A stretch of 64,000 nucleotides of DNA from Cryptosporangium aurantiacum. Lineage in GTDB: Bacteria; Actinomycetota; Actinomycetes; Mycobacteriales; Cryptosporangiaceae. Made by a program: the position numbers and the translations under genes. The stretch is from the NCBI RefSeq assembly GCF_900143005.1, contig NZ_FRCS01000010.1, forward strand, positions 124,001-188,000, in the 5' to 3' direction. The notes beneath the pieces were generated by a model, which saw nothing but the letters and a program-made list of their open reading frames with translations, was not told where the DNA came from and did no database searches. This document shows positions 1 through 64,000 of this stretch, one piece after another (within the stretch, counting starts at the first letter, position 1; the number at the start of each line of letters is the position of its first letter).

Positions 1-598
1 GGGCGCAGACGACCCCGACGAACAGCACGGTCGGGACGTCGGCGTCGAGCCCGGCGGGTTCGAAGCTACCGACGTCCACCGCGTTGTCGACGGTCTCGAC
101 CGGCGTCTTCGGCAGGATCCCGGCGAACGTCCGAGTGCCGGCCTCGGAGACCGTGAGCACCAGCGCGCTGACCCCTACCGCGCGGAGGATCCGCCGGTCG
201 CGGGCGCTGTAGTCGGCGACCTCGGGACGCCCGGCGTTACCGGTGGCCGAGTGGACGTGCGCGATCACACCGCGGGTACCCGCCCGCGCCGCCAGGCAGA
301 GCGCCGCGGCCCGGATCGTGGGCAGGCCGGGGTCGGCCACCAGCTGGACGTGCATGATGTCGGCGCGGCGGGCGGCCCGGAACGTCTTCCAGGCGTCGCT
401 GAGCGCGTGTGTGATGTTGGAGAACACCAGCTTGCCGCCCTGACGGGTGGCGGTCCGTGCGGTGTTCAGCAGCTCGACGTCGAACTCGGCGGCCAGCCGT
501 GGGTCGCCGGTGATCGTCTCGGCGAACGTCGCGATGCCACCCCGCATCGGTGCGGCTTCGGCGACCACGACGACGCGTGGGCGAACAGGAACCGTCAC
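1..598 (-). CDS. Glycosyltransferase family 4, N-terminal part (cut by window edge)
   Basis: About 199 N-terminal residues are visible. They begin at a GTG whose first bases overlap the TGA of the upstream glycosyltransferase (GTGA), so the two are translationally coupled. The N-terminus has the GT-B Rossmann pattern RVVVVAEAAPMRGGIATF followed by a donor-independent acceptor domain with HVQLVADPGLPTIR and IAHVHSATGN. VSEAGTRTFAGI and VDNAVDVGSFEP are the inter-domain motifs usual in GT4 enzymes. The C-terminal nucleotide-sugar domain lies off the window. It probably adds a sugar to the lipid-linked repeat unit of the neighbouring polysaccharide cluster; donor and acceptor cannot be read from the sequence. 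Confidence 0.85.
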   Translation of the reverse strand, partial: MTVPVRPRVVVVAEAAPMRGGIATFAETITGDPRLAAEFDVELLNTARTATRQGGKLVFSNITHALSDAWKTFRAARRADIMHVQLVADPGLPTIRAAALCLAARAGTRGVIAHVHSATGNAGRPEVADYSARDRRILRAVGVSALVLTVSEAGTRTFAGILPKTPVETVDNAVDVGSFEPAGLDADVPTVLFVGVVCA

Positions 599-1752
599 GC
601 GACGGTCCCCGCTCTGTGACTGTCACTTCCTGCCGCGGCTTCCTCGTACAGCGCTCGCAGCTGTCGAGCCCAGTTCACGGCGTCGAAATGTTGTTCAACG
701 TGGGCGCGGGCCGTGACGCCCATCGCGGCCCGGCGGGACGGATCGTCGAGCAGGGAGATCAGCGCGTCGGCGATCGCGTTCGGGTCGCCGGGTGGCGTCA
801 ACACGCCGGTGACGCCGTCCTCGACGATGTCGGGGATGCCGCCGATCCGGCTCGCGACGACCGGACGAGCACACCCGGCGGCCTCGATCAGCACGGTCGG
901 CAGGTTCTCGCCGTACGTGGAGGGCAGCAGGACGACGTCCGAGGCGCGCAGGATCTCGGCCACATCGGAGCGGGCGCCGGCGAAGATCACGTCCTCGGTC
1001 AGCTCCGCCTCGGCGACCTGGCGCCGTAGGTTTTCGGTCTCGTTGCCGGCGCCGACCAGCAGTAACCGTGCGTCCGGGCGAGCCGCGCGCACCTTCGGCC
1101 AGGCGCGCACCGCGTGCGTGATGCCCTTGAAGTCGCGGTGAGCGGCCAGCACCGTGACGACCGGCCGTCCGGTGACGCCGAACTCGGGCGGCATCAGCGA
1201 CGGTCCGGGCGAGAAGTGGGCCAGATCGACGCCATTGTGGACGACGATCCAGTTCTTCGGGACCCGACCGGATCGGCGGTACTTCTCCGCGAACGACGTC
1301 CGGGACGCCTCCGACACGAAGATCGTGCGGTGCGAGCGGCCGGCCACCTCGACCGCGAGCTTCTCCCGCCAGGCGGCCCTACCCGGCAACGGCCGGTGGA
1401 CGTGGTGGAACGTGCAGAGCGCCTTCCGTCCGGCGAGCTTCGCGGCCGGCACTCCGAGCGTCATCGCCATCTCGAGGTGGGCGTGGACGACGTCCGCGCC
1501 GGACTCCTTGATCGCGGCGGCCAGCAGGCGCGGCGCACGGGGGTCGAGCGTGCGGCGAACGCCCAGATAGCGGGGCTCCAGCCCGGATTCGCGCAACAGG
1601 GGTTCGAGCTTCGAGTGCTCGTCGGAAGGAGGCAGGAGGCTGAGCACGTCCATCTCGAACCCGGCCGCGCCCGCGACACGACCGAGTTGCGCGATCAGTG
1701 TTTCGGCTCCCCCTAACCGAAACGCGTCGACGAGCGTCAGTACTCGAACCAT
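595..1752 (-). CDS. Glycosyltransferase family 4
   Basis: A complete GT-B enzyme of 385 residues. I chose the ATG at 1752 because GGTGGGAG lies about 6 nt upstream and MVRVLTLVDAFRLGGAE is the normal GT4 N-terminus; an ATG 42 nt further upstream has no ribosome site. HNGVDLAHFSPG marks the domain linker. The C-terminal domain has the retaining EX7E-type signature around YGENLPTVLIEAAG, then PVVASRIGGIPDIVEDG and LTPPGDP. The gene heads a coupled pair with the partial GT4 gene and is divergent from the flippase gene. It probably elongates an exopolysaccharide repeat at the cytoplasmic membrane face. Sugar specificity is unknown. Confidence 0.9.
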   Translation of the reverse strand: MVRVLTLVDAFRLGGAETLIAQLGRVAGAAGFEMDVLSLLPPSDEHSKLEPLLRESGLEPRYLGVRRTLDPRAPRLLAAAIKESGADVVHAHLEMAMTLGVPAAKLAGRKALCTFHHVHRPLPGRAAWREKLAVEVAGRSHRTIFVSEASRTSFAEKYRRSGRVPKNWIVVHNGVDLAHFSPGPSLMPPEFGVTGRPVVTVLAAHRDFKGITHAVRAWPKVRAARPDARLLLVGAGNETENLRRQVAEAELTEDVIFAGARSDVAEILRASDVVLLPSTYGENLPTVLIEAAGCARPVVASRIGGIPDIVEDGVTGVLTPPGDPNAIADALISLLDDPSRRAAMGVTARAHVEQHFDAVNWARQLRALYEEAAAGSDSHRAGTVA

Positions 1753-1993
1753 ATGACTCCCACCCGTGGACACGTCAGGTAGCGAGGCCGACATATGTTC
1801 ACATCGACAATGTCTGGTTGCAGAACATTACGCAGCGTGCCCATCGGCAACGACGGGACGAATAGGCCTGGGTGTTGGTTTCGGCGCCCACGTTAGCATG
1901 CGTTCGGATCGCGGTTCCGGGCCGTCAGATCGCCCGATGCCCACCAATTGGTGGTGCGCGAATGGGACATTCAACCGTCTGGGGGGAGGAAAG
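1753..1993. promoter_or_regulatory. Divergent intergenic region between glycosyltransferase operon and flippase
   Basis: This 241-base gene-free stretch separates the minus-strand glycosyltransferases from the plus-strand flippase and must hold both promoters. It is visibly more A/T-rich than the genes. A very strong ribosome site (GGGGGGAGGAAAG) immediately precedes the GTG at 1994. I see no convincing -35/-10 pair or dyad. Confidence 0.5.
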
Positions 1994-3541
1994 GTGTCAC
2001 AGTCCAGCGCTTCCGAGGGTGATGTCGACGCGCGTGATCCCGGAAGAGAGGACCGTGAACCACCCGTTCAGCCGAGCCTCGCGGGCGCTGCCACCAGGGG
2101 TTTTCTCTGGACGACGCTGGCGTGGGGCGGTAACCGTCTGGTGGTACTGGCGCTCACCGCGTTACTAGCGCGCCTATTGGTTCCGGAGGATTTCGGCCTC
2201 GTAACTGCGGGGTTGACGATCATCACCTTCTTTGACGCCGCTCTCGATCTCGGCGTCGGCTACGCGCTCGTGTACGAACAGGAACGCGGAATCAACGCGC
2301 GAGTTCGGCTCGCTGCTGGCCTCAATCTGGTGCTCAGTGCAGCGATCTGTGCAATCGGCGTGGCGGCTTCACCGTTCATTGCGCGACTGTTCGGCGAATC
2401 CGACCAGACAGAGTTGTTCGCAGTGCTTTTTCTCTACCCGTTGTTCCGCGGTGCCGCCCAGGTGAACGACGCGATCCTCAAACGCGACATGTTGTTCAAG
2501 AAACGGACCGTCGCGGATCTGACCCGGGCCGCCGTCCGGGTCGTGGTGTCGATCCCGCTGGCGCTGACCGGCTTCGGCGCGTGGAGCATCGCGCTCGGCA
2601 TCATCGCCGGTGAGGCCGCCTGCATGGTGTTCCTCTGGTCGCTGGTGCCGATCCGTCCCGACTTCCGGCTGCGCTGGAGCCGGATCCGGACGCTGGTGTC
2701 GTTCGGTGGTGCGGTGACCGGCGTTCGCGTGCTCGGGTCGTTCCGGTCGAGCGTCGACTACCTGTTCATCGGCGCCGTGCTCGGTTCGGCCGCGCTCGGC
2801 TACTACGGCATGGGCTACCGGCTGCCCGAGCTGATCATCGCGAACGTGCTGTGGATCTTCACCACGGTGGCGTTCCCGGTCTACGCCAGGGCGCGGATCG
2901 AAGGCCTGGAGAAACTGCGGGCCACGATGCTGCGGGCGACGCGGCTGGTCGCGCTGTTCGGCCTCGCGGCGGGCGTGGCGCTGGCGGTGCTGGCGCCGCT
3001 GGCGATCCCGGTCGTGTTCTCGGAGACCTGGGAGCCTGCGGTGGTGCCGATGGCGCTGGTGTCGCTCGCGCTGGCCTGCCAGTCGCTGGGGTGGGCCAGC
3101 GGCGACGTGTTCTCGGCTCTCGGCAGACCCGGCCTGCTGCTCGCCCTGGACATCCCGGCGACGATCCTCGTGACGATCGCGTTCGGGGTGGCCGCGCAGC
3201 AGAGCATCGCCGCGGTCGCCGCAGTCCACATCGGCTTCGAGATCGTCTACGCGATCATCCGGGTCACGCTCGCGGTGCGGGTCACCGGCGTCGCGGCAGC
3301 CGCGATGGCCCGGACGCTGGCGCCCGCGTTCGCCACCGGCGCGGCGATCGCCGCCGTGGGTCTGCCGCTCCGCTCGGTGCTGCCGGAGGACTCGTTCTGG
3401 TCGCTGCTGGCGCTGACCACGGCGTGCGGGGTCACCGCGGCGGTGGTCGGCGGGCTCACCGCGCGGCGCGAGGTCCTCGGCGTCCTCAGCGCCGTCCGCA
3501 ACCGGGTGGCCCCCGCCGGCTCGCGTCAACCGGCGCAGTAG
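1994..3541 (+). CDS. Wzx-type polysaccharide flippase (oligosaccharide flippase family)
   Basis: A 515-residue integral membrane protein of the MOP superfamily. The GTG at 1994 is preferred because a purine-rich GGGGGGAGGAAAG sits directly upstream and in-frame upstream sequence is non-protein-like. After a hydrophilic tail of about 35 residues come GAATRGFLWTTLAWGGNRL and LLARLLVPEDFGLV, the conserved first-helix motif of Wzx/RfbX proteins. About 12-14 hydrophobic segments follow, and a basic loop (AILKRDMLFKKR) lies near residue 160. Known role of the family: flipping undecaprenyl-linked repeat units across the membrane. Neighbouring glycosyltransferases and polymerase support a Wzx/Wzy pathway. 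Confidence 0.88.
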   Translation: MSQSSASEGDVDARDPGREDREPPVQPSLAGAATRGFLWTTLAWGGNRLVVLALTALLARLLVPEDFGLVTAGLTIITFFDAALDLGVGYALVYEQERGINARVRLAAGLNLVLSAAICAIGVAASPFIARLFGESDQTELFAVLFLYPLFRGAAQVNDAILKRDMLFKKRTVADLTRAAVRVVVSIPLALTGFGAWSIALGIIAGEAACMVFLWSLVPIRPDFRLRWSRIRTLVSFGGAVTGVRVLGSFRSSVDYLFIGAVLGSAALGYYGMGYRLPELIIANVLWIFTTVAFPVYARARIEGLEKLRATMLRATRLVALFGLAAGVALAVLAPLAIPVVFSETWEPAVVPMALVSLALACQSLGWASGDVFSALGRPGLLLALDIPATILVTIAFGVAAQQSIAAVAAVHIGFEIVYAIIRVTLAVRVTGVAAAAMARTLAPAFATGAAIAAVGLPLRSVLPEDSFWSLLALTTACGVTAAVVGGLTARREVLGVLSAVRNRVAPAGSRQPAQ

Positions 3542-3547
3542 TGCGAG

Positions 3548-4816
3548 TCACGAGAAGAACTCGTCGTAGCTGCGGCGGATGACGTCCGGCGCGAACCGCT
3601 TCTCCCACGTCTCGCGGGCGGCCGCGGACAGCGTCTGGTTGGTGTCGGGGTCGGCGGCGCGGGCCAGCAGCGCCGCGAGGTCGGCCGGGGTCGAGCCGAT
3701 GAGGCACCCGTTCTCCTCGCCGACCTCGGTGCCCTGGACGCCGTACGGCGTCGCGACGACCGGCAACGACCGGGACAGCGCTTCGAGGACCTTGATCTTG
3801 ATACCGCTGCCCACTCGTAGCACCGACAGCAGCGCCGAGCAGCCGGCCAGCGTCTCGCCGAGGTCGTCCACCCAGCCCACGAACTTCACGTGCTCGCCCC
3901 AGGCCGCGGCCTCCGGGACGCCGACCTCGGTGCCCTTGCCGATGACCAGCAACTCGAAGTTCGGCAGCGCCGCCAGCACCTGCTCACGGCAGTGGGTCAA
4001 GAACCACGTCAGGCCGTCGGTGTTCGGCGCGTAGTCCAGCCCGCCGAGGAACGCGAACCGCGCGCCCACCGGCGCCCGGTCGCGCGGCGCCACCTCCGGC
4101 AGCATCGGCAGCAGCGTGTGAATGTCGGTGCGGCCGGTGAACGTACGCAGGCGGTTGGTCTCCTCGTCGTTGACCAGCAGCGTCGCGTCGAACCAGCCGG
4201 GCTGGTTGCGCTCGGACGCGCCGACCAGCCGGCTCTCCAGCCGGAGCAGCGGCCGATACACGGCACGTCGGCTCAGCAGCGGACGCGCCGGGCGCGGCAA
4301 CATCTTGTGGAACTCACCGAGCGGGTTCACCTGCTTGTTGCTCCGCCCGCTCAGCTCGCGCAGCATCGTTTTGTATCGCTCGGAGAACAGGTCGTCCTCG
4401 TACAGCAGGCGGCGCCTGCGCGGCACCCCGGCGGCGTACTGGCCGGTGCGGATCGTGTCCCAGACCTCGAGGTCGGCGTCGATCGTGGCCAGTAGCTCGC
4501 GGATCTCCCTGGCGATCCGGGGAGCGTAGACCGCGGCCTCCTGGATCGACGTGTGCGGCCCGGCCGCGACCCGGCTCACCAGCGACCACGCCTGCTCCGA
4601 CGAGCGCGGCTTCGGGAGGAGGTGGATCCGGTACCGCGTCGGACGCAGCTCGACGTCCGGCTTGGCGATCAGGATCAGGTGGACGTTCTCGCCCCCGAGC
4701 GTGTCGCACAGGTAGTCGAGGATGCCGCCCATCACGACCCGCTTGCCGTACGAGCGTGGCTCGGGCTCGGTCGTCGTGATGTAGACCGCTCGCCTGATCC
4801 GGGCGGATTCCGCCAT
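3548..4816 (-). CDS. Glycosyltransferase with GT4/GT1-type C-terminal domain
   Basis: 422 residues. The ATG at 4816 is chosen because GAGGGGGAGCC precedes it at good spacing; an in-frame ATG 42 nt upstream lacks a site. The C-terminal half is a typical nucleotide-sugar domain: FAFLGGLDYAPNTDGLTWFL, VGWVDDLGETLAGCSALL, RVGSGIKIKVLEALSRSLPV and ATPYGVQGTEV. The N-terminal acceptor domain (VYITTTEPEPRSYGKRV) is divergent. The gene is convergent with the flippase, with only 6 bases between stops, and head-to-head with the polymerase. It probably builds the same polysaccharide; acceptor and sugar are unknown. Confidence 0.85.
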   Translation of the reverse strand: MAESARIRRAVYITTTEPEPRSYGKRVVMGGILDYLCDTLGGENVHLILIAKPDVELRPTRYRIHLLPKPRSSEQAWSLVSRVAAGPHTSIQEAAVYAPRIAREIRELLATIDADLEVWDTIRTGQYAAGVPRRRRLLYEDDLFSERYKTMLRELSGRSNKQVNPLGEFHKMLPRPARPLLSRRAVYRPLLRLESRLVGASERNQPGWFDATLLVNDEETNRLRTFTGRTDIHTLLPMLPEVAPRDRAPVGARFAFLGGLDYAPNTDGLTWFLTHCREQVLAALPNFELLVIGKGTEVGVPEAAAWGEHVKFVGWVDDLGETLAGCSALLSVLRVGSGIKIKVLEALSRSLPVVATPYGVQGTEVGEENGCLIGSTPADLAALLARAADPDTNQTLSAAARETWEKRFAPDVIRRSYDEFFS

Positions 4817-4999
4817 CGGCTCCCCCTCGCTACGGCCGGTGGCCGCTTCGCGGGTCATTCAACCGCGTTCCCGGCTCCGGTGCGTTACGTCCACGAACGG
4901 AGTACCTGACTGGCGTGAAACCTCACGACTTGAAAGTGTAGGTAGCCTCGCCAGGGTCGTGCTCTGAAGATGTGGGCCCTCGGATCGTCCAGGAGCGCA

Positions 5000-7003
5000 G
5001 TGGTCTCCACAATCGCCGGTCTCGTCGCAGGTGGGGTCGTCGCGGCTTCGCTGGTCGCTGTCGCCCTGCTCAGGCCGGCGATCATCCTGGTCGTCACGGT
5101 CGCACTCGACGCCACGAACCTCAACGCCGTCATCGAGGCGAACGCCGGGATCAGCCCGTTCAAGCCGATGCTCGCCCTGGTTGTTCTCGCGCTGTTCGTA
5201 TTGTGGCGGCAGGGAAAGCTGAAGGTCGGGTGGTCGCCGGTCCTCACGGCGCTGCTGGTGCTCGTCGCTGCCTGGTTCGTCACGATGTTCAACTCCGCCG
5301 ACCCACCGGCGAGCTGGACGCTGTTCATGGACTACGCGAACGGCCTGGTCTACTTCGCGCTGATCTACGCGTTGCTGTGTGCCACCGGGTCGTGGAAGGC
5401 CGTGCTGTCCGCGGTTGTCGGTGGGCTGGCGCTCATTGCCGCGCTGACCATCGTCCACCAGGTCTTTTTGGACAACGCGGGCAATCTCTACGGCCTGAGC
5501 AACGTGCCGTTGGTGCAGGAGGACGGGGCGATGACCCCGCGGCACGCGGGGACCGCAGGCGACGTGAACTTCTGGGCGCGGATCCTGGTCACGGTGACGC
5601 CGCTCGCGCTGAGCCTGTGGGCGATCAACCGCGGGCTGACCAAGCTGTTCTGGGTCGGTGCCACGCTGGCGCTGATCGGTGGGCTGTTCCTCACCCAGTC
5701 GCGGGGCGGGTTCCTCGCGGTGCTGCCCGCGGTCGTGGTCTGGTTCATCGCGGCAGGCGGGAAGTACCGCCGACAGCTGGCGTATCTGCCGCTGGTGCTG
5801 CTCGTCGCGGTGCCGGTGAGTGGCGTCGGGGGTCGGTTGGCCACGCTCGCCGATGTCTCCGCGTCCTCGAACATCGCCGCGGCCGACCCGTCGCTGGTCA
5901 CCCGCGCCCGGCTGCAGGAGGCCGCGTGGCGGATGTTCCTGGACGCGCCGGGGTTCGGGCACGGCATGGGCACCTACGGGTCGCTCTTCCCGCAGTACGA
6001 CCGGTACTCCGACCAGGGCGATCCGGTGACGATCGTGGTCGCCTCGCACAACTTCTACTTGGAGCAGGCCGCGGACGGCGGGCTCGTGCTGCTGGCGGCG
6101 TGGGCGATCTTCTTCGGTGCGATCTTCTTCGTCTGCTGGCGGGTGTCGCAGCTGGCCCGCTCGATCGGACGCCGGACAGAGCACCTGCTGGCGGTGGGCG
6201 TCGCGTCGGCGGTGGCCGGGTGGCTGGCCTCCAGCGTGTTCCTGCACCTGTCCGACCTGCGGGTGCTGCTCCTGCTGGCCGGGATCGCGGCCGCGCTCGA
6301 CGTCCGGGTGCGCTGGGCGGTGGCGGCGCTGCCGGAGTCCGAACGCGCCGGGACGCCCCCGCCGCCGCGGTCGGCCGACCTCCGCGTGTGGACGCCCCGG
6401 GTGTTGGTGCCGGCGGCTGCGGTGTTCGCGGTGCTGGCCGCGGTGTCGGTGGTCCGGGCGATCCCGACGACGTGGAGCGCGGAGCTGGAGAGCCGGGTGT
6501 CGGTGACCGCGGCCGACGAGGACTGGCTGACGTCGTACCAGCGGGACCTCGTGACGCGAGGGCAGCTCGTGCCGTCGTTCGCGGTCGTGGCCAATTCCCC
6601 CGACTTCCCGAGCGTGGTCGCGCGCCGTGCCGGGTTGAGCCAGGACCAGGCCGACCACGTGCGGATCTCGCTGGAGGTGTCGCGCCAGGGCGGTGCGATC
6701 ACGGTCCATGCGACCGCTCGGGAGAAGACCGTGGCCGAGGACGTCGCGGTCGCCGCCGGGCAGGTCGTCGCCGAGCGGGTGAGGTCGCTGAACACCCCGT
6801 ACGTGATGCAGCAGCCACGTCGACCGGTCGCCGCGCCCGGCCACCCGGGCTTGGCGCTCGGTATGGGCGCGTGCGCCGTTGCCCTGCTGCTCGCGTGTGC
6901 CGCCCTCTGGACCCGGCGGCGCCCCGAGCCGGAACCCGAGCCCGAGCCCGAGAAAGTTGGCCACGTACCGACGTATGCGCTTAGTGGGACACGCGGACCG
7001 TGA
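5000..7003 (+). CDS. O-antigen ligase/polymerase-like protein with C-terminal Wzz-like domain
   Basis: 667 residues. The GTG at 5000 has AGGAG four bases upstream; an in-frame ATG at 4970 has no separate site and would add 10 residues. Residues 1-450 contain about ten or eleven hydrophobic helices and the O-antigen ligase loop (QSRGGFLAVLPA, then SHNFYLEQAADGG near 349). Residues about 467-487 form another helix, followed by a soluble segment of about 120 residues (WLTSYQRDLVTRGQL, SRQGGAITVHATA) and a final helix near 617-637. It ends in a Glu-Pro repeat tail. That helix-domain-helix layout resembles Wzz chain-length determinants, so this looks like a polymerase fused to its length regulator. 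The fusion reading is inference. Confidence 0.8.
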   Translation: MVSTIAGLVAGGVVAASLVAVALLRPAIILVVTVALDATNLNAVIEANAGISPFKPMLALVVLALFVLWRQGKLKVGWSPVLTALLVLVAAWFVTMFNSADPPASWTLFMDYANGLVYFALIYALLCATGSWKAVLSAVVGGLALIAALTIVHQVFLDNAGNLYGLSNVPLVQEDGAMTPRHAGTAGDVNFWARILVTVTPLALSLWAINRGLTKLFWVGATLALIGGLFLTQSRGGFLAVLPAVVVWFIAAGGKYRRQLAYLPLVLLVAVPVSGVGGRLATLADVSASSNIAAADPSLVTRARLQEAAWRMFLDAPGFGHGMGTYGSLFPQYDRYSDQGDPVTIVVASHNFYLEQAADGGLVLLAAWAIFFGAIFFVCWRVSQLARSIGRRTEHLLAVGVASAVAGWLASSVFLHLSDLRVLLLLAGIAAALDVRVRWAVAALPESERAGTPPPPRSADLRVWTPRVLVPAAAVFAVLAAVSVVRAIPTTWSAELESRVSVTAADEDWLTSYQRDLVTRGQLVPSFAVVANSPDFPSVVARRAGLSQDQADHVRISLEVSRQGGAITVHATAREKTVAEDVAVAAGQVVAERVRSLNTPYVMQQPRRPVAAPGHPGLALGMGACAVALLLACAALWTRRRPEPEPEPEPEKVGHVPTYALSGTRGP

Positions 7004-7371
7004 GCGTGTTCCCGATCGTCAACTGCCGCGAGCTCGCGCCGGTGCGGGCGTTCTATGAACGCGTCTTCGGCGGTGAGCTCGACTACCGTTTCCCCGACGA
7101 GGGTGAGCCGGTCTACCTCACGCTGCGGATCGGAACCGGCCAGGTCGCGCTCGGCCTCGGCAACGGGCCGGCGCTGTACGGCGAGGTTCCGCTCCCGGCG
7201 ACCGGTCACGCGGTCGACCTGTGCCTCTACGTTCCCGACCTCGACGCGGCGGTGGCAGCCGCGGGGGATGCGGTGGTGACCGCCCCGGCCGACATGCCGT
7301 GGGGCGAACGGGTCGCCTATCTCCGCGACCCGGCAGGCACGATGCTGCTCGTCATCCAGGAGCAGGACTGA
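7000..7371 (+). CDS. VOC family protein (glyoxalase/bleomycin-resistance fold)
   Basis: 123 residues, starting at a GTG that overlaps the polymerase stop by four bases (GTGA). Two beta-alpha-beta-beta-beta repeats are visible: VNCRELAPVRAFYERVFGG and, in the second half, DLCLYVPDLDAAVAAAGD followed by PWGERVAYLRDPAGTMLLV. The latter carries the usual metal or substrate-facing WGxRxxxxxDPxG pattern. Such proteins are dioxygenases, isomerases or drug-binding proteins; the substrate cannot be read here. Coupling to a polysaccharide polymerase is probably positional rather than functional. Confidence 0.85.
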   Translation: MSVFPIVNCRELAPVRAFYERVFGGELDYRFPDEGEPVYLTLRIGTGQVALGLGNGPALYGEVPLPATGHAVDLCLYVPDLDAAVAAAGDAVVTAPADMPWGERVAYLRDPAGTMLLVIQEQD

Positions 7372-7403
7372 TCGTCCGGCCGCCGGGTTGACATGCTGTC
7401 GGC

Positions 7404-8579
7404 ATGAATGAGTTGTCGACGGCGCAGGTTTCCGACGTCCTGAGCCGGTACGTCGAAGCCGGTCAGGCGCCGGGTGCCGTTGCTCTGGTGAGCAGGCGAG
7501 GCGACGTGACCGTCGAGAAGGTCGGGGTCACCGGCCCGGATGGCGGCCCGCTGGGCCGCGACACGATCTTCCGCATCGGCGCGATCACGATGCCGATCGT
7601 TTCCGCGGCCGCGCTGATGCTGGCCGAGGAGGATCGGCTCGGGCTCGACGACCCGGTCGACCTGTGGCTGCCCGAGCTCGCCTCGCGGCGGGTGATCCGC
7701 ACGGTCACTGCTGATCCGGACGACACGGTGCCGGCGAAGTCGCCGGTCACGCTGCGGCACCTCCTGACCAACTCGTGGGGCTTCGGGCTGTTCTTCGGCG
7801 CGGGCGACGCGCCGCTGCGCCGTGCGGCCAACGAGCTCCGGATCATGAACGGGCCACCGGTCCCGGAGAGTTCCGACAGCCCGGACGAGTGGCTGCGCAG
7901 GCTCGGCACGCTGCCGCTGGTGCACCAGCCGGGCGAGGGGTGGACGTACAGCACCGGAGCGGACGTGCTGGGAATTTTGCTCGCCAGAGCGTCCGGACAG
8001 CCGTTGGAGCAGGTGTTGCAGGAGCGGGTGTTCGACCCGCTCGGGATGGCCGACACCGGGTTTTTCGTGCCCGCGGAGAAGCTCGACCGGGTGCCGCCGG
8101 CGTTCGCGCCCGACCCGCGCAGCGGGGAACTTCACGTCTACGACCCGGGGCAGTGGGGCACCGAGTGGCGGGAGCGGCCGACCTACCCGTCCGCGGCCGG
8201 TGGGCTGGTCTCGACCGTCGACGACCTGCTGGCGTTCGGGCAGTTGTTGCTGGCGGGCGGACGCGTCGGCGCGGACCGGCTACTGACCCGGCGGTCGGTG
8301 GCTGACATGACGTCCGACCAGCTGACACCGCACCAAAAGGCCACCGCGCGGTTCTTCCCCGGCTTCTTCGAGCAGTACGGCTGGGGTTTCGGCCTCGCGG
8401 TGACGCCGTCCGGGCGGTTCGGCTGGGACGGTGGCCTGGGGACGTCGTTCTGGGTAGACCCGACCTCCGAGACGATCGGCATCCTGATGACCCAGCGGGC
8501 CGGGATGCCGATCCAGTCGGACCTCTATCGCGACTTCTGGGCCGCGCTCGGTCAGGGCTTGCGGGCCACCGCTCCGTAG
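7404..8579 (+). CDS. Serine hydrolase (class C beta-lactamase fold) lacking the catalytic Ser-x-x-Lys
   Basis: 391 residues with the full beta-lactamase/esterase architecture. The N-terminal helix, GLDDPVDLWLPEL, the VTLRHLLTNSWGF helix and the Tyr motif YSTGADVLG (Tyr182) are intact, and LASASGQ-like packing and PLGMADTGFFVP follow. At residues 60-63, where the family has FRIxSxTKP, the sequence reads FRIGAITMP. Both the nucleophilic Ser and the general-base Lys are replaced (Ala60, Met63; bases 7581-7592). The C-terminal GWDGGLGTSFWVDP is normal. The protein is therefore probably a binding or regulatory homologue, not an esterase. No signal peptide is visible, so it should be cytosolic. Confidence 0.85.
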   Translation: MNELSTAQVSDVLSRYVEAGQAPGAVALVSRRGDVTVEKVGVTGPDGGPLGRDTIFRIGAITMPIVSAAALMLAEEDRLGLDDPVDLWLPELASRRVIRTVTADPDDTVPAKSPVTLRHLLTNSWGFGLFFGAGDAPLRRAANELRIMNGPPVPESSDSPDEWLRRLGTLPLVHQPGEGWTYSTGADVLGILLARASGQPLEQVLQERVFDPLGMADTGFFVPAEKLDRVPPAFAPDPRSGELHVYDPGQWGTEWRERPTYPSAAGGLVSTVDDLLAFGQLLLAGGRVGADRLLTRRSVADMTSDQLTPHQKATARFFPGFFEQYGWGFGLAVTPSGRFGWDGGLGTSFWVDPTSETIGILMTQRAGMPIQSDLYRDFWAALGQGLRATAP

Positions 8580-9397
8580 ACCGACACCAGCGCGTCGGAG
8601 CGGTCGGCGAACCGGTCCTTCTCGTCCGGACGCCAGCGGTGCACCAGCGTCAGACCGGGCTCGACCAGCTCGAGGCCGTCGAAGAACCGCTCGACCTCGG
8701 ACTTCGGCCGCACCTGCATGGTGACGCCACGCGCGGCGTACATCTCCTCGACCTTCTTCCACTGCTCGGGCAGGAAGTCGCCGGTGAGGTGCGAGAGCGC
8801 CAGGTAGGAGCCGGACGGCAGCGCGTCGATCAGCTCGCGCACGACCCGGTGCGGCTCGTCCGCGTCGCCGACGAAGTGCGCGATCGCGATGAGCAGCAGG
8901 CCGATCGGCTGGTCGAAGTCGAGCGTGCGCTTCGCGGCCTCGAGGATCTGCTGCGGGTTACGGAAGTCCGCGTCGAGGTAGTCGGTCACGCCTTCCGGGG
9001 CGCTGGCCAGCAGCGCCCGCGCGTGGGTGAGCACGATCGGGTCGTTGTCGGTGTAGACCACGCGGACGGCCGGGTCGATCGCCTGCGCGACCTCGTGCAC
9101 GTTCGGGCTGGTCGGTAACCCGGTGCCGATGTCGAGGAACTGCCGGATGCCCAGTTCCGCGGTCAGGTGCGTGACGGTCCGCCGGAGCCAGTCGCGGTTG
9201 GCGCCGGGGGCGACGTCGCTCGCGGGGTTCTCGCGCCGGCCGTTCTCCGCGACGGCGCGGTCGGCCGGGAAGTTGTCCTTCCCACCGAGGAGATAGTCGT
9301 AGACCCGCGCCGGGTGCGGTAGGTCCGTGCGGAGGTCGACCGGGTCCCGATCGACGGCCTCGGCGGCGGCAGCAGTCATCCAGTCGGCGTCGGCCAC
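8552..9397 (-). CDS. SAM-dependent methyltransferase (PF04672 / DUF574 family)
   Basis: 281 residues from a GTG at 9397 with GGAAGTGGGG upstream; an ATG at 9379 is an alternative. The conserved N-terminal block PHPARVYDYLLGGKDNFPADR is diagnostic of this actinobacterial family. The SAM site is FLDIGTGLPTSPNVHEVAQ, and the second acidic strand is VVYTDNDPIVLTHARALL. FDQPIGLLLIAIAHFVGD follows as motif IV. Members are numerous in actinomycete genomes and mostly have no assigned substrate. It overlaps the serine-hydrolase gene tail-to-tail by 28 bases. A second member lies at 26657-27463. Confidence 0.9.
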   Translation of the reverse strand: MADADWMTAAAAEAVDRDPVDLRTDLPHPARVYDYLLGGKDNFPADRAVAENGRRENPASDVAPGANRDWLRRTVTHLTAELGIRQFLDIGTGLPTSPNVHEVAQAIDPAVRVVYTDNDPIVLTHARALLASAPEGVTDYLDADFRNPQQILEAAKRTLDFDQPIGLLLIAIAHFVGDADEPHRVVRELIDALPSGSYLALSHLTGDFLPEQWKKVEEMYAARGVTMQVRPKSEVERFFDGLELVEPGLTLVHRWRPDEKDRFADRSDALVSVYGAVARKP

Positions 9398-9516
9398 GGT
9401 GTCGTCCCCACTTCCCACACTTCCCGGTGGTCTCGGCGCCGATCCTAAACCTCGGGTTCCACTCGGGACGGACCGATGTGTTTGTTCTGTCGGTGTGCCG
9501 GGGCAGGATGGCCGAC

Positions 9517-10248
9517 ATGACGGGAATTGGACGCTTGGAAATGGTCGCAATCGACGCGCCGGACCACGCGAAGCTCGCGTCGTTCTACGCCGACCTCACC
9601 GGATGGCCGATCATCCGTAGCGAACCGGACTGGATCGTCACGCGCACGCCCGAGGGCAAGGACGTCGCGTTCCAGCTCGCACCCGATCACGTCCCACCGC
9701 AGTGGCCGGGCCAGGAACGCCCGCAACAGTTCCATCTGGACCTACTCGTCGACGGGTACCAGGAGGCTGCCGAGCGCGCGGTGTCGCTGGGGGCGACCCG
9801 GCTGGGTGAGGGGGCCACATGGGTGACGCTGGCCGACCCGGCGGGCCACCCGTTCGACCTCTGCCAGCGGGACGGCGTCGGGCCGGCGATGGAGCTGTTC
9901 GCGGTGACGATCGACGCTCCGGATGCCCCCGGGCTCGCTCGCTTCTACGCCGCGCTGACCGGCACCGAGATCACCTACGAGGGGCCGGAGGGCGTGATGA
10001 TCTCCGGTACCGGTTATCGCGATGTTCCAGCGAACGTGTTGTTCCAGCAGGTCAGCGACTACACGCCGCCGCAGTGGCCGGATCCGGCGCATCCGCAGCA
10101 GGCGCACTGGGACATCCTCGTCGACGATCTGGACGAGGGCGAGGAGAAGGTGCTCGCGTTGGGTGCGCGGCGGCTGGAAGGTGCCCCCGAGGGGTTCCGC
10201 GTCTTCGCCGACCCGGCGGGCCACCCGTTCTGCCTGACGGTGGCGTGA
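9517..10248 (+). CDS. VOC family protein with two tandem domains
   Basis: 243 residues. The ATG at 9517 is preferred because GGGGCAGG lies 9 bases upstream; an ATG at 9508 would be too close to it. There are two homologous halves of about 115 residues. Each begins VAIDAPDHAKLASFYADLTGW or VTIDAPDAPGLARFYAALTG and each ends in a DPAGHPFxLC/T motif (DPAGHPFDLCQ, DPAGHPFCLTV). This internal duplication is the double-VOC architecture of bleomycin-resistance/extradiol-dioxygenase-like proteins. The substrate is not known. The stop overlaps the start of the DinB gene as GTGA, so the two are cotranslated. Confidence 0.88.
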   Translation: MTGIGRLEMVAIDAPDHAKLASFYADLTGWPIIRSEPDWIVTRTPEGKDVAFQLAPDHVPPQWPGQERPQQFHLDLLVDGYQEAAERAVSLGATRLGEGATWVTLADPAGHPFDLCQRDGVGPAMELFAVTIDAPDAPGLARFYAALTGTEITYEGPEGVMISGTGYRDVPANVLFQQVSDYTPPQWPDPAHPQQAHWDILVDDLDEGEEKVLALGARRLEGAPEGFRVFADPAGHPFCLTVA

Positions 10249-10787
10249 CCGCGGTGCCACATCCGGAACCGCCGGTCGCGGGCAGCGAGGTCGACACGTT
10301 GCTCGGCTCGCTCGACCGGCAGCGCGCCACGCTCGCGTGGAAGTGCGGCGACCTCGACGCGGACGGTATGAACGCGACGGTCGGCGCCTCCACGGTCACG
10401 CTCGGCGGGTTGCTGAAGCACCTCGCGCTGGTCGAGGACATGTACTTCACCGTGCGGCTGCGGGGTGACGACTACCCGTCGGTCTGGGAGAAGTACGACG
10501 GTGAGGGCTGGGAGTGGCGGTCGGCCGCCGACGACTCGCCCGAGCAGCTCAGGGCGCTGTGGGGGGATGCGGTGGCGCGATCGCGGGCGGCGATCGCGGC
10601 GGCACTGGAGGGCGGTGACGTCGGTCAGCTGGTCAAGTGGCAGTCCGACACCGGCGTCCGGCCCAGCCTGCGGCGGGTCCTGATCGACCTGATCGAGGAG
10701 TACGCGCGGCACGTCGGCCACGCCGACCTGATTCGCGAGTCCGTCGACGGCCTCGTCGGCGAGGACCCACCGAGCGACGACTCGTGA
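10245..10787 (+). CDS. DinB family protein (DUF664-type)
   Basis: 180 residues, starting at a GTG that overlaps the preceding TGA. It has the four-helix DinB/YfiT fold. The first metal-ligand helix is VTLGGLLKHLALVEDMYF, and the last helix reads LIEEYARHVGHADLIRE, giving the HxxxH pair. The family includes mycothiol- and bacillithiol-dependent transferases and detoxification enzymes. Coupling to a tandem VOC protein suggests a shared detoxification or antibiotic-tolerance role, but that is inference. Confidence 0.87.
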   Translation: MTAVPHPEPPVAGSEVDTLLGSLDRQRATLAWKCGDLDADGMNATVGASTVTLGGLLKHLALVEDMYFTVRLRGDDYPSVWEKYDGEGWEWRSAADDSPEQLRALWGDAVARSRAAIAAALEGGDVGQLVKWQSDTGVRPSLRRVLIDLIEEYARHVGHADLIRESVDGLVGEDPPSDDS

Positions 10788-10791
10788 GTGG

Positions 10792-11139
10792 TCACGGGGT
10801 GACCAGGGTGCCTGCGACGGCGGTTCGGCCGTCGGGGGCGCCCACGAACTCCACGGTGACACCCGCGCGGACGCGTTCTCCGACGACGCCCGCGATCGCG
10901 TCGGAGACACCGGCGGCCAACCTGCCGAGGAGGTCCGCGGCGTCGGGGCGGCTGAACACACCGTCGCGGATACCGAACGCCACCCGGGGTGCCGGGGCCT
11001 CGACGGGCTTACCACCGAGGCCCCAGCGTCCGGCCGGGAAGCCGAGGAGCTGGACGACCGCGATCTCGCGGGCCCAGTCGCCGTAGACCGCGACGACATC
11101 GCGGCGGACGTCCGGCCGGCGATCACCGAGTGGCTGCAT
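10792..11139 (-). CDS. Hypothetical protein, possibly tautomerase-like
   Basis: 115 residues and GC3-rich, so probably real. The start is uncertain: the ATG at 11139 has no obvious ribosome site. It is not confidently recognised. RWGLGGKPVE near residue 40 resembles the C-terminal WGxGG motif of 4-oxalocrotonate tautomerases. It is followed by a second strand-helix-strand unit (RVAFGIRDG, then DLLGRLAAGVSDAI and GVTVEFVGAP). This could be two abutted tautomerase-like halves, but the catalytic N-terminal proline is not visible. It is convergent with the DinB gene, with only 4 bases between them. Confidence 0.5.
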   Translation of the reverse strand: MQPLGDRRPDVRRDVVAVYGDWAREIAVVQLLGFPAGRWGLGGKPVEAPAPRVAFGIRDGVFSRPDAADLLGRLAAGVSDAIAGVVGERVRAGVTVEFVGAPDGRTAVAGTLVTP

Positions 11140-11186
11140 CCCGGTGCCCAGGCCTGGCGCACGGCGCCGACCGGAACTGAGGCAGG

Positions 11187-11666
11187 TCAGAGCCAGAAGT
11201 TGTCGTGCTCGAGGTAGAACGCGGCCTTCTCCTCCTCGCTCTTGTCCGCGATCGTGAGCAGCCCCTCGAAGTACCCCTCGCGCGGTGCGCCCGGCGAGAA
11301 GTGCAGCAACATCGACGCCGGCTCTCCGGATTCGTTGCGGAACCCGTGCACACCGCCGATCGGCACGTGGACGAAATCGCCCGGCCGCGTGTCGATCCAG
11401 CGGCGTCCGTCGTAGATCCGCACGCTGCCGGACAGGATGTAGAACGACTCCGAGATCGTCCGGTGGAAGTGCGGTCCAGGCCCGCTGGGTTCCGGCCCCA
11501 TCTCCCAGCGGTACAACCCGAACAGCCCGCCCGTGGACTCGTGTGTCGCCAGGTAGTGGGCGGTGTTGCCGTTCGCGTAGGTCAGCTCGGGTTTCGCATC
11601 GGGGGTTCGGTACGTGGCCGTCAGTTCTCCGGTGTCACCGTGGTAGCTGGGCGGCGGGTAGCTCAT
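11187..11666 (-). CDS. Cupin domain protein
   Basis: 159 residues from an ATG at 11666 with GTCGGAGGCC directly upstream. Cupin motif 1 is PHFHRTISESFYILSG (metal ligands His, His, Glu) and motif 2 is GDFVHVPIGGVHGFRN. A single beta-barrel of this size is typical of quercetinase- or anti-sigma ChrR-like cupins and small metal-dependent dioxygenases; the function is not readable. It is divergent from the WD40 gene with 76 bases between starts. Confidence 0.88.
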   Translation of the reverse strand: MSYPPPSYHGDTGELTATYRTPDAKPELTYANGNTAHYLATHESTGGLFGLYRWEMGPEPSGPGPHFHRTISESFYILSGSVRIYDGRRWIDTRPGDFVHVPIGGVHGFRNESGEPASMLLHFSPGAPREGYFEGLLTIADKSEEEKAAFYLEHDNFWL

Positions 11667-11742
11667 GGCCTCCGACCTTTGCACCTTCCCGCCGGGAATT
11701 CAGCCGATTTCGGCGGCGCCACCCGAGTCCTACAGTCAGGGA

Positions 11743-12645
11743 ATGACCAGTTCCGGTCCCACCGTCTGGTCGATCGCGCACGGCGAGTGGCTGCGGGGCG
11801 TCGCGATCGCCCCGGATGGGCGCTGGCTGGTGACGGTCGGCGACGACTGCGTCATCCACGTCCGGGACGCGACGTCCGGCCGGTCGCGCCTGCGGCTGGA
11901 AGGGCACGCGGACTGCGTCACGGCGGTGGCCGTCGCGGCCGACGGCGGCTGGTTCGCCACCGCGGGTGGTGACTGGACCGTCCGCCTCTGGTCCGCCTCC
12001 GGTCCGCACCGCGCGACGCTCGAAGGCCACACGGGCTGGGTGAGCGCGGTCGCGATCGCCCCGGACGGGTCCTGGCTCGCCACCGGGGCACACGACGGCA
12101 CGGTTCGGATCTGGGAGACCGACACCGGCCTCCAGCGCTTACTGCTGCACGGCCACACCGACTGCGTCACCGGGGTGGCGATCGCGGGTGACTGGCTCGC
12201 GTCCGGCGGGCGGGACGGCACGATTCGCACCTGGGACGCCACCACGGGCGAGTTGCTCCGCACCATCCACGCGCATCCGCCCGGCGCGACCGCGGTGGCC
12301 GTCGCTCCGGCCGGCGATCTGCTCGCGTCGGCGGGCCAGGACGAGACCGTCCGGCTGTGGGAGACCGGCACCGGCCGACCCGCCGGCTGCCTCCGCGGCC
12401 ACGCGCACCTGGTCAGCGCCGTGGCGTTCGCTGCCGACGGCAGCTGGCTCGCCTCCGCCAGCCACGACCGGACCGTACGCACCTGGACGCCGGACGGGCG
12501 GCCGCTCGCCGCGCTCGCCGGGCACCACGACGTCGTCAGCGATCTTGCGGTGGCCGCGGACGGGCGGTGGCTGGTCAGCGTCGGCTACGACGGCACCACC
12601 CGCCGGTGGGACGCGGACACCGGAGCTTGTGTCGCAGTGTTCTGA
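11743..12645 (+). CDS. Seven-bladed WD40 repeat protein
   Basis: 300 residues consisting of seven consecutive WD40 repeats and nothing else. The blade ends read VTVGDDCVIHVRD, ATAGGDWTVRLWS, ATGAHDGTVRIWE, ASGGRDGTIRTWD, ASAGQDETVRLWE, ASASHDRTVRTWT and VSVGYDGTTRRWD. GH dipeptides sit between strands. The repeats are very alike, as in recently amplified bacterial WD40 arrays. Most actinobacterial WD40 repeats sit behind a kinase or NACHT domain; here the propeller stands alone and should act as a protein-interaction scaffold. The start follows TACAGT by six bases, so the transcript looks leaderless. Confidence 0.9.
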   Translation: MTSSGPTVWSIAHGEWLRGVAIAPDGRWLVTVGDDCVIHVRDATSGRSRLRLEGHADCVTAVAVAADGGWFATAGGDWTVRLWSASGPHRATLEGHTGWVSAVAIAPDGSWLATGAHDGTVRIWETDTGLQRLLLHGHTDCVTGVAIAGDWLASGGRDGTIRTWDATTGELLRTIHAHPPGATAVAVAPAGDLLASAGQDETVRLWETGTGRPAGCLRGHAHLVSAVAFAADGSWLASASHDRTVRTWTPDGRPLAALAGHHDVVSDLAVAADGRWLVSVGYDGTTRRWDADTGACVAVF

Positions 12646-12724
12646 GCGTGTCTTCCTCGTTGCCGAACTGGAACGGTTGGCCTGAAACGGTTCAGTGTCC
12701 CGACCGGGGAAGTACGGTCACCGC

Positions 12725-15466
12725 GTGGAACTGTGGGGGCGGGAGGCCGAACTGGCCAGGCTCGACGACGTCCTGACCTCGCTGGCCGACGGGCTCAGCC
12801 GAGTCCTGGTACTGCGCGGCGAGGCGGGCATCGGCAAGACCGCGCTGCTCGACCACGCCGCTGCGGCGTCCGACGACTCCACGACCGTCGTCCGCGTGGC
12901 CGGCGTCGAGTCGGAGGCCGACTTCCCGTGGGCGGCCCTGCACCGGATGTTGATCCCCCACCTCGACCGGCGGCTCCGCCTGCCGACGGCTCAGCGTGAC
13001 GCGCTGGCGGTCGCCTGCGGGCTGGCCGACGGGCCGGCCGCCGACCGCTACCTGGTCAGCCTCGCGACGCTCGGGCTGCTCGCCGAGGTCGCCGCCGCCG
13101 GTCCGGTGCTCTGCTGCGTCGACGATGCGCAGTGGCTGGACGCCGACTCGATGACCGCGCTCGCGTTCGTCGCCCGCCGGGTGCACGCCGAGGGCCTCGG
13201 GATCGTGTTCACCGTGCGCACCGGGACGCCGTTCACGGCGCTGGACGGGCTGCCCACCCTCGATCTGGAGGGGCTCGGTACGGCCGCGGCCGGGCAGCTC
13301 CTCCGGTCGGTGGTGCCGGGTGCGCTGGACCCGCGGGTGGCCGACCAGATCGTCCGGGCCACCGGCGGCAACCCGCTCGCGCTCACCGACCTCGGCCAGG
13401 AACTGACCGCCGACCAGTTCCGTGGCGGCAGACAGCTGCCCGAGCCGTTACCGGTCGGACCGCGCCTGGAAGCGCACTACCGCACGCAGATCGACGCGCT
13501 GCCGACCGATACCCAGAGCTGGCTGCTGTTGGCCGCGGCCGAGCCCAGCGGCCACTACGGCCGGATCGCCGACGCCGCAGCCGCGCTCGGCCTGGTCCCG
13601 GGGGCAGCCGAAGCGGCGGAGGCGTCGCGGTTGGTGTCGATCACGACCGAGGTCCGGTTCCGGCATCCGCTGGTGCGATCGGCGATCTACGGTGGTGCGA
13701 TTCCGGGTGATCGGCGCGCCGCGCACCGGGCGCTGGCCTCGGCGACGACCGGATCGTCCGACGTGGATCGGCGGGCGTGGCACCTCGCCGCGGCCACTCT
13801 CGGGCCGGACGCGGCCGTCGCGGACCAACTCGAACACTGCGCCGAGCGAGCCGCCGCCCGCGGAGGGTACGCCGCACGGGTCAGCTTCCTGGCCCGCGCC
13901 GCCGAGCTCACCGCCGACGACCGGGAGCGCGCCCGCCGCGCGGTGATGGCCGCCCAGGCCGCGGTGACCAGCGGTGCACCGCTCCAGGCCCGGGCGCTGC
14001 TCGACGCACTGGCCCCGGCCTGGCTCGACGACGTCGACCGCGGCCGCGCGCTGATCGCCAGGGCCTACGCGGGAATCACGCTGGGCGACGGGTCGGTGGC
14101 CGACGCCTCGGCGATCTGCCTGGCGGCGGCCGAGGCGTTCGGGGACGCCGAGCCCGACCTCACCCGGCTCGCGCTGTTCCGGGCCGTGCAGTGGGCGATC
14201 AACGCGGAGCACCTGATTCGGGGGACGACACCCGCCGACGTGGCCGCGGCCGTTCTCGCGCACCCCTACTCCGAGCCGCTGACCAAACCGCGCGACCTTC
14301 TCGCGGTCGGGTTCGCCACGCTCGCCGTGCACGGTTACGCGCGGGGCGCTCCGATCCTGCAGCGCGGTGTCGCCGCGCTGCTCGCACCGGGGATCCCCGA
14401 CGAGGAGCTGCTGGAAGCGTGGGTCGTCGCGACGACCGCGTGCACGATCCGGCGGGACTACGCCTCGGCGCACGCCGTCCTGCGCCGCGCCATCGACATC
14501 GCGCGCCGCACCGGTGCGCTCTGGGAACTCGACTCCGCGCTGTTCACCCACTCGATGGCGCACACCGAGCTCGGACGGCTCACGGTCGCCGAGCAACTCG
14601 TCGCCGACGGGTGCCAGATCCGCTCCGCGCTCGGTGCGACCGCGGAGCAGTGGGACATGTACCAGCATCCGGAGCTGCTGGCCTGGCGGGCGACCGCAGA
14701 GCACCTGAGCGTGAGGGTGCGCGGTGTCGGTCAGGCCTCGGTGCCGCTCGGGCACGGGTCGGTGGTGCGGATCGCGGAGTACGCCGAAGCGATCCTGGCG
14801 CTCGGCACCGGACACCCGGCGGAGGCCCGCGCGCTGTTGCGGCATCTGATCGACGACGACGTGTTCTGCGTCCACACCCGCGTGCTGCCGGACCTGATCG
14901 AGGCGTCGGTCCGGTCGGGGGACCGCGAGCTGGCCGAGCGCGCGCTCGAGATGCTGCGCTCCCGCGCGGACGTCGCCGCGACACCCTGGATCCACGGCCT
15001 GCTGCTCCGTTCGCGGGCGTTGCTCGCGGACGGCGGCGGCGCCGAGGAGCTCTACCGTGGCGCGGTCGAGCGGCTCGCGGAGACCGAGGCGCGGCTCGAC
15101 GTCGCCAGGGCCCGCCTGCTTTACGGGGAGTGGCTGCGGCGGGAGAAGCGTCGCCGCGACGCCCGTGACCAACTGCGGACCGCGCTGGAGCTGCTGGAAG
15201 AGATCGGCGCCGGCGCGTTCGCCGAGCGCGCCCGCCGGGAGTTGGCCGCGACCGGCGAGACCGCGCAGCGCGGACCGGAGCCTGCCCGGTCGGCGCTCAC
15301 CCCGCAGGAGGCGACGATCGCCGCACTCGCCCGCGACGGTGCCACGAACGCCGAGATCGCGGCCCAGCTGTTCCTGAGTGCGAGCACGGTCGACTACCAC
15401 CTCCGTAAGGTCTTCCGGAAGCTCGGTGTGACGTCCCGCCGCAGGCTGCGCCAGGTCTATCGGTAG
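12725..15466 (+). CDS. LAL-type LuxR family regulator with AAA/NTPase domain
   Basis: 913 residues. The GTG at 12725 is supported by TACGGT ending six bases upstream (leaderless) and by the family N-terminus ELWGREAELARL. Walker A is GEAGIGKTALL near residue 30 and Walker B is VLCCVDDAQWLD. Then follow a TPR-like helical sensor region of roughly 500 residues and a C-terminal LuxR/NarL HTH (LTPQEATIAALARDG, NAEIAAQLFLSASTVDYHL). LAL proteins are ATP-driven transcription activators of catabolic or secondary-metabolite genes. The hydrolase gene 60 bases downstream is the nearest candidate target. Confidence 0.92.
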   Translation: MELWGREAELARLDDVLTSLADGLSRVLVLRGEAGIGKTALLDHAAAASDDSTTVVRVAGVESEADFPWAALHRMLIPHLDRRLRLPTAQRDALAVACGLADGPAADRYLVSLATLGLLAEVAAAGPVLCCVDDAQWLDADSMTALAFVARRVHAEGLGIVFTVRTGTPFTALDGLPTLDLEGLGTAAAGQLLRSVVPGALDPRVADQIVRATGGNPLALTDLGQELTADQFRGGRQLPEPLPVGPRLEAHYRTQIDALPTDTQSWLLLAAAEPSGHYGRIADAAAALGLVPGAAEAAEASRLVSITTEVRFRHPLVRSAIYGGAIPGDRRAAHRALASATTGSSDVDRRAWHLAAATLGPDAAVADQLEHCAERAAARGGYAARVSFLARAAELTADDRERARRAVMAAQAAVTSGAPLQARALLDALAPAWLDDVDRGRALIARAYAGITLGDGSVADASAICLAAAEAFGDAEPDLTRLALFRAVQWAINAEHLIRGTTPADVAAAVLAHPYSEPLTKPRDLLAVGFATLAVHGYARGAPILQRGVAALLAPGIPDEELLEAWVVATTACTIRRDYASAHAVLRRAIDIARRTGALWELDSALFTHSMAHTELGRLTVAEQLVADGCQIRSALGATAEQWDMYQHPELLAWRATAEHLSVRVRGVGQASVPLGHGSVVRIAEYAEAILALGTGHPAEARALLRHLIDDDVFCVHTRVLPDLIEASVRSGDRELAERALEMLRSRADVAATPWIHGLLLRSRALLADGGGAEELYRGAVERLAETEARLDVARARLLYGEWLRREKRRRDARDQLRTALELLEEIGAGAFAERARRELAATGETAQRGPEPARSALTPQEATIAALARDGATNAEIAAQLFLSASTVDYHLRKVFRKLGVTSRRRLRQVYR

Positions 15467-15526
15467 CCAAGGACTACGCGTTCCACGGGATACGAGCGAC
15501 GACGCCGGGCAACGAGCATCGGCGTC

Positions 15527-16330
15527 ATGTCCTCTACTGAGACGATCGTCCTAATCCACGGCCTCTGGATGACCCCCCGTTCCTGGGAAGGCTGGGTCGA
15601 CTACTACGGCGCCAAGGGTTACCGCGTCCTCACCCCGGCGTACCCGGGCTTCGAGATCGAGGTCGAGGCGCTCCGCGAGAAGCCGGAGATCATCGCCGAG
15701 CTCACCGTGCCGGAGACCGTCGATCACCTGGCCGGCGTGATCGAGGGCCTCGACGCCCCGCCGATTCTGATCGGGCACTCCTTTGGCGGGACGCTGACCC
15801 AGCTGCTGCTGGCCCGCGGGCTCGGTAGCGCCGGCGTGGTGATCGACTCGGCGCCGACCGAGGGCGTCCACGTCACGCCGCTCTCGCAGGTCAAGTCGCT
15901 GTTCCCGGCGCTGAAGAACCCGGCCACCTTCCACCGCGCGGTGGGCTTCACGCCGGAGGAGTTCCACTACGCGTTCGCGAACACGCTGCCCCGCGAGGAG
16001 TCCGACAAGGCCTGGGAGCGGTACGCGATCCCGGCACCGGGCAACTGGATCTGGGCGTACGGGCTGATCGCCAACCTCAAGCCCGGCCACCAGGAGACCT
16101 GGGTCGACTACTCCAACGACGACCGGGCGCCGCTGCTGTTCATCGGCGGCGGATCCGACCACATCATGCCGCCGTCGGTGAACAAGTCGAACGCGAAGCA
16201 CTACGCGAAGTCGTCGGCGCTCACCGAGTACTACGAGTTCCCCGGCCGGTCGCACTGGACGTGCGCCGAGCCCGGCTGGGAAGCGGTCGCCGACTACGCG
16301 CTGAACTGGGCACTGCAGCACCGTCGTTAG
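15527..16330 (+). CDS. Alpha/beta hydrolase
   Basis: 267 residues. The oxyanion motif is VLIHGLWM near the N-terminus and the nucleophile elbow is IGHSFGGTLTQ. The acid is likely in the FIGGGSDHIMPP strand, and the catalytic His in GRSHWTCAEPGW near the end. It is a single-domain esterase/lipase-like enzyme without a signal peptide, so probably cytosolic; the substrate is unknown. It follows the LAL regulator on the same strand and its stop overlaps the convergent DeoR gene by four bases. Confidence 0.9.
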   Translation: MSSTETIVLIHGLWMTPRSWEGWVDYYGAKGYRVLTPAYPGFEIEVEALREKPEIIAELTVPETVDHLAGVIEGLDAPPILIGHSFGGTLTQLLLARGLGSAGVVIDSAPTEGVHVTPLSQVKSLFPALKNPATFHRAVGFTPEEFHYAFANTLPREESDKAWERYAIPAPGNWIWAYGLIANLKPGHQETWVDYSNDDRAPLLFIGGGSDHIMPPSVNKSNAKHYAKSSALTEYYEFPGRSHWTCAEPGWEAVADYALNWALQHRR

Positions 16331-17088
16331 CCGCTCGCCGTGATCACCGGGACTCCGGTCGCGGTGAGGTCACGGAGAGCTGGGTGGTCGGCGGCGACAT
16401 CGGTGACGACGCCGGCCACATCGGTCAACGCGAGCACGGCGAACCGCGACGCGGCGCCGATCTTCTCCGCGCTGGCCAGCACGTAGGTGTCCGCCGATCG
16501 GCGGGACAGCGCTCGCTTCATCGCCGCCTCGTCGGCGTCGCCGGTGGTCAGCCCGGCGGTGGCGTGCACACCGGTGACGCCCATCAGGAACACGTCCGCG
16601 TTGACGCCGGCCGCCGCCTCGACCGCGGCCGCTCCGCACGCCACCGCCGAGTGCTTGAAGATCCGTCCACCGATGACGTGGATCTCGACCGCCGGGTGGT
16701 CCACCAGCGCGGCCGCGACCGTGGGGCTGTGAGTGACGATCGTCGCCTGCAGGTCCGGCGGCAGTGCTCTGGCAACGGCGAGTGCGGTGGTGCCGCCGTC
16801 GAGGATCGCGGTGCTGCCCGGCGTGATCAGTTGCGCGGCCCTGGCAGCGACCCGCTGCTTGCTGTCCGGCTGCACGTTTGTGCGCGTTTGCAGATCCGCA
16901 ATCGCCGGGGAGACCGGCAGCGCCCCGCCGTACACCCGCTGGCACAAACCGGCGGCGGCCAGCTCTCGAAGGTCGCGCCGGATGCTGTCCTCGGAAATCC
17001 CCAGTTCAGTGGCGATGTCCTTGGCCACTACACGACCTTCGATGCGCAATCGACCGAGTAGGAGTTCCTGCCTCTGAGCGGCGAGCAT
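16327..17088 (-). CDS. DeoR/GlpR family transcriptional regulator
   Basis: 253 residues from the ATG at 17088, which has GAAGGAC upstream; an in-frame upstream ATG adds 8 unlikely residues. The N-terminal DeoR winged helix is RQELLLGRLRIEGRVVAKDI, with SEDSIRRDLRELAAAG and the YGGALP signature. The C-terminal sugar-phosphate sensor (DeoRC) has AILDGGTTALAVARAL and TIVTHS, then VIGGRIFKHS and VFLMGVTGVH. It should repress or activate the divergent 17136 gene through the 18-bp dyad at 17106-17123 in response to a phosphorylated sugar or nucleoside. Confidence 0.92.
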   Translation of the reverse strand: MLAAQRQELLLGRLRIEGRVVAKDIATELGISEDSIRRDLRELAAAGLCQRVYGGALPVSPAIADLQTRTNVQPDSKQRVAARAAQLITPGSTAILDGGTTALAVARALPPDLQATIVTHSPTVAAALVDHPAVEIHVIGGRIFKHSAVACGAAAVEAAAGVNADVFLMGVTGVHATAGLTTGDADEAAMKRALSRRSADTYVLASAEKIGAASRFAVLALTDVAGVVTDVAADHPALRDLTATGVPVITASG

Positions 17089-17100
17089 GCATAGTCCTTC

Positions 17101-17129
17101 TTGTTCGTGCACGATCTTGCACGTAGTCT
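17101..17129 (+). promoter_or_regulatory. Promoter of the deoxyribosyltransferase-like gene with embedded DeoR operator
   Basis: TTGTTC (17101-17106) and TAGTCT (17124-17129) are separated by 17 bases, with the ATG six bases after the -10 box, giving a leaderless transcript. The spacer is filled by a perfect inverted repeat: CGTGCA at 17106-17111, six bases, then TGCACG at 17118-17123. A bound dimer would occlude RNA polymerase. The repeat also lies 18-35 bases upstream of the deoR-like start, so autoregulation is likely. The binding itself is inferred. Confidence 0.7.
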
Positions 17130-17135
17130 ACGCCC

Positions 17136-17519
17136 ATGACGACGACCAAACCACTGCTGATCCTGATCGCCGGTCCCTATCGTTCCGGCACCGGCGACGA
17201 CCCCGAGCTGATGGCCGCGAACCTGCGCTCGCTGGAAGAGGCGGCCTGGCCGCTGTTCCGCGCCGGGCACGTACCGATGATCGGCGAGTGGGTCGCGCTG
17301 CCGGTGCTGCGCGGTGCGGGCGCCGCCGGCCCGACCGATCCGTTCGCCGAGCAGGTCATGTACCCGACCGCGCAGCGGCTGCTCCAGCACTGCGACGCCG
17401 TCCTCCGCCTGCCCGGCGCGTCGACCGGCGCGGATCAGGACGTCGCGATCGCGCAGGAACGGGGCTTGCCGGTTTGGTACCGGCTCGACGACGTTCCCGG
17501 CGTCACCGCCCACGTCTGA
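17136..17519 (+). CDS. Nucleoside 2-deoxyribosyltransferase-like protein (DUF4406-type)
   Basis: 127 residues with the small Rossmann-like fold of nucleoside deoxyribosyltransferases and related N-glycosidases. The strand-loop ILIAGPYRSGTGDDPELMAA resembles the nucleotide-binding start. Then come AGHVPMIGEWVALP and LQHCDAVLRLPGASTGAD with QDVAIAQERGLPVW, in which an acidic or polar residue follows the fourth strand. Divergence from a DeoR-type sensor fits a nucleoside-salvage or nucleobase-exchange role. The exact substrate is not established. Confidence 0.75.
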   Translation: MTTTKPLLILIAGPYRSGTGDDPELMAANLRSLEEAAWPLFRAGHVPMIGEWVALPVLRGAGAAGPTDPFAEQVMYPTAQRLLQHCDAVLRLPGASTGADQDVAIAQERGLPVWYRLDDVPGVTAHV

Positions 17520-17521
17520 GC

Positions 17522-20317
17522 TCAACAGTCGGACAGCCCGCTCTCGGTCACCAGGCGCGTCAGCCCGGTGCGGGACGGCACCCGCAGCTTCCGGTAGATG
17601 CTGGTCAGGTGCGCTTCCACGGTCTTCGGCGAGACGAACAGCGCGGAGCCGACCTCGGTGTTCGTCAGCCCGGCCGCGACCATGCGGGCGACCTGGAGCT
17701 CCTGCGGGCTCAGCCGGTCCAGCCCGCCGGCTCGCCGGGCGCGCGGCGGGTGATGGCCGCTCGCGGCTAGCTCGGCGAGGCAGCGCTGGGTCCACGGTGC
17801 CGCCCCGAGCGAGGAGAACATCCGGTGCGCGGCCAGCAGCGGACCCCGTGACCGTGCCTTCTGCCGGGTGCGGCGCAGCGCTTCGCCGTAACAGAGCAGC
17901 GTCCGCGCGTGGTCGAACGGCGTCGGCAGGCGATCGTGTTCTGCCAGCGCTTCGCGGAAGGCGGCGTCCGCGGCGTCGGGGTCGTCGGCGAGCAGCGCGC
18001 GGCAGCGCGCGCTCACCGCCCGTTGCCAGCGCAGGCCGGTCCGGTCGGCGCACTCCTCCAGCCAGGCGAGCGTGTCCCTGGCCGCGCCCGGGTTCCCGGC
18101 GCGCAGGTGAGCCTCGACGGCGTCCCCGGCGAACGGCGTGACGTTCGGGTTGCCCAGCCCGAAGCGGACGAAGATCTCCTGCGCGTGGCCCAGGTGGACC
18201 GCCGCATCCGTGCCCGCGCCCCGGCTCAGGCAGTCCAGCCCTAGCGCGGCTTCGCGGTAGATCTGCATCGACCGGACGTCAGTGAAGTCGGTGAACTCGA
18301 TGGCTTCGGCGGCGCGCCGCTCGCAACCGGCGTGGTCGCCGCGGGCGGCGTCGAAGCGGGCCTGCATGAGCAGCCCGGCGGCCACCACACCCCGCTGACG
18401 CAGCGCCCGGCCTTTTGCCGTCGCTTCCAGGCAGTCGGCGTAGGCAGCCGACCACTGCCCGAGCCACCAGCCCAGCTCGCTGCGCACTCCGAAAGCGAAC
18501 GCGTACGCGACCGGGTTGCCGCTCCGGCGCGCTCCGTCGAGGACCGCGTGCAGGAGACGCTGCGAGTCCTCGTAGCGCTCGACGCAGAAGCAGACCTGCG
18601 CGAGGTTCGTCAGCTCGATCCCGGTGGCGGCCGGATCGGTGCCCTCGAACGCGGCGAGGGCGCGGTCCAGCTCCCGGCAGGCGTCCTCGACGCGGTGGGT
18701 GAGCGCGAGGCCCTGGCAGAGGAACAGCGCGCACCGCTCGACCCCCGCGGCGGATGTCGCGAGTTCCATGCCCCGGCGCGCGGCGGCGATCGCGCCTGCC
18801 GGGTCCGCGTGCATGACGGCGGGGAGGGCGGCCTCGTGGGCGAGTGCGGCGGCGCGGACGCTGTCGGTCGGTGCGATCGCCTCGGCGGCCGTGCTCATCA
18901 GGCGATGTGCGTGCCGGACGCTGCCCATCCAGGTCAACGCCCGCCCGTGCAGCAGCGCGATGTCCGCGCGCAACGCCGGATCGGTCGCCGTCGCGCGTGC
19001 CTCCTCGCACCACCGCGCGGCGTCGTCGCAGGCCCCGCCCGCGAACGCGTCCCTGGCGGCGTCGAGCAGGCGGCCCGCGGTGAGGTTCGAGCGGGCGGGC
19101 GTCAGCTCCGCGGCTCGGCGCCACGCCTGCGCCGCGGCCAGGTACGAACCGCACTGTCGAGCCTCCCGCGCGGCCTGGACGAGTCCGGCCGCGACGTCCT
19201 CGTCCGGCCGCGACACCGCACAGGCGAGATACCAGGCCCGGGTGGCGCCGGTGGCTCCCTCGCCGAGCGCGCGGTAGGCCTGCCTGCGGACGCCGACCGG
19301 GACGTTGCTCAGCGCGACGCTGCGCAAGATCGGATGGACCAGCTCGTAGCGGTCGGCCACCACCCGGACCAGGCGCGCTTCCTCGGCTGCCGTCAGGTCG
19401 TCCGGCGCGAGCTTCCACGCCCCCAGCGCCCGGTCGACGATCTCCACCGTCGGCTCGCGCGCGGCGGCCACCAGCACGAGTGCCCGCTGGGTCGGAGCGG
19501 GCAACGCGCGGATCCGTGACGTCCAACCCTGTTCCGCGCGGCCGCCGCGGGCGGGTGCCGCGGGCAGCGGCTCCTCGCCGCGACGCTGCGCCTCGCTCAG
19601 TCGGAACGCGAACTCCAGCAGGATCAGCGGGTTCCCGCGGGAGAACCCGACCAACGCGTCGAGGACGCCGGGTGCGACCACGAGCCTGTGACTGTCCAGC
19701 ACCAACCGGCACTCCCGCTCGGAGAGGCCGGTGACGTCGAGGACGGCGTGTCCTCGCGGCTCCTCGGAGAGCTTGCGGGTGGCGGCGATGAACGCCACAT
19801 GGTCGGACGTGACCCGCCGGGCCACGAAGCGAAAGACGTTCACCGAGTCGGCGTCCACCCATTGCAGGTCGTCGACGAGCGCCACCAATGGCCGGTCGTG
19901 TCCGGCCAGCGACAGGACGTTGAGCGTAGCGACGCAGACGGCGTACGGGTTCACCGCGGAGTCGGACACCAGCTCGCTGAGCGCCAGCGCGGTCTCGAGG
20001 TTCTCCCGCTGGGCGCGCGGCAGCGCGCTGAAGCGTCGGCGGAGCGGCAGCAGCAGTTCACCGAGCGCGGCGAACGGGAGCGTCGTTTCGCTTTCCACCC
20101 CTCGCACCCGATACACCTGGTACCGGGAAGCGGCTTTGTGTTCCACGTAGTCCAGCAGCGTGGTCTTGCCGACGCCGGGATCACCGCGGACGAGCAGCGC
20201 ACGACCGGCGACCGGCAACTCGTCGAGTAGATCGTCGAGGTACCGCCGCTCAGCGTCCCTGCCGATGAGTTCTGGGTCTGCTATCGAGCACACTGTGGTC
20301 GCCGTAGTGATCGCCAC
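17522..20317 (-). CDS. LAL-type LuxR family regulator with NTPase domain
   Basis: About 931 residues. The start is uncertain: the GTG at 20317 has GGAG just upstream, while a TTG at 20374 gives 19 more residues. LIGRDAERRYLDDLL precedes Walker A (VRGDPGVGKTTLLDYV), and Walker B is LVALVDDLQWVDADS. A long helical-repeat sensor of more than 500 residues follows. It ends in a LuxR HTH (LSPQELQVARMVAAGLTNTE, FVSPKTVEAHLTSIYRKL). This is the second LAL regulator within 8 kb; its nearest possible targets are the divergent secreted-protein gene or genes elsewhere. Confidence 0.9.
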   Translation of the reverse strand: MAITTATTVCSIADPELIGRDAERRYLDDLLDELPVAGRALLVRGDPGVGKTTLLDYVEHKAASRYQVYRVRGVESETTLPFAALGELLLPLRRRFSALPRAQRENLETALALSELVSDSAVNPYAVCVATLNVLSLAGHDRPLVALVDDLQWVDADSVNVFRFVARRVTSDHVAFIAATRKLSEEPRGHAVLDVTGLSERECRLVLDSHRLVVAPGVLDALVGFSRGNPLILLEFAFRLSEAQRRGEEPLPAAPARGGRAEQGWTSRIRALPAPTQRALVLVAAAREPTVEIVDRALGAWKLAPDDLTAAEEARLVRVVADRYELVHPILRSVALSNVPVGVRRQAYRALGEGATGATRAWYLACAVSRPDEDVAAGLVQAAREARQCGSYLAAAQAWRRAAELTPARSNLTAGRLLDAARDAFAGGACDDAARWCEEARATATDPALRADIALLHGRALTWMGSVRHAHRLMSTAAEAIAPTDSVRAAALAHEAALPAVMHADPAGAIAAARRGMELATSAAGVERCALFLCQGLALTHRVEDACRELDRALAAFEGTDPAATGIELTNLAQVCFCVERYEDSQRLLHAVLDGARRSGNPVAYAFAFGVRSELGWWLGQWSAAYADCLEATAKGRALRQRGVVAAGLLMQARFDAARGDHAGCERRAAEAIEFTDFTDVRSMQIYREAALGLDCLSRGAGTDAAVHLGHAQEIFVRFGLGNPNVTPFAGDAVEAHLRAGNPGAARDTLAWLEECADRTGLRWQRAVSARCRALLADDPDAADAAFREALAEHDRLPTPFDHARTLLCYGEALRRTRQKARSRGPLLAAHRMFSSLGAAPWTQRCLAELAASGHHPPRARRAGGLDRLSPQELQVARMVAAGLTNTEVGSALFVSPKTVEAHLTSIYRKLRVPSRTGLTRLVTESGLSDC

Positions 20318-20554
20318 CAACTCCAGTTGCGGTCGCTCCGGGCAAAAGCCGCGTGTGACTGCGGCGTTGTCCAAAGTAGGGCATTACACCTGTATCGGTA
20401 CACCCTGTGTGCTCGTTGGCGCTGCTGAAACGGCGTATCAATGCCTAGTTGTGCTTACCGTCGAACGGGACGAATTGGGGATTTCCCTAATACCGTCGCA
20501 GGCCTTCCGGCGCTTTCCTGGTCGCGACATCAGGACGCCGACGAAGGAAACACG

Positions 20555-20848
20555 ATGAGTGTTCGACGAACGATGACGGGGGTGATCGGCGCGTCCGTGC
20601 TCGTGCCGCTCTCGGTGGTGGCGTTCGCTCACCCGGCCCGGGCCGACGGCTGCACGGTGGTTCGAGTCGCGCCGCTGTTCGGCGGCAGCATCACGGTCAA
20701 CGCCCCCTGTTCTGGGGTCCGCACGCGGGTCGTCACCCGCACCACCGGTCGCTGCGTCGCCACCGCTAGCCAGCGGGTGACGTGGTCGAGCCCCACGCAC
20801 CGGATGTCCACGGTGACCACCAGCCGGGTCAACTGCACCCGTAGATAG
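20555..20848 (+). CDS. Small secreted protein with four cysteines
   Basis: 97 residues from an ATG preceded by GAAGGAAACACG. A clear Sec signal peptide (RRTMTGVIGASVLVPLSVV with AHPARA before the likely cleavage at Ala30) leads to a mature part of about 67 residues. This part has Cys33, Cys52, Cys67 and Cys94, enough for two disulfides, and is Thr/Arg/Val-rich. It looks like a small beta-rich extracellular protein. No family is recognised. It is divergent from the large LAL regulator with about 240 bases between, and followed by a strong terminator. Confidence 0.75.
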   Translation: MSVRRTMTGVIGASVLVPLSVVAFAHPARADGCTVVRVAPLFGGSITVNAPCSGVRTRVVTRTTGRCVATASQRVTWSSPTHRMSTVTTSRVNCTRR

Positions 20849-20853
20849 CGGAG

Positions 20854-20883
20854 GGCCCGGCCGGTGTTCCCACCGGCCGGGCC
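20854..20883. terminator. Bidirectional intrinsic terminator
   Basis: A perfect 13-bp stem (GGCCCGGCCGGTG at 20854-20866, CACCGGCCGGGCC at 20871-20883) closes a TTCC tetraloop. It sits between the convergent stops of the secreted-protein gene and the alkaline phosphatase and can serve both strands. There is no U-tract, as is common in actinobacteria. Confidence 0.85.
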
Positions 20884-20888
20884 GCGCG

Positions 20889-22139
20889 CTACTTCGTCAG
20901 GATCTTCGAAAGCACTTCGTGGACGTGCGTGTTGGGGTGCTTGCCGGTGAACAACGTCGCGTACGGACCGGCCGCGGTGACCGGCACGTCGACGCCGGTG
21001 TGGCCGCTGGTCGTCCAGTCGAGGTTGAACTTCAGCGGGCTGCCGGGGATCGCGAACGGCCCGTCTTCCTTCGAGATCGCGTCGCCGGACTCATCCGTGG
21101 TCCCGGTGTCCTCGACCGTGAGGCCGCCGCACTCGTGGTCACCGGTGATGACGAGCAGCGTGTCCGGGTGCGCGTTGACGTACGCCTTCGCCACCGCGAC
21201 GGCCTTCTCCAGCTCGCCCATCGACTGCAGCATCCGGGCCGCGTTGTTGTCGTGGGAGAACTCGTCGACGCCCTCCTCCTCGATGAGCAGGAAGAACCCG
21301 TCCCGGTCCTTCTTCAGCGTGGCGAGCGCCTTCGAGGTCATCGTGGCCAGGCTGACGACCGGGCTGTAGACGTCACCCTGGCCCTCCTCGCGCTGCTGGA
21401 ACATCTCCTGGTTGGCGAACAGCCCGAGCAGCCTGCCGTCCGGGGCGGCCTGCAGTTGCGCCGCCGTCGACACGTACCGGTAGCCGGCCTGTCGTGCTAT
21501 TGCGATCAGGTCGCCCTTCGTGCTGCGGCTGCCCTCGGTCGGGTCCTCCGCGGGCTTGTCGGGGTACGCGCCCGGGTTGCCTGCCGGCAGCCACCAGTCC
21601 TCGCCGCCACCGAGAATGACGTCCGGCTTGCTGACGTCGATGTATTGCCGGGCGATCTCGTCCTGCTGACCCCGGTCCGGGACGTTCGCGAACCAGGCGG
21701 CCGGGGAGGCGTCGGTGACCTGAGCGGTGGTCACCAGGCCAGTCGCCTTGCCCGCCTGCTTCGCCCGGTAGCCGAGCGTCGGCACCGGCCTCTTGTTGAC
21801 GTCGTACCCGATCGAGCCGTTGTAGGTCCGCTGGCCGATCGTCCATGCGGTGGCGCCCGCCGCCGAGTCGGTGATCGGGTTCGCCGGGTCGTCCGGGCTG
21901 GTGGTCAGCTGCCCGGACACCGGCAGGCTGTCCATGACCAACTGTCCGTCGAGGCCCTCGAGCGCGAGCCGGGCCGCTTCGCGGTGCGCCGGACCCATGC
22001 CGTCGCCGTTGACGAAGATGACGCTGCGGGCCTTCTGCCGTTCGTTCGATGCATCCGCGGCGAGAGTGGTGGCTCCCACCGCCACGAGTACTCCGGTCGT
22101 GACCGTCGCGGCGAGCCAGCGCAGTGGTTTGGCGTCCAC
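20889..22139 (-). CDS. Alkaline phosphatase (PhoA superfamily), secreted
   Basis: 416 residues from a GTG at 22139 preceded by GGGAGG. The N-terminal basic-hydrophobic segment (KPLRWLAATVTTGVLVAV followed by ATTLAADA) is a signal peptide. The metal-site motif is VNGDGMGPAHREAA and the nucleophile motif is ITDSAAGATAW (Ser). LLIEEEGVDEFSHDN, VITGDHECGGLTV and TTSGHTGVDVPV provide the remaining zinc/magnesium ligands. It should hydrolyse phosphate monoesters outside the cell. I see no obvious PHO-box-like direct repeat upstream, but the upstream space to the divergent RidA gene is only 74 bases. Confidence 0.93.
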   Translation of the reverse strand: MDAKPLRWLAATVTTGVLVAVGATTLAADASNERQKARSVIFVNGDGMGPAHREAARLALEGLDGQLVMDSLPVSGQLTTSPDDPANPITDSAAGATAWTIGQRTYNGSIGYDVNKRPVPTLGYRAKQAGKATGLVTTAQVTDASPAAWFANVPDRGQQDEIARQYIDVSKPDVILGGGEDWWLPAGNPGAYPDKPAEDPTEGSRSTKGDLIAIARQAGYRYVSTAAQLQAAPDGRLLGLFANQEMFQQREEGQGDVYSPVVSLATMTSKALATLKKDRDGFFLLIEEEGVDEFSHDNNAARMLQSMGELEKAVAVAKAYVNAHPDTLLVITGDHECGGLTVEDTGTTDESGDAISKEDGPFAIPGSPLKFNLDWTTSGHTGVDVPVTAAGPYATLFTGKHPNTHVHEVLSKILTK

Positions 22140-22213
22140 ACGAGCCTCCCGAGTGTCGTCCGGTGATCCCGTTAGGCAACACCCTTTGCACACGTTTGGC
22201 TACGGTTCCTGGC

Positions 22214-22582
22214 GTGGAGATCACGACTCTTGACCCGCAACCCCGCTCCTACGGCATGGGCGCCCTGGCGACCGGCGCATCGAACATCCTGTTCATCAGC
22301 GGCCAGGTGCCCGAGGACGAGACCGGCCACGTTCCCGAGACCTTCGACGACCAGTGCCGATTGGCCTGGCGCAACGTCGTCGGAGTACTGAACACCGCAC
22401 ACCTGGGCCTGGAGAACCTCACGAAGGTGACGGTCTTCCTCTCCGACCGGCAGTACCGGGAGGCCAACGCCCGCATCCGGCACGAGGTGCTCGGCGGCCA
22501 CAGCCCGGCGCTCACCGTCATCATCACCGGCATCTACGACGAGAAGTGGCTGCTCGAGATCGAGGCAGTCGCCGTGTCCTGA
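22214..22582 (+). CDS. RidA family protein (YjgF/YER057c/UK114)
   Basis: 122 residues from a GTG seven bases after TACGGT, so probably leaderless. The family pattern is present: LFISGQVPEDETGHVP, then CRLAWRNVVGVL, LENLTKVTVFLSDRQYR and IRHEVLGGHSPALTVIIT. YDEKWLLEIEAVA ends the fold, with a Glu in the usual place. RidA proteins hydrolyse reactive enamine/imine intermediates from PLP enzymes. The N-terminal half lacks the canonical active-site arginine context (R in PAxTxIxxxxL), because TVIITGI replaces it, so a subfamily with another substrate is possible. Confidence 0.87.
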   Translation: MEITTLDPQPRSYGMGALATGASNILFISGQVPEDETGHVPETFDDQCRLAWRNVVGVLNTAHLGLENLTKVTVFLSDRQYREANARIRHEVLGGHSPALTVIITGIYDEKWLLEIEAVAVS

Positions 22583-22664
22583 CGCGCCACGCTCGACGGG
22601 GCTGTGGCGGGTCAATGCCCGGATTAACCTCTCCGGTGAGGCTTCGGTCCAACCTGGAGCGAGT

Positions 22665-22711
22665 CGTCGGCGGCCCTTCGGTGCAACCCAGAGGGGGAGG
22701 GGCCGCCGACG
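22665..22711. terminator. Long-loop hairpin between convergent genes
   Basis: CGTCGGCGGCCC (22665-22676) pairs perfectly with GGGCCGCCGACG (22700-22711) across a 23-base loop. It lies between the convergent stops of the RidA gene and the Rrf2 gene and is the only strong structure in this 169-base gap. A terminator role is likely but the long loop makes it less certain. Confidence 0.55.
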
Positions 22712-22751
22712 GCTCTTGCACCATATCGGTCGGCACCCGCGTGATGGGGAC

Positions 22752-23228
22752 TCACGCGTTCACCGACGCGAGAAGTGACCGTGTCCGGGCCGGCGCCGAC
22801 GGGGGCAGCGAGTCCAGGACGTCGGCCAGGCTCACGCCGGAGAGGCTGTTCCGCCACGCCTGGTGCGCGTCGGCCATCCTGGCGGCGAGGACGCAGGTGC
22901 TGCGGCACTCGTCGGGCGGGAGCGCGCCGCGTCCCTGCTGGCGGATCTCCTGGCAGACGTAGGGCTCGGACGGGCCGTCCACGGCTTCGACGATGTTCAG
23001 CAGCGTGATGTCGGCGGCGGGACGCGCGAGCCGGAAGCCGCCGCGAGGACCCGGCGACGCGGTGAGCACACCGGCCCGCACCAGCGCCTGCAACTGCTTG
23101 GCGAGCGACGCCGCGGGCAGGCCGTAGTACGCCACGAGCTGCGCCGCGGAGGCCGTGGCGCCCGGCTCCAACTGCGCCAACGTCGTCGCGCAGTGCAGAA
23201 CCCACTCGGTGCTCACCGGAAGCTTCAC
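22752..23228 (-). CDS. Rrf2 family regulator, RsrR-like [2Fe-2S] candidate
   Basis: 158 residues from a GTG seven bases after TACACT. The winged-helix core is AAQLVAYYGLPAASLAKQL with GPRGGFRLARPAADITLLNI. Cysteines fall at 92, 108 and 112 (PYVCQEIRQQG, DECRSTC). Glu8 is in VSTEW. In RsrR of Streptomyces venezuelae the cluster is held by Glu8, His33, Cys90 and Cys110. Here Glu8 and the Cys-19-Cys spacing (92/112) match, but the His position appears to be Tyr. The divergent NAD(P)-binding gene copies the RsrR arrangement. This is an alignment from memory, so the homology is inferred. Confidence 0.82.
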   Translation of the reverse strand: MKLPVSTEWVLHCATTLAQLEPGATASAAQLVAYYGLPAASLAKQLQALVRAGVLTASPGPRGGFRLARPAADITLLNIVEAVDGPSEPYVCQEIRQQGRGALPPDECRSTCVLAARMADAHQAWRNSLSGVSLADVLDSLPPSAPARTRSLLASVNA

Positions 23229-23235
23229 AGTGATT

Positions 23236-23279
23236 AGTGTATCGCTGATATTGCGGATCTTTTTTATCCGGATTAGGGT
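23236..23279. promoter_or_regulatory. Divergent promoters and dyad between Rrf2 regulator and NAD(P)-binding gene
   Basis: For the plus strand, TTGCGG (23251-23256) and TAGGGT (23274-23279) are 17 bases apart. A perfect inverted repeat, CGGAT at 23254-23258 and ATCCG at 23266-23270, fills the spacer. For the minus strand, TACACT (23241 to 23236) is seven bases from the GTG. The A/T-rich repeat is a likely Rrf2 operator controlling both genes. Confidence 0.55.
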
Positions 23280-23314
23280 TCGACACGACACCCGCCAGGA
23301 GAGAGGTAGTCGCC

Positions 23315-24064
23315 ATGCGGATCGCAGTCGCCGGGGCCACCGGCAACATCGGGGCCCTCACCGTCGCCGCGCTCGAGCGAGACGGACACGACGTCGTGGG
23401 GATCAGCCGGTCGGGCGGCGTCGACCTGGTGACCGGCGAGGGTCTGGACGACGTGCTGGTAGGCGTCGAGGTGGTGGTCGACGCCACCAACGGCCCCGCG
23501 ACCGACCGGGACGAGGCCGTCGCGTACTTCGGCGCAGCCACGCGCAACCTGCTGGCTGCCGAGGAACGCGCAGGCGTCCGTCACCACGTGCTGCTGTCGA
23601 TCGCGGGGGTCCACCGTGTGGAGGGCAACGCGCACTACGCGGGCAAGCGCGAACAGGAGCGTTTGGTGAGTGCCGGCGTCGTGCCGTGGACGATCCTGCC
23701 GGCGGCGCAGTTCCACGACTTCGCGGCGATGGTTGCGAGTTGGACCGAGCGCGACGGCGTCGCGACGATCGCGCCGCTGCTCGTCCAGCCGATCGCTCCC
23801 GAGGACGTCGCCGCGGTGCTCGCCGAGATCGCGGTGGGCGAGCCGCGCGGCCGGGACGCCGATCTCGTCGGACCGGAGCCGCAGGACCTGGTGGACATGG
23901 CGCGTCGGACGAACGAGGCGCGGGGACGCGAAGTCCGGTTGGCGCCGAGCTGGTCAACCGGCATCTTCGGGGAGGAGATGGCCGGCAACGTGATGCTGCC
24001 CGGCGAGAATGCCCGGATCGCCCCCACGACGTTCGACGAGTGGCTACTCAGCCAGCGAGCCTGA
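23315..24064 (+). CDS. NAD(P)H-binding atypical SDR/NmrA-like protein
   Basis: 249 residues, with GGAGAGAGG upstream of the ATG. The Rossmann start is MRIAVAGATGNIGALTVAAL (GxxGxxG). A middle strand VVVDATNGPATD and RAGVRHHVLLSIAGV follow. A Tyr-x-x-x-Lys-like YAGKREQERLV is at the usual SDR position, and WTILPAAQFHDF follows. This group includes quinone-oxidoreductase-like and redox-sensing NmrA proteins. Divergence from an Rrf2 Fe-S regulator suggests a redox or quinone stress role. The 3' end overlaps the convergent fic gene by 21 bases. Confidence 0.85.
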   Translation: MRIAVAGATGNIGALTVAALERDGHDVVGISRSGGVDLVTGEGLDDVLVGVEVVVDATNGPATDRDEAVAYFGAATRNLLAAEERAGVRHHVLLSIAGVHRVEGNAHYAGKREQERLVSAGVVPWTILPAAQFHDFAAMVASWTERDGVATIAPLLVQPIAPEDVAAVLAEIAVGEPRGRDADLVGPEPQDLVDMARRTNEARGREVRLAPSWSTGIFGEEMAGNVMLPGENARIAPTTFDEWLLSQRA

Positions 24065-25228
24065 AGCGTTGAGGACCCTGGGCGCGGCCTCGACCAGCTT
24101 TCGGAGTAACCACGGATACGGATCGGTCAGCGGCCGACGACGTCGACGAAGTTCCGTGTGCATTTCCCGGAGACGGTCGCCGGCGACGTAGAAGCGCCCC
24201 CGCGTTTCGCCCTGTGGGCGGAGCAGCTGCAACTCGGCCAGTCGTCCCAGATCGCGCGTTGCGGTGTGCTTTTCGACCTCGGTCATCTTCATGTATCCCG
24301 AGCGCCGAACCCGATACCCGAGCACCGCTTCGTAGAGGCTGTTGGTCACTCGTTCCGGAAGGCGGTGGTCGCTTACCAGTCCGTCCAACTCTTCCCAGAT
24401 GTCGGCGGCTTCGCTCAACCGCTGAGCGACGGTCTGGGCCTGCATGTGATGGGCCCGAATGTTGAACGCAACCCAGAGGTGGGCATCGGACCGGGGGCGC
24501 CACGAACCTTGGCCAGTGACGGCGAGTGCCTGGTAGTAGTCCTCTGTGTTGTGGCCCAGCCACTCCTCGATGCTGGAGAACGCGGGCTCGACGATGGTCT
24601 GCCGTGAGATCGCCAGGGTCTGAAGGGCGCGGGCCATCCGCCCGTTCCCGTCGCGGAACGGATGGATCATCACCAGGTTGAGGTGCGCCATGGCGCCGCG
24701 CACCAAGGGATCGAGATCCGCATCCGCTCGAATGCTCTCCGCGAGTTCGGCCATCAGCGCAGGGACCCGATCGGCATCCGGACCCTCGTCCACGACGAGC
24801 CCGCGCTTCTCGTCGTGGACGTAAATCGGGCCCGTCCGGTATCGACCAGGGCTCTTGCGCAAGTCGTGCGCGAGCATCATGTAGTGCATGCTGCGCATCG
24901 CGGAGGTGTCGATTTCGAAGTGCGCGTCGACCGCCATCTGGAGGACGTAGCCGAGCGCCTGGCGATATCCGCGAATTTCGGCCCAGGTCTGTTCGTCGGC
25001 GCTCAGCGGCTCTTCGTCATCCAGGGCGGCTGCCGCATCGTCTTCCTCGACGAGGTACCCCTCGATGCTGTTGGATCCGCGGATCGCGCGGGCCAGCATC
25101 GTGCGCCGCAGGCCTCCCTGCCAGCGGCGTGGCGCGCGCAGAACGCTCGCCAGCTGCCGTCGCATCTCGTGGATCTCCGCGAGCACGCTACGGTCTTCAC
25201 CGGTTAGAGGTGCCGGAGTGTAGATCAT
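24044..25228 (-). CDS. Fic family protein (AMPylase-type) with C-terminal winged helix
   Basis: 394 residues. The Fic core motif HPFRDGNGRMAR is intact, with His189 catalytic. The inhibitory helix motif S/TxxxEG/N is present upstream of the core as SNSIEG (Glu56), making this a self-inhibited class II Fic. The N-terminal Fic_N region (LTGEDRSVLAEIHEMRRQL) precedes it. The last about 120 residues form a winged-helix-like domain (RRSGYMKMTEVEKHTATRDL and RLAELQLLRP). Class II Fic proteins AMPylate target proteins once inhibition is relieved. The dyads over its promoter fit autorepression through its own winged helix. Codon use looks slightly more A/T-rich than in neighbours. Confidence 0.9.
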   Translation of the reverse strand: MIYTPAPLTGEDRSVLAEIHEMRRQLASVLRAPRRWQGGLRRTMLARAIRGSNSIEGYLVEEDDAAAALDDEEPLSADEQTWAEIRGYRQALGYVLQMAVDAHFEIDTSAMRSMHYMMLAHDLRKSPGRYRTGPIYVHDEKRGLVVDEGPDADRVPALMAELAESIRADADLDPLVRGAMAHLNLVMIHPFRDGNGRMARALQTLAISRQTIVEPAFSSIEEWLGHNTEDYYQALAVTGQGSWRPRSDAHLWVAFNIRAHHMQAQTVAQRLSEAADIWEELDGLVSDHRLPERVTNSLYEAVLGYRVRRSGYMKMTEVEKHTATRDLGRLAELQLLRPQGETRGRFYVAGDRLREMHTELRRRRRPLTDPYPWLLRKLVEAAPRVLNASGSLAE

Positions 25229-25230
25229 CG

Positions 25231-25287
25231 TGTCGCAATGATAGCGACATTCTGGTCGCGATGTTGGTTTGATAGCAACATCGCGAC
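25231..25287. promoter_or_regulatory. Nested dyads over the fic promoter
   Basis: Two perfect inverted repeats lie directly upstream of the fic start. The first is TGTCGC (25231-25236) and GCGACA (25244-25249), 7 bases apart. The second is GTCGCGATGTTG (25255-25266) and CAACATCGCGAC (25276-25287), 9 bases apart. Read on the minus strand, TATCAT lies 11 bases before the ATG and could be the -10 box, so the first dyad covers the transcription start. Both dyads share the GTCGC core and the GATAGC element recurs, suggesting a cooperative operator. Confidence 0.65.
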
Positions 25288-25365
25288 ATCGAGCCCCGCA
25301 TGCGACGGTGGCGCGGCGACTCGCTCGCTCCCGAGCGGTGTTCGGGCTGCGGTGCCGTGTAAACC

Positions 25366-25379
25366 TTGGGACGTCCCAA
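25366..25379. promoter_or_regulatory. Perfect 14-bp palindrome
   Basis: TTGGGACGTCCCAA is self-complementary. It lies 12 bases beyond the 3' end of the mycothiol-type gene at 25391 and about 140 bases upstream of the fic start. It is too short and lacks a loop for a terminator, so a protein-binding site is more likely. Nothing else is seen in the gap 25288-25390. Confidence 0.35.
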
Positions 25380-25390
25380 TGAGGTGGGCT

Positions 25391-26221
25391 TCAGCGGACT
25401 ATGGAGACCAGGGTCAGGGCGGCCCTTGCGAGCTCGTGATCGCCCTCGAGCTTGGCGTTCTCGAGCGCCTCATCCGGCTCGATCCCGCGCGTCGCGACCC
25501 GCCAGAGCGTCCTCGGCCCGACCTTCACGCGCGCGTCCGGTGCGTCGCACTCACCCCGCGCGAGCGTCCAGCCGTCCGGGCCCCGGCGCGCCGTCCACGC
25601 GTCGTCGACCGGAGCGGACACCGCCACCGTGACCGACGTGCCGTCGGCGTCCGCCAGGGCACGCGGCAGCGCACGCAGGAACGCGTCCACGACCGGGTAC
25701 GTGAGCTGACGCGAGTCCGCGCCCGGGCGCCCGACGGCGTCCCGGATCTGCTGCTGGTGCACCCAGAACTCGGTGTACTCGCGAGCGATGTCGAGCCAGG
25801 CCGGCGCCGGGACGTCCGGCGCCGCCCACGACACCGAGATTCCGGGAGCGTCCAGGTCGCGCGTGGCCCAGTAGTCGTCGAGCTGCGGGCCGAGCCCGGC
25901 TACCAGCCCGATCAGCACCCGCGGGCTGATCCCGCGCAGCGCGGCGGCGAACTCGTCGTTAGCCCGGTTGAGCACCGGCGCGATGTCCCCATCGGGCACC
26001 GGGATCCAGCCGGCCGACCAGCCGTCCCGCCCGCCGGAGAGCCGCCGCATGTAGTCGTGGACGACATGCGCCACGAGGTCGTGGACGCTCCAGCCCGGGC
26101 ACACCGTCGGAGCCAGCCACTGCTCCTCGTCGAGCGTGCCGAGCACCGCTAGCAGCTCCGCCCGTTCGACGGCGAAGAGCGGTCGTACGTCGATCGGCGG
26201 CCCGATCCGGCTCCAGTTCAC
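25391..26221 (-). CDS. Maleylpyruvate isomerase-fold / mycothiol-dependent DinB-like enzyme
   Basis: 276 residues from a GTG whose G is shared with the upstream TAG (TAGTG), so translation is coupled. The helical N-terminal domain has the family motif CPGWSVHDLVAHVVHDYMRRL (metal-ligand His residues), EYTEFWVHQQQIRDAVG as the last ligand helix, and a small C-terminal alpha/beta domain like TIGR03083 proteins. The family uses mycothiol as cofactor for isomerisation or conjugation. It is the last gene of a three-gene operon with an F420-type reductase and a SAM methyltransferase; the substrate is unknown. Confidence 0.87.
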   Translation of the reverse strand: MNWSRIGPPIDVRPLFAVERAELLAVLGTLDEEQWLAPTVCPGWSVHDLVAHVVHDYMRRLSGGRDGWSAGWIPVPDGDIAPVLNRANDEFAAALRGISPRVLIGLVAGLGPQLDDYWATRDLDAPGISVSWAAPDVPAPAWLDIAREYTEFWVHQQQIRDAVGRPGADSRQLTYPVVDAFLRALPRALADADGTSVTVAVSAPVDDAWTARRGPDGWTLARGECDAPDARVKVGPRTLWRVATRGIEPDEALENAKLEGDHELARAALTLVSIVR

Positions 26222-26637
26222 TAATGCACGGTACGACGAGCCTCGTACCAGTTTTCTCCCGCCGGTTCGGGCTCCCCGTCGAGATTCCAGCTCCACGACA
26301 CGGTCGGGGTGATCCGGAGGAAGTAACCGGGACCGACCATGCCGGTTCGCTCGACGGGCCCGTCCGCGACGCCGTACACACGCAACACTCGGACGATGAA
26401 CGGGTCGAACGACACGACGTCGTCGAAGATCAACGCGACCTTGCGCCGGCCCGCCCGTACGTTCCGCATCTTCCGCGTCGCCAGCACGGCCTCGCCGGTG
26501 CCGCCGACCCAGAAGACCGAACCGTCGAACTCCACGGCCACGGGGACGGCGTCGGGCTGCTCCTCCGCGCCGACCGTGGCGAACCGGGCGATCGGCTGTG
26601 ACCGCAGGTAGGCGACTTCCAGATCGGTGAACGTCAT
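26221..26637 (-). CDS. PPOX-class F420-dependent oxidoreductase
   Basis: 138 residues. The split-barrel fold is clear: TFTDLEVAYLRSQPIARFAT at the N-terminus, EQPDAVPVAVEFDGSVFWVGG with the cofactor-binding strands, TRKMRNVRAGRRKVALIFDD and RVYGVADGP. TPTVSWSWNLDGEPEPAG ends it. This is the actinobacterial F420 subgroup of the pyridoxamine-5'-phosphate-oxidase superfamily. It reduces small organic substrates, not PNP. It lies 19 bases after the SAM methyltransferase and overlaps the next start by one base. Confidence 0.88.
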   Translation of the reverse strand: MTFTDLEVAYLRSQPIARFATVGAEEQPDAVPVAVEFDGSVFWVGGTGEAVLATRKMRNVRAGRRKVALIFDDVVSFDPFIVRVLRVYGVADGPVERTGMVGPGYFLRITPTVSWSWNLDGEPEPAGENWYEARRTVH

Positions 26638-26656
26638 CGACGCATTGTGGCTGGTT

Positions 26657-27463
26657 TCAGCGCTTCCGGGCGATGCCTCCGGCCATCAGACGCTCGGCGA
26701 CGGTCAGCTCCTCGACGATCGGCTCGTCCGGCCGCCACTCCGGCAGCGACACCAAGCCCGGCGGGACCATCTCGAGGTCACCGAAGAAGCCCTGCAGCTC
26801 CTCCAGCGAGCGGAATCGACCGGTGCCCAGCACGCTGAGGTACGTCTCCTCGAGCGCGGCGGCCTCCGGGAACGACGCGCAGAAGCTGGTCATGAACAGG
26901 TAGCTGCCGGACGGCACGGCGTCCATGTAGGCCTTGGCGACGCCCTGCGGGTCCTCGCCGTCGTGCAGGTGGTGCAGGATGCCGACGAGCAGGACACCTA
27001 CCGGCTGCGAGAAGTCGATGAGGCGGTTCACCTCGGCGTTGGCGAGGACGGTCTCCGGGTCCCGCAGGTCGGCGGTGACCACGCTCGTGTTGTCGTTCTC
27101 AGCGAGGATGGCCCGGCCGTGGGCGAGAACGATCGGGTCGTTGTCGACGTAGACGACGCGGGACTCCGGCGCCGAAGCCTGGGCGATCTGGTGGGTGTTC
27201 TCCTGCGTCGGTAATCCGGAGCCGAGGTCCATGAACTGCCGGATGCCGGCTTCTTCGACGAGAAAACGGACGCCGCGCTTGAGGATCTGCCGGTTATAGG
27301 CGGCTACCTCGGGCAGCTGCGGCACGATCTTGAGCATTTCGCCGACCACGGCACGGTCGATCTCGAAGTTGTCCTTACCTCCGAGGACGACGTCGTAGGC
27401 CCGCGCGATGCTGGGTTTCGTGACGTCGATGCCGGTGGGAGCTGCTCGGTCCTGGTCGGCCAT
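26657..27463 (-). CDS. SAM-dependent methyltransferase (PF04672 / DUF574 family)
   Basis: 268 residues from the ATG at 27463, which has GAAGGGG seven bases upstream; a TTG 15 bases earlier is less likely. Diagnostic motifs are PSIARAYDVVLGGKDNFEID, FMDLGSGLPTQENTHQIA for SAM binding, YVDNDPIVLAHGRAIL, and DFSQPVGVLLVGILHHLHD. It is a paralogue of the 8552-9397 gene with the same motif order. It opens the methyltransferase / F420 reductase / mycothiol-enzyme operon, which looks like a small modification or detoxification pathway of unknown substrate. Confidence 0.9.
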   Translation of the reverse strand: MADQDRAAPTGIDVTKPSIARAYDVVLGGKDNFEIDRAVVGEMLKIVPQLPEVAAYNRQILKRGVRFLVEEAGIRQFMDLGSGLPTQENTHQIAQASAPESRVVYVDNDPIVLAHGRAILAENDNTSVVTADLRDPETVLANAEVNRLIDFSQPVGVLLVGILHHLHDGEDPQGVAKAYMDAVPSGSYLFMTSFCASFPEAAALEETYLSVLGTGRFRSLEELQGFFGDLEMVPPGLVSLPEWRPDEPIVEELTVAERLMAGGIARKR

Positions 27464-27608
27464 CTCATGCCCCTTCAAAGCGTCCGCCCTCGGCCGGACG
27501 GCATCCGGACGGCATCCTAGGGGACGATTCCGCGTTCCCGGGCGCTAATTCGACCACTGTGGATCGCTCGGGTGCACCCGTCAGCGACGAGACACGCAGC
27601 GTGCGAAA

Positions 27609-27635
27609 GCCGGGGAGCGATGTTCGCTCCCCGGC
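27609..27635. terminator. Hairpin terminator downstream of the tyrosine-rich small gene
   Basis: GCCGGGGAGCG (27609-27619) and CGCTCCCCGGC (27625-27635) form a perfect 11-bp stem around a 5-base loop. It begins 19 bases after the minus-strand stop at 27654 and is followed on that strand by TTTCG. It isolates the small gene from the methyltransferase operon downstream. Confidence 0.8.
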
Positions 27636-27653
27636 CATTTCGCGTTTGTCGGC

Positions 27654-27782
27654 TCAGTAGCCGTAGTCCCAGCAGTAGTCACGCTTCTTGTGGTGGCGGC
27701 GACGGCGGCGCGGCTTGTAGCAGTCGTTGTAGTCGTAGTCGTTGCAGTGGTTGTTGTAGTCGTAGTCGTAGCAGCCGCTCAT
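27654..27782 (-). CDS. Tyrosine/cysteine-rich basic small protein (42 aa)
   Basis: A 42-residue open frame starting at ATG 27782. Its ribosome site is AGGAGG, nine bases upstream, the strongest in the area. A perfect hairpin terminator follows the stop, so it is a monocistronic gene. The protein has nine Tyr, four Cys (4, 13, 21, 37) and a run of Arg, His and Lys (residues 24-34). It begins with alternating Tyr-Asp (YDYDYN, then DYDYND) and ends WDYGY. No signal peptide and no recognised family. The longer frame upstream of this ATG is not protein-like, so this short start is preferred. Possible roles are metal, heme or nucleic-acid binding; none is shown. Confidence 0.65.
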   Translation of the reverse strand: MSGCYDYDYNNHCNDYDYNDCYKPRRRRRHHKKRDYCWDYGY

Positions 27783-27847
27783 GTCGTCCAGCCTCCTGAA
27801 TTTTGTTGTCCGGGGCCGTTCCCCGTGTGCCACTAGATTGGCCCGGA

Positions 27848-28759
27848 TCACCGCGCGGCTCGATCGGCCCGAGAACGCCCCGAACGTTCTCCTCCGAACA
27901 CTCCGACATCCACTACGGACGCCAGGAGAAGGGCCGCTCCGGCCGCGGCGGACAGGCTCAGACATTCGCCGAGCAGGGTGACGGCCAGGGCCGCGGCGGT
28001 CAGCGGTTCCAGCAGCGCGACGACGGTCGCGGTCGCCGCGCTGCTACCGCGCAGTCCCCGGAAGTACAGCAGGTACGCCACCGCCGTCGGGACGGTGGCG
28101 AGCAGGAACAACAGCGCGGCCGAGGCGAGCGAGAGGTCGACGCCGATGCCCGCGGTGGTGCCGGCAGCGACGGCGAGTCCGGTGCCACCCAGCAGGAAGC
28201 CGTAACCGGTCGAGGTGGCCTCGTCCAGCTCCGGGACGGGCCGCCGGCCGAGCAGCGTGAGCAGTGCGAACCCGGCACCGGCGAGCACGCTGAGCGCGGC
28301 GCCCGCGAGCGTCGCCCCGAGCGGTTGGCCGGTCGGCGCGCCGACGAGCAGAGCGAGGCCGAGAACGCCGGTGGCCACCGGTCGAACGTCCGCTGAAGTA
28401 GGAAGGCGACGCGTGGACAGCGCGTCGGACACCACAACGAGGATCGGCGCGGAGCCGATCGCGATCAGCGTCGCAACGGTGACCGAGCTGATCGCCACCG
28501 CCCCGAAGTAGCAGGCCTGGAAGGCCGCGGCGAGAGCCGCGACCGCGCCGATCCGGCGCCACGCGCGGGAACCGCGCGGCATCCGGCCGACGACCAGCAG
28601 AACAGCGACGAGGAGCCCGCCGCCGAGCAGGAGCCGGTAGGCGGCGACGGCAGGCGCGGACACGTGGCCGACCTCGGTGAGGGCGCGGCCGGTCACACCG
28701 CCGGTGCCCCAGCAGACACCGGCAGCGACGAGCAGGGCGAAGGAAGAACGAGAAGACAA
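27848..28759 (-). CDS. EamA/DMT family transporter
   Basis: 303 residues with ten hydrophobic helices in two EamA repeats. The start is probably a TTG at 28759 with GGAG about six bases upstream. The first repeat begins LLVAAGVCWGTGGVTGRAL and the second LSVLAGAGFALLTLLGRR. VTVATLIAIGSAPILVVV and VVALLEPLTAAALAV are the characteristic fourth and ninth helices, including the conserved EP motif. It is a small-molecule exporter of unknown substrate. A related gene is at 53419-54402. Confidence 0.88.
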   Translation of the reverse strand: MSSRSSFALLVAAGVCWGTGGVTGRALTEVGHVSAPAVAAYRLLLGGGLLVAVLLVVGRMPRGSRAWRRIGAVAALAAAFQACYFGAVAISSVTVATLIAIGSAPILVVVSDALSTRRLPTSADVRPVATGVLGLALLVGAPTGQPLGATLAGAALSVLAGAGFALLTLLGRRPVPELDEATSTGYGFLLGGTGLAVAAGTTAGIGVDLSLASAALLFLLATVPTAVAYLLYFRGLRGSSAATATVVALLEPLTAAALAVTLLGECLSLSAAAGAALLLASVVDVGVFGGERSGRSRADRAAR

Positions 28760-28884
28760 CGGAAGCTCCAGCAACGATCGAGGACACCGGTCGCGAAGAG
28801 CGGGACCCGATCGCGCGAACCCCGCTCAGGCGCGAGGCGGCGGGGTGACGAACAGTTGCTGGCGCACGAAAGTGAACGTAGCAG

Positions 28885-29361
28885 CTACGAGCTAAGGATT
28901 TGCTCGCGCAGGATGTCGGCGTGGCCACAGTGTTGTGCCAGCTCGCGCAGGACGTGCAGGTAGACCCAGCGCATCGGGAGCGGCCCCCGATGGTTGCCGT
29001 GCACGACGTCGTCCAGCGCCAGGGCCGACGCCGCCCGGCGCGACGCCTCGCAGGCCTCGCGGTGGGCCAGCCGGATGCTCGCGATCGTGTCGGCGTCGTC
29101 GAGGACGAACGACTCGTCGGGCGTCCTGGGGATGCCGATCTCGGCCCGCGACCGGCACGTGACGGCCTCGTCGAACCAGACCTTCTCGACGAACGTCGCG
29201 TGTTTCACCAGGCCCAGCAACGTCGTCCGGGACGGCACCAACGAGCGGCGCGCCTGCTCCTCGGTGAGGCCCTCGAGGCAACCGTTCAGTGCGTCGCGGT
29301 GCTCGTCGAGGAACGCGTCGAACTGCTCGCGCAACGGCTGGTCGAGGACGTGGGGAGACAT
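28885..29361 (-). CDS. DinB family protein (DUF664-type)
   Basis: 158 residues from an ATG near the downstream end of the WYL regulator operon (12-base gap). The four-helix fold is visible with TTLLGLVKHATFVEKVWF as the first ligand helix and LRELAQHCGHADILREQ as the HxxxH helix. It resembles the proteins at 10245-10787 and 55576-56088. The upstream WYL regulator probably controls it. The substrate is unknown. Confidence 0.87.
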   Translation of the reverse strand: MSPHVLDQPLREQFDAFLDEHRDALNGCLEGLTEEQARRSLVPSRTTLLGLVKHATFVEKVWFDEAVTCRSRAEIGIPRTPDESFVLDDADTIASIRLAHREACEASRRAASALALDDVVHGNHRGPLPMRWVYLHVLRELAQHCGHADILREQILSS

Positions 29362-29373
29362 GGGTGCAGCATG

Positions 29374-30330
29374 TCAGCTCTCCACGGCGCGGCCCATTCG
29401 GCCGTGCAGCGTGCGGAACCGTTCGACGAGTTCGGGCGGCTCGTGCACGGTGAACTCGAAGCCGAGGAGCGTCACGTGCAGCGCCAGCCCGTCCAGCGAG
29501 TTCGACCCGGACCGCAGCGTGCAGGTGTTCTCGTCGATCGCCTCGATCAGCCCGGTGTCGGCCGGGACGCGTGCCGCAACCTGGTCGGCGGGCGCGTGCA
29601 TCGTGAACCGGCCCTGGTAGCGGTACTGCTGGACGCCGACCGCCCAGGACGCGTATGCGCCGATGTTCTCGTCCGGCGGCGTCCGCGGGGTGAACCGCGG
29701 GCCGGGCGGCGTCCAGGGCCGGAGGCGGTCGACGCGGAACGTGCGCCAGTCGTCGCGGTCGACGTCGAACGCCACCAGGTACCAGCGCCGACCGGCGTGG
29801 ACGAGCTTGTGCGGCTCGACCAGGCGGATCGTCTCGGTGCCGTCGTGGCTGCGGTAGTCGATGCGGAGCCGCTGGTGGTCGCGGCAGGCGCCGGCGAGCG
29901 TCGTCATCAGTTCGGCGGACACCACCGCACCGGGTCGGTTGGCCGCGACCGTGGCCGCGCTCAGCGACGAGACGCGGTGGCGCAGACGCGGCGGCAGGAT
30001 CTGTTCGAGCTTCGACAGCGCGCGCATCGAGGTTTCCTCGATGCCTTCGACGGTGCCGTTCGCCGCGGTGCTCAGCCCGATCGCCACCGCGACGGCTTCT
30101 TCGTCATCGAGCAGCAGCGGCGGCATCCGCGTGCCCGCGCCCAGCCGGTAGCCGCCGACGTTGCCGATCGTCGCGTGCACGGGATAACCCAGCTCGCGGA
30201 GCCGATCGACGTCCCGGCGGACCGTCCGCACGGTGACACCGAGCCGCTCGGCCAGCTGCGGGCCGGACCAGTCCTGTTGCTGCTGGAGCAACGACAGCAG
30301 GCGAAGCAGGCGCGCGGAAGTTTCCAACAT
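29374..30330 (-). CDS. YafY-type WYL-domain transcriptional regulator
   Basis: 318 residues from the ATG at 30330. The N-terminal HTH_11 reads SGPQLAERLGVTVRTVRRDV with RLRELGYPVHATIGNVGGY. The WYL core is LVEPHKLVHAGRRWYLVAFD followed by DDWRTFRVDRL. A WCX-type C-terminal domain ends it. WYL proteins sense nucleic-acid or small-ligand signals and often repress neighbouring stress genes. It is divergent from an epoxide hydrolase with 61 bases between starts, and in operon with a DinB gene. Confidence 0.9.
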   Translation of the reverse strand: MLETSARLLRLLSLLQQQQDWSGPQLAERLGVTVRTVRRDVDRLRELGYPVHATIGNVGGYRLGAGTRMPPLLLDDEEAVAVAIGLSTAANGTVEGIEETSMRALSKLEQILPPRLRHRVSSLSAATVAANRPGAVVSAELMTTLAGACRDHQRLRIDYRSHDGTETIRLVEPHKLVHAGRRWYLVAFDVDRDDWRTFRVDRLRPWTPPGPRFTPRTPPDENIGAYASWAVGVQQYRYQGRFTMHAPADQVAARVPADTGLIEAIDENTCTLRSGSNSLDGLALHVTLLGFEFTVHEPPELVERFRTLHGRMGRAVES

Positions 30331-30391
30331 GGTTTCATTCTGCGCGCCAACGAGGACTGGACCTGACCTCCTTGGCTGACAGCGTGAAGCC

Positions 30392-31489
30392 ATGACGATC
30401 ACACCGTTTCGCATCGACGTCCCGCAGTCCGAACTGGACGACCTCGCTCAGCGTCTGCGTAACCTCCGGTGGCCGACCCAGGTCCCGGATGTCGGCTGGT
30501 CGCGCGGCGTCCCGACCGCCTGGGTAGCGGAGCTCGTCGAGCAGTGGACGACGTCCTACGACTGGCGGGCGATCGAACGGCGGCTCAACGAACACCCCCA
30601 GTTCACTACCGAGATCGACGGGCAGCGGATCCATTTCCTGCACATTCGTTCACCGCACGAGGACGCGCTCCCGCTGATCCTGCTGCACGGCTGGCCCGGG
30701 TCCGTGGTGGAGTTCCTGGACGTCATCGAGCCGTTGATCAACTCGGACGAGCCGTTTCACCTGGTGATCCCGTCGCACCCGAACTTCGGCTTCACCGGAG
30801 CGGCCGGCGTCGGCTGGGACGCCCGCCGAATCGCCACCGCCTACGCCGAGCTGATGGCACGGCTGGGCTACGAGCGGTACGGCGTCCAGGGCGGCGACTT
30901 CGGCGCGATCATCGGCCCGGACCTGGGCCGCGTCGCTCCCGAGCGCGTGGTGGGCGTGCACGTGAACGCGGCGACGGTCGGGTTCATCCCGTTCGACGAG
31001 ACCCCGACCGACGTCTCCGAGTCCGAGGCCGTGCGCCTGCAGCGCCTGCAGCAGTTCATGGCCGACGGCAACGGCTACTTCCAGGTCCAGGCCACCCGGC
31101 CGCACACGCTCGGCTTCGCGCTGGCCGACTCCCCGGTCGGGCAGCTGGCGTGGATCGGCGAGAAGTTCCACGACTGGGCCCACCCGGCCGGCTCGATCGC
31201 CGCGACCCACGTCCTCGACCACGCGACGCTGTACTGGCTGACGAATACCGGAGCGTCGTCGGCCCAGATGTACTACGAGTCGATGCACAGCAAGGACTGG
31301 CCGACGCCGTCGACGGTGCCGACCGGGGTGGCCAACTTCGCCGAGGACATCGCGATCCGGCGGTACGCCGAGCCGCTGAACACGATCGTCCACTGGGAGG
31401 AGTACGAGGAGGGCGGGCACTTCGCGGCGCTGGAGGTGCCGGAGGTGTTCGTCGCGGAGGTCCGGGCGTTCTTCCGGACCGTGCGCTGA
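30392..31489 (+). CDS. Epoxide hydrolase (EHN domain plus alpha/beta hydrolase)
   Basis: 365 residues. The N-terminal EHN domain is typical: TPFRIDVPQSELDDLAQRL, NLRWPTQVPDVGWSRG, and an amphipathic lid. The hydrolase core has the oxyanion loop LLHGWPGSVVEF, the nucleophile elbow VQGGDFGAIIG (Asp) and the late His in EEGGHFAALEVPEV. WNPTP-like lid residues occur around DWPTPSTVPTG. It hydrolyses an epoxide, perhaps in xenobiotic or juvenile-hormone-like compound breakdown; the true substrate is unknown. The divergent WYL regulator is the likely controller. Confidence 0.92.
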   Translation: MTITPFRIDVPQSELDDLAQRLRNLRWPTQVPDVGWSRGVPTAWVAELVEQWTTSYDWRAIERRLNEHPQFTTEIDGQRIHFLHIRSPHEDALPLILLHGWPGSVVEFLDVIEPLINSDEPFHLVIPSHPNFGFTGAAGVGWDARRIATAYAELMARLGYERYGVQGGDFGAIIGPDLGRVAPERVVGVHVNAATVGFIPFDETPTDVSESEAVRLQRLQQFMADGNGYFQVQATRPHTLGFALADSPVGQLAWIGEKFHDWAHPAGSIAATHVLDHATLYWLTNTGASSAQMYYESMHSKDWPTPSTVPTGVANFAEDIAIRRYAEPLNTIVHWEEYEEGGHFAALEVPEVFVAEVRAFFRTVR

Positions 31490-31502
31490 GTTCGGCTGGG
31501 CG

Positions 31503-31531
31503 GCCCCGGAGTGCGGTGTTCACTCCGGGGC
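31503..31531. terminator. Bidirectional terminator
   Basis: GCCCCGGAGTG (31503-31513) and CACTCCGGGGC (31521-31531) form a perfect 11-bp stem with a 7-base loop. It lies between the convergent stops of the epoxide hydrolase and the HxlR gene, and covers the last codons of the latter. Confidence 0.8.
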
Positions 31532-31903
31532 GGTACGTCCACCCGCTTCGTAGGCCGCGCGTGCCCGGGTCAGCTCCTCGCCGTGCTCCCGACTCCAGGC
31601 GCAGGCCACCGCGAGCGGCTCCAGCAGCGACCGGCCGAGCGGCGTCAGCGCGTACTCCACGTGCGGCGGCTGCTCGCCGTACACGGTGCGGCTGACAAAC
31701 CCGTTGCGCTCCAGCGAGCGCAACGACTCGCTCAGCACCTTCGGCGTCAGGCGCTTGAGCGGCCGGCGCAGCTCGTTGAAACGCCGCGGAGCGTCCTTCA
31801 AGCAGACCAGGATCTGCGCGGTCCACTTGTCGCCCACCCGCACGGGTATTGACGTCGGCTCTGCGCAGCCGTCGAACATGGTCGGGTCGAGTGTCTGCCG
31901 CAC
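31520..31903 (-). CDS. HxlR family transcriptional regulator
   Basis: 127 residues from a GTG at 31903. The HxlR winged helix is VGDKWTAQILVCLKDAPRRF, NELRRPLKRLTPKVLSESL and NGFVSRTVYGEQPPHVEYAL, with TPLGRSLLEPL. One Cys (residue 13, DGCAEPTS) lies before the HTH, the place where redox-sensing members carry their sensor Cys. It is divergent from an NAD(P)-binding gene, the usual HxlR target arrangement, and the dyad between them is a likely operator. Confidence 0.9.
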   Translation of the reverse strand: MRQTLDPTMFDGCAEPTSIPVRVGDKWTAQILVCLKDAPRRFNELRRPLKRLTPKVLSESLRSLERNGFVSRTVYGEQPPHVEYALTPLGRSLLEPLAVACAWSREHGEELTRARAAYEAGGRTAPE

Positions 31904-31926
31904 CCACCCAGAATAGGCAGGTCAGC

Positions 31927-31967
31927 GCCGGTACCGTTGCGGGTACCGGCACCTCGGCGCCTACGGT
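31927..31967 (+). promoter_or_regulatory. HxlR operator and promoter of the NAD(P)-binding gene
   Basis: A perfect inverted repeat, GCCGGTACC at 31927-31935 and GGTACCGGC at 31942-31950 with six bases between, lies 23 bases upstream of the hxlR-like start. It overlaps the -35 region of the divergent gene. The -10 box TACGGT (31962-31967) is seven bases before the ATG at 31975, giving a leaderless transcript. Confidence 0.65.
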
Positions 31968-31974
31968 CCGCGCC

Positions 31975-32589
31975 ATGAGAATCGTGGTTTTCGGAGCAGG
32001 CGGACGAGCCGGGCGTCGAGTGGTCGAGTACGCGAACGAGCGGGGGCACGAGGTGACGCCGGTCGTCCGGGACCGGTCCCGGTACCCGGGCGACGGTGCG
32101 GTCGAGGGTGACGTCACCGACCCGTCGAGGGTGGCCGAGCTGGTCGACGGCCAGGACGCCGTCGTCATGACCGCGGTCCGGCTGGACGTCCCCGCCGTCG
32201 AATTCTTCTCCCAGGCGGCCCGGTCGTTGACCGCTGCACGTCCGCGACGGTTGCTCGCCGCCGGCATCGGGACGACGCTCGACGCCGCGCCGGGGGTGCC
32301 GGTCCACGACACGCCGGGCTTCCCGGCCGAGCACCGCGCGTTCTCCCTCGGCCACGTCGCCCAGCTGGACGCGTTCCGCGCGGCGCCGCCGGAGGTGGAC
32401 TGGGTCGTCCTGGCCCCACCCCCGGTGATGCTGACCGACGAGCCGGCGGGTGGCCCGTCCGTCACCGGTGGAACCGCAGTACTGCCCGGGACGACGTTCT
32501 CCTACGGCGACCTGGCGGCGGCGCTCGTGACCGAGGCGGAGGAGCCCCGGTATCACCGCCAGTTGGTCGCCGTCGCCCGCGGATATTGA
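31975..32589 (+). CDS. NAD(P)-dependent oxidoreductase-like protein (atypical SDR)
   Basis: 204 residues from an ATG seven bases after TACGGT. The Rossmann motif is MRIVVFGAGGRAGRRVVEYA, and a typical second strand EVTPVVRDRSRYPG follows. DVTDPSRVAELVDGQDAVVM corresponds to the third and fourth strands of NmrA-like proteins. The canonical Tyr-x-x-x-Lys is not obvious, so it may bind NAD(P) without catalysis. It is controlled probably by the divergent HxlR regulator. Confidence 0.85.
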   Translation: MRIVVFGAGGRAGRRVVEYANERGHEVTPVVRDRSRYPGDGAVEGDVTDPSRVAELVDGQDAVVMTAVRLDVPAVEFFSQAARSLTAARPRRLLAAGIGTTLDAAPGVPVHDTPGFPAEHRAFSLGHVAQLDAFRAAPPEVDWVVLAPPPVMLTDEPAGGPSVTGGTAVLPGTTFSYGDLAAALVTEAEEPRYHRQLVAVARGY

Positions 32590-32611
32590 TTCGACATCCC
32601 ACGGAGGACTG

Positions 32612-32902
32612 TGGAGGGCCGGGCCGGGGCGTGACCGTTGGCCGGCGTCCGCGGATCGGCCGGTCGTCTACGCGACCGGTGCAGCCGGTGACGTCTACCT
32701 CTGCCACCCGTTCCTGGTCCATGCCGCCCAGCCGCACACCGGCCGGATCCCGCGGTTCATGGCGCAGCCGCCGCTGGATCCGGCCGGGGAACTCGTCCTC
32801 GACCGGCCCGACGGCGCGTACTCAGCGGTCGAGGAGGCCGTGCGGCTGGCGCTTCAGGCCGCGAAGCTGTGCCCGAAAACCGGCAGGACGAGCGCCAGCT
32901 GA
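32612..32902 (+). pseudogene. Phytanoyl-CoA dioxygenase (PhyH) C-terminal remnant
   Basis: An open stretch ending at a TGA at 32900 encodes VVYATGAAGDVYLCHPFLVH followed by AAQPHTGRIPRFMAQPPL and AVEEAVRLAL. That is the C-terminal third of the PhyH Fe(II)/2-oxoglutarate dioxygenase fold, with the distal iron His and the 2-oxoglutarate Arg. There is no start codon with a ribosome site, and the N-terminal two thirds, including the HxD ligands, are absent. The 3' end overlaps the minus-strand membrane gene. It is a decayed gene fragment. Confidence 0.7.
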
Positions 32903-33171
32903 CAGGCGGGGAGCAGCACGGTCGAGATTCCCAGCGCTGCCGCGCGGGCCGTGTCCCTACCGAGCGAGCGCGGTGGGTCGGTCAGCAGGACGGCCCAGCC
33001 GATGACAACGCCGAGGACGATTAGCCCGGCCAGGAACACCGGCTGGACCTGGTCGAACGGGCTGGAGCCGGCCATCAGGTACCAGAGCGCGCGATACAGC
33101 TGCAAGCCTCCCCACAGCCCCGGGGCCACGAGCAGCGGCACCAGCAGCAGTGCGGTCGGACGCGCGGTCAC
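32854..33171 (-). CDS. Small integral membrane protein
   Basis: 105 residues from a GTG overlapping the upstream TGA (GTGA). Three hydrophobic helices are visible: TALLLVPLLVAPGLWGGLQL, PVFLAGLIVLGVVIGWAVLL and GISTVLLPACQLALVLPVFG. The loop LTDPPRSLGRDTARAAA is hydrophilic. No family is recognised. It is translated together with the 33168-33497 membrane protein and probably forms a complex with it. Confidence 0.65.
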   Translation of the reverse strand: MTARPTALLLVPLLVAPGLWGGLQLYRALWYLMAGSSPFDQVQPVFLAGLIVLGVVIGWAVLLTDPPRSLGRDTARAAALGISTVLLPACQLALVLPVFGHSFAA

Positions 33172-33497
33172 CGCGTCCCCCAGAGCACGAGGACCCCGCC
33201 CGCGATCAGCAAGAACGGGGCGACCAGCGCGCCGACCCCGGCGGCGACGAGCGCGTCGACCGACGGCCGGCGGCCCGGGCTGCGCTTGCTCAGCGCGAGC
33301 ACCAGCCAGCCGACCAGGATCGCGGCCCCGGTGCCCGGCACTCCGCCGAACACGACCAAAACGAGGATGGGGCCCGGGAGGATCTCCGGCGCCAGCGGGC
33401 GGAGGGCGAACACCAGCGCGAGGTGGGCACCCGAGAGGTAGTTGACCACCAGCAACGCCGTCCACCAAGGACGTTTCTGAATGACGGGGGTGGTCAC
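33168..33497 (-). CDS. Small integral membrane protein
   Basis: 109 residues. It has an N-terminal hydrophilic segment (TTPVIQKRPWWTAL) and three or four hydrophobic helices: LLVVNYLSGAHLALVFALRP, GPILVLVVFGGVPGTG with AAILVGWLVLALS, and ALVAPFLLIAGGVLVLW. No domain is recognised. Its stop overlaps the start of the second membrane gene. It lies between a GNAT gene and a PhyH remnant, so context offers no function. Confidence 0.65.
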   Translation of the reverse strand: MTTPVIQKRPWWTALLVVNYLSGAHLALVFALRPLAPEILPGPILVLVVFGGVPGTGAAILVGWLVLALSKRSPGRRPSVDALVAAGVGALVAPFLLIAGGVLVLWGTR

Positions 33498-33540
33498 GCC
33501 CCCGATTGTTCAGTTTCGGGACGGACCGCGCTAGCGATCG

Positions 33541-34071
33541 TCAGTCGATGGCCGGTGCGGGGTCGGAGCGGAGGCGGCTGTAGAGCAGGCCGTCGCGCCA
33601 TTCGCCGTCGCGGAACTCGCAGGCGCGGAGCACACCCTCCAGCTGGAAACCGGCCTTCACCAGCGCCTTCTGCTCGGCGATGTTCTCGGGGTGGGTGCCG
33701 GCCTGGATCCGCTGCACCGGCGTGTGGCGGAACAGGTAGTCGCACAGCATGGCCTGGGCTCGCCAGCCGATGCCCCGACCCCGCCAGGTCGTCAGCACGA
33801 CGATCCCGATCTCCCAGTGCGCTCCGGTGCTGGCGAGGATTCCGCGCCGCCAGTTCACCAGGGCCACGGTCGTCCCGTCGTCCGCGTCGACCACCAGCCA
33901 GCCGTCATCCGCGCCGAGGTAACCGTCCTGGTCGAACCGCCGCCGGGGCTGGCCCGGGTCAAGGAAACCGCTCCAGTCCAACCCGGCGAATTCCGGATCG
34001 GTCCGGAGCTGTTGGAAGAGCGCCAGGTCACCTTCGGCGACCGGCCGGAAACGTAAGGGCAGTGTGCTCAC
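33541..34071 (-). CDS. GNAT family N-acetyltransferase
   Basis: 176 residues from a GTG overlapping the TetR stop (GTGA). RimJ/RimL-like: LRFRPVAEGDLALFQQLRTD at the N-terminus, GTTVALVNWRRGI as the beta4 strand, and the acetyl-CoA loop TTWRGRGIGWRAQAML. PENIAEQKALVKAGFQLEGV is the RimJ family's C-terminal helix signature. Coupling to a TetR regulator suggests antibiotic or stress acetylation; the acceptor is unknown. Confidence 0.88.
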   Translation of the reverse strand: MSTLPLRFRPVAEGDLALFQQLRTDPEFAGLDWSGFLDPGQPRRRFDQDGYLGADDGWLVVDADDGTTVALVNWRRGILASTGAHWEIGIVVLTTWRGRGIGWRAQAMLCDYLFRHTPVQRIQAGTHPENIAEQKALVKAGFQLEGVLRACEFRDGEWRDGLLYSRLRSDPAPAID

Positions 34072-34685
34072 GGTTCGATCATCCCGCGGAGCAATAGGCG
34101 CAGGCCCTCGGTGAACTCCTCGTCCGGGCCCAGGCTCCTGGCGAGCCGCGCGTTGTCGGCGGTGTACGGGAATTCGTTCGGTGGCAGGTGGGCCAGTGCC
34201 TCGGTGCCCGGTCCGGCCAGCGGTCCGAGGTGTTCGAGTTGCAGCGCGCCGACGAGGTAGCTGAACAGCGCGCGGACCGCGACGAGCCGCTGCCGGTCGG
34301 CAAAACCGGCGTCGGTGAGCACCGCGAGGAGCGTCTCGCCCCACCGCAGCACCCCGGGCGACTGATGCCGATGGACGAGCGTGAGCGCGACCACCGCCGG
34401 GTGGGCGGCGAACGCGTCTCGGACCCGTACGACGACGTCCGTCACCCGGTCCTCCCACGGCAAGTCCGCGGGCGGCGGTCCGGTCGCGACGGTGTCGAAG
34501 ACGTGGTCGACGACGAGCCGTTCGAGTTCGTCCCGGTCGGCGACGTACCGGTAGAGACCCATCGTGCTCATGCCGAGCTCGCCGGCGACCGTGCGCATGG
34601 AGAGCCCAGCCAGCCCGGCGCGGTCGGTGACGGCTAGTGCGGCGGACGCGAGTTGGTCGGTGGTGAGTGAACGTGGTCGAGGCAT
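34068..34685 (-). CDS. TetR family transcriptional regulator
   Basis: 205 residues. The N-terminal HTH is QLASAALAVTDRAGLAGLSM, RTVAGELGMSTMGLYRYVAD, with RDELERLVVDHVF. The C-terminal part (RALFSYLVGALQLEHLGPLA) resembles the TetR_C_1 group. It is divergent from the peroxiredoxin-like gene 70 bases away. Two copies of GCGTA-N5-TACGC in the gap are its likely operators. It is transcribed with the following GNAT gene. Confidence 0.9.
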   Translation of the reverse strand: MPRPRSLTTDQLASAALAVTDRAGLAGLSMRTVAGELGMSTMGLYRYVADRDELERLVVDHVFDTVATGPPPADLPWEDRVTDVVVRVRDAFAAHPAVVALTLVHRHQSPGVLRWGETLLAVLTDAGFADRQRLVAVRALFSYLVGALQLEHLGPLAGPGTEALAHLPPNEFPYTADNARLARSLGPDEEFTEGLRLLLRGMIEP

Positions 34686-34690
34686 AGGAC

Positions 34691-34742
34691 TTGACAGCGT
34701 ACGCCTTACGCCTACGGTGGTAAGCGTAGGACGTACGCTTAC
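34691..34742 (+). promoter_or_regulatory. TetR-regulated promoter with two operators
   Basis: TTGACA (34691-34696) and TACGGT (34713-34718) are 16 bases apart. Operator 1, GCGTA-N5-TACGC, is at 34697-34711, exactly between them. Operator 2, same core at 34724-34738, sits just after the expected transcription start and is extended by flanking bases to a 9-bp arm dyad (34720-34728 and 34734-34742). The centres are 27 bp apart. A ribosome site GAGGAGG follows at 34743. Both repeats are directly visible; repression by the adjacent TetR is inferred. Confidence 0.75.
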
Positions 34743-34755
34743 GAGGAGGTCGGCG

Positions 34756-35298
34756 ATGAAGCACGTGCCTATCCGTGAACTTCGGCCGGTGAACGGCGCG
34801 CCGCTCCGCGTGCCCCTCGCCGGAAAACACGTCCATCTGCAGTTCCGGCGGTTCGCCGGATGCCCCGTCTGCAACCTGCACTTACGGACGATCGTCCAGC
34901 GCCACGACGAGATCGTGGCCAACGGCGTCCAGGAAGTCGTGGTGTTCCATTCGCCCGCCGACGAACTGCGGGAACACACCGCGGACCTGCCGTTCCCTGC
35001 GGTCGCCGACCCGGACAAGCACCTCTACCGCGAGTTCGGCGTGGAGTCCGGACGCCGGGCCCTGCTGGACCCACGGGTATGGACGACGATCGTGCGAGCC
35101 GTCGTCCGCGGTCTGGTGGCCCGTGAGCGCCTACCGTCGCCCACCCAGCCCAATGGCCGTCTCGGCCTGCCCGGCGACTTCCTGATCGCCCCCGACGGCA
35201 CCGTCGTCGCGCAGAAGTACGGCGAGCACGCCTACGACCAGTGGTCGGTCGACGAGCTCCTGGCCATCGTCAAGGGACTCCCGGCGGGTGTCCGATGA
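34756..35298 (+). CDS. Peroxiredoxin-like (AhpC/TSA) family protein
   Basis: 180 residues, preceded by GAGGAGG. The thioredoxin-fold strand LQFRRFAGCPVCNLHLRTI carries a CxxC (CPVC), then VVVFHSPADELREHTADL and PFPAVADPDKHLYREFGVE. A GDFLIAPDGTVVAQKYG strand completes the fold, as in Prx-like 2 proteins. The active-site Cys has a resolving Cys nearby rather than a Thr-x-x-Cys peroxidase motif, so disulfide-reductase activity is possible. The divergent TetR regulator with two operators suggests induction by an oxidant or electrophile. Confidence 0.85.
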   Translation: MKHVPIRELRPVNGAPLRVPLAGKHVHLQFRRFAGCPVCNLHLRTIVQRHDEIVANGVQEVVVFHSPADELREHTADLPFPAVADPDKHLYREFGVESGRRALLDPRVWTTIVRAVVRGLVARERLPSPTQPNGRLGLPGDFLIAPDGTVVAQKYGEHAYDQWSVDELLAIVKGLPAGVR

Positions 35299-35471
35299 CG
35301 CTTCCTGCCTTCGCCAACCTCCGCCGAGCGCTCGCGCCCGGCGGCCGGCTGACGCGTCCGTCGACCTTGGTCGATACCCGCTCGACTCCCGGCCGCTGAG
35401 CCGGGGTAGGCACCGGCGCAACCCTGGATCTGCGTCGGCAGGACGGTCGGCGCAGACCAGAAGGAGCGCCG

Positions 35472-36512
35472 ATGTCTCGCCGACGACGGATCGCCCTCGT
35501 GCTGGCACTGTGGGTGCTGGCGCCGTGGACCGCCGAATGTTCGTGGGGCGGCTTCGCGCTCTCCGACTACCTGCTCGTCGTTGTGTTCCTCAGCCCGCTC
35601 TACGGCGCCGCCGCCGTCCTGATCCGCGAGGCCGTGCGCCGCACCGGCCGGGGCTGGCCGGCGATCGCGCTGATGGGCGCCGCGTTCGGCATCTACCAGG
35701 CGGGCATCGTCGACCAGGCACTGTTCAACCTGGACTACCTCGCCGACACCGAGTACGCCGACCTCATCCGGGACCCGAGGGCGACCCTTCTACCCGGCAT
35801 CGAGGTCAGCGCCGGCGACGCGCTGAACTACATCGGCAACCACATCGTGCTCAGCATCTGCGTGCCGATCGCGATCGTCGAGTCGTTCGTCGCACCCGAC
35901 CGCCGTCGTGAGCCCTGGCTCGGCCCGGTGGGCCTCGCGGTGGTGGGGGTTCTGTTCGTGCTCGGCAGCCTGCTCATTCATTCGGACGCCGTGAAGGGCT
36001 ATTCCGCCGAGCCGTACCAGCTCGCGTTCGCGGCGACGCTCGTTGTCGCACTGATCGGGCTCGCGCTGTGGCCGCGGTCGTGGCCGCCGTCCGTGGCCTG
36101 GCGCCTGCCCCGGCCGGTCGCCTGGAGTCGTCCGGAGCGGCGGGCGCCGCGGGCCTTCTGGAGTGCGGTGGTGACGCTGGCTGCGGCGGCCACCGCGGAC
36201 CTCGTGCCTGGGTGGGGAGGAGTCGCGATCAACGTGTTGGCGATCGTGATCGCGGTCGTTGTGATCGTGCGCTGGTCCCACCGTCCCGGATGGACCCACC
36301 GACACGTGCTGGCCGCGTTCTCCGGGCCGTTGGTGCTCGCCGCGGCGGGAGCCTACGTGGTACCGAATTACGCACCGGCGTCCCCCACGGAAGCCCTCAT
36401 CGGCGACCTCACGATCACCGTCGTGACAGTGGCCCTGCTCGGTTCCGCGTTCTACCGCCTGCGCCACGAAGAAGCTCCTACCCCCACCCCCGCCGCCTCG
36501 GCGGCGGGATGA
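35472..36512 (+). CDS. Multi-spanning membrane protein of unknown function
   Basis: 346 residues with AAGGAG upstream of the ATG. At least eight hydrophobic segments occur (for example IALVLALWVLAPWTA, LLVVVFLSPLYGAAAVLI, NHIVLSICVPIAIVES, LAVVGVLFVLGSLLI, AFAATLVVALIGLAL). No domain is recognised. A conserved-looking loop GIVDQALFNLDYL follows the third helix. The 170 bases before it carry no gene and no strong structure. It stands alone between the peroxiredoxin-like gene and a convergent GNAT gene. Confidence 0.75.
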   Translation: MSRRRRIALVLALWVLAPWTAECSWGGFALSDYLLVVVFLSPLYGAAAVLIREAVRRTGRGWPAIALMGAAFGIYQAGIVDQALFNLDYLADTEYADLIRDPRATLLPGIEVSAGDALNYIGNHIVLSICVPIAIVESFVAPDRRREPWLGPVGLAVVGVLFVLGSLLIHSDAVKGYSAEPYQLAFAATLVVALIGLALWPRSWPPSVAWRLPRPVAWSRPERRAPRAFWSAVVTLAAAATADLVPGWGGVAINVLAIVIAVVVIVRWSHRPGWTHRHVLAAFSGPLVLAAAGAYVVPNYAPASPTEALIGDLTITVVTVALLGSAFYRLRHEEAPTPTPAASAAG

Positions 36513-36515
36513 CGG

Positions 36516-36926
36516 TCAGAGCCGCTTGCTGAAGTACTCGGCGCCGGCCTGGTACCCGAGGGCCGCGTAGAAATCGGCGGCGCGTCGCGTCGCGAGCGCG
36601 GTGAGCACGCACCCCTCGGAGCGCGCCAAATCCTCGAACGCTGCCATCAGCCGGGCGCCCAGCCCGTGGCGTCGCCGGTCGTGCCGCACGGCGATCTCCT
36701 CGACCCAGCCCACCGGACCGTTCGCGTAGAACGTCGGGTGGACGAAGCCGAGCAGGTACCCCTCAACGGCGCCGACGACGAGCAGGTGCGCCCCTGCGGT
36801 GTTCAGGACCGAGGACAGACCGCGCCCGAACGCCTCCCGCTCCACCGTGAAGCTGACCGCCATCTCCGCGGCCAACACGAAGACCGCCTCGGCGTCCTCC
36901 TCGGTGGCTCGGCGGACGTCACTCAT
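36516..36926 (-). CDS. GNAT family N-acetyltransferase
   Basis: 136 residues from ATG 36926, separated from the response-regulator stop by a single base (TGACATG), so coupled. The fold is DVRRATEEDAEAVFVLAAEM, HLLVVGAVEGYLLGFVHPTF, and the acetyl-CoA loop VRHDRRRHGLGARLMAAF. The C-terminal strand ADFYAALGYQAG is typical. It is the last gene of the two-component operon; the acceptor substrate is unknown. Confidence 0.88.
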   Translation of the reverse strand: MSDVRRATEEDAEAVFVLAAEMAVSFTVEREAFGRGLSSVLNTAGAHLLVVGAVEGYLLGFVHPTFYANGPVGWVEEIAVRHDRRRHGLGARLMAAFEDLARSEGCVLTALATRRAADFYAALGYQAGAEYFSKRL

Positions 36927-36927
36927 G

Positions 36928-37578
36928 TCAGCGCGCACCCGCGTCGTGCACGACCAGGGCGATCTGAACGCGGTTGGTCGCGTCGAGCTTGGTGAGCAGC
37001 CGCGACACGTGCGCTTTCACGGTGGGCACGCTCATTCGGAGGTCAGCCGCGATCTCCGCGTTCGACCGTCCCCGGCCCACGGCCTGCGCCACCTCGCGCT
37101 CGCGAGCGGTCAGCCGTGCCAACCGCGTGCGGGCGTCCTGCTGCCGCGCTCCCGCGCCGGGGTCGGCGACGTGCTCGATGAGCTGCTTGGTGATCGACGG
37201 CGAGAGCATCGCGTCGCCGGCCACGATCGTGCGCACGGCCTGGATGAGGTCGCGCGGCGGCGTGTCCTTCAGGAGGAACCCGCTGGCCCCGGCACGGAGG
37301 GCCCGCAGCACGTAGTCGTCGGCGGAGAAGGTGGTCAAGACGATGACGTGGGGTCGGTTCGCCCGCGACCGCAGCCGCTCGGTCGCGATCAACCCGTCGA
37401 CCTTGGGCATCCGGATGTCCATCAGGACGACGTCCGGCGAGTGCGCGTCCACCGCAACGGCGGCCTCTGCGCCGTCCGCGGCCTCGGCCACGATCTCGAT
37501 GTCGGAGGCGGCGGCGAGCAGCATTCGCAGCCCGGCCCGCACCAGCGGATCGTCGTCCACGATGGCCAGCCGGATCAT
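36928..37578 (-). CDS. NarL/FixJ-type response regulator
   Basis: 216 residues. The receiver has the acidic pocket IRLAIVDDDPLVRAGLRMLL and the phosphoacceptor DVVLMDIRMPKVDGL. The conserved Thr and Lys occur in VLTTFSADDYV and ASGFLLKDT. The LuxR HTH reads LTAREREVAQAVGRGRSNAE, and SVPTVKAHVSRLLTKL follows. The start ATG overlaps the kinase stop (ATGA). It should control the divergent ABC exporter genes. Confidence 0.93.
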   Translation of the reverse strand: MIRLAIVDDDPLVRAGLRMLLAAASDIEIVAEAADGAEAAVAVDAHSPDVVLMDIRMPKVDGLIATERLRSRANRPHVIVLTTFSADDYVLRALRAGASGFLLKDTPPRDLIQAVRTIVAGDAMLSPSITKQLIEHVADPGAGARQQDARTRLARLTAREREVAQAVGRGRSNAEIAADLRMSVPTVKAHVSRLLTKLDATNRVQIALVVHDAGAR

Positions 37579-38723
37579 GGGTCGGTCTTCGGCCAGGGCA
37601 ACCATCCCTCCAGCGTGAAGCAGCCGTCCTCGTCGGGACCGTACTCCAAGCGGCCGCCCGCGAGCGCGAAGCGTTCGCGGAGGCCGACGAGGCCCATGCC
37701 GGCGCCGGGGACACCGGTGGACGGTGGTGTCAGCGGCAGCGGGTTCGTGACCAGGGCCCGAAGGCCCTCCGCCGGCGTTCCGGCGACCCGCACCCGTGCC
37801 GCGGTGTGCGGCGCGTGCTTGCGGACGTTCGTCAACCCCTCCTGGACCAGCCGGTACACCGTGCGGCCCAGGGTGGCCGGGACCTTCTCGATCGGACACG
37901 CGAAGTCCACCTTCGTGCCGGCGGCACGAGCGGTCTCGATCAGCTCCGGGAGGTCGGCCAGGCCGGGCTGCGGTCGCTCGGCGCCGGTCACGCCGGACGG
38001 TTCCTCGCGGAGCACACCGATGACCGAGCGGAGCTCCTCCAGGGCCTCGTGCGTGCTCGCACGGATCACGCCCGCCGCAGCCGACACCTCCTCCGGGCGC
38101 GCGTCGGTCCGAATCTCCAGTGCCCCGGCGTGCAGGCTGAGCAGCGACAATCGGTGCGCCAGGACGTCGTGCATCTCGCGTGCGATGCGGGTCCGCTCGG
38201 TCAGCCGGGCCTGGTCGACGCGGAGGTGCTGCTCAGCCTCGAGTTGAGCCGCACGTTCTCGCAGGGAGCCGACCAGTTGACGCTGCGCGCGCACAGCAGA
38301 CCCCCAGCCGACAGCGGCCGCGAGAAACGCACCGCGCAGCACGAAGTCGACCCAGATCGGGAACCTCGGATTCGCCTGCAGCAGGAAGAACACCGGGACC
38401 GTCGCGAGGTTGGCTACTGCCACGGTCAGCGCCGTCCGGGCACGGTGGTGCACAGCCACGGCGAAGACGGCGACGGTGATCGGCGCGGCCGCCATGCCGG
38501 AGATCGCCCCGGCCGGGACGCACGCCCAGGCCAGTCCCAGCGGCCAACGGTGACGCCACCACAGCCCGACGCAGCAGAGCGTGCCCAGAACGGCGTGGAC
38601 CTGCCAGGGCAGCAGCGGCGCGGGATCGGCCATCGCGTCCCCGAACCGCAGCAACAACGCCCCGAGAGCCAGCGTCAGCGCGATACACGTGACGTCCCAC
38701 CACCGGGCGCGGATGCGGGACAT
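37575..38723 (-). CDS. NarL-type sensor histidine kinase
   Basis: 382 residues with four to five N-terminal helices (CIALTLALGALLLRFGDAM, AVLGTLCCVGLWW, ITVAVFAVAVHHR and others). The HisKA_3 box is RTRIAREMHDVLAHRLSLLS. The ATPase N-box is VYRLVQEGLTNVRKHAP, and the G-box is GAGMGLVGLRERFALAGG. There is no periplasmic sensor domain, so it is an intramembrane-sensing kinase of the DesK/LiaS type. Together with 36928-37578 it forms a two-component system next to an ABC exporter. Confidence 0.92.
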   Translation of the reverse strand: MSRIRARWWDVTCIALTLALGALLLRFGDAMADPAPLLPWQVHAVLGTLCCVGLWWRHRWPLGLAWACVPAGAISGMAAAPITVAVFAVAVHHRARTALTVAVANLATVPVFFLLQANPRFPIWVDFVLRGAFLAAAVGWGSAVRAQRQLVGSLRERAAQLEAEQHLRVDQARLTERTRIAREMHDVLAHRLSLLSLHAGALEIRTDARPEEVSAAAGVIRASTHEALEELRSVIGVLREEPSGVTGAERPQPGLADLPELIETARAAGTKVDFACPIEKVPATLGRTVYRLVQEGLTNVRKHAPHTAARVRVAGTPAEGLRALVTNPLPLTPPSTGVPGAGMGLVGLRERFALAGGRLEYGPDEDGCFTLEGWLPWPKTDP

Positions 38724-38877
38724 GGCCCCAGCGTAGGGGCGCCGGGTCGGTGCGGGCAGCGTCCGAAGACCGGGCGGTGCCCCTACCAAAGTCGGTGCCC
38801 GGGGCCGTCTTAATCGCCCGCGTGCGGTGTCCGGCGACCGATGCCCGACCACCCGCGCTCCGCCCACCCTCGACGGC
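38724..38877. promoter_or_regulatory. Divergent region between histidine kinase and ABC exporter
   Basis: 154 bases between the starts of two divergent operons must contain both promoters and the regulator's site. I see an isolated A/T-rich TCTTAAT near 38808 that could be a -10 box for the exporter. No clear dyad was found. Confidence 0.4.
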
Positions 38878-39576
38878 ATGATCGACATCCGGCAACTGTC
38901 CAAACGCTACAACGGCCGGCTCGTCGTGGACGACGTCACGTTCCGCTGCGAGCCGGGCACGGTCACTGGTTTTCTCGGCCCCAACGGGGCGGGCAAGTCC
39001 ACCACCCTGCGCATGGTCTGTGGGTTGAGCGCGCCGACGTCCGGGGCCGCTCTCGTCGACGGGGTGCCCTACCGGGCGCTGCCTGATCCCGGGCGGCGGG
39101 TCGGCGTCCTGCTAGATGCTTCGGCACATCACCTCGGTCGTACCGGCCGTGAGATCCTCACGCTCTCCGCGCAGGTGCTCGGCCTGGGCCGCGATCGGGT
39201 GGACGAGGTTCTCGACCTGGTCGGGCTGACCGAGGAAGCGACCCGGAAGCGCGTGCGCGGATACTCGCTCGGGATGCGCCAGCGCCTCGGGATCGCACAC
39301 GCGCTGCTGGGCGAGCCCGAGGTGCTCGTTCTCGACGAGCCGGCGAACGGCCTCGACCCGGGGGGTATCCGATGGATGCGCCGCCTGCTGCGCGAACATG
39401 CCGACCGCGGTGGCACCGTCCTGCTCTCCTCCCATCTGCTCGCCGAGATCGACCGCACCGCGGACTACCTGGTCGTCATCGCCGAGGGCCGGGTCGTGGC
39501 GCAAGGCAGTCGCGACGACCTGGGCGCCGATGATCTGGAGGAGACTTTCCTCCGGTTGACCGGAGCGGTGGAATGA
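38878..39576 (+). CDS. ABC transporter ATP-binding protein
   Basis: 232 residues. Walker A is FLGPNGAGKSTTLRMVCGLS, the ABC signature is YSLGMRQRLGIAHALL, and Walker B is PEVLVLDEPANGLDPGGIRW. The switch is LLSSHLLAEIDRTADYLVV. It resembles CcmA/NatA/BcrA-type exporters with VLLDASAHHLGRTGREIL. The stop overlaps the permease start as ATGA. The adjacent two-component system suggests a peptide-antibiotic or envelope-stress detoxification export. Confidence 0.92.
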   Translation: MIDIRQLSKRYNGRLVVDDVTFRCEPGTVTGFLGPNGAGKSTTLRMVCGLSAPTSGAALVDGVPYRALPDPGRRVGVLLDASAHHLGRTGREILTLSAQVLGLGRDRVDEVLDLVGLTEEATRKRVRGYSLGMRQRLGIAHALLGEPEVLVLDEPANGLDPGGIRWMRRLLREHADRGGTVLLSSHLLAEIDRTADYLVVIAEGRVVAQGSRDDLGADDLEETFLRLTGAVE

Positions 39577-40274
39577 GCGCCCGGCTGACGCTCGTCGAGC
39601 TGCGCAAGGCCACCGACACCCGGGCCGGCGTCTGGCTCCTGGTGACGATCGGCGTGCTCGCGGCCCTGGTGGTCGGCCTGCAACTCGGGTTCGCCGACGT
39701 CAAGACGTGGAATTCGGTGGTCGCGAACGCGCAGCAGCCGGTCTCGGTGCTGACGCCGCTGCTCGGCCTGCTCCTGGTGACCGGCGAGTGGTCGCAGCGG
39801 ACGGCGCTGACCACGTTCGTCCTCGTGCCGGCCCGCGAGCGGATCGTCGCCGCGAAACTCGCCGCCGCCGGCCTGCTGTCGCTGGCGACGACCGCGGTCG
39901 GGTTCGCGGTTGCGTTCGCCGGGCTCGCGTCCGGTGGGGACTGGAGTTTCTCCGGCGCCGTGGTCGTCCAATTAACGCTGGTCAATTGGCTGACGATGAT
40001 GTTCGGGACGTCGTTCGGCCTTCTGCTGTGGCAGTCGGCGCCGGCGATCGTGGTCTATTACGTGGTGCCGTTCGCCTGGACGTTCGTGGGGCGGATCGTG
40101 CCGGGGTTGGACTCCGTGTCGCCGTGGCTGGATATCGGGCAGTCGCGGGCGCCGCTGGCCGAGCCGGGCGTCACCGGCCGTGAGTGGGCGCAACTGCTCA
40201 CGTCGTCCCTGCTCTGGATCGCGCTCCCGGCAGTACTCGGAACCCTCCGCATCCGGCGCGCCGACTTGGGCTGA
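39573..40274 (+). CDS. ABC-2 type transporter permease
   Basis: 233 residues with six hydrophobic segments. RLTLVELRKATDTRAGVWLL is the usual ABC-2 N-terminal coupling region. Then LLLVTGEWSQRTALTTFVLV with PARERIVAAKLAAAGLL forms the conserved ABC2 block. APAIVVYYVVPFAWTFVGRI and the last helix follow. It is translated with the ATPase and forms the membrane half of the exporter. No substrate is assigned. Confidence 0.88.
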   Translation: MSARLTLVELRKATDTRAGVWLLVTIGVLAALVVGLQLGFADVKTWNSVVANAQQPVSVLTPLLGLLLVTGEWSQRTALTTFVLVPARERIVAAKLAAAGLLSLATTAVGFAVAFAGLASGGDWSFSGAVVVQLTLVNWLTMMFGTSFGLLLWQSAPAIVVYYVVPFAWTFVGRIVPGLDSVSPWLDIGQSRAPLAEPGVTGREWAQLLTSSLLWIALPAVLGTLRIRRADLG

Positions 40275-40292
40275 GGGGACGAGTTCGCGACG

Positions 40293-40794
40293 TCAGTCAC
40301 CGGCCGCCCACGGCGACTCCGGATGAGCGAGGCGGACGGCGTCCCGGAGCCAGCGTCGCTCGGCAGCGGGCAGCCGCGGATGCACCAGTCGATAGTCCTG
40401 CTCGTCCCGGTCCCGTGGCGACCGGGCCTTCCAGGGCAGCTGCACGGCGGGGTTGATGCAGGTCACCCGCCCGGATCGCCAGGAAGCCTCGGCGACCGGG
40501 CGGGTGACGCGTGGGTCGCGACGGTACGCCCAGGTGCCCGCGGTGATCGGTTCGAGGTTGATCTGGACCCGCCAGACCTGCTCACCCGGGTGGCGGGCCC
40601 AGAGGTTGTGGTCGCCGGGGAGCAGCGGGTGGTCGTTCGCAGGGAACAACTCCCCGTCGCGCGCGATGTGAACGTCCAGCCGGGAGCCACCAGCCCACCG
40701 GCGCCCCCGCGAACCCCCGCACCACGTCGTCCACCGACCACGGCTCCCACGGAAACTGCGGCAGGTCGGCGGCCCGGGGGTTGTGTTCGCCCAC
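40293..40794 (-). pseudogene. Degenerate ANT(2'')-like nucleotidyltransferase-domain protein
   Basis: An N-terminal fragment (FPWEPWSVDDVVRGFAGAPV then GWW) and a C-terminal fragment (LDVHIARDGELFPANDHPLL, DHNLWARHPGEQVWRVQINL, FRRDP-like YRRDPRVTRP, LPWKARSPRDRDEQDY, ERRWLRDAVRLAHPESPWA) lie in different frames of one locus. The intact family has a nucleotidyltransferase core (GGxAxD...DxD, about 35-40 residues) between GWW and the VHIARDG region; it is missing. A deletion plus a frame change at about 40672-40690 explains both. GTG at 40794 is the probable original start. It is non-functional for nucleotidyl transfer. Confidence 0.7.
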
Positions 40795-40819
40795 GGTCGG
40801 ACAGCCTAGGGTCCAACAG

Positions 40820-41641
40820 GTGGCAACCATCGTTGAGCTGGCCTATTACCCGGTGAAATCCTGCGCGCCGACCGCGGCCGGCTCGGTGACGATCGCTCCG
40901 GCCGGGCCGTCGCACGACCGTGCGTTCCTGGTGACCGACCCGGACGGCGACTACCAGACCCAGCGTGCCCTCCCGCGGCTCGCCGTCATCCGTCCCGCGG
41001 TGAGCGACGACGGCACGACCCTGACGCTGGACGCCCCCGACGTCGAGCCCTGCGCGGTTCCGATCGACGTCACCGGGCCCCGGCGGCCGGTGACGCTGTT
41101 CGGCGAGCATTTCACCGGCATCGACCAGGGCGCGCCGGTCGCGGAGTGGCTCGCGACCGTGCTCGGCGGGCAGTACCGGCTGGTGCGGGTGCCCCCGGAA
41201 CACGAGCGGGTAACCAAGGGCGCCGTCGACGGCACCGCGAGTTACGCCGACAGCGCGCCGCTGATGTTGCTCTCCCGGGCGTCGCTCGAAAGTTTGAACG
41301 CGCGCCTGACCGCCGTCGGGCAACCGGCGCTGCCGATGCGGCGGTTCCGGGCGAACCTCGTGGTCGACGGATGGGACGCGCCGTTCACCGAGGACCGGCT
41401 TCGGCGGTTCCGGGTCGGTGACACCGAGTTGGCGTTCGCGAAGCGCTGCCTTCGGTGTGCGGTGGTCACTGTGGACCAGGACACCGGCCGGAAGCAGGGC
41501 CCGGAGCCGTTGCGCACGCTCGCGACGTTCCGCCGCGACTCCGGCGGGGTGGCGTTCGGCGTCAAACTGTCGGTGCTGCGCGGCGGGAAGGTCTCGGTCG
41601 GTGACGAACTGCAGGTCGACGCGTGGGGAGACGCCCGGTAA
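40820..41641 (+). CDS. MOSC domain-containing protein
   Basis: 273 residues from a GTG seven bases after TAGGGT, thus leaderless. The N-terminal beta-barrel begins TIVELAYYPVKSCAPTAAGS, and DRAFLVTDPDGDYQTQRALP contains the conserved signature. MPMRRFRANLVVDGW-like FRANLVVDG precedes the MOSC core, with the sulfur-carrying Cys in AKRCLRCAVVTVDQDTG and MKxxE-type RTLATFRRD. Family members bind molybdenum cofactor and reduce N-hydroxylated compounds (mARC/YcbX). It is divergent from the pseudogene, whose start lies 25 bases away. Confidence 0.9.
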   Translation: MATIVELAYYPVKSCAPTAAGSVTIAPAGPSHDRAFLVTDPDGDYQTQRALPRLAVIRPAVSDDGTTLTLDAPDVEPCAVPIDVTGPRRPVTLFGEHFTGIDQGAPVAEWLATVLGGQYRLVRVPPEHERVTKGAVDGTASYADSAPLMLLSRASLESLNARLTAVGQPALPMRRFRANLVVDGWDAPFTEDRLRRFRVGDTELAFAKRCLRCAVVTVDQDTGRKQGPEPLRTLATFRRDSGGVAFGVKLSVLRGGKVSVGDELQVDAWGDAR

Positions 41642-41672
41642 ATGAGTGGCGCGAACCACCCAGGATGAGTGC

Positions 41673-42254
41673 ATGCGGGTTTTCCTGGAGACCGAACGCC
41701 TGATACTGCGGCACTTCACCGACGATGATCTCGAGCTGATCGTCGATGTCAACAGCGATCCTGAGGTGACCTGGTTCATCACCGGGGGCAAGCCGACGCC
41801 GCTGGAAGAGGTCCGCGACGAGGTGCTGCCCCGCTGGAAGTCGTTCTACGAACAGTACGAGGGCTTCGGCTACTTCGCGGCGATCGAGAAGTCGACCGGT
41901 GAGTTCCTCGGCTGGCTGATCTTCCGGCCCAACGACAAGCCGGTGCGCGCGGACGGCAGTGTCCGCGAGGGCATCGAGCTGGGCTACCGGCTGCGTCGCT
42001 CGGCGTGGGGCAAAGGGTACGCCACCGAGGGATCGCGGGCGCTGATCCGCAAGGGCTTCACCGAGCTCGGCGTCGACCGGGTGTTCGCGGAGGCGTTGGC
42101 GGTCCATGGCGCGTCCCGCCGCGTAATGGAGAAGGCCGGGCTGCGGTACGTGGGCGCGTGCCGCGACGACTGGCCCGACCACGTTCCCGGCGATGAGCAC
42201 GGCGACGTCGAGTACGCGCTCACGAAAGACGAGTGGGCCGCTTCCGCGAACTAG
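41673..42254 (+). CDS. GNAT family N-acetyltransferase (RimJ/RimL-like)
   Basis: 193 residues. The N-terminal part is VFLETERLILRHFTDDDLEL, GKPTPLEEVRDEVLPRW follows, and GIELGYRLRRSAWGKGYATE carries the acetyl-CoA loop. FAEALAVHGASRRVMEKAGL is the RimJ motif. It probably acetylates an amine on a small molecule or ribosomal protein; the substrate is unknown. It starts after a 31-base gap to the MOSC gene and ends near a strong terminator. Confidence 0.88.
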   Translation: MRVFLETERLILRHFTDDDLELIVDVNSDPEVTWFITGGKPTPLEEVRDEVLPRWKSFYEQYEGFGYFAAIEKSTGEFLGWLIFRPNDKPVRADGSVREGIELGYRLRRSAWGKGYATEGSRALIRKGFTELGVDRVFAEALAVHGASRRVMEKAGLRYVGACRDDWPDHVPGDEHGDVEYALTKDEWAASAN

Positions 42255-42308
42255 GCGACCCGACGCCGGCCGCCCGGCCCGGTTCGGGCCCGGCACCAGG
42301 AGGCCGCG

Positions 42309-42338
42309 CGGTCGCCGCACCGTTCCGTGCGGCGACCG
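42309..42338. terminator. Bidirectional terminator
   Basis: CGGTCGCCGCAC and GTGCGGCGACCG pair over 12 bp with a 6-base loop (CGTTCC, 42321-42326). It sits between the convergent stops of the GNAT gene and the 42349 gene. A weaker GGCCCG stem occurs just upstream near 42277-42292. Confidence 0.8.
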
Positions 42339-42348
42339 GCGGTGTAGC

Positions 42349-43083
42349 TCAGTTCGACCTGATGAACTTCGTGCCGTTCCAGCGGTACGCCCACACCTGC
42401 GGCATGTCATGTGCCGGGCGGTAGTCGATGACGATCGTGCTGCCTTGGTGCCGTGAACTGAGCACCGGGTCGATGTAGGCCTGCATTGCGTCCACGACCC
42501 CGATCGGCGTCGGGCCACCCTTAGCGTTCCCGGCGAAGGCGGCGATCAAGAACCGCGATTCCGGCCCGCCGACGTCGTCGTCACCGTGACACTCGATGAT
42601 TGCCACCGCGTCGGTGAAGCCGTCGCGGTCGAAGTCGCCGTAGAGCGGAGGGCCGAAGCGCACGATCGAGTACTGCCAGTGGCCGAGCGACGCCTTGCCG
42701 TCGGTGAACTGCACCCGGCGGTGCGGGCACATCTCGTTCGGCGGCAGGTCCATCACCGAATTCGCCCAGTCGATCTGGCCCAGCGACGTCGTGGGCGAAC
42801 CGGGTTCCGGACTCTTCGTGGGCGGAATCTCGTTGTGGTAGGTAGCCCCCTGGTTCGGGGGCGGAGTCACCGGCTGCAGGCGGTCGGTGGTATCCCGGCG
42901 GAACCCGAGGACGACCCCCACCGCGGCGATCACCAGCACCAGGATGGCGGCCACCGCTGCACCCCGCTGGTGCCGACGCCGTTCGGCGGCGCGCACGCGG
43001 GCGGCAGCCGAACCGAGGCCCTGGTACGGCTCGTCCGGCGCGGCCCGTAGATCTTGGAGTTGTCCCACGACGTTCTCGTTCAC
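42349..43083 (-). CDS. Membrane-anchored protein with VCBS/FG-GAP-like extracellular part, sigma-linked
   Basis: 244 residues from a GTG overlapping the sigma-factor stop (GTGA). A cytosolic N-terminus (NENVVGQLQDLRAAPDEPYQ and AARVRAAERRRHQRG) precedes one membrane helix (AAVAAILVLVIAAVGVVLGF). A Pro/Thr-rich linker and an extracellular region follow. The extracellular part has a calcium-loop-like FDRDGFTDAVAIIECHGDDD and a C-terminal YRPAHDMPQVWAYRWNGTKF. Position after a SigE-family sigma gene is that of an anti-sigma factor, but no zinc finger (HxxxCxxC) is seen. An anti-sigma role is inference. Confidence 0.78.
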   Translation of the reverse strand: MNENVVGQLQDLRAAPDEPYQGLGSAAARVRAAERRRHQRGAAVAAILVLVIAAVGVVLGFRRDTTDRLQPVTPPPNQGATYHNEIPPTKSPEPGSPTTSLGQIDWANSVMDLPPNEMCPHRRVQFTDGKASLGHWQYSIVRFGPPLYGDFDRDGFTDAVAIIECHGDDDVGGPESRFLIAAFAGNAKGGPTPIGVVDAMQAYIDPVLSSRHQGSTIVIDYRPAHDMPQVWAYRWNGTKFIRSN

Positions 43084-43583
43084 TGCGCCCTCCGTTCCAA
43101 CGTCGGCTCGGCCAGTTGATCCGCGAGCGCGGCGCGCCCTCGGTGCAGCCAGGACTTCACCGTGCCGTCGGCGACCCGCTCGCTCGCGGCGATCTCCGCG
43201 ACCGGGAGATCTGCGAGGTAGTGCAGGACGATCGCCCGGCGATGTTTGGTCGGTAACGTCGAGAGCGCCGCGACCAGCGCGACGTGCGCCGGGTCCGGCG
43301 GCGGTACCACCGGCTCCTCGCGTTGCCCGGCCAGGAACGACAGCGCGCGGCGGGCTCTTCGCCACCGGCTGATCGCCAGCCGCCAGGCGACCGTGCGCAC
43401 CCAGGCCGACGGTTCGTCGTAACCCCGGATCGTCGACCAGCGCGCCCACCCGCGGGAGAACGCCTCCTGGACGACGTCCTGGGCTTCGCCTCGGTCGCCG
43501 GTGTACGCGTACAGCTGCTTGCACAGCGATGGGAAGTGCGCGGCGTAGAACGTCGCGAATTCCGTCTCGCTTTCGGACTCCAC
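43080..43583 (-). CDS. SigE-family RNA polymerase sigma factor (ECF)
   Basis: 167 residues from a GTG at 43583 with GGGGG upstream. Region 2 is FATFYAAHFPSLCKQLYAYT, GDRGEAQDVVQEAFSRGWAR and AWVRTVAWRLAISRWRR. Region 4 is ALSTLPTKHRRAIVLHYLAD, PVAEIAASERVADGTVKSWL and HRGRAALADQL. This is the actinobacterial SigE subgroup of ECF factors. It is coupled to the membrane protein 42349-43083. Confidence 0.92.
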   Translation of the reverse strand: MESESETEFATFYAAHFPSLCKQLYAYTGDRGEAQDVVQEAFSRGWARWSTIRGYDEPSAWVRTVAWRLAISRWRRARRALSFLAGQREEPVVPPPDPAHVALVAALSTLPTKHRRAIVLHYLADLPVAEIAASERVADGTVKSWLHRGRAALADQLAEPTLERRAQ

Positions 43584-43636
43584 CGGCGACCCCCGTCTGT
43601 CGTCGTGTGCTCTCACAGGGGTACACGCCCGCGCGA

Positions 43637-44353
43637 TCAGTCGGTTGCAGTCGAATTCTGTTCTCGGTACCGCAGGTAGTCGTCGAGCCGGCCGGCGGCG
43701 GTGAGCATGGCGCGGCCGCGATCGGTCAGCCGCTCCCGCCATCCGGCCAGCGACGCCGCCAGCGCGTCGACACCGCCCGCGGTGCGGACCTGCTCCACCA
43801 CGGTCGCGATGTGGGCCAGCAGGTACCCGCCGCGTCGGAGCAGGTGGGCGAGTTCGGCGTCGCGGACGTCGTCGGCGCTGTAAAGGCGGTAGCCGGTGGC
43901 CAGGTCGCGCTGCGGCGTGAGGATCCCGGCCCGCTCCCACTTCCGGAGCGTCGCCGGGCTCACGCTCAGCCGCTGGGCCACCGCGCTCACCGGCAGCAGC
44001 CGGTCGGGACGGTCGGCGGCCGGCTCGGTCAGCACCCCGATAGCGGCCTCGACGACGTCCAGCGTCTCCCGGTCGCGCAGTAGCTGGGCGTGGCTGCGAT
44101 CGACGGCGCGCAGGGCGTCGTCCACAGCGTTGTTGTTGATTGCGCGGAGGATCTCACCGCCGGTCGCGTACCCGTGGGCAGGCAGTTGGGCGAGATACGC
44201 GCGAAGCGCGATCGCGTGCAGGTCGGTGTAGATCCGGTAGCCGGTGGCGGTGCGCTCGGCAGGCGGGAGCACACCGCGTTCCTCGTAGTTGCGGATCGCC
44301 TGGGCGGTCAGGCCGTGCTCGCGGGCGAGCTCCACCGGCCGGTAGGTGTGCAC
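43637..44353 (-). CDS. TioE-like tandem-MerR transcriptional regulator
   Basis: 238 residues with two MerR-type HTH domains. The first is YRPVELAREHGLTAQAIRNY with EERGVLPPAERTATGYRIY; the second, near residue 125, is VSAVAQRLSVSPATLRKWER with AGILTPQRDLATGYRLYS. A short C-terminal coiled-coil region follows. Double-MerR proteins like TioE regulate antibiotic resistance or biosynthesis. Divergence from an erythromycin-esterase gene, 82 bases away, is consistent with drug-responsive control. Confidence 0.88.
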   Translation of the reverse strand: MHTYRPVELAREHGLTAQAIRNYEERGVLPPAERTATGYRIYTDLHAIALRAYLAQLPAHGYATGGEILRAINNNAVDDALRAVDRSHAQLLRDRETLDVVEAAIGVLTEPAADRPDRLLPVSAVAQRLSVSPATLRKWERAGILTPQRDLATGYRLYSADDVRDAELAHLLRRGGYLLAHIATVVEQVRTAGGVDALAASLAGWRERLTDRGRAMLTAAGRLDDYLRYREQNSTATD

Positions 44354-44422
44354 TCCGGTTTGAGCTTTCAGGGCACTCCTCCCGGGCTATTGGCGGAAAA
44401 GTCTCAACCGCTAGTTCAAAGA

Positions 44423-44435
44423 TACGGTAGAAGCT
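44423..44435 (+). promoter_or_regulatory. Leaderless -10 element of the esterase gene
   Basis: TACGGT at 44423-44428 is seven bases upstream of the ATG at 44436. No clear -35 or dyad could be placed, although the sequence between 44396 and 44422 is A/T-rich for this genome. A TioE binding site is expected in the 82-base gap but not identified. Confidence 0.5.
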
Positions 44436-46043
44436 ATGGAAATCGCTCTGAATGCCCTGCTCGTCCGCGACCCCACCGTGCTGGCACTCGGCGAACCGTC
44501 GCACGCCGAACCGGCGTTCCAACAACAGCGCAACCAGATTTTCGCCGCGCTGGTCGACCGTGGGTTCCGGTCGATCGCGCTGGAGACCGACCGTCTCGCG
44601 GCCTTCACCATCGACGACTATGTCAGCGGCCGGGCGGAGTCGGTGCGGACCGACGACTTCAGCCACGGTTTCGGGCTGCTGGAAGGGAACCGCGAGCTCA
44701 TCGACTGGATGCGTGCCTACAACGAGTCGCACGCCGAGCCGCTCACCTTCCACGGCTTCGACACCCCGCTGGACATCACGAACGCGCCGAGTCCGCGACC
44801 GTACCTGCGAGAGTTGTGCGAGTACGTCGCTCCCGAGCGCTGGAACTCGATCGACGCCCTGATCGGCGACGACGAGCCGTGGGACGAGGTGCTCGATCCC
44901 GCGCTGTCGATCGGGGCCTCGCCCGAGGCGATGGCGCTGCGGGCGGCGACCGACGATCTGATCGTCGCGCTGTACGCGTCGACGCCGCGGCTGGTGGCGG
45001 CCTCGTCGGTGTCGGCGTGGCGGCGGGCGGCGGTCTGCGCGTCGACGGCGCTCGGACTGCTGCGCTACCACGCGCAGATCGCCGCCGGTGGACCCGATCC
45101 GCTCTCCCGGATGGCCGCCGTGCGCGACGCCTGGATGGCGCAGAACCTGCTCGACATCCGGGTCGTCGAGCAGCACCGCGGGCCGACGCTCGTCCACACG
45201 CACAACCGCCACGTGCAGCGGCACGTGGGCCGGATGCAGATGGGCGGCGAGAACCTGGAGTGGTCGAGCGCCGGCTCGATCCTCTCCTCGTTGCTCGGCG
45301 AGCGCTACGCGCTCATCACGGGGAGCCTCGGCGCGAGCCCACGGCTCCGTCTGGGGTCGCCTCCCCCCGGTACGTACGAACACGCTCTGGACGCTCTGGG
45401 CAGCGGATTGTTCGGGGGAACCGCGGTGCGTGAGGTGACCAGCGGGAAGCAGGCGAGGACCGACGCGCCGGACTACCGCTACTTCCCGCTGGACGGCGAG
45501 GACCTCGCGACGACCGACGCGGTGCTGCACGTTGCCGCGGCTCCCGGCGAGGCTCCCGAGCCGACGGCGACCGTCTCGGAGGCCGCTGCGGCGCGGGCGG
45601 CCGCGTTGGCTGCGCGAATCAGCACGCTTCCGGACGTGACGGCGTTGCAGGCCGAGTACGGGTCGCAGGCGCCGGAGAGCAACTGGGGCAACTACTTCTT
45701 CTTCCTCGGCGACGACCAGTACCGGCCGTTCGCCACGATCGTGATCCGCAACATGCCGGGTTACGACGAGGAGTCACAGCTCGACCGGCCCGACGTCGTC
45801 CGGCTCAACCTGCACGTCGGGCGGGCCGAGTTCGAGCGGCGGTTCGGCTTCCCGCCGCGGGAGCTGTCCGCGCATCGTTTCGACTACACGGCTGTCGACG
45901 AGCTGTTGCCGCACCCGGTCTACGGCAACCAGGGCTGGATGTGTGTGCTGAATCCGGACCGCACGCTGCCGGAAGTTGAGCGGCTGGTGGCCTTGGCACA
46001 CGGCAACGCCGTAGCCAGGGAAAAGCGGCGAACCACCGCTTAG
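44436..46043 (+). CDS. Erythromycin esterase-like protein fused to a DUF6194 domain
   Basis: 535 residues in two parts. Residues about 1-385 are the Ere fold: VLALGEPSHAEPAFQQQRNQ (His near 23), SIALETDRLAAF (Glu near 50), FHGFDTPLD, RDAWMAQNLLDIR, and THNRHVQRH (later His). These match the catalytic/substrate His-Glu-His pattern of Ere proteins. Residues about 395-530 are a DUF6194 module: NWGNYFFFLGDDQYRPFATI, RLNLHVGRAEFERRFGF, and HPVYGNQGWMCVLNPDRTL. Ere enzymes hydrolyse the macrolide lactone; other members have unknown substrates. The fused domain's function is not known. The divergent TioE-like regulator is the likely controller. Confidence 0.85.
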   Translation: MEIALNALLVRDPTVLALGEPSHAEPAFQQQRNQIFAALVDRGFRSIALETDRLAAFTIDDYVSGRAESVRTDDFSHGFGLLEGNRELIDWMRAYNESHAEPLTFHGFDTPLDITNAPSPRPYLRELCEYVAPERWNSIDALIGDDEPWDEVLDPALSIGASPEAMALRAATDDLIVALYASTPRLVAASSVSAWRRAAVCASTALGLLRYHAQIAAGGPDPLSRMAAVRDAWMAQNLLDIRVVEQHRGPTLVHTHNRHVQRHVGRMQMGGENLEWSSAGSILSSLLGERYALITGSLGASPRLRLGSPPPGTYEHALDALGSGLFGGTAVREVTSGKQARTDAPDYRYFPLDGEDLATTDAVLHVAAAPGEAPEPTATVSEAAAARAAALAARISTLPDVTALQAEYGSQAPESNWGNYFFFLGDDQYRPFATIVIRNMPGYDEESQLDRPDVVRLNLHVGRAEFERRFGFPPRELSAHRFDYTAVDELLPHPVYGNQGWMCVLNPDRTLPEVERLVALAHGNAVAREKRRTTA

Positions 46044-46267
46044 GCCCGCGGCTTCAACCGTTCGAACAGCAGCACCCCGGTGATCGCCAGGCCCAGGATC
46101 GTCAGCGGCACGATCCAGAGCGCCGCACCCGGGTCTTGGCCGAGAACGAACCGCAGTAGGCCACCGCGGCGGATGCCGAACGCGTACTGAGCCAGCGGAA
46201 TCACGCCGAGCGTGACGCCGACGAAGCAGAAGAGCCCTTGCCAGCCGTCGACGGTCTTGCGGGTCAT
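46040..46267 (-). CDS. Small membrane protein
   Basis: 75 residues from ATG 46267, preceded by GAGGTGAGG. Two helices: LFCFVGVTLGVIPLAQYAF and ALWIVPLTILGLAITGVLLF, with a basic C-terminus. No family is recognised. It is divergent from a TetR gene through a duplicated dyad operator (46284-46331), which makes it the probable TetR target. Its stop overlaps the esterase gene stop region by four bases, tail-to-tail. Confidence 0.7.
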   Translation of the reverse strand: MTRKTVDGWQGLFCFVGVTLGVIPLAQYAFGIRRGGLLRFVLGQDPGAALWIVPLTILGLAITGVLLFERLKPRA

Positions 46268-46278
46268 GGACCTCACCT

Positions 46279-46338
46279 CATAACAATGCGACTGCATTGG
46301 ACACGTTCGACGTTACCATGCGGTCGCATTGTTATGCT
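46279..46338. promoter_or_regulatory. Duplicated TetR operator with divergent leaderless promoter
   Basis: Site 1 is CAATGC-GACT-GCATTG (46284-46299), a perfect 6-4-6 palindrome. Site 2 is CCATGC-GGTC-GCATTG (46316-46331), with one mismatch. Their centres are 32 bp apart. They are embedded in a larger perfect 14-bp inverted repeat (46279-46292 and 46323-46336). TATGCT at 46333-46338 lies six bases before the GTG at 46345, so the TetR transcript is leaderless. The same TTATG element occurs in mirror image toward the membrane-protein gene. Confidence 0.72.
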
Positions 46339-46344
46339 CGGCTC

Positions 46345-46941
46345 GTGCCCCGCACCGCTGACCACGAGCTGAACCGCACCACGCTGAGTCGTGCGGCCTG
46401 GGACCTGATCGCCCGGGGCGGGTTGGAGGAGGTGTCGCTGCGCTCGGTCGCGGCGGAGGCCGGCGTCTCGATGGGGCGGGTCCAGTACTACTTCCGCACC
46501 AAGGACGACCTGCTGCTCTTCGCGCTGCAGGACGCGCACCGCCGGATGGAGCAACGGATCGCCGCGCGGCTGAGCGACGAACCGGACGACGACCCGAGGG
46601 CGGCGCTGGTCGCCGTCCTCGACGAGCTGCTCGGCGGTGACCCCGAGACGCGGGACGCGATCCGCGTCCACCTGGCGTACGCGGCGCGGGCGCGGGAGGA
46701 CGAGCGGCTGGCGGAGGTCCTGGTCGAGGGCGACGATGAGCTGCTGGCGCTGGCCGTGCACGTCGTCGCGCTGGCGAAGGAGGCCGGGCGGGTGGGGGCG
46801 GATGTCGATCCGTCGCTGGACGGGCAGGCGTTGTGGGTGCTGGCACGGGGGCTGGGGACGGACGTTGCGCTGTACCGCCTACCGATCGAGCGAGCCCGCG
46901 AGATCCTCGCCCACGCGATCCGCCGCGTCGCCCCCGCCTAG
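46345..46941 (+). CDS. TetR family transcriptional regulator
   Basis: 198 residues from a GTG six bases after TATGCT. An in-frame start at 46297 would run through the operator and is rejected. The HTH is RTTLSRAAWDLIARGGLEEV, LRSVAAEAGVSMGRVQYYFR, TKDDLLLFALQDAH. The C-terminal ligand domain (GALAVHVVALAKEAGRVGAD-like) resembles BetI/TetR_C_6. It should autoregulate and repress the divergent membrane protein. Confidence 0.9.
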   Translation: MPRTADHELNRTTLSRAAWDLIARGGLEEVSLRSVAAEAGVSMGRVQYYFRTKDDLLLFALQDAHRRMEQRIAARLSDEPDDDPRAALVAVLDELLGGDPETRDAIRVHLAYAARAREDERLAEVLVEGDDELLALAVHVVALAKEAGRVGADVDPSLDGQALWVLARGLGTDVALYRLPIERAREILAHAIRRVAPA

Positions 46942-47498
46942 CCCGCTCGCTCGGCGGAGCGCCATTCGGGGGCCAGGACGGACCAGACTTCTAGGTCGTG
47001 GCGTTGGCCGCGGTGGAGGTCGCCCTCGCGCAGCACGCCGTCTCGCGTCATGCCGAGCCGCCGGGCCACCGCGATGCTCGGCTCGTTGCCCGACGCTGCC
47101 CGCCACTCCACGCGGTGGATGCCACGCTCCTCGATCGCCCAGTCGATGATCCGGCGTGCGGCACGCGTGACCAGGCCCTTGCCGGTTGCTGCGGGCTCCA
47201 GCCAGCACCCCGCTTCGGCGGTGCCCTCATGGACGTTCATCGACCGGAACAGCACCCCGCCGACGAGGACTCCGTCGCTCCAGATGCCGAAGATGTGTCC
47301 GGTGTCCGCGGCGGCCTTCTCCGCGTAGGCCTGCAGAAACGTCCGGGCGGACGCGGCGTCGGTCACCACGTCGGCCAGTCGGATGAAGCGGCCGATCCAC
47401 TCGCGGCCACGGTTGATGTTCGCCAGGAACTCGTCGGACCGCCACGGCTCCAGGCGCCGCAACAGCGCGCCGTCGTCCCCCAGCGTCACCGTGAACAT
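46938..47498 (-). CDS. GNAT family N-acetyltransferase (RimJ/RimL-like)
   Basis: 186 residues, preceded by GGAGGTTCAC. The N-terminal part is LRRLEPWRSDEFLANINRGR with EWIGRFIRLAD, GHIFGIWSDGVLVGGVLFRS is the beta3-beta4 strand pair, and GCWLEPAATGKGLVTRAARR carries the acetyl-CoA loop. GNEPSIAVARRLGMTRDGVL ends it. It is the third RimL-like protein in the window. The acceptor is unknown. It overlaps the TetR gene tail-to-tail by four bases. Confidence 0.88.
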   Translation of the reverse strand: MFTVTLGDDGALLRRLEPWRSDEFLANINRGREWIGRFIRLADVVTDAASARTFLQAYAEKAAADTGHIFGIWSDGVLVGGVLFRSMNVHEGTAEAGCWLEPAATGKGLVTRAARRIIDWAIEERGIHRVEWRAASGNEPSIAVARRLGMTRDGVLREGDLHRGQRHDLEVWSVLAPEWRSAERAG

Positions 47499-47526
47499 GT
47501 GAACCTCCAGCGTGTCGTGGCGGCGT

Positions 47527-48345
47527 TCAGCGCAGGGCGGTGAGCCGCTGCAGCTGATCGTCGGTCAGCGACAGCGTCGCGGCCCCGACGTTCTCCTCCA
47601 GGTGCGGTATCGACGCCGTCCCGGGGATCGGCAGCATCACCGGCGACCGGTGCAGCAGCCAGGCGAGCGATACCTGGGCGGCCGTAGCTTCGAGTTCCGC
47701 GGCGACGGCGGTGACGTCCGGAGCGTCCAGCAGCGGATGAACCGGCCGCCACGGGAGGAACGCGATGCCCGCGGCGGTGCAGGCGTCGAGCACGGCTTCG
47801 TGTTCCCGGTCGAGGACGTTGTACCGGTTCTGGACGCTCGCGATCTCAGCGATCGTCCGCGCCTCGTTCAGCTGGTCGACGGTCACCTCCGACAACCCGA
47901 GATGACCGATCTTTCCCGCGGCCTGCAACTCGCGCAGCGTCCCCACCTGGTCGGCCAGCGGGACCTCCGGGTCGACCCGGTGCAGCTGCAACAGCTCGAC
48001 CCGTTCCAGGCGCAGCCGCCGGAGCCCTTCGTCGACCTGCCGGCGCAGGACGTCGGGGCGTCCGCACAGCTCGCCACCCTCCGGGGTCTTCACGACGCCG
48101 ACCTTGGTCGTGATCAGCAGCTCGTCGGGGTAGGGGTGCAGCGCCTCGGCGAGCAGTTCCTCGTTGGCGCCCCAGCCGTAGAGGTGCGCGGTGTCGATCA
48201 GCGTGACGCCGAGCGCCACCGCGCGCCGGGCGACGGCGATCGCGGCAGCACGCGCGGCGGTCGGCTCGGTCGGGAGGCGCATCGCGCCGAAACCCAGGCG
48301 CTGGACGGTGCGGTCGTTACCGATGTGAATCGTGGTCGGAGGCAC
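47527..48345 (-). CDS. Aldo/keto reductase
   Basis: 272 residues from a GTG at 48345. The TIM-barrel tetrad is visible: Asp in LIDTAHLYGWGANEELLAEA, Tyr in HLYG, Lys in LLITTKVGVV and His in LLQLHRVDPEVPL. The C-terminal NADPH pocket is AAQVSLAWLLHRSPVMLPIP with GTASIPHLEENVGA. It probably reduces an aldehyde or ketone using NADPH. Its start overlaps a LysR remnant of an earlier neighbour. Confidence 0.92.
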   Translation of the reverse strand: MPPTTIHIGNDRTVQRLGFGAMRLPTEPTAARAAAIAVARRAVALGVTLIDTAHLYGWGANEELLAEALHPYPDELLITTKVGVVKTPEGGELCGRPDVLRRQVDEGLRRLRLERVELLQLHRVDPEVPLADQVGTLRELQAAGKIGHLGLSEVTVDQLNEARTIAEIASVQNRYNVLDREHEAVLDACTAAGIAFLPWRPVHPLLDAPDVTAVAAELEATAAQVSLAWLLHRSPVMLPIPGTASIPHLEENVGAATLSLTDDQLQRLTALR

Positions 48346-48523
48346 GCATTGATGATGCCGTGTTCTGGCAGCAGCGGACGAAGGCCCGCGCCACGGCGTC
48401 GCCGGGTGCACACCGGGCCATCGCGACCTGGCTCGGGCTCACGCCGGTCACCGGGCGGTAGACGACGCCCGGCCGGGCGTAGAACCGGGACGCCGACTGC
48501 GGTGCCAGCGCGATGCCGTAGCC
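48317..48523 (-). pseudogene. LysR-type regulator C-terminal remnant
   Basis: 69 codons in one frame read GYGIALAPQSASRFYARPGV followed by VYRPVTGVSPSQVAMARCAP and VARAFVRCC. This is the end of a LysR substrate-binding domain (GIALLPxSAxxFY...GVxYRPV...). There is no HTH and no start; the reading breaks abruptly at 48523. The remnant overlaps the start of the aldo/keto reductase gene. Confidence 0.65.
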
Positions 48524-48575
48524 GTTCCTGGCTCTGGCCGTGGGGTCGCTCGTGCTGGGGCTGGCCGTCGGCTAG
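48522..48575 (+). pseudogene. C-terminal helix remnant of a membrane protein
   Basis: From 48522 on the plus strand the frame reads PFLALAVGSLVLGLAVG then TAG at 48573. This is a complete hydrophobic helix with a natural stop, as at the end of a transporter. It begins exactly where the LysR remnant ends, in the opposite orientation. The sequence is too short to name the family. Confidence 0.45.
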
Positions 48576-48576
48576 G

Positions 48577-48963
48577 TCAGCCGGCTGCGGCCTCGCGCTG
48601 GACGCGCTCGAACTCGGCGCCCATCGCCTCGCCCAGCGCCTGCACGCCGGACATCGGACGGACCATGACCGTCAGCTCGTCGATCAGCCCGTTGTCGTCG
48701 ACGTGCAGGAAGTCGCAGCCGTTGACCTCCTTGCCGTTCACGGTCGCGCGGAACACCAGCGCGTGGTTCTGGCCGTCGGAGATCTCTCGTACATACCGGA
48801 AGTCTTTGAAGACGCGCAGCGCGGCTCGCAGAACGGCCGCGGTGAGCGGCTTGCCGGGGTAGGGCTTGTACGCGACCGGGCTGTTGAACACGACGTCGTC
48901 GCTGAGGAGGGCTTCCAGAGCTGCGGCGTCACCGGACTCGACGGCCTTGCGAAACGCTTCCAT
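48577..48963 (-). CDS. SnoaL/NTF2-like protein
   Basis: 128 residues from ATG 48963 with AGGAAGG upstream. The NTF2-like cone is visible: MEAFRKAVESGDAAALEALL, SDDVVFNSPVAYKPYPGKPL, VRPMSGVQALGEAMGAEF. CDFLHVDDNGLIDELTVMVR is the conserved late strand pair. Such proteins are isomerases, dehydratases or unknown binding proteins. Whether it is enzymatic cannot be told. It is followed upstream by the winged-helix protein 49004-50083. Confidence 0.85.
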   Translation of the reverse strand: MEAFRKAVESGDAAALEALLSDDVVFNSPVAYKPYPGKPLTAAVLRAALRVFKDFRYVREISDGQNHALVFRATVNGKEVNGCDFLHVDDNGLIDELTVMVRPMSGVQALGEAMGAEFERVQREAAAG

Positions 48964-49003
48964 GACGACCTTCCTATCAGCCTGCACCACGCTGGCGGCA
49001 GCC

Positions 49004-50083
49004 TCACGGGTAGAGCACCCGAACGTCTCGCTCAGCGGCGTCCGGGCTGAGGAACGTGTGCAGACGCGCGCCCTCGGCCTCGATCTCCTGACGCGCACCG
49101 ACCGGCAGCGGGCGGAACGGCCGCACGGTGAGAACGGCCTCGCGTAGCTCCCAGGTCGCCGCGACTGTTCCGTCGACCAGCACCGTGGCAGCGACGGCCG
49201 CGCCGTTGCAGACTTCTGCGCGCACCGCGTCGGTCATCACGCGGGTGCGGTCGGCGAACGCGAGCAGCGGCGCGTCGAACTCGGGGAGGAACCGCACCGG
49301 CGCGGGGGCGTCCGGATCGGTCAGCTCCGCGTCCGGGACGTCGAACAGTTCGCGCCCGGACTCGTCGGTGTACGTGCGGAGTTCCGGGCGCATCGCCGCG
49401 AACACCTCGCGGAGCCCGCTGATGCCCGACCACGCGCGGGCGTCGGCGATCGTCGCCGGCCCGAACGCGGCGAGGTAGCGCCGGACGACCTCGGCGGCAT
49501 CGTCCACGGTCGGCTCCCGGTGGGACGCCGGTAGGGCGAACGGGGTGGCGCCGTAGACGTTCCAGGTACCGCTGGGCGCCGGGTGGATCAGCGGTACCAG
49601 GTACTGCACGGTCCAGCCCAGGGCCGTGGCGTCGGTGCCGGGGTGACGCTCGGCCAGCAGGCGGCCGAGCTGCGGGCGGGTGAGCACCTGCCCGTCGGCG
49701 AGCAGCTCCCTGGCGTCCGACATCAGGACGTCCAGGTCGACGCCCTGCGTGCGTTTGCCGAACGCGTTCCGCTGGACGCGGCGGAGCAGCGGGCCGAGCA
49801 ACGGCCGTAGTAACGCGAAGTCGGACGCGGTCATCAGGTGTTGGGTGGCGCGGATCAGCGTCGACCGCACCAGCCTGCCGTCGGTGATCGCCGCCGTGAG
49901 GTCGGGGACCGCGAACGGCGCCAGCCGACTCCACAGCGCCAGGTACGGCAGGTTCGGCCCCTGCGCGTTGAGCCCGAACAACGTGTGCACCGCGGGGACG
50001 ACCGGCACGGCGGCCCGCTCGAGCAGCAGTTGGCGGGCCAACGTGGTGCGACCGAGCTCTCGCGTGGTCAGCAACCGTCCCAT
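49004..50083 (-). CDS. Winged helix DNA-binding domain-containing protein (HTH_42, AlkZ-like)
   Basis: 359 residues. The N-terminal MGRLLTTRELGRTTLARQLL with LERAAVPVVPAVHTLFGLNA is the family's signature. NAFGKRTQGVDLDVLM and PSGTWNVYGATPFALPASHR follow. The C-terminal EFDAPLLAFADRTRVMTDAV part resembles AlkZ-like glycosylase/winged-helix proteins. The AlkZ group includes DNA glycosylases that unhook interstrand crosslinks and protect producers of DNA-damaging drugs. The catalytic QxQ motif seen in AlkZ (Gln-x-Gln) reads LNAQGPN here, so activity is uncertain. Confidence 0.82.
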   Translation of the reverse strand: MGRLLTTRELGRTTLARQLLLERAAVPVVPAVHTLFGLNAQGPNLPYLALWSRLAPFAVPDLTAAITDGRLVRSTLIRATQHLMTASDFALLRPLLGPLLRRVQRNAFGKRTQGVDLDVLMSDARELLADGQVLTRPQLGRLLAERHPGTDATALGWTVQYLVPLIHPAPSGTWNVYGATPFALPASHREPTVDDAAEVVRRYLAAFGPATIADARAWSGISGLREVFAAMRPELRTYTDESGRELFDVPDAELTDPDAPAPVRFLPEFDAPLLAFADRTRVMTDAVRAEVCNGAAVAATVLVDGTVAATWELREAVLTVRPFRPLPVGARQEIEAEGARLHTFLSPDAAERDVRVLYP

Positions 50084-50196
50084 GCTCACCACCGTCCGGG
50101 CGCCCCGAGTCCATCCGGCCTAGAGCAAACTACAGAATCGCGCGACGCGCCGCCCATTTGCTGGTTCCTTTCACCGGACCTGGGTTCAGTGTGCCT

Positions 50197-50409
50197 ATGC
50201 GATCACAACACCTGGCCGGTTTCTCGGCCATCGGACTCTTTTCCGCGCTCACCGTCGCAGGCTTTGTCGGTACCGCCGGCGCCGGCCAAGTCGACGCGGT
50301 TGCCGGCGAATCTTCGAAATGCGTCGGCATCATTTGCGACGCCATCGTGCCACTGAAATCCGACGACACGAAGATTACGGCCGCTGCCGCTGGGAAGGCC
50401 GAGCGGTGA
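50197..50409 (+). CDS. Small secreted peptide (70 aa) at head of TIR-like cassette
   Basis: From ATG 50197. The signal peptide spans about residues 5-30 (AIGLFSALTVAGFVGTAGAG). The mature part is only about 40 residues with two Cys (Cys42 and Cys47, CVGIIC), able to form a small disulfide loop, and a Lys/Ala-rich end. Its stop overlaps the start of the next gene (GTGA). No family is recognised. Because it is exported and coupled to a membrane kinase-like protein, it could be a ligand or folding partner of it; that is inference. Confidence 0.65.
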   Translation: MRSQHLAGFSAIGLFSALTVAGFVGTAGAGQVDAVAGESSKCVGIICDAIVPLKSDDTKITAAAAGKAER

Positions 50410-51155
50410 GGGTCTCCTGGCGCTCTGCGGCATTCGCTCTGCTGATCCTGTTCGTCGACCTCATCTTCTTCTGGAATCGGAACGATATTCCTGAGCTGCT
50501 CGACCTGACCGCGGGAACCCTGGTCGTGCTGGCCATCGCGCTGCCGACCTACGCGGCGCTGGCCTGGCACCGCTCTCCGTTCCTGACGCTGATCGTCGTC
50601 AGTGCCGGCGCCACCGTACTCGGCGCGATCTCCATCCACGACTCGATACCCCAATTCATTCCGGCGATCCATGTCTGGGTCGCGCTCTATCGGGTCGTGG
50701 GAGCAACCGTCGGCCCGCGGCGATACGCGGCAGCGCTGATCGCGGCGATCCCGCTCGGGGCGGGCGCCGCTCTCACGATCAAGGCGATATCCGTCCAGCC
50801 GAGTTCGTTCGCGATGGCGGCGGTCGTCGTGATCTACGCGCTGACGACCGCGTGTTTCTGGTGGGCCGCACGGTGGACTCTCGCGAGGCAACTGCAGCAC
50901 GCCGAGGCGGCTCGCTACCACTCGTCCCGACGGCTCCACGAGGAGACCGCTGGAGCGCTGAACTCGATGATCTGTCGGTCGGCGGTCGCGGGCGAGTATC
51001 TGGCGACCGAGCCGACCGTGGCGGCGTTCTCGATCGAACGGGTGGAGCTCATCGGCGCCGAGGCGCTCGTAGATCTACGACACGGCCTGCACGAGCTCAA
51101 CGCCACCGACCTCGACACCGCGGAGCCGGTCGCGCAGAGAGCGTCCGTTCGGTGA
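50406..51155 (+). CDS. Histidine-kinase-like membrane protein without ATPase domain
   Basis: 249 residues from a GTG overlapping the previous stop. Five hydrophobic helices (about 10-23, 37-54, 59-76, 107-126, 136-156) are followed by a dimerisation-like helix pair, SSRRLHEETAGALNSMICRS and AAFSIERVELIGAEALVDLR. His178 occupies the place of the phosphoaccepting His in the HisKA_3 box (R-x-L-H-E for R-E-x-H-D). The protein ends right after this region, and the HATPase_c domain is absent. It cannot phosphorylate itself and would need a partner, or act as a structural receptor. Its stop overlaps the start of the pseudo-receiver gene. Confidence 0.78.
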   Translation: MRVSWRSAAFALLILFVDLIFFWNRNDIPELLDLTAGTLVVLAIALPTYAALAWHRSPFLTLIVVSAGATVLGAISIHDSIPQFIPAIHVWVALYRVVGATVGPRRYAAALIAAIPLGAGAALTIKAISVQPSSFAMAAVVVIYALTTACFWWAARWTLARQLQHAEAARYHSSRRLHEETAGALNSMICRSAVAGEYLATEPTVAAFSIERVELIGAEALVDLRHGLHELNATDLDTAEPVAQRASVR

Positions 51156-51793
51156 GGCTCGGATCGGAAGATTCCGCGAAGGCTCAGGTCATCGCCGTCA
51201 CAGGCGATCCGGACGTGATGGCGTGGATCCGCGTCGTGCTGGAGCGGAGCGCCCGCTACGCGGTCCAGAAGGACGTCGCTACAGCCGAGGACGCCGTGAC
51301 CGCGGTGACGAACGAACGGCCGTCCGCCGTTGTTTGGGACAACCGCGTGGGCGGGTTGCTGCAACTCGACGAGGTCCGGCGAGCCTCACCGCGCCCCACC
51401 CCGGTCGTGATCCTGGTCAACATCGAGGTGGACGCGTTTGTCGCCGCTGCGGCTGCCCGCGGCGTCAGCGCGTTCCTGCTGAGCGAGAACATCCGCGGCC
51501 ACCTGATACCCGCGTTGGACGGCGCGCTCGGCGGCGTCACCTGGGTCGGGCCGGGACTGCAATCACAGCTGAGGCTCACCGCGCGAATAGCCGGACCCGG
51601 ACGGCTCAGCTCGCGGGACATCGCGCTGCTGGAAGCGGAGCTGGACAACCGGCCCGTGAAGCAGATCGCGAAAGACTTCGGGTACTCGGTTCAGGGCATT
51701 CACTACCGGCGTCAGGCGATCGCGCGCAAGCTGAACATCCCGAACAACTCGCCCTCCCGCATCAAGGCGCTCTTCGAGGCGTGGCGCGAGTAA
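51152..51793 (+). CDS. Pseudo-receiver response-regulator-like protein with HTH
   Basis: 213 residues from a GTG overlapping the previous stop. A receiver-like fold is visible: AQVIAVTGDPDVMAWIRVVL, SAVVWDNRVGGLLQLDEV with Asp63 retained, PVVILVNIEVDAFVAAAAAR. The acidic pair is reduced to Gly18-Asp19, the conserved Thr is not found, and the Lys is Ser111 (FLLSENI). So it is a degenerate receiver. The C-terminal region (LSSRDIALLEAELDNRPVKQ with IAKDFGYSVQGIHYRRQAIA) is LuxR/NarL-like HTH but with an unusual spacing. It is a likely DNA-binding switch that does not use ordinary phosphorylation. Confidence 0.78.
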   Translation: MRLGSEDSAKAQVIAVTGDPDVMAWIRVVLERSARYAVQKDVATAEDAVTAVTNERPSAVVWDNRVGGLLQLDEVRRASPRPTPVVILVNIEVDAFVAAAAARGVSAFLLSENIRGHLIPALDGALGGVTWVGPGLQSQLRLTARIAGPGRLSSRDIALLEAELDNRPVKQIAKDFGYSVQGIHYRRQAIARKLNIPNNSPSRIKALFEAWRE

Positions 51794-51836
51794 GGCGCGC
51801 TGCCAACGCCACTCACGACGATCGAAAGGAAGTCCG

Positions 51837-52304
51837 GTGGATCGACCATCCTTGGCGATAATGGCTTCTCTCGAAGGGGACGATCTGGCGCGCGCCGCCC
51901 AGATCAACCTGGACGACGATTGCGAAGTCGCAACCTGGAGACAGGCGCCGTCGGCGCTCTCGCAGATAATCATCGGTCACATCGAAGATTGGCTGCGGAA
52001 ATCCGACTTCTGCCTCATCATCATGACTGCGGACGATCAAGTCAGGTCGCGGGGTAGGCAGATGGCGGCGATGCGCAACAATCTGCTGCTCGAGATCGGA
52101 ATGAGCATCGGCATCGTCGGGCGGGAACGCACGATTCTCTTGTGTGACCGTAATAACCCGCCGGTGCTCCCCACCGACCTCGGGGGCATCACCGTCGTGA
52201 CGTTCGCTGCGCACAGCAACGGGAACTATGCGGCGGCGCTCGGAGCGCCGTGCTCGATCATCCGCAGCCATCTGCTGCGCCTCGGCCCCCGGGAGGTTCA
52301 CTGA
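51837..52304 (+). CDS. TIR-like nucleotide-binding protein (PF10137-type)
   Basis: 155 residues from a GTG with GAAAGGAAG upstream. The signature strand-loop series of the CAP12/Pycsar/TIR-like family is present: LRKSDFCLIIMTADDQVR (57-67), AAMRNNLLLEIGMSIGIVGR (the family's RxNVxxExG...GR) with conserved Glu86, ERTILLCDR, and VLPTDLGGITVVTF (the lPSDL-G motif). PF10137 proteins are often NAD+-cleaving effectors in antiphage systems. The N-terminal part is shorter than usual and the family's first TIR strand is divergent (PSLAIMASLEGDDLA). Third codon positions are more A/T-rich than in neighbours. The 3' end overlaps the Nudix gene tail-to-tail by 47 bases. Confidence 0.8.
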   Translation: MDRPSLAIMASLEGDDLARAAQINLDDDCEVATWRQAPSALSQIIIGHIEDWLRKSDFCLIIMTADDQVRSRGRQMAAMRNNLLLEIGMSIGIVGRERTILLCDRNNPPVLPTDLGGITVVTFAAHSNGNYAAALGAPCSIIRSHLLRLGPREVH

Positions 52305-52845
52305 ACTCACCCACCGGTTGTCCGCGGTGGAGGTAGCTGATCGTGTCGGTGCGTAGCGCCTCCAGCGCAGCGTCGATCCGGGCCGCGACCAACGGCAGCA
52401 GCCGCTTCCGGGCCTCCACCCGCTCGCAGAACCGATAGGCGGTGACCTCGCCGTCCACCACCCGGATGCGTGCGGCCTCGGCTTCGGTGAGGGTTCCGCC
52501 GTCGAAGACGAACGCGAGGACGTCGTCCCACGGCTCGTGCGGCGGCATCCAGTCGACGACCAGCAGCCGGCCGGGCACCAGGTCGAGCCCTAACTCCTCG
52601 CGCATCTCGCGGGCGGCGGCGGCATGCGGCGCCTCGTTCACCTCGACCATGCCGCCCGGAACGTCCCAGCCGAGTTTGTAGTGCGGATCGACGAGCAGGA
52701 TCCGACCGGCCACGTCGCGGACCACCAGGTCGGCGGTGACCCGTTTACGCGGCAGTTTGATCGGGCCTTCGCCGAGATAGGACTCCCACTCCAGAGCCGT
52801 CGGCTCTGATTCTGTTGCCACGTGAGCCAGGGTAGGCCCGGTCAT
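52258..52845 (-). CDS. Nudix hydrolase
   Basis: 195 residues from ATG 52845, overlapping the upstream stop (ATGA). The Nudix box is complete: GGMVEVNEAPHAAAAREMRE followed by ELGLDL, matching GX5EX7REUXEEXGU. RVTADLVVRDVAGRILLVDP precedes it. VDWMPPHEPWDDVLAFVFDG follows. It hydrolyses a nucleoside diphosphate linked to an unknown moiety. It is coupled with the CGNR-type regulator. Confidence 0.92.
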   Translation of the reverse strand: MTGPTLAHVATESEPTALEWESYLGEGPIKLPRKRVTADLVVRDVAGRILLVDPHYKLGWDVPGGMVEVNEAPHAAAAREMREELGLDLVPGRLLVVDWMPPHEPWDDVLAFVFDGGTLTEAEAARIRVVDGEVTAYRFCERVEARKRLLPLVAARIDAALEALRTDTISYLHRGQPVGEFSEPPGGRGAADGCG

Positions 52846-53381
52846 CGAGCCGCCTTGCGTGCGCGATACGCCGCCACGTTCGTGCGATTTCCGCACCCGC
52901 TGTCGCAGAACCGGCGCGACCGATTCTTGGAGAGGTCGATCAGGACGTCGTCGCAGTCGTCGGCGGCGCAGATCCGGAGCCGTCCCAGCTCGTCCATGCG
53001 GACGACGTCCACCATCGCCATTCCGGTCTCGACCAGGATCCGGACCGCCAGGTCGGCCTCGGCCGAGATCGCGTGCAGGTGGTAGTCCCAGGTGTCGTGC
53101 CGGACCAGCTGCGGCAGCGCGCCGGTCTCCCGCAGCATCGCGTTGGTCTCGACGACGACCTCGTCGCGGTCGGCGTGCCAGAGCCGCTTCAACCGCGGCC
53201 GCACCGCGCGGACCGCATCGAACTCCGCCTGGTCGCCGGCGACCCGGCCGGTGTAGCTCCACCGTTCGACGAACGCCACGACGTCGGCGGGGCGGGCGAG
53301 CGCATCCGGCGTTTCGTGCGCGGTGTTCACCAGCTCGGCGGCCGCCATCAGAGAAGCCTCGGTGTCATGAGCAAAAAGCAT
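52842..53381 (-). CDS. CGNR zinc-finger regulator with ABATE domain
   Basis: 179 residues with GGAGTCAAG before the ATG. The N-terminal ABATE domain (LVNTAHETPDALARPADVVA and YTGRVAGDQAEF) leads to a C-terminal zinc-finger HTH. The latter reads LRICAADDCDDVLIDLSKNR with RRFCDSGCGNRTNVAAYRAR, giving four Cys and the CGNR motif. It is a putative stress-responsive regulator. It is divergent from the EamA transporter, 37 bases apart, which is a common partner and probable target. Confidence 0.9.
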   Translation of the reverse strand: MLFAHDTEASLMAAAELVNTAHETPDALARPADVVAFVERWSYTGRVAGDQAEFDAVRAVRPRLKRLWHADRDEVVVETNAMLRETGALPQLVRHDTWDYHLHAISAEADLAVRILVETGMAMVDVVRMDELGRLRICAADDCDDVLIDLSKNRSRRFCDSGCGNRTNVAAYRARKAAR

Positions 53382-53406
53382 CTTGACTCCTTACCGGCTC
53401 GGCTCC

Positions 53407-53412
53407 TAGGTT
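53407..53412 (+). promoter_or_regulatory. -10 box of the EamA transporter gene
   Basis: TAGGTT at 53407-53412 is six bases upstream of ATG 53419, giving a leaderless transcript. With only 37 bases between divergent starts, the CGNR-type regulator probably binds here. No dyad is evident. Confidence 0.5.
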
Positions 53413-53418
53413 CGCGTC

Positions 53419-54402
53419 ATGAGTGTAACGAGGATTGCCTCTTACGCTGGGCAGCGACGCGGAGCGGTCGGGCTCGGCCTGGCGCTGATCTCCGCGACGG
53501 CGTTCGGTACGTCCGGCAGCTTCGGCGATGCGCTGATGTCGTCCGGGTGGACGTCCGGCGCGGTGGTGACCACCCGGATCTCGCTCGCTGCCCTGATCCT
53601 GACCGTCCCGGCGCTGTGGCAACTGCGGGGCCGATGGCGCGCGCTCCGGTCGAGCTTCGGCGTTGTCGCGCTGTACGGCGCGGTGGCGGTGGCCGGCTGT
53701 CAGCTGTTCTTCTTCAACGCCGTGCAGCGGCTCGACGTGGGGGTCGCGCTGCTGCTGGAGTACATGGGCATCGTGCTGGTCGTGCTCTGGATGTGGGTGC
53801 GCCACCGGCGGCGTCCGCGCTGGTTGACGCTGCTGGGTGTGGCGGCCGCGATCGGCGGGCTCGTGTTGGTGCTCGATCCGTCCGGTGGCCTGGACGCCGT
53901 CGGGGTGATCTGGGGGCTGCTCGCCGGCACCGGGCTGGCGGTCTACTTCGTGCTCTCGGCCCGCCAGGACGACGCGGTGCCGCCGCTCGTCGTCGCCTGG
54001 GGCGGCATGGTCGTCGGTTCGCTGACGCTCGGCGCGTTCGCGCTGGTCGGTGCGCTGCCGGTGCATGCGGCGAGCAGCGACGTCGAGCTGTTCGGCCAGC
54101 GCATGAGCTGGCTGGTGCCGGTGCTGGGGCTGTCGGTGGTGGCGGCCGCGATCGCGTACACGGCAGGCGTCGGGGCGGCGCGGCTGCTCGGAGCGACCGT
54201 GGCCTCGTTCGTGGGGCTGACCGAGGTCCTGTTCGCGGTCTTGTTCGCCGCCCTGTCGGTCGGCCAGGTCCCGGGTGTGACGCAGCTGATCGGTGGGCTG
54301 GTCGTGCTGGTCGGTGTCGCGCTGGTCCGGGCGACCGAAGGAGCGGCGGACGACGCTCCGCCGGTCGTCGACGACGTCACTCCGACGAAGATCGCAGCTT
54401 GA
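53419..54402 (+). CDS. EamA/DMT family transporter
   Basis: 327 residues with ten hydrophobic helices. The repeat begins GLGLALISATAFGTSGSFGD and again GVIWGLLAGTGLAVYFVLSA. FNAVQRLDVGVALLLEYMGI is the typical fourth helix with a Glu, and SFVGLTEVLFAVLFAAL the ninth. The C-terminus is an Asp/Val-rich hydrophilic tail. It likely exports a small metabolite under control of the divergent CGNR regulator. Confidence 0.9.
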   Translation: MSVTRIASYAGQRRGAVGLGLALISATAFGTSGSFGDALMSSGWTSGAVVTTRISLAALILTVPALWQLRGRWRALRSSFGVVALYGAVAVAGCQLFFFNAVQRLDVGVALLLEYMGIVLVVLWMWVRHRRRPRWLTLLGVAAAIGGLVLVLDPSGGLDAVGVIWGLLAGTGLAVYFVLSARQDDAVPPLVVAWGGMVVGSLTLGAFALVGALPVHAASSDVELFGQRMSWLVPVLGLSVVAAAIAYTAGVGAARLLGATVASFVGLTEVLFAVLFAALSVGQVPGVTQLIGGLVVLVGVALVRATEGAADDAPPVVDDVTPTKIAA

Positions 54403-54442
54403 GCGGGATGAATTGTCGGAGCCGGGTGGTACACCGGAGGGC

Positions 54443-54745
54443 ATGACATCGGTCGTGGAGGCGTTCGCCAGCGTCGCCGCCCAGGTCGTGGAGCGGTTCG
54501 TCGGGCGGAACGGGCGGGTCCGCGGGTCGTCCGTCGTGCACGCCGTCCACCCCGAGCGGTGGCTGGGGGAGATCCGGGTGCCCGCACCGGCCTGCCGGGT
54601 GGGCGTGGCCGGGTTCGAGCTGGACGCGTTGGTACCGACCGACGATCCAGTGACGTGCGCGCGGTGCCTGCAGAGCGGGCAGTACAGCACGGTCGGCACC
54701 ACCGGGCCGCGTCAGCTGCCGCTCTGGGAGCCCGAGGGAGAGTGA
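54443..54745 (+). CDS. Hypothetical small protein with CxxC
   Basis: 100 residues from an ATG with CGGAGGGC upstream. An amphipathic N-terminus (VVEAFASVAAQVVERFVGRN) is followed by VHAVHPERWLGEIRVPAPAC and VTCARCLQSGQYSTVG, the only Cys pair (CARC). It could hold a zinc or be a disulfide. No family is recognised. It overlaps the convergent DUF1232 gene by 34 bases. Confidence 0.6.
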   Translation: MTSVVEAFASVAAQVVERFVGRNGRVRGSSVVHAVHPERWLGEIRVPAPACRVGVAGFELDALVPTDDPVTCARCLQSGQYSTVGTTGPRQLPLWEPEGE

Positions 54746-55152
54746 CCTTCGGGCGGCGGCAGCCCGCATAGCCGATGGAGCGTGGCCAGGCCGGTCGCGC
54801 CGCCCGGCCAGTGGCGGGCCAGCGCGTCCGGTCCCGCGGCCCGCGCCACCGACCGCAGCGCCAGCGCGACGACCACCGCGTCGTCGGCGTACCCGATCAC
54901 CGGGATGAAGTCGGGCACCAGATCGATCGGGATCAGCAGGTAACCCAGGAGCAAGAGGAGCCGTACCCGGATGCCCGGGCCGAGCGTGCGGTCGGCGGAC
55001 AGCCGGCGCAGCAGGCGGACGACGTCCGGCAGCAGGCGCACGGTTTCTCGGAGCGTGACCGGGTCTCCGCGACGTCCGGCGAGCCACAGCGCGCCGAGCA
55101 GCATCAGCCAGACGAGCAGCAGCCCGCCGACGACTGCGAGTAGTAGGCGCAT
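54712..55152 (-). CDS. DUF1232 (YkvA-type) membrane protein
   Basis: 146 residues. An N-terminal helix (LLLAVVGGLLLVWLMLLGAL) is followed by ETVRLLPDVVRLLRRLSADR and the core motif LLLGYLLIPIDLVPDFIPVI with GYADDAVVVALALRSV. This is diagnostic of the DUF1232/YkvA family, small membrane-associated proteins of unknown function. The C-terminal tail is Pro/Ser-rich. Confidence 0.87.
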   Translation of the reverse strand: MRLLLAVVGGLLLVWLMLLGALWLAGRRGDPVTLRETVRLLPDVVRLLRRLSADRTLGPGIRVRLLLLLGYLLIPIDLVPDFIPVIGYADDAVVVALALRSVARAAGPDALARHWPGGATGLATLHRLCGLPPPEGHSPSGSQSGS

Positions 55153-55575
55153 TGTCTCTCCGCCACGGCCGATGTGCCTGCTGCAGGTGCCATCCTCGAC
55201 GACGGATGCGGATCGCTCCAGCCCTGGCAGGCCCGCAGGAGCGGACTACCCCGGCGCCCGGAACGATGCGATCTGAGGCTCGCTACTCGTGGCTGTTGCA
55301 GAACGGCCGCCCCGGTCCGCGCTGACCCGGCCTGGGCTCGCCTCACACCACGAACTCTCCCGGGGCGGGCGCCGCTCCCCACCAGATGGATGTGGCCGTT
55401 TCCGCGTCGCGCGGGTTGTCGTTGCGGCGGTTTCCGTGTCCTGGCACGGAAACCGCCACAACCGTGAGGCGAGGCAGGCGGAGTACGCCGCATCGATCCA
55501 CCCGAGCCTCGGCTGCGCCGGCCTCAGCGCGGACACGACGTCATCGGCGGAAGGCATACCGAGACCTAACCACGC
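55153..55575. other. Gene-poor gap with an unexplained hairpin
   Basis: In 423 bases I find no supportable complete gene. A long hairpin lies at 55421-55462. On the minus strand from 55557 about 30 codons read in a protein-like way (PSADDVVSALRPAQPRLGWI) and then become compositionally unlike a protein at the hairpin. This may be the truncated start of a former gene. Confidence 0.45.
55421..55462. repeat. 18-bp-arm hairpin (one mismatch)
   Basis: GTTGCGGCGGTTTCCGTG (55421-55438) pairs with CACGGAAACCGCCACAAC (55445-55462) with one mismatch around a 6-base loop (TCCTGG). It is far stronger than needed for a terminator and lacks a U-tract. It may be a terminator for the convergent-side DinB operon, or a mobile-element end or REP-like sequence. 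A fragment resembling the arm (GGAAACGGCCAC on the minus strand) recurs 20-40 bases away. Confidence 0.6.
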
Positions 55576-56088
55576 TCATTCCCCGGTCGGCCCGCCGGAC
55601 AACTCGGCGACGATGTCGAGGTGGCCGACGTGCCGCGCGTACTCCTGCAGCAGGTGGAACAGGACGCGCTCCAGGGTCGCGGGGGGAGCGCCGTCCCAGC
55701 GCGGCCCGGGAGCACCCACGGCCGCCAGGTCGTGCCCCTCGACGACCGCGCGGGTGTGGGCGCCCTGGGCACGGAGTTCCGCAGCCACCTCGTCGACGGT
55801 CTCGGTAGGGGCGACGTACCAGCGGTCGTCGCGGCGGTCACCCCAGGGCTCCGGGACGGCCGTGCCCTCGAAGCCCCACTCGATCCAGCGCAACTCCACG
55901 TACCGCAGGTGCTTCAGCAGCTCCAGCGGCGTCCACCCGGACGGAAGCAGGCTGGACCGCAGCGCGTCCTCGGGCAATGCCGACGCCTTGGCCAGCGCGC
56001 TCTCCCGGTAGTAGTCCAGGTAGCGCAGGAACAGATCGGCCCGGCCCGCGGCGGGGTCGGTCGGCGAGACGAACGGTGGCAGCGTCAC
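55576..56088 (-). CDS. DinB family protein (DUF664-type)
   Basis: 170 residues from a GTG that overlaps the MerR stop (GTGA). LFLRYLDYYRESALAKASAL and GWTPLELLKHLRYVELRWI carry the first ligand His; LFHLLQEYARHVGHLDIVAE carries the HxxxH pair. Its control by the upstream MerR gene is likely because of coupling. The substrate is unknown; a mycothiol-dependent reaction is possible. Confidence 0.87.
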   Translation of the reverse strand: MTLPPFVSPTDPAAGRADLFLRYLDYYRESALAKASALPEDALRSSLLPSGWTPLELLKHLRYVELRWIEWGFEGTAVPEPWGDRRDDRWYVAPTETVDEVAAELRAQGAHTRAVVEGHDLAAVGAPGPRWDGAPPATLERVLFHLLQEYARHVGHLDIVAELSGGPTGE

Positions 56089-57017
56089 CCTGTCATTGTT
56101 CCGGGGTGGGCCCGGAGCGCCTGGATGCACCAGGTGAGCGTCGGCTCGACCGGGTCGTTCGGCGGCCAGCCGTTGACCGTTGCGAGCAGCGATTCGTAGC
56201 GCTCGCGCCGCGGGTCGTTCGCGAGCTCCAAGCGGGCGCGCAGGCGTTTCCGCAGCGCGGGGGTGTCCGGTTCGCCGGTGACGCGTGCGTACGCCCCCGC
56301 GACGGTGGTCACTACCCGGGCGGCGGCCGGCGAGGACGGTGGTGTTGCGGTGGTGCCGGCCGGGAGATGTGCACGGACCACGGCCACCGCCTCCGGCCGC
56401 GGAACGGTGCCCGGCTCACGGTCGGCGGCGTGCTGTTCGGCCAGCCGGCGCATCGAGGCGCGGAACTCGGGGTCCTGCGCCAGCTCCACGAGCTCGATCC
56501 AGGCGTCGACGACGGCCGGGTCGGCGTCGTCCGGCAACGTGGGGGTCAGCGAGCGGCGGATCCCGACAAAAGCCGGGTCGGTGCGCTCCAAGCCGTCGAA
56601 CGTCGCGGTGAGGAACTCGTCGACGAGCCGACGTCGTTCGTCCTCGGACAGGGTGGCGAGACGCTGCACCATGCTGATCTCCTCGATGTCGGGTCCGTGC
56701 GCCGCGATCGCGGTGAGCACGGCGCGGCGGAAGCGGAGTGCGCGGATCTGGACGTCGAGCGCGTCGGCATGGCGGGACGCGACGTCGGCCAGCGTGACGT
56801 CGCGTTCGAGGATCCGGCGAATCGTGGCCAGGTCGACGCCGAGGTCACGCAGGCTCCGCACCAGGCGAAGGCGGGCAGCGGCGTCCTCGTCGTAGACGCG
56901 GTGGCCGGCCGCGTTCCGGCCGGACGGTGGCACGATGCCGCGGTCGGCGTAGAAGCGGATCGCCTTGACCGTGAGCCCGGTGCGTCGGGCCAGGTCACCG
57001 ATCGAGTAGCGCGTCAC
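56085..57017 (-). CDS. MerR family transcriptional regulator with large C-terminal domain
   Basis: 310 residues from a GTG with GAGG upstream and a -10 box CACGCT six bases away. The MerR HTH is YSIGDLARRTGLTVKAIRFY, ADRGIVPPSGRNAAGHRVYD, and LRLVRSLRDLGVDLATIRRI. The C-terminus of about 200 residues is helical and may be a ligand domain. The 10-bp dyad in a 19-bp-spaced promoter just upstream indicates MerR-type autoregulation. It is coupled to the DinB gene. Confidence 0.9.
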   Translation of the reverse strand: MTRYSIGDLARRTGLTVKAIRFYADRGIVPPSGRNAAGHRVYDEDAAARLRLVRSLRDLGVDLATIRRILERDVTLADVASRHADALDVQIRALRFRRAVLTAIAAHGPDIEEISMVQRLATLSEDERRRLVDEFLTATFDGLERTDPAFVGIRRSLTPTLPDDADPAVVDAWIELVELAQDPEFRASMRRLAEQHAADREPGTVPRPEAVAVVRAHLPAGTTATPPSSPAAARVVTTVAGAYARVTGEPDTPALRKRLRARLELANDPRRERYESLLATVNGWPPNDPVEPTLTWCIQALRAHPGTMTG

Positions 57018-57023
57018 GACCTC

Positions 57024-57054
57024 AGCGTGGCGCCTCCCCTCGGGGGAGGCGCAA
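57024..57054 (-). promoter_or_regulatory. MerR-type long-spacer promoter with dyad
   Basis: On the minus strand TTGCGC (57054-57049) and CACGCT (57029-57024) are 19 bases apart, the elongated spacer of MerR-controlled promoters. The spacer holds a perfect 10-bp inverted repeat, GCGCCTCCCC and GGGGAGGCGC (57030-57039 and 57043-57052), with a 3-base centre. The start codon is six bases after the -10 box, giving a leaderless transcript. The same hairpin could also terminate the TauE gene ending at 57081. Confidence 0.72.
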
Positions 57055-57080
57055 GCGCCGGTTCACGAGCTTCGAGGAGC

Positions 57081-57866
57081 CTAAATGGTTGCCCCCTGCA
57101 CCAGGTATAGGGCACCGATCACCGCCGCGATCGCGCCGAGCAGCAGGCGCAGACCGGTTTCCGGCAGGCGGCGTTGCAGCCGGGCGCCGAGGTACCCGCC
57201 GACCAGCCCACCGAGGCCCGCCAGCAGCCCCAGCGTCCAGTCCGGGGCGATCGAGCCGCCGGTGAACAGGGAGAGCACCGCGTACGCCGTCGCGCCGCAG
57301 ATCGACGCCGCGAACGTCGAGGCCAGCGCGGCCGGTGCCACCACCGCGACCGGGTGGCCCCGGCCGACCAGGATCGGCCCGAGGATCGAACCGCCGCCGA
57401 TGCCGTAGATCCCGCCGACGACGCCGATCACCAACGCCAGCCCGGTCACCGTCGACGCCGCCCACGGTGTCCGGTTCGCCGGGCGGCGGTTCGCGCGTAG
57501 CGTCCGAATGACCAACCAGACGCCCAACGGGAGCAGCACGCACCCGGCGACGAGCCGGAAGACGACCGCGCCGGGGAGCAGGAACACCCGGACGACCGCC
57601 CCCAGCACCACGCCGGGAACCGTCCCCGCCACCAACTGGCGGGTCAGCGGGCCCGCGAGCTGACCCGAGCGCGCGTACCGCCACAGGGCCCCCGGCCCGG
57701 CGACCACGTTGAACAGCAGGTTCGTCGGCGTCACCGCCGGGTTGGGCACCTGGAGCACGGACAGCTGCACCGGCAGCAGGAACACCGCGCCGGAGACTCC
57801 GACCGGCGCCGTCACGATCGCGATGACCAGTCCGGCGGCGAACGCGGTGATGCCGACGGTGTCCAT
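57081..57866 (-). CDS. TauE/SafE-type sulfite exporter family protein
   Basis: 261 residues with about eight hydrophobic helices. GITAFAAGLVIAIVTAPVGV with SGAVFLLPVQLSVLQVPNPA and PTNLLFNVVAGPGALWRYAR are the first family motif. IGVVGGIYGIGGGSILGPIL is the second. The family transports sulfite, sulfonates or other organic anions. It lies beside, not coupled to, the ABC operon; the substrate is unknown. Confidence 0.9.
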   Translation of the reverse strand: MDTVGITAFAAGLVIAIVTAPVGVSGAVFLLPVQLSVLQVPNPAVTPTNLLFNVVAGPGALWRYARSGQLAGPLTRQLVAGTVPGVVLGAVVRVFLLPGAVVFRLVAGCVLLPLGVWLVIRTLRANRRPANRTPWAASTVTGLALVIGVVGGIYGIGGGSILGPILVGRGHPVAVVAPAALASTFAASICGATAYAVLSLFTGGSIAPDWTLGLLAGLGGLVGGYLGARLQRRLPETGLRLLLGAIAAVIGALYLVQGATI

Positions 57867-57878
57867 CGCGCCGGAACA

Positions 57879-58511
57879 CTACCGACGAACGACGGCCCCG
57901 ATCAGCAGCGCCGCGCCCGCGCCGGCCAGCACGAACCCCCAGCGGTCGTGCGCGGCGGCCCAGCGCGGGTCGGTGACCCCGACGAACAGGGCCAGTCCTG
58001 GCGGCAACAGCGCACCCCCACCGACGACGACGAGCAGCGTCGGGCCGGTGATCGGGCTGGCGACGCCGCGATCGGCCAGCCGGTACCCGGCCACTGCGAG
58101 CGCGAGCGCCAGGACGACGATCGTCGCGGCCTCGAGCGTGGTGCCGGGGAGTTGCAGCAGGTCGCCTGCGCCGTTCTCGGCACCGACCAGCACGATGCCC
58201 AGCGCCGCCACCCACCAGACCGCGGCGCCGACGAGCGCGAGGCCGACCCGGAGTGCGGTGGTGACCCAGGCTCGTCCGGGAACCACCACTGTTGTGGGTT
58301 TTGCCGGGTCGTCGAGCAGGAACACCGCGCCGACCCCGGCACAGACGGCGGCCAGCCGGAGTTGCAGCGTCAGCGAGTCGGGGTCGAGTGCGGTGGTCAG
58401 CACCGCGGGCACGGCCAGCAGGACGAGCCCCGCGGCGGCTGCGAGCAGGAACGGCCCGGTGCGAGCCGCCCGCACGGTCGGCCACGCCGCGGCCAGCGCC
58501 AGCTTCAGCAC
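57879..58511 (-). CDS. Membrane protein, third part of ABC operon
   Basis: 210 residues from a GTG that overlaps the permease end by seven bases. Six hydrophobic helices, for example FLLAAAAGLVLLAVPAVLTT, VGLALVGAAVWWVAALGIVL, TLEAATIVVLALALAVAGYR. No ATPase or known permease motif is recognised. It probably forms the membrane complex with 58505-60064 as the second ABC permease subunit; that is inference from coupling. Confidence 0.72.
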   Translation of the reverse strand: MLKLALAAAWPTVRAARTGPFLLAAAAGLVLLAVPAVLTTALDPDSLTLQLRLAAVCAGVGAVFLLDDPAKPTTVVVPGRAWVTTALRVGLALVGAAVWWVAALGIVLVGAENGAGDLLQLPGTTLEAATIVVLALALAVAGYRLADRGVASPITGPTLLVVVGGGALLPPGLALFVGVTDPRWAAAHDRWGFVLAGAGAALLIGAVVRR

Positions 58512-60064
58512 TGCGTTCGCTCCTCGGCCGGGGGCTGCTCTGCGGCGGGAACGCCGACGAGCGCGGCGAACCGGTCGGCGTCGGTACTGGGTGCGGTTAG
58601 TTCGGCCCAGTGCTGCCGCACCAACTGTGCGGCGTCCGGTTTGTCCAGCAGCGCGAGCCCGGCTGCGGCGTCCGGGTCCGGGACGCCGATCATCGCGTAA
58701 CCGCTGGAGTCGCCGAGCACCAGCGAGTTCCAGCTCGTTTCGTCCAGTTCCCGCAGCCCGGCGGCGGTTCGCTCCGACGCCTGACCGACGAGCCAGATCA
58801 GCAGCGCACCGCGGGAGCCGCACACCGGGAGCCCGTCCCGCCAGGAGCGCCCGGTCATCAGCCGGTAGGCGACCGCGCCGGCGAACACCGCGGCGGACCG
58901 GTCGTTGCCCCACTCGGTGCCGATCGGGATCGCCTCCGGGGTGCCCGCGTCCACGTTGGCGCGTTCCACGACCTCGGCGCGCTCCTGCTCCTCCTCCAGG
59001 CTGGTCACGGTCCCGCTCTCCGGGTAGCCCTCGGCGAGAACCCGCTGCCGGACGACGAGCGGAGGGCCGACGGTTGTCGGCACCGCGCGGCGCACGCTCC
59101 GGAGCACCGCGTCCCAGTCCTCGATCCACGGCCGGAAGTCGTCGAACGCGCAGTACCGCACGTCACCGACGGTCCGGCAGGTCTGCAGCGCGTTCGGGGT
59201 GTTCGTGGCGGTCAGCCGGACCTCCCGCAGCGAGGGGTCGGTCCGGTACTGGGTGGCCGCGCCCCCGACCGCGACGATGACTGCCAGGGCCCCCGCCACC
59301 CACATCCGACGCGCGCCCGACCGCACCAGCGCGAGCACCGCCAGCACCGCGATCACCCCCACCAGGTACAGCAGGTGACGCGCGGCCGGCCGCTCCGCCA
59401 GGTCGGACGGTACCGGCATCGGGAACTCCGGCGAGATGATCGGCAGCAGCAGCCGGACGCGAGACCCGGAAGCGGCGCCGACCGGCGCGATGAACGCACA
59501 GGACGTGACCACCAGCGCGACCACCGGCGCGACCACCGCGGAACGGGTCACCCCGGCGAGCAGCACGCCCAGCGTCCCGAACAGCGCGACGACGGCCGGT
59601 CCGGTGAGGACATCCGCCCAGGCAGGCGCACCGGCCGCGCCGGGCAGCGCCGCGAGGACGCCGGTGCGCAACCCGGTCAGGACGAGCGCCAGCCCGGTCG
59701 GCGCCAGCACCGCCAGCAGGAGCGCTCCGGTCCGCCAGGCCTTCGGCAGCACGAGGACGTCGAACAGGACGTCGGCCCGGTGCCGGTATGGGCGCAACGC
59801 GGCGAGGTTGGCGGTGACCAGCGCGCCGTTGGCGAGGATCAGCAGCGCGAGGAACTGCGCGGTGACGACGTCGTCGGCCAGCACCGGGTAGCGGTTGATC
59901 GACCCGCTGACCCAGCCGTACGTCCACGGCGTGAGGAACAGCACCGCGGCGGCGATCGTCACCGGCGAACGCAGCATGCGGACGGCCTCGACCCGGGCCA
60001 GCGCCCGCATCGCCCGGCCGCGGTCGACCCCCGTCTCGACCGGCGAGTCCAGCAGCGCGGTCAC
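58505..60064 (-). CDS. ABC transporter permease-like membrane protein
   Basis: 519 residues from a GTG overlapping the ATPase stop (GTGA). The N-terminal half is an ABC-2-type membrane domain: LARVEAVRMLRSPVTIAAAV, LLILANGALVTANLAALRPY, LLLAVLAPTGLALVLTGL, PAVVALFGTLGVLLAGVTRS. A helix (RRMWVAGALAVIVAVGGAAT) near residue 310 leads to a soluble C-terminal domain of about 200 residues with two Cys (CRTVGDVRYCAF) and ending EERTQC. The soluble part is unusual for ABC-2 permeases and may be extracytoplasmic. Substrate unknown. Confidence 0.78.
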   Translation of the reverse strand: MTALLDSPVETGVDRGRAMRALARVEAVRMLRSPVTIAAAVLFLTPWTYGWVSGSINRYPVLADDVVTAQFLALLILANGALVTANLAALRPYRHRADVLFDVLVLPKAWRTGALLLAVLAPTGLALVLTGLRTGVLAALPGAAGAPAWADVLTGPAVVALFGTLGVLLAGVTRSAVVAPVVALVVTSCAFIAPVGAASGSRVRLLLPIISPEFPMPVPSDLAERPAARHLLYLVGVIAVLAVLALVRSGARRMWVAGALAVIVAVGGAATQYRTDPSLREVRLTATNTPNALQTCRTVGDVRYCAFDDFRPWIEDWDAVLRSVRRAVPTTVGPPLVVRQRVLAEGYPESGTVTSLEEEQERAEVVERANVDAGTPEAIPIGTEWGNDRSAAVFAGAVAYRLMTGRSWRDGLPVCGSRGALLIWLVGQASERTAAGLRELDETSWNSLVLGDSSGYAMIGVPDPDAAAGLALLDKPDAAQLVRQHWAELTAPSTDADRFAALVGVPAAEQPPAEERTQC

Positions 60065-60927
60065 TGGGCGGCCGCCAGATCCACGAGCGTCAGGTAGCCG
60101 TCCTCCAGCGTCGGCGCCAGCAGTTCGGCACCTACCGGTGGATCCCCGACGTGCCGGAACATCCCGGTGCCGGTCCGCCACGACGCCAGCGCGCCCGGCG
60201 CGCGCGCGTCGCTCGTCCAGACCCGGCCGTCGGCCAGCCCGGTGAGCTCGGCAGGCGGACCACTGAACCGGACCCCACCGTGGTCGAGCACGATCACCTC
60301 GCGGCAGAGCGACGTGACGTCCTCGGTCTGGTGGGTCGAGAGCAGCACCGTGCGTTCCTCGCCGAGGTCGGCGAAGAGCTCGCGGAAGCGCATCCGCTGC
60401 TCCGGGTCGAGGCCGACGGTCGGTTCGTCCAGGATCAGCACGTCCGGGTTCCCGACCAGCGCGGCCGCGAGTGCGACCCGCTGCCGGGACCCGCCGGAGA
60501 GCGTCCGGATCCGGTCGCCGCGGCGAGCACTGAGCCCGACGGCGTCCAGGGCGCGCCGCACCTCGTCGTGTCGGCGCCGGCGGTCGGTCAGCTCCTTGAG
60601 GATCGCCACGTAGTCGACGAACTCGAACGCGGTGAACGAGCGGTGGAAACCGGGGTCCTGCGGCAGGTAACCGATCCGGCGCCGGGCGGCCAGGCGGCCC
60701 GGCCCGGTCAGCGGGTCGTGCCCGAACACCGACAGGCTGCCCGAGTCGGGGTTGACCGCGGTCGCGACGATCCGCAACAGCGTCGTCTTGCCCGCTCCGT
60801 TCGGGCCGAGCAGGCCGGTGACCCCGGCGCCCAGCGTGAACGAGACGTTGTTGAGCGCGATCGTCCGTCCGTACCGGAGAGAGAGGCCGGTGGCGCGTAC
60901 GGCAACATCGGTCGAACTCAGGGTCAT
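60061..60927 (-). CDS. ABC transporter ATP-binding protein
   Basis: 288 residues with GGAGGTCTCG before ATG 60927. Walker A is GLLGPNGAGKTTLLRIVATA, the signature is LSGGSRQRVALAAALVGNPD, and Walker B is VLILDEPTVGLDPEQRMRFR. LLSTHQTEDVTSLCREVIVL is the switch region. It is translated with the zinc-finger protein (ATGA) upstream and the permease (GTGA) downstream. The exporter belongs to the sigma-factor operon and may act in envelope stress. Confidence 0.92.
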   Translation of the reverse strand: MTLSSTDVAVRATGLSLRYGRTIALNNVSFTLGAGVTGLLGPNGAGKTTLLRIVATAVNPDSGSLSVFGHDPLTGPGRLAARRRIGYLPQDPGFHRSFTAFEFVDYVAILKELTDRRRRHDEVRRALDAVGLSARRGDRIRTLSGGSRQRVALAAALVGNPDVLILDEPTVGLDPEQRMRFRELFADLGEERTVLLSTHQTEDVTSLCREVIVLDHGGVRFSGPPAELTGLADGRVWTSDARAPGALASWRTGTGMFRHVGDPPVGAELLAPTLEDGYLTLVDLAAAQ

Positions 60928-61748
60928 CGAGACCTCCACACGGTCGGACGGGCGCGGTCGAACGCGGCGATCTGGTGCCGCAGGGCCAGCGCAGCCGCGA
61001 CGGCGGCTGCGGCGATGGCGGACTGTCCGGCCACCGAGTACGGCGCCGAGGACGTGGAGTTCAACCCGCCGCTGCTCAGGACCGCGCCGAACCAACCCAG
61101 CCCGACCACGGCCGCGGCGGGCACCGCGCCGAAGCGCGGGGTGAGCAGCAGCGTCAGGATCGTCAGGGCCAGCGACGGCAGGAACCAGCCGACGACCCGG
61201 ATGCCGTACTCGGCCATCGAGAGGCTCGCAGCGGTGGCCAGGACGGTGTTCACCGAGAGCACGGCCGCGCACCGCAACAGGAGCAGCCGGAACGTGGAGA
61301 ACGGCGCGACGACGGTGGTCTCGTAGGTCGGATCGATGCCGGGTCCGAACGACACGGCGACGCCGATCAGCGGCAGCAGCGGTGTCAGCGCGAGGAATAC
61401 GACGGGTTCGACGTAGTGGGCCAGCAGGGCGGCCAGCAGGAGTGTCACGGCGACCGCGGTGAGCCAGGACCCCCTCAGCGCCGGTGTGGCCGCCAGCAGC
61501 CGCCCGGTGTGCTCCGGAACGCCGAGCGCCACCAGCGTCCGCTCGACGACGCCGGGGCGCGGGGCGTCCAGCGACGCGTCCAACCGCTCCCACCCGGCGT
61601 CGACCAGGTCGGGACCGACGATCGACGCGAGCGAGCCACGGCACTCCGCGCAGGACGCCACGTGGGCCTCGACCGACCAGAGTGCGGGTGGGGTCAGCTC
61701 CCCGGCGGCGTAAGCGGCCAGATCAGACGATGCGAGATGCCAACTCAT
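60924..61748 (-). CDS. Zinc-finger anti-sigma-like membrane protein (zf-HC2)
   Basis: 274 residues starting at ATG 61748. The N-terminal zf-HC2 motif HVASCAECRGSLASI (HxxxCxxC) lies near residue 29. Six hydrophobic helices follow (AVTLLLAALLAHYVEPVVFL, FRLLLLRCAAVLSVNTVLAT, FLPSLALTILTLLLTP, SAIAAAAVAAALAL). Position directly after the ECF sigma gene (ATGA overlap) fits an anti-sigma factor that releases the sigma factor on an envelope signal. It precedes the ABC genes in the same operon. Confidence 0.85.
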   Translation of the reverse strand: MSWHLASSDLAAYAAGELTPPALWSVEAHVASCAECRGSLASIVGPDLVDAGWERLDASLDAPRPGVVERTLVALGVPEHTGRLLAATPALRGSWLTAVAVTLLLAALLAHYVEPVVFLALTPLLPLIGVAVSFGPGIDPTYETTVVAPFSTFRLLLLRCAAVLSVNTVLATAASLSMAEYGIRVVGWFLPSLALTILTLLLTPRFGAVPAAAVVGLGWFGAVLSSGGLNSTSSAPYSVAGQSAIAAAAVAAALALRHQIAAFDRARPTVWRSR

Positions 61749-62287
61749 GCCAGCTCCTGGCGTAGCTGCCGTCGGGCGCGCATGGCCCGCGTCTTCACGG
61801 TTCCGGGCGGGATGCCGAGCAGGATCGCTGCCTCGCCGGTCGTCAGCCCGTCGAGCACGGTCGCCTGGAGCACGGCCCGTAACTCCGGTGAGAGGCGGGC
61901 GAGCGCACCGGCCAGGTCACCGTGCTCGACGCCCCGCAGCACGAGGTCCTCAGCGGATGGTTCCGCGGAACCGCGGAACCGCGCCAGCACCTGCCGCACG
62001 CGCTCCTTGGCGCCCTGCCTGCGCAAGGCGTCCACCAGGCGACGAGACCCGATGCGCCACAGCCAGCCGGTGACGTCGCCCTGTTCGCGGTAGCGCGCGG
62101 CTCCGCCGCGCCAGATCCCCAGGAACGTCTCCTGGACGACGTCGTCCACCACTGCGTGGTCGGCGCAGCGGTGTCGCAGGCGCAGCACCAGCCATCCGGC
62201 GTGGCGGCGGTAGAACTCCTCGAACGCAGCGCGATCACCGGCCGCCACCCGGGACAGCAGGTCACCATCGCTCTGCGAAGTGCTCAC
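61745..62287 (-). CDS. ECF RNA polymerase sigma factor
   Basis: 180 residues. Region 2 is AGDRAAFEEFYRRHAGWLVL, RLRHRCADHAVVDDVVQETF with LGIWRGGAARYREQGD, GWLWRIGSRRLVDALRRQG. Region 4 is LARLSPELRAVLQATVLDGL, TTGEAAILLGIPPGTVKTRA. Its stop overlaps the zinc-finger protein start. It heads the five-gene sigma / anti-sigma / ABC operon and is probably self-activating. Confidence 0.93.
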   Translation of the reverse strand: MSTSQSDGDLLSRVAAGDRAAFEEFYRRHAGWLVLRLRHRCADHAVVDDVVQETFLGIWRGGAARYREQGDVTGWLWRIGSRRLVDALRRQGAKERVRQVLARFRGSAEPSAEDLVLRGVEHGDLAGALARLSPELRAVLQATVLDGLTTGEAAILLGIPPGTVKTRAMRARRQLRQELA

Positions 62288-62319
62288 GCCCCTTCATCGC
62301 ACGTGCCGGGCGTAGCGGT

Positions 62320-63147
62320 TCACGGAACCAGCTGGAACCTTTCGGCGAATGCCGACAGCTCGTCGGTCGTCCCGGCGCCGACGACCAGGCGGGTCACACC
62401 CTGCGCGGCGTAGGCCTCGACCTGCGCCGGGGTGAGATCGATCGAGCCCCACCGGGTGTATTCGAAGCTGTCCGGGTCGGGGCTAGCCGCCCGGGCGATC
62501 TCGAACTGCGCGGTCCGCTCCTCCGGCGACAGGAAACCGCCCGGGAAGAAACCGTCACCCCGGCGCCCGGCGCGTCGAGCCGCAGCGAGGCTGGATCCGC
62601 CCACGTGGATCGGCAAGTTCGTGGTGCCGTACGGCTTCGGGTAGATGCAGATGTTCTCGAACGCGAAGAACTCACCGGAGTGGCTCACGCCGTGCTCGTC
62701 GCCGGCCCAGAGCAGTCGGAGCACGTCGATCGCCTCGTCGGTGCGGCGCCCCCGGCTCGCGAAGTCGACGCCGACCGCCGCGGCCTCGCCCGGGAGCGTC
62801 CCCACGCCGACCGTCAGCAGACGCATCCGCCCCTTCGACAGGGTGTCGATTGTCGCGAGGCGTTTGGCCAGCACCACCGGGTGCCGGTAGGGCAGCAGCA
62901 GCACCGCGGTGCCGAGCAGGATGCGCTCCGTGGACGCGGCGACGAAGCTCAAGCAGTCGAGCGGGTCGGCGAACGGCAGGGTCGGCGGTAGTGCCATCGG
63001 CCCGATCTTGGCTCCCGGGTAGAGCACCAAATGCTCGTTCACGTAGAACGACTCGAAGCCGCTCGCCTCGGCATGCCGGGCGAAGCCGACGAGCCGGTCC
63101 GGGTCCGTCCCCGCTGTCGCGGTGCTGTAGCTGACGCCGAATTTCAC
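62320..63147 (-). CDS. LLM-class F420-dependent oxidoreductase
   Basis: 275 residues from a GTG at 63147. The luciferase-like TIM barrel is clear: KFGVSYSTATAGTDPDRLVG, HAEASGFESFYVNEHLVLYP, LSFVAASTERILLGTAVLLL, and PYRHPVVLAKRLATIDTLSK. GRMRLLTVGVGTLPGEAAAV is the cofactor loop. IYPKPYGTTNLPIHVGGSSL ends the active-site part. Actinobacterial members use F420H2 for redox of small molecules; FMN use is also possible. Confidence 0.9.
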   Translation of the reverse strand: MKFGVSYSTATAGTDPDRLVGFARHAEASGFESFYVNEHLVLYPGAKIGPMALPPTLPFADPLDCLSFVAASTERILLGTAVLLLPYRHPVVLAKRLATIDTLSKGRMRLLTVGVGTLPGEAAAVGVDFASRGRRTDEAIDVLRLLWAGDEHGVSHSGEFFAFENICIYPKPYGTTNLPIHVGGSSLAAARRAGRRGDGFFPGGFLSPEERTAQFEIARAASPDPDSFEYTRWGSIDLTPAQVEAYAAQGVTRLVVGAGTTDELSAFAERFQLVP

Positions 63148-63222
63148 GTCGCGGACGCTAAGCTTTGCCGTCGACGTCAAGGCAAACGTTTGGCGCGGCG
63201 GGCGGAGCGGAACGCTCGCGGC

Positions 63223-63618
63223 ATGACTTATCCGATCGTGCGACAGACGGTGCTCGACTGCGAGAACACGCGCGAACTGGCCGAGTTCTACCGGCAATTG
63301 CTCGGCCTGGAGTACCGACCCGGTGACGAGCCGGAGAACGGCGACAAGGAGTGGCTCGTCCTGCGTAACCCGGGCGGTGCGCAGCTCGCGTTCCAGCAGG
63401 TCGACAAGCTGGAGCGGGCGACGTGGCCGGAAGGGCCGCGTCCGCAGCAACTCCACCTCGACATCACGGTGTCCGACACGACCACGCTGATCGAACAGCG
63501 GAAGCGCGCGCTGGAACTCGGGGCGACCCAGCTCTTCGACCGTTTCGACGACCCGGACGAGCCGCTCTACGTCTTCGGCGACCCCGCCGGCCACCCCTTC
63601 TGCCTCTTCGTCGAGTAG
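63223..63618 (+). CDS. VOC family protein
   Basis: 131 residues from ATG 63223. The paired beta-alpha-beta units are RQTVLDCENTRELAEFYRQL and LHLDITVSDTTTLIEQRKRA, and the core ends LYVFGDPAGHPFCLFVE. It resembles the C-terminal half of the tandem VOC protein 9517-10248. The substrate is unknown. It is divergent from the LLM oxidoreductase with 75 bases between starts. Confidence 0.87.
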   Translation: MTYPIVRQTVLDCENTRELAEFYRQLLGLEYRPGDEPENGDKEWLVLRNPGGAQLAFQQVDKLERATWPEGPRPQQLHLDITVSDTTTLIEQRKRALELGATQLFDRFDDPDEPLYVFGDPAGHPFCLFVE

Positions 63619-63802
63619 GCGAGCGCCCAGGTCCGCGGGTCGGGGTCGCTGGAGCGGTGGCAAATCGTGGACGCTCTGGCACCGGGGATTTGACACTGCT
63701 GGGGGCTGGAAGCAGACCTCCGATGGGGCCACTCCGTGGCGCACCCGCGCTCGGACCGGCGCAGTACGGTGGTTACTTCGGGGGCGGCGAGAGGAGAGCG
63801 GT

Positions 63803-64000
63803 GTGGCGGGATGGTCCCTGACCGGGCGGTCCTACCCGAAACCCGTGCAGAGGGTCGCCGACGACCGGGGCCGGCCGCCGCGCCTGGCTGACGTCTCGCT
63901 CGGTGACCTCGGTGTCCACGAGCCGCACGGCACGTACGTGCCCCGCGAAGCCGACGCCGCGCTGGAGAAGCTGTTCGCCGACGACGCCCCGCTGATCGTC
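63803..64000 (+). CDS. N-terminus of a probable NTPase/STAND-type protein (cut by window edge)
   Basis: 66 residues from a GTG with GAGGAGAGCGG upstream; the frame is open to the window end. The sequence WSLTGRSYPKPVQRVADDRG then DLGVHEPHGTYVPREADAAL and LEKLFADDAPLIV reads like the lead-in of actinobacterial P-loop/TPR proteins. There a YxPRDxDxxLRxxL block precedes Walker A. The P-loop itself is beyond the edge, so the assignment is tentative. It follows a 184-base gap with no strong structure; TTGACA at 63690-63695 could be a -35 box. Confidence 0.45.
   Translation, partial: MAGWSLTGRSYPKPVQRVADDRGRPPRLADVSLGDLGVHEPHGTYVPREADAALEKLFADDAPLIV

Follow-up and report, generated by a model that had tools for sequence, protein, structure and literature searches.

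A short open reading frame of Cryptosporangium aurantiacum, found in the 64,000-nucleotide stretch of DNA that was analysed (the window), almost certainly belongs, as judged from sequence comparison, to a genus-restricted, dispersed multigene family of small genes that encode proteins of about 40 to 46 residues and give 10 to 21 matches per genome. The family is absent from all libraries searched, and by this measure it is a new protein family whose function is putative. Its recurrence is beyond chance: the frame has a copy identical over 129 nt, paralogues in its own genome and homologues in every species of the genus.

The window copy (27782..27654, minus strand) is translated into 42 residues, MSGCYDYDYNNHCNDYDYNDCYKPRRRRRHHKKRDYCWDYGY, comprising an acidic Tyr/Cys half, an RRRRRHHKKR run and a CWDY tail. 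The initial annotation had described a 42-residue product with nine Tyr and four Cys and an AGGAGG nine bases before the ATG; both descriptions were borne out, the composition by translation and the Shine-Dalgarno sequence by its position at 27797-27792, separated from the ATG by 9 nt (27791-27783) on the minus strand, which had not been stated. AGGAGG lies inside a shared leader, GGAGGCTGGACGAC, and the string of leader plus start, GGAGGCTGGACGACATGAGCGGC, is common to most family copies; since the leader is conserved, the start at 27782 can be regarded as fixed. A longer in-frame ORF of 103 aa reaches to 27965, and its upstream extension shows no conservation. The genomic context consists of a gene for a Methyltransf_19 S-adenosyl methyltransferase downstream (26657..27478, minus strand) and a gene for an EamA-family transporter upstream (27848..28774, minus strand). 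The frame had further been taken for a monocistronic, easily missed short gene that resembles no known family. Each of these readings was supported: the gene is real, family members in related genomes share its leader, start and hairpin and keep the Tyr/Cys positions, and no profile in Pfam, NCBIfam, PHROGs, PADLOC or PDB matched significantly. The refuting condition named beforehand, a lack of homologues with conserved Tyr/Cys, did not arise. Of the roles suggested from the composition (crosslinking, metal or heme binding, a modified peptide), heme binding received no specific support. What had been overlooked is that the short gene does not stand alone, but is one member of a dispersed, concertedly evolving and genus-restricted multigene family.

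In its own genome (9.58 Mb, 44 contigs), a sequence search returned eight strong matches and additional more diverged ones; the paralogues have E values of 1e-14 to 1e-25, and the copy on contig C23 is identical to the window ORF over all 129 nt. A family profile search gave 10 (own genome), 17, 11 and 21 matches in four genomes, which represent every sequenced species of the genus and are labelled G000 (own), G001, G002 and G003. These copy numbers in draft genomes are lower bounds, because the assemblies break inside the gene: for four further own-genome copies (contigs C11, C21, C31 and C32) the contig stops at one and the same base of the ORF, which points to repeats left unresolved by assembly, and the G003 contigs C60 and C75 also break within a family gene. 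The profile found no member in one other genome of the same bacterial family or in some 690 further genomes from the order and class (two searched sets that partly overlap). Searches of further genome contigs and of viral and plasmid sequences, in which close relatives may be missing, retrieved no named record, and no description of such a family was found in the literature.

An alignment of 30 distinct members over 56 columns revealed the invariant residues M1, S2, P24, R29, R34, C37, W38 and Y40. The window protein shows the family pattern of an MS..Y(D)Y N-terminus, a [KR]PR(2-5)..HHK[KR]R-like run and a CWDY tail. Among the members the basic run and the CWDY tail are steady, whereas the acidic Tyr/Cys half at the N-terminus is variable and changes its length by whole codons; CGC/CGT exchanges occur within the Arg run. 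In the conserved C-terminal half synonymous changes dominate, with dN/dS values of 0.10, 0.01, 0.45 and 0.10 within the four genomes. This pattern is indicative of purifying selection on the protein in its C-terminal half, three of the four genomes lying at 0.01-0.1. For the N-terminal half dN/dS exceeds 1 in three genomes, ratios that are unreliable because third positions are almost fixed. We were able to show by such comparisons that the family is a multigene one and, as read from its codons, a translated one; one and the same protein is encoded at eight loci of G001.

Codon usage in the family is extreme, with TAC in 322 of 322 Tyr codons and CGC/CGT in 91% of the Arg codons, compared with 47% in 198 neighbouring genes. 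We do not take the CGT/CGC preference as proof of high expression, since EF-Tu of the same genome lacks this bias (CGT in 4/25 and CGG in 9/25 of its Arg codons) and the family bias is stronger. Instead of high expression, the preference may stem from inheritance among the paralogues or serve to avoid (CGC)n or (CGG)n repeats. Among the Arg-core members whose composition was computed, Tyr, Cys, Trp, His and Met together make up 38-43% of the residues, including a His/Asp relative that has neither Tyr nor Cys. No hydrophobic signal sequence was present in the members computed, and most of these have no aliphatic residue except Met1. A single-sequence AlphaFold2 model has a mean pLDDT of 46, a value that says little on disorder but is weakly compatible with it.

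A 77-bp block, AGTGTTGGGAACCGAACGTTCCGGGCGTCGCGnnGCCGATCGAGCCGnnnGCnGnTCCGCGCGAAGCTAGTGGCACA, precedes the genes and aligns without a gap across 42 copies from four species. In the window it occupies 27826..27902 on the minus strand (G000:C10:151826-151902) and overlaps the 3' end of the EamA gene as called. Its invariant columns are GT4-5, AC16-17, T20, GT27-28, GA38-39, G42, A64 and T68. The distal half, TGTTCGGAGGAGAACGTTCGGGGCGT (27875..27900, minus strand), with a dyad-like GTT..GAACGTTC and the invariant GT4-5, AC16-17, T20 and GT27-28, would be a putative activator site. Nearer to the gene, a candidate -10-like hexamer CAATCT (27835..27840, minus strand; alignment columns 63-68; family consensus GAAGCT) has an invariant A at position 2 (A64) and T at position 6 (T68), and lies 17 bp from a weak candidate -35-like TCGAGC (27858..27863, minus strand; columns 40-45). 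A sigma70 consensus scan returned nothing. No conserved RNA fold was found in the distal half when its first 35 bases were examined in eight copies, so the block is read as DNA; its spacing to the ATG varies among copies, as expected for a DNA element. Because one block is common to the copies, they are probably co-regulated and switched on together. Outside the genus, matches to the block profile were at chance level, at most 44 of 77 bases, a score that the best-matching random site of the window also reaches. No site of a sporulation regulator was recognised in the block. The box described for TcrA in the sporangium of Actinoplanes reads nnGCA(A/C)CCG-n4-GCA(A/C)CCGn (PMC12691653). By inspection, the 42-copy block holds at most one half-site of this box and does not fit the published pattern.

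Searching the four genomes with the block profile mostly led to family members. The clear exception, L166 (G001:C1:8960595-8960714), has the same promoter block and the same type of hairpin and encodes 40 residues, MSHHRDDHGHWDHHDDHGKHRRRRRHHRKHRDENWGWGHS, in which every Tyr and Cys is gone and His/Asp stand instead, while the basic Arg/His/Lys run and the Trp are retained; it was found in G001 only, no other genome being matched. As far as this sequence can tell, Tyr and Cys are not essential to the design of the family, whereas the Arg/His/Lys run and Trp are retained. At another G001 locus (L164, G001:C1:3790795-3790870, minus strand) the block lies 113 bp before a sigma factor gene of the SigB/SigF/SigG family, and would there be either a co-opted promoter or the relic of a lost copy. 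In the own genome, a Tyr-rich frame of 37 residues, MSYGTETYEESGSAGTDYFCYENGYYYRATARPRDDR, with the leader GGAG..GGACGATGAGC, occurs at L168 (G000:C1:329210, minus strand); its block match is weak (45 of 77 bases, where chance alone gives up to 44), and the frame is a possible distant relative.

Downstream of the ORF, the terminator-like hairpin GCCGGGGAGCGAACATCGCTCCCCGGC (27609-27635, minus strand) begins 18 nt past the stop and forms a perfect stem of 12 bp with a 3-nt loop or of 11 bp with a 5-nt loop. Perfect hairpins with a stem of at least 11 bp are infrequent, about 5 distinct ones in the 64-kb window against 0.6 in mononucleotide shuffles. The perfect 11-bp hairpin that had been noted past the stop thus exists, with 11-12 bp; no clear U-tract follows it, and a terminator consensus scan did not call it. 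A hairpin just past the stop is found in nearly all family copies, with a stem of at least 11 bp in 41 of 44, and the stem sequences differ among copies. A hairpin of the same type, GCCCCGGAGTGCGGTGTTCACTCCGGGGC (31503-31531), follows an unrelated gene in the window; therefore, this type of terminator is probably ordinary for the genus.

Each copy is a cassette of about 320 bp consisting of the 77-bp block, the leader, the ORF and the hairpin, set between unrelated flanks. Between dispersed copies that are 91-94% identical, homology extends from about -120 to -138 relative to the ATG as far as about +50 to +60 past the stop, and mostly no further. One G002 copy also sits between Methyltransf_19 and EamA genes and is syntenic with the window copy, the flanks being orthologous, with 81% identity on the upstream side. 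The window ORF is nevertheless 100% identical to a paralogue in its own genome versus 94.6% to this G002 orthologue, which in turn is 99.2% identical to two paralogues in G002. Syntenic flanks together with the greater identity to the own paralogue indicate, at the level of sequence, concerted evolution within each genome. Tandem groups, among them four copies in about 2 kb in G001, were found, as were shortened copies, one frameshifted copy and promoter-plus-hairpin relics without an ORF; tandem groups, damaged copies and relics argue for a birth-and-death turnover. The block followed by the hairpin, with the ORF gone, was seen at L158 (G000:C1:976297), L155 (G002:C78:18788), L167 and L170, and the relic hairpin of L158 is nearly the same as that in an intact G002 copy (L076:2231). 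When an empty site was sought for a recent G002 copy, no locus matched the flanks on both sides.

We propose, with a probability of about 0.35, that the family supplies a dosage-amplified, co-regulated and disordered peptide made in quantity, which is bound to a polyanion via its basic run and whose remainder is prone to oxidation or cross-linking. The shared block would switch on all copies together and copy number would serve dosage, since one species has eight copies for one and the same protein; these identical products, together with the homogenisation and the common promoter, speak for dosage and not for diversity. The product would be an intrinsically disordered cytoplasmic peptide, as it has no signal sequence and almost no aliphatic residues. 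Its RRRRRHHKKR run would bind a polyanion, most likely nucleic acid, and the acidic remainder rich in Tyr, Cys, Trp and His might provide weak contacts, disulfide or dityrosine cross-links, or sacrificial oxidation, so that the peptide would act as a bulk structural or protective coat, perhaps in sporulation or stress. The proposal of a polyanion-bound bulk peptide follows from the fact that the most conserved part is a strong polycation run, that the presumably disordered peptide around it has many oxidisable residues, and that the run is kept in L166; binding, cross-linking, timing and location are inferred. The overall net charge of the peptide is near zero, and so weaker than that of true protamines. 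A bolder and rather unlikely extension would be a new class of bulk peptides, in which disordered diblock peptides of a dosage family (an acidic aromatic/thiol or His block plus an Arg/His/Lys block) condense with nucleic acid or a wall polymer and are then oxidatively cross-linked, a dedicated genus-specific regulator reads the 77-bp block, and Tyr/Cys and His/Asp represent interchangeable chemistries. If true, such a condensing, cross-linked diblock peptide would be categorically new.

The nearest rival to the bulk-peptide reading is metal or redox buffering, a tentative possibility in which Cys/His/Asp (or His/Asp alone in the variant) would bind Zn, Cu or Mn, or Tyr/Cys/Trp/His would quench oxidants, and the copies would give capacity in a metallothionein-like manner. 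The four or five Cys at similar places, with C21 and C37 nearly or fully invariant, are consistent with it, as is L166, where His/Asp replace Tyr/Cys and the total of oxidisable residues is unchanged; the N-terminal Cys, however, are not fixed, a long Arg run is unusual in a metallothionein, and the neighbours examined include no metal-sensor gene or transporter that accompanies the copies consistently. Quite improbable is a passive mobile cassette, a unit of about 320 bp that recombination or a transposase acting in trans would have spread, and whose peptide matters little or aids the spread. The sharp ends of homology between 91-94% identical copies in unrelated flanks and the several decayed copies, some reduced to promoter plus hairpin, would be explained in this way, but the protein is under purifying selection, some loci are orthologous across species, and inspection by eye recognised neither terminal inverted repeats nor target duplications.

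The proteins are short, rich in Tyr, Cys and Trp, multi-copy and share the start MSGC, and Tyr, Trp and Cys are common cross-link sites, all of which would suit RiPP precursors that are encoded at many dispersed loci and processed by a single distant maturation enzyme, in the manner of prochlorosins. We consider this distinctly improbable, because the C-terminal half is the most conserved and the N-terminal half the variable one, the reverse of a leader-core layout, and no maturase or exporter recurs among the neighbours examined (20 neighbours scanned with Pfam gave no candidate for a maturation enzyme); moreover, the copies are homogenised and not diversified. Two further explanations are very improbable. 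Runs of Tyr/Cys codons ahead of a hairpin and the co-oriented downstream gene in the window recall a cis-acting leader peptide or attenuator that senses Tyr/Cys supply and controls the next gene, yet the downstream gene differs from copy to copy and often lies on the opposite strand, and conservation of the peptide extends beyond the Tyr codons. Strong nucleotide similarity, an own promoter and a hairpin could belong to a non-coding RNA family with an incidental ORF, a reading contradicted by codon-pattern selection, by whole-codon indels and by Rfam, where only sub-threshold chance matches and none above the gathering score were obtained.

A better knowledge of this family is of interest, since 10 to 21 near-identical, homogenised copies with an ungapped 77-bp block represent a large investment in a protein absent from the searched libraries. 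Such a family is easy to lose, as gene callers tend to skip genes of this length and draft assemblies break within them. Owing to the shared leader, the whole family is testable with one CRISPRi guide, and a cross-linked or nucleic-acid-coating peptide would, if true, represent a novel bacterial material or means of protection.

Among known systems, the small acid-soluble spore proteins (SASP) of Bacillus are tiny intracellular proteins encoded by many dispersed single-gene copies under one developmental programme, with a dosage logic. By analogy, our mini-gene family is similar in its dispersed copies and dosage logic, but SASPs are longer, lack the Tyr/Cys/Arg-run design and have no sequence relation to it, no Pfam or NCBIfam match to alpha/beta or gamma SASP being found. 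Prochlorosin-type RiPP precursors are likewise numerous, dispersed short genes served by one enzyme; the mini-protein genes are likewise short, numerous and dispersed, but their C-terminal half is the conserved one and no maturase was found among the neighbours examined. Bacterial metallothioneins such as MymT, of about 50 residues, contain Cys and are non-hydrophobic. The mini-proteins are alike in these respects and in size, but have no match to a metallothionein profile, carry an Arg run and include a Cys-free relative. Mussel foot protein 3 (about 45 residues, Tyr- and Arg-rich, with many variants) is secreted with a signal peptide and its Tyr are hydroxylated; size, Tyr/Arg richness and multiple variants are shared, whereas neither a signal peptide nor hydroxylated Tyr was seen in the mini-proteins. 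Keratin-associated proteins (KRTAP) include Cys-rich and Gly/Tyr-rich types and undergo concerted evolution. They are multigene families of structural hair proteins of mammals (PMC4180150). Our family is like them by analogy in composition and evolution only, KRTAP being eukaryotic, unrelated in sequence and without an Arg/His/Lys run. In kind, the family described here resembles, by analogy, other families in which gene dosage serves a small structural or protective protein.
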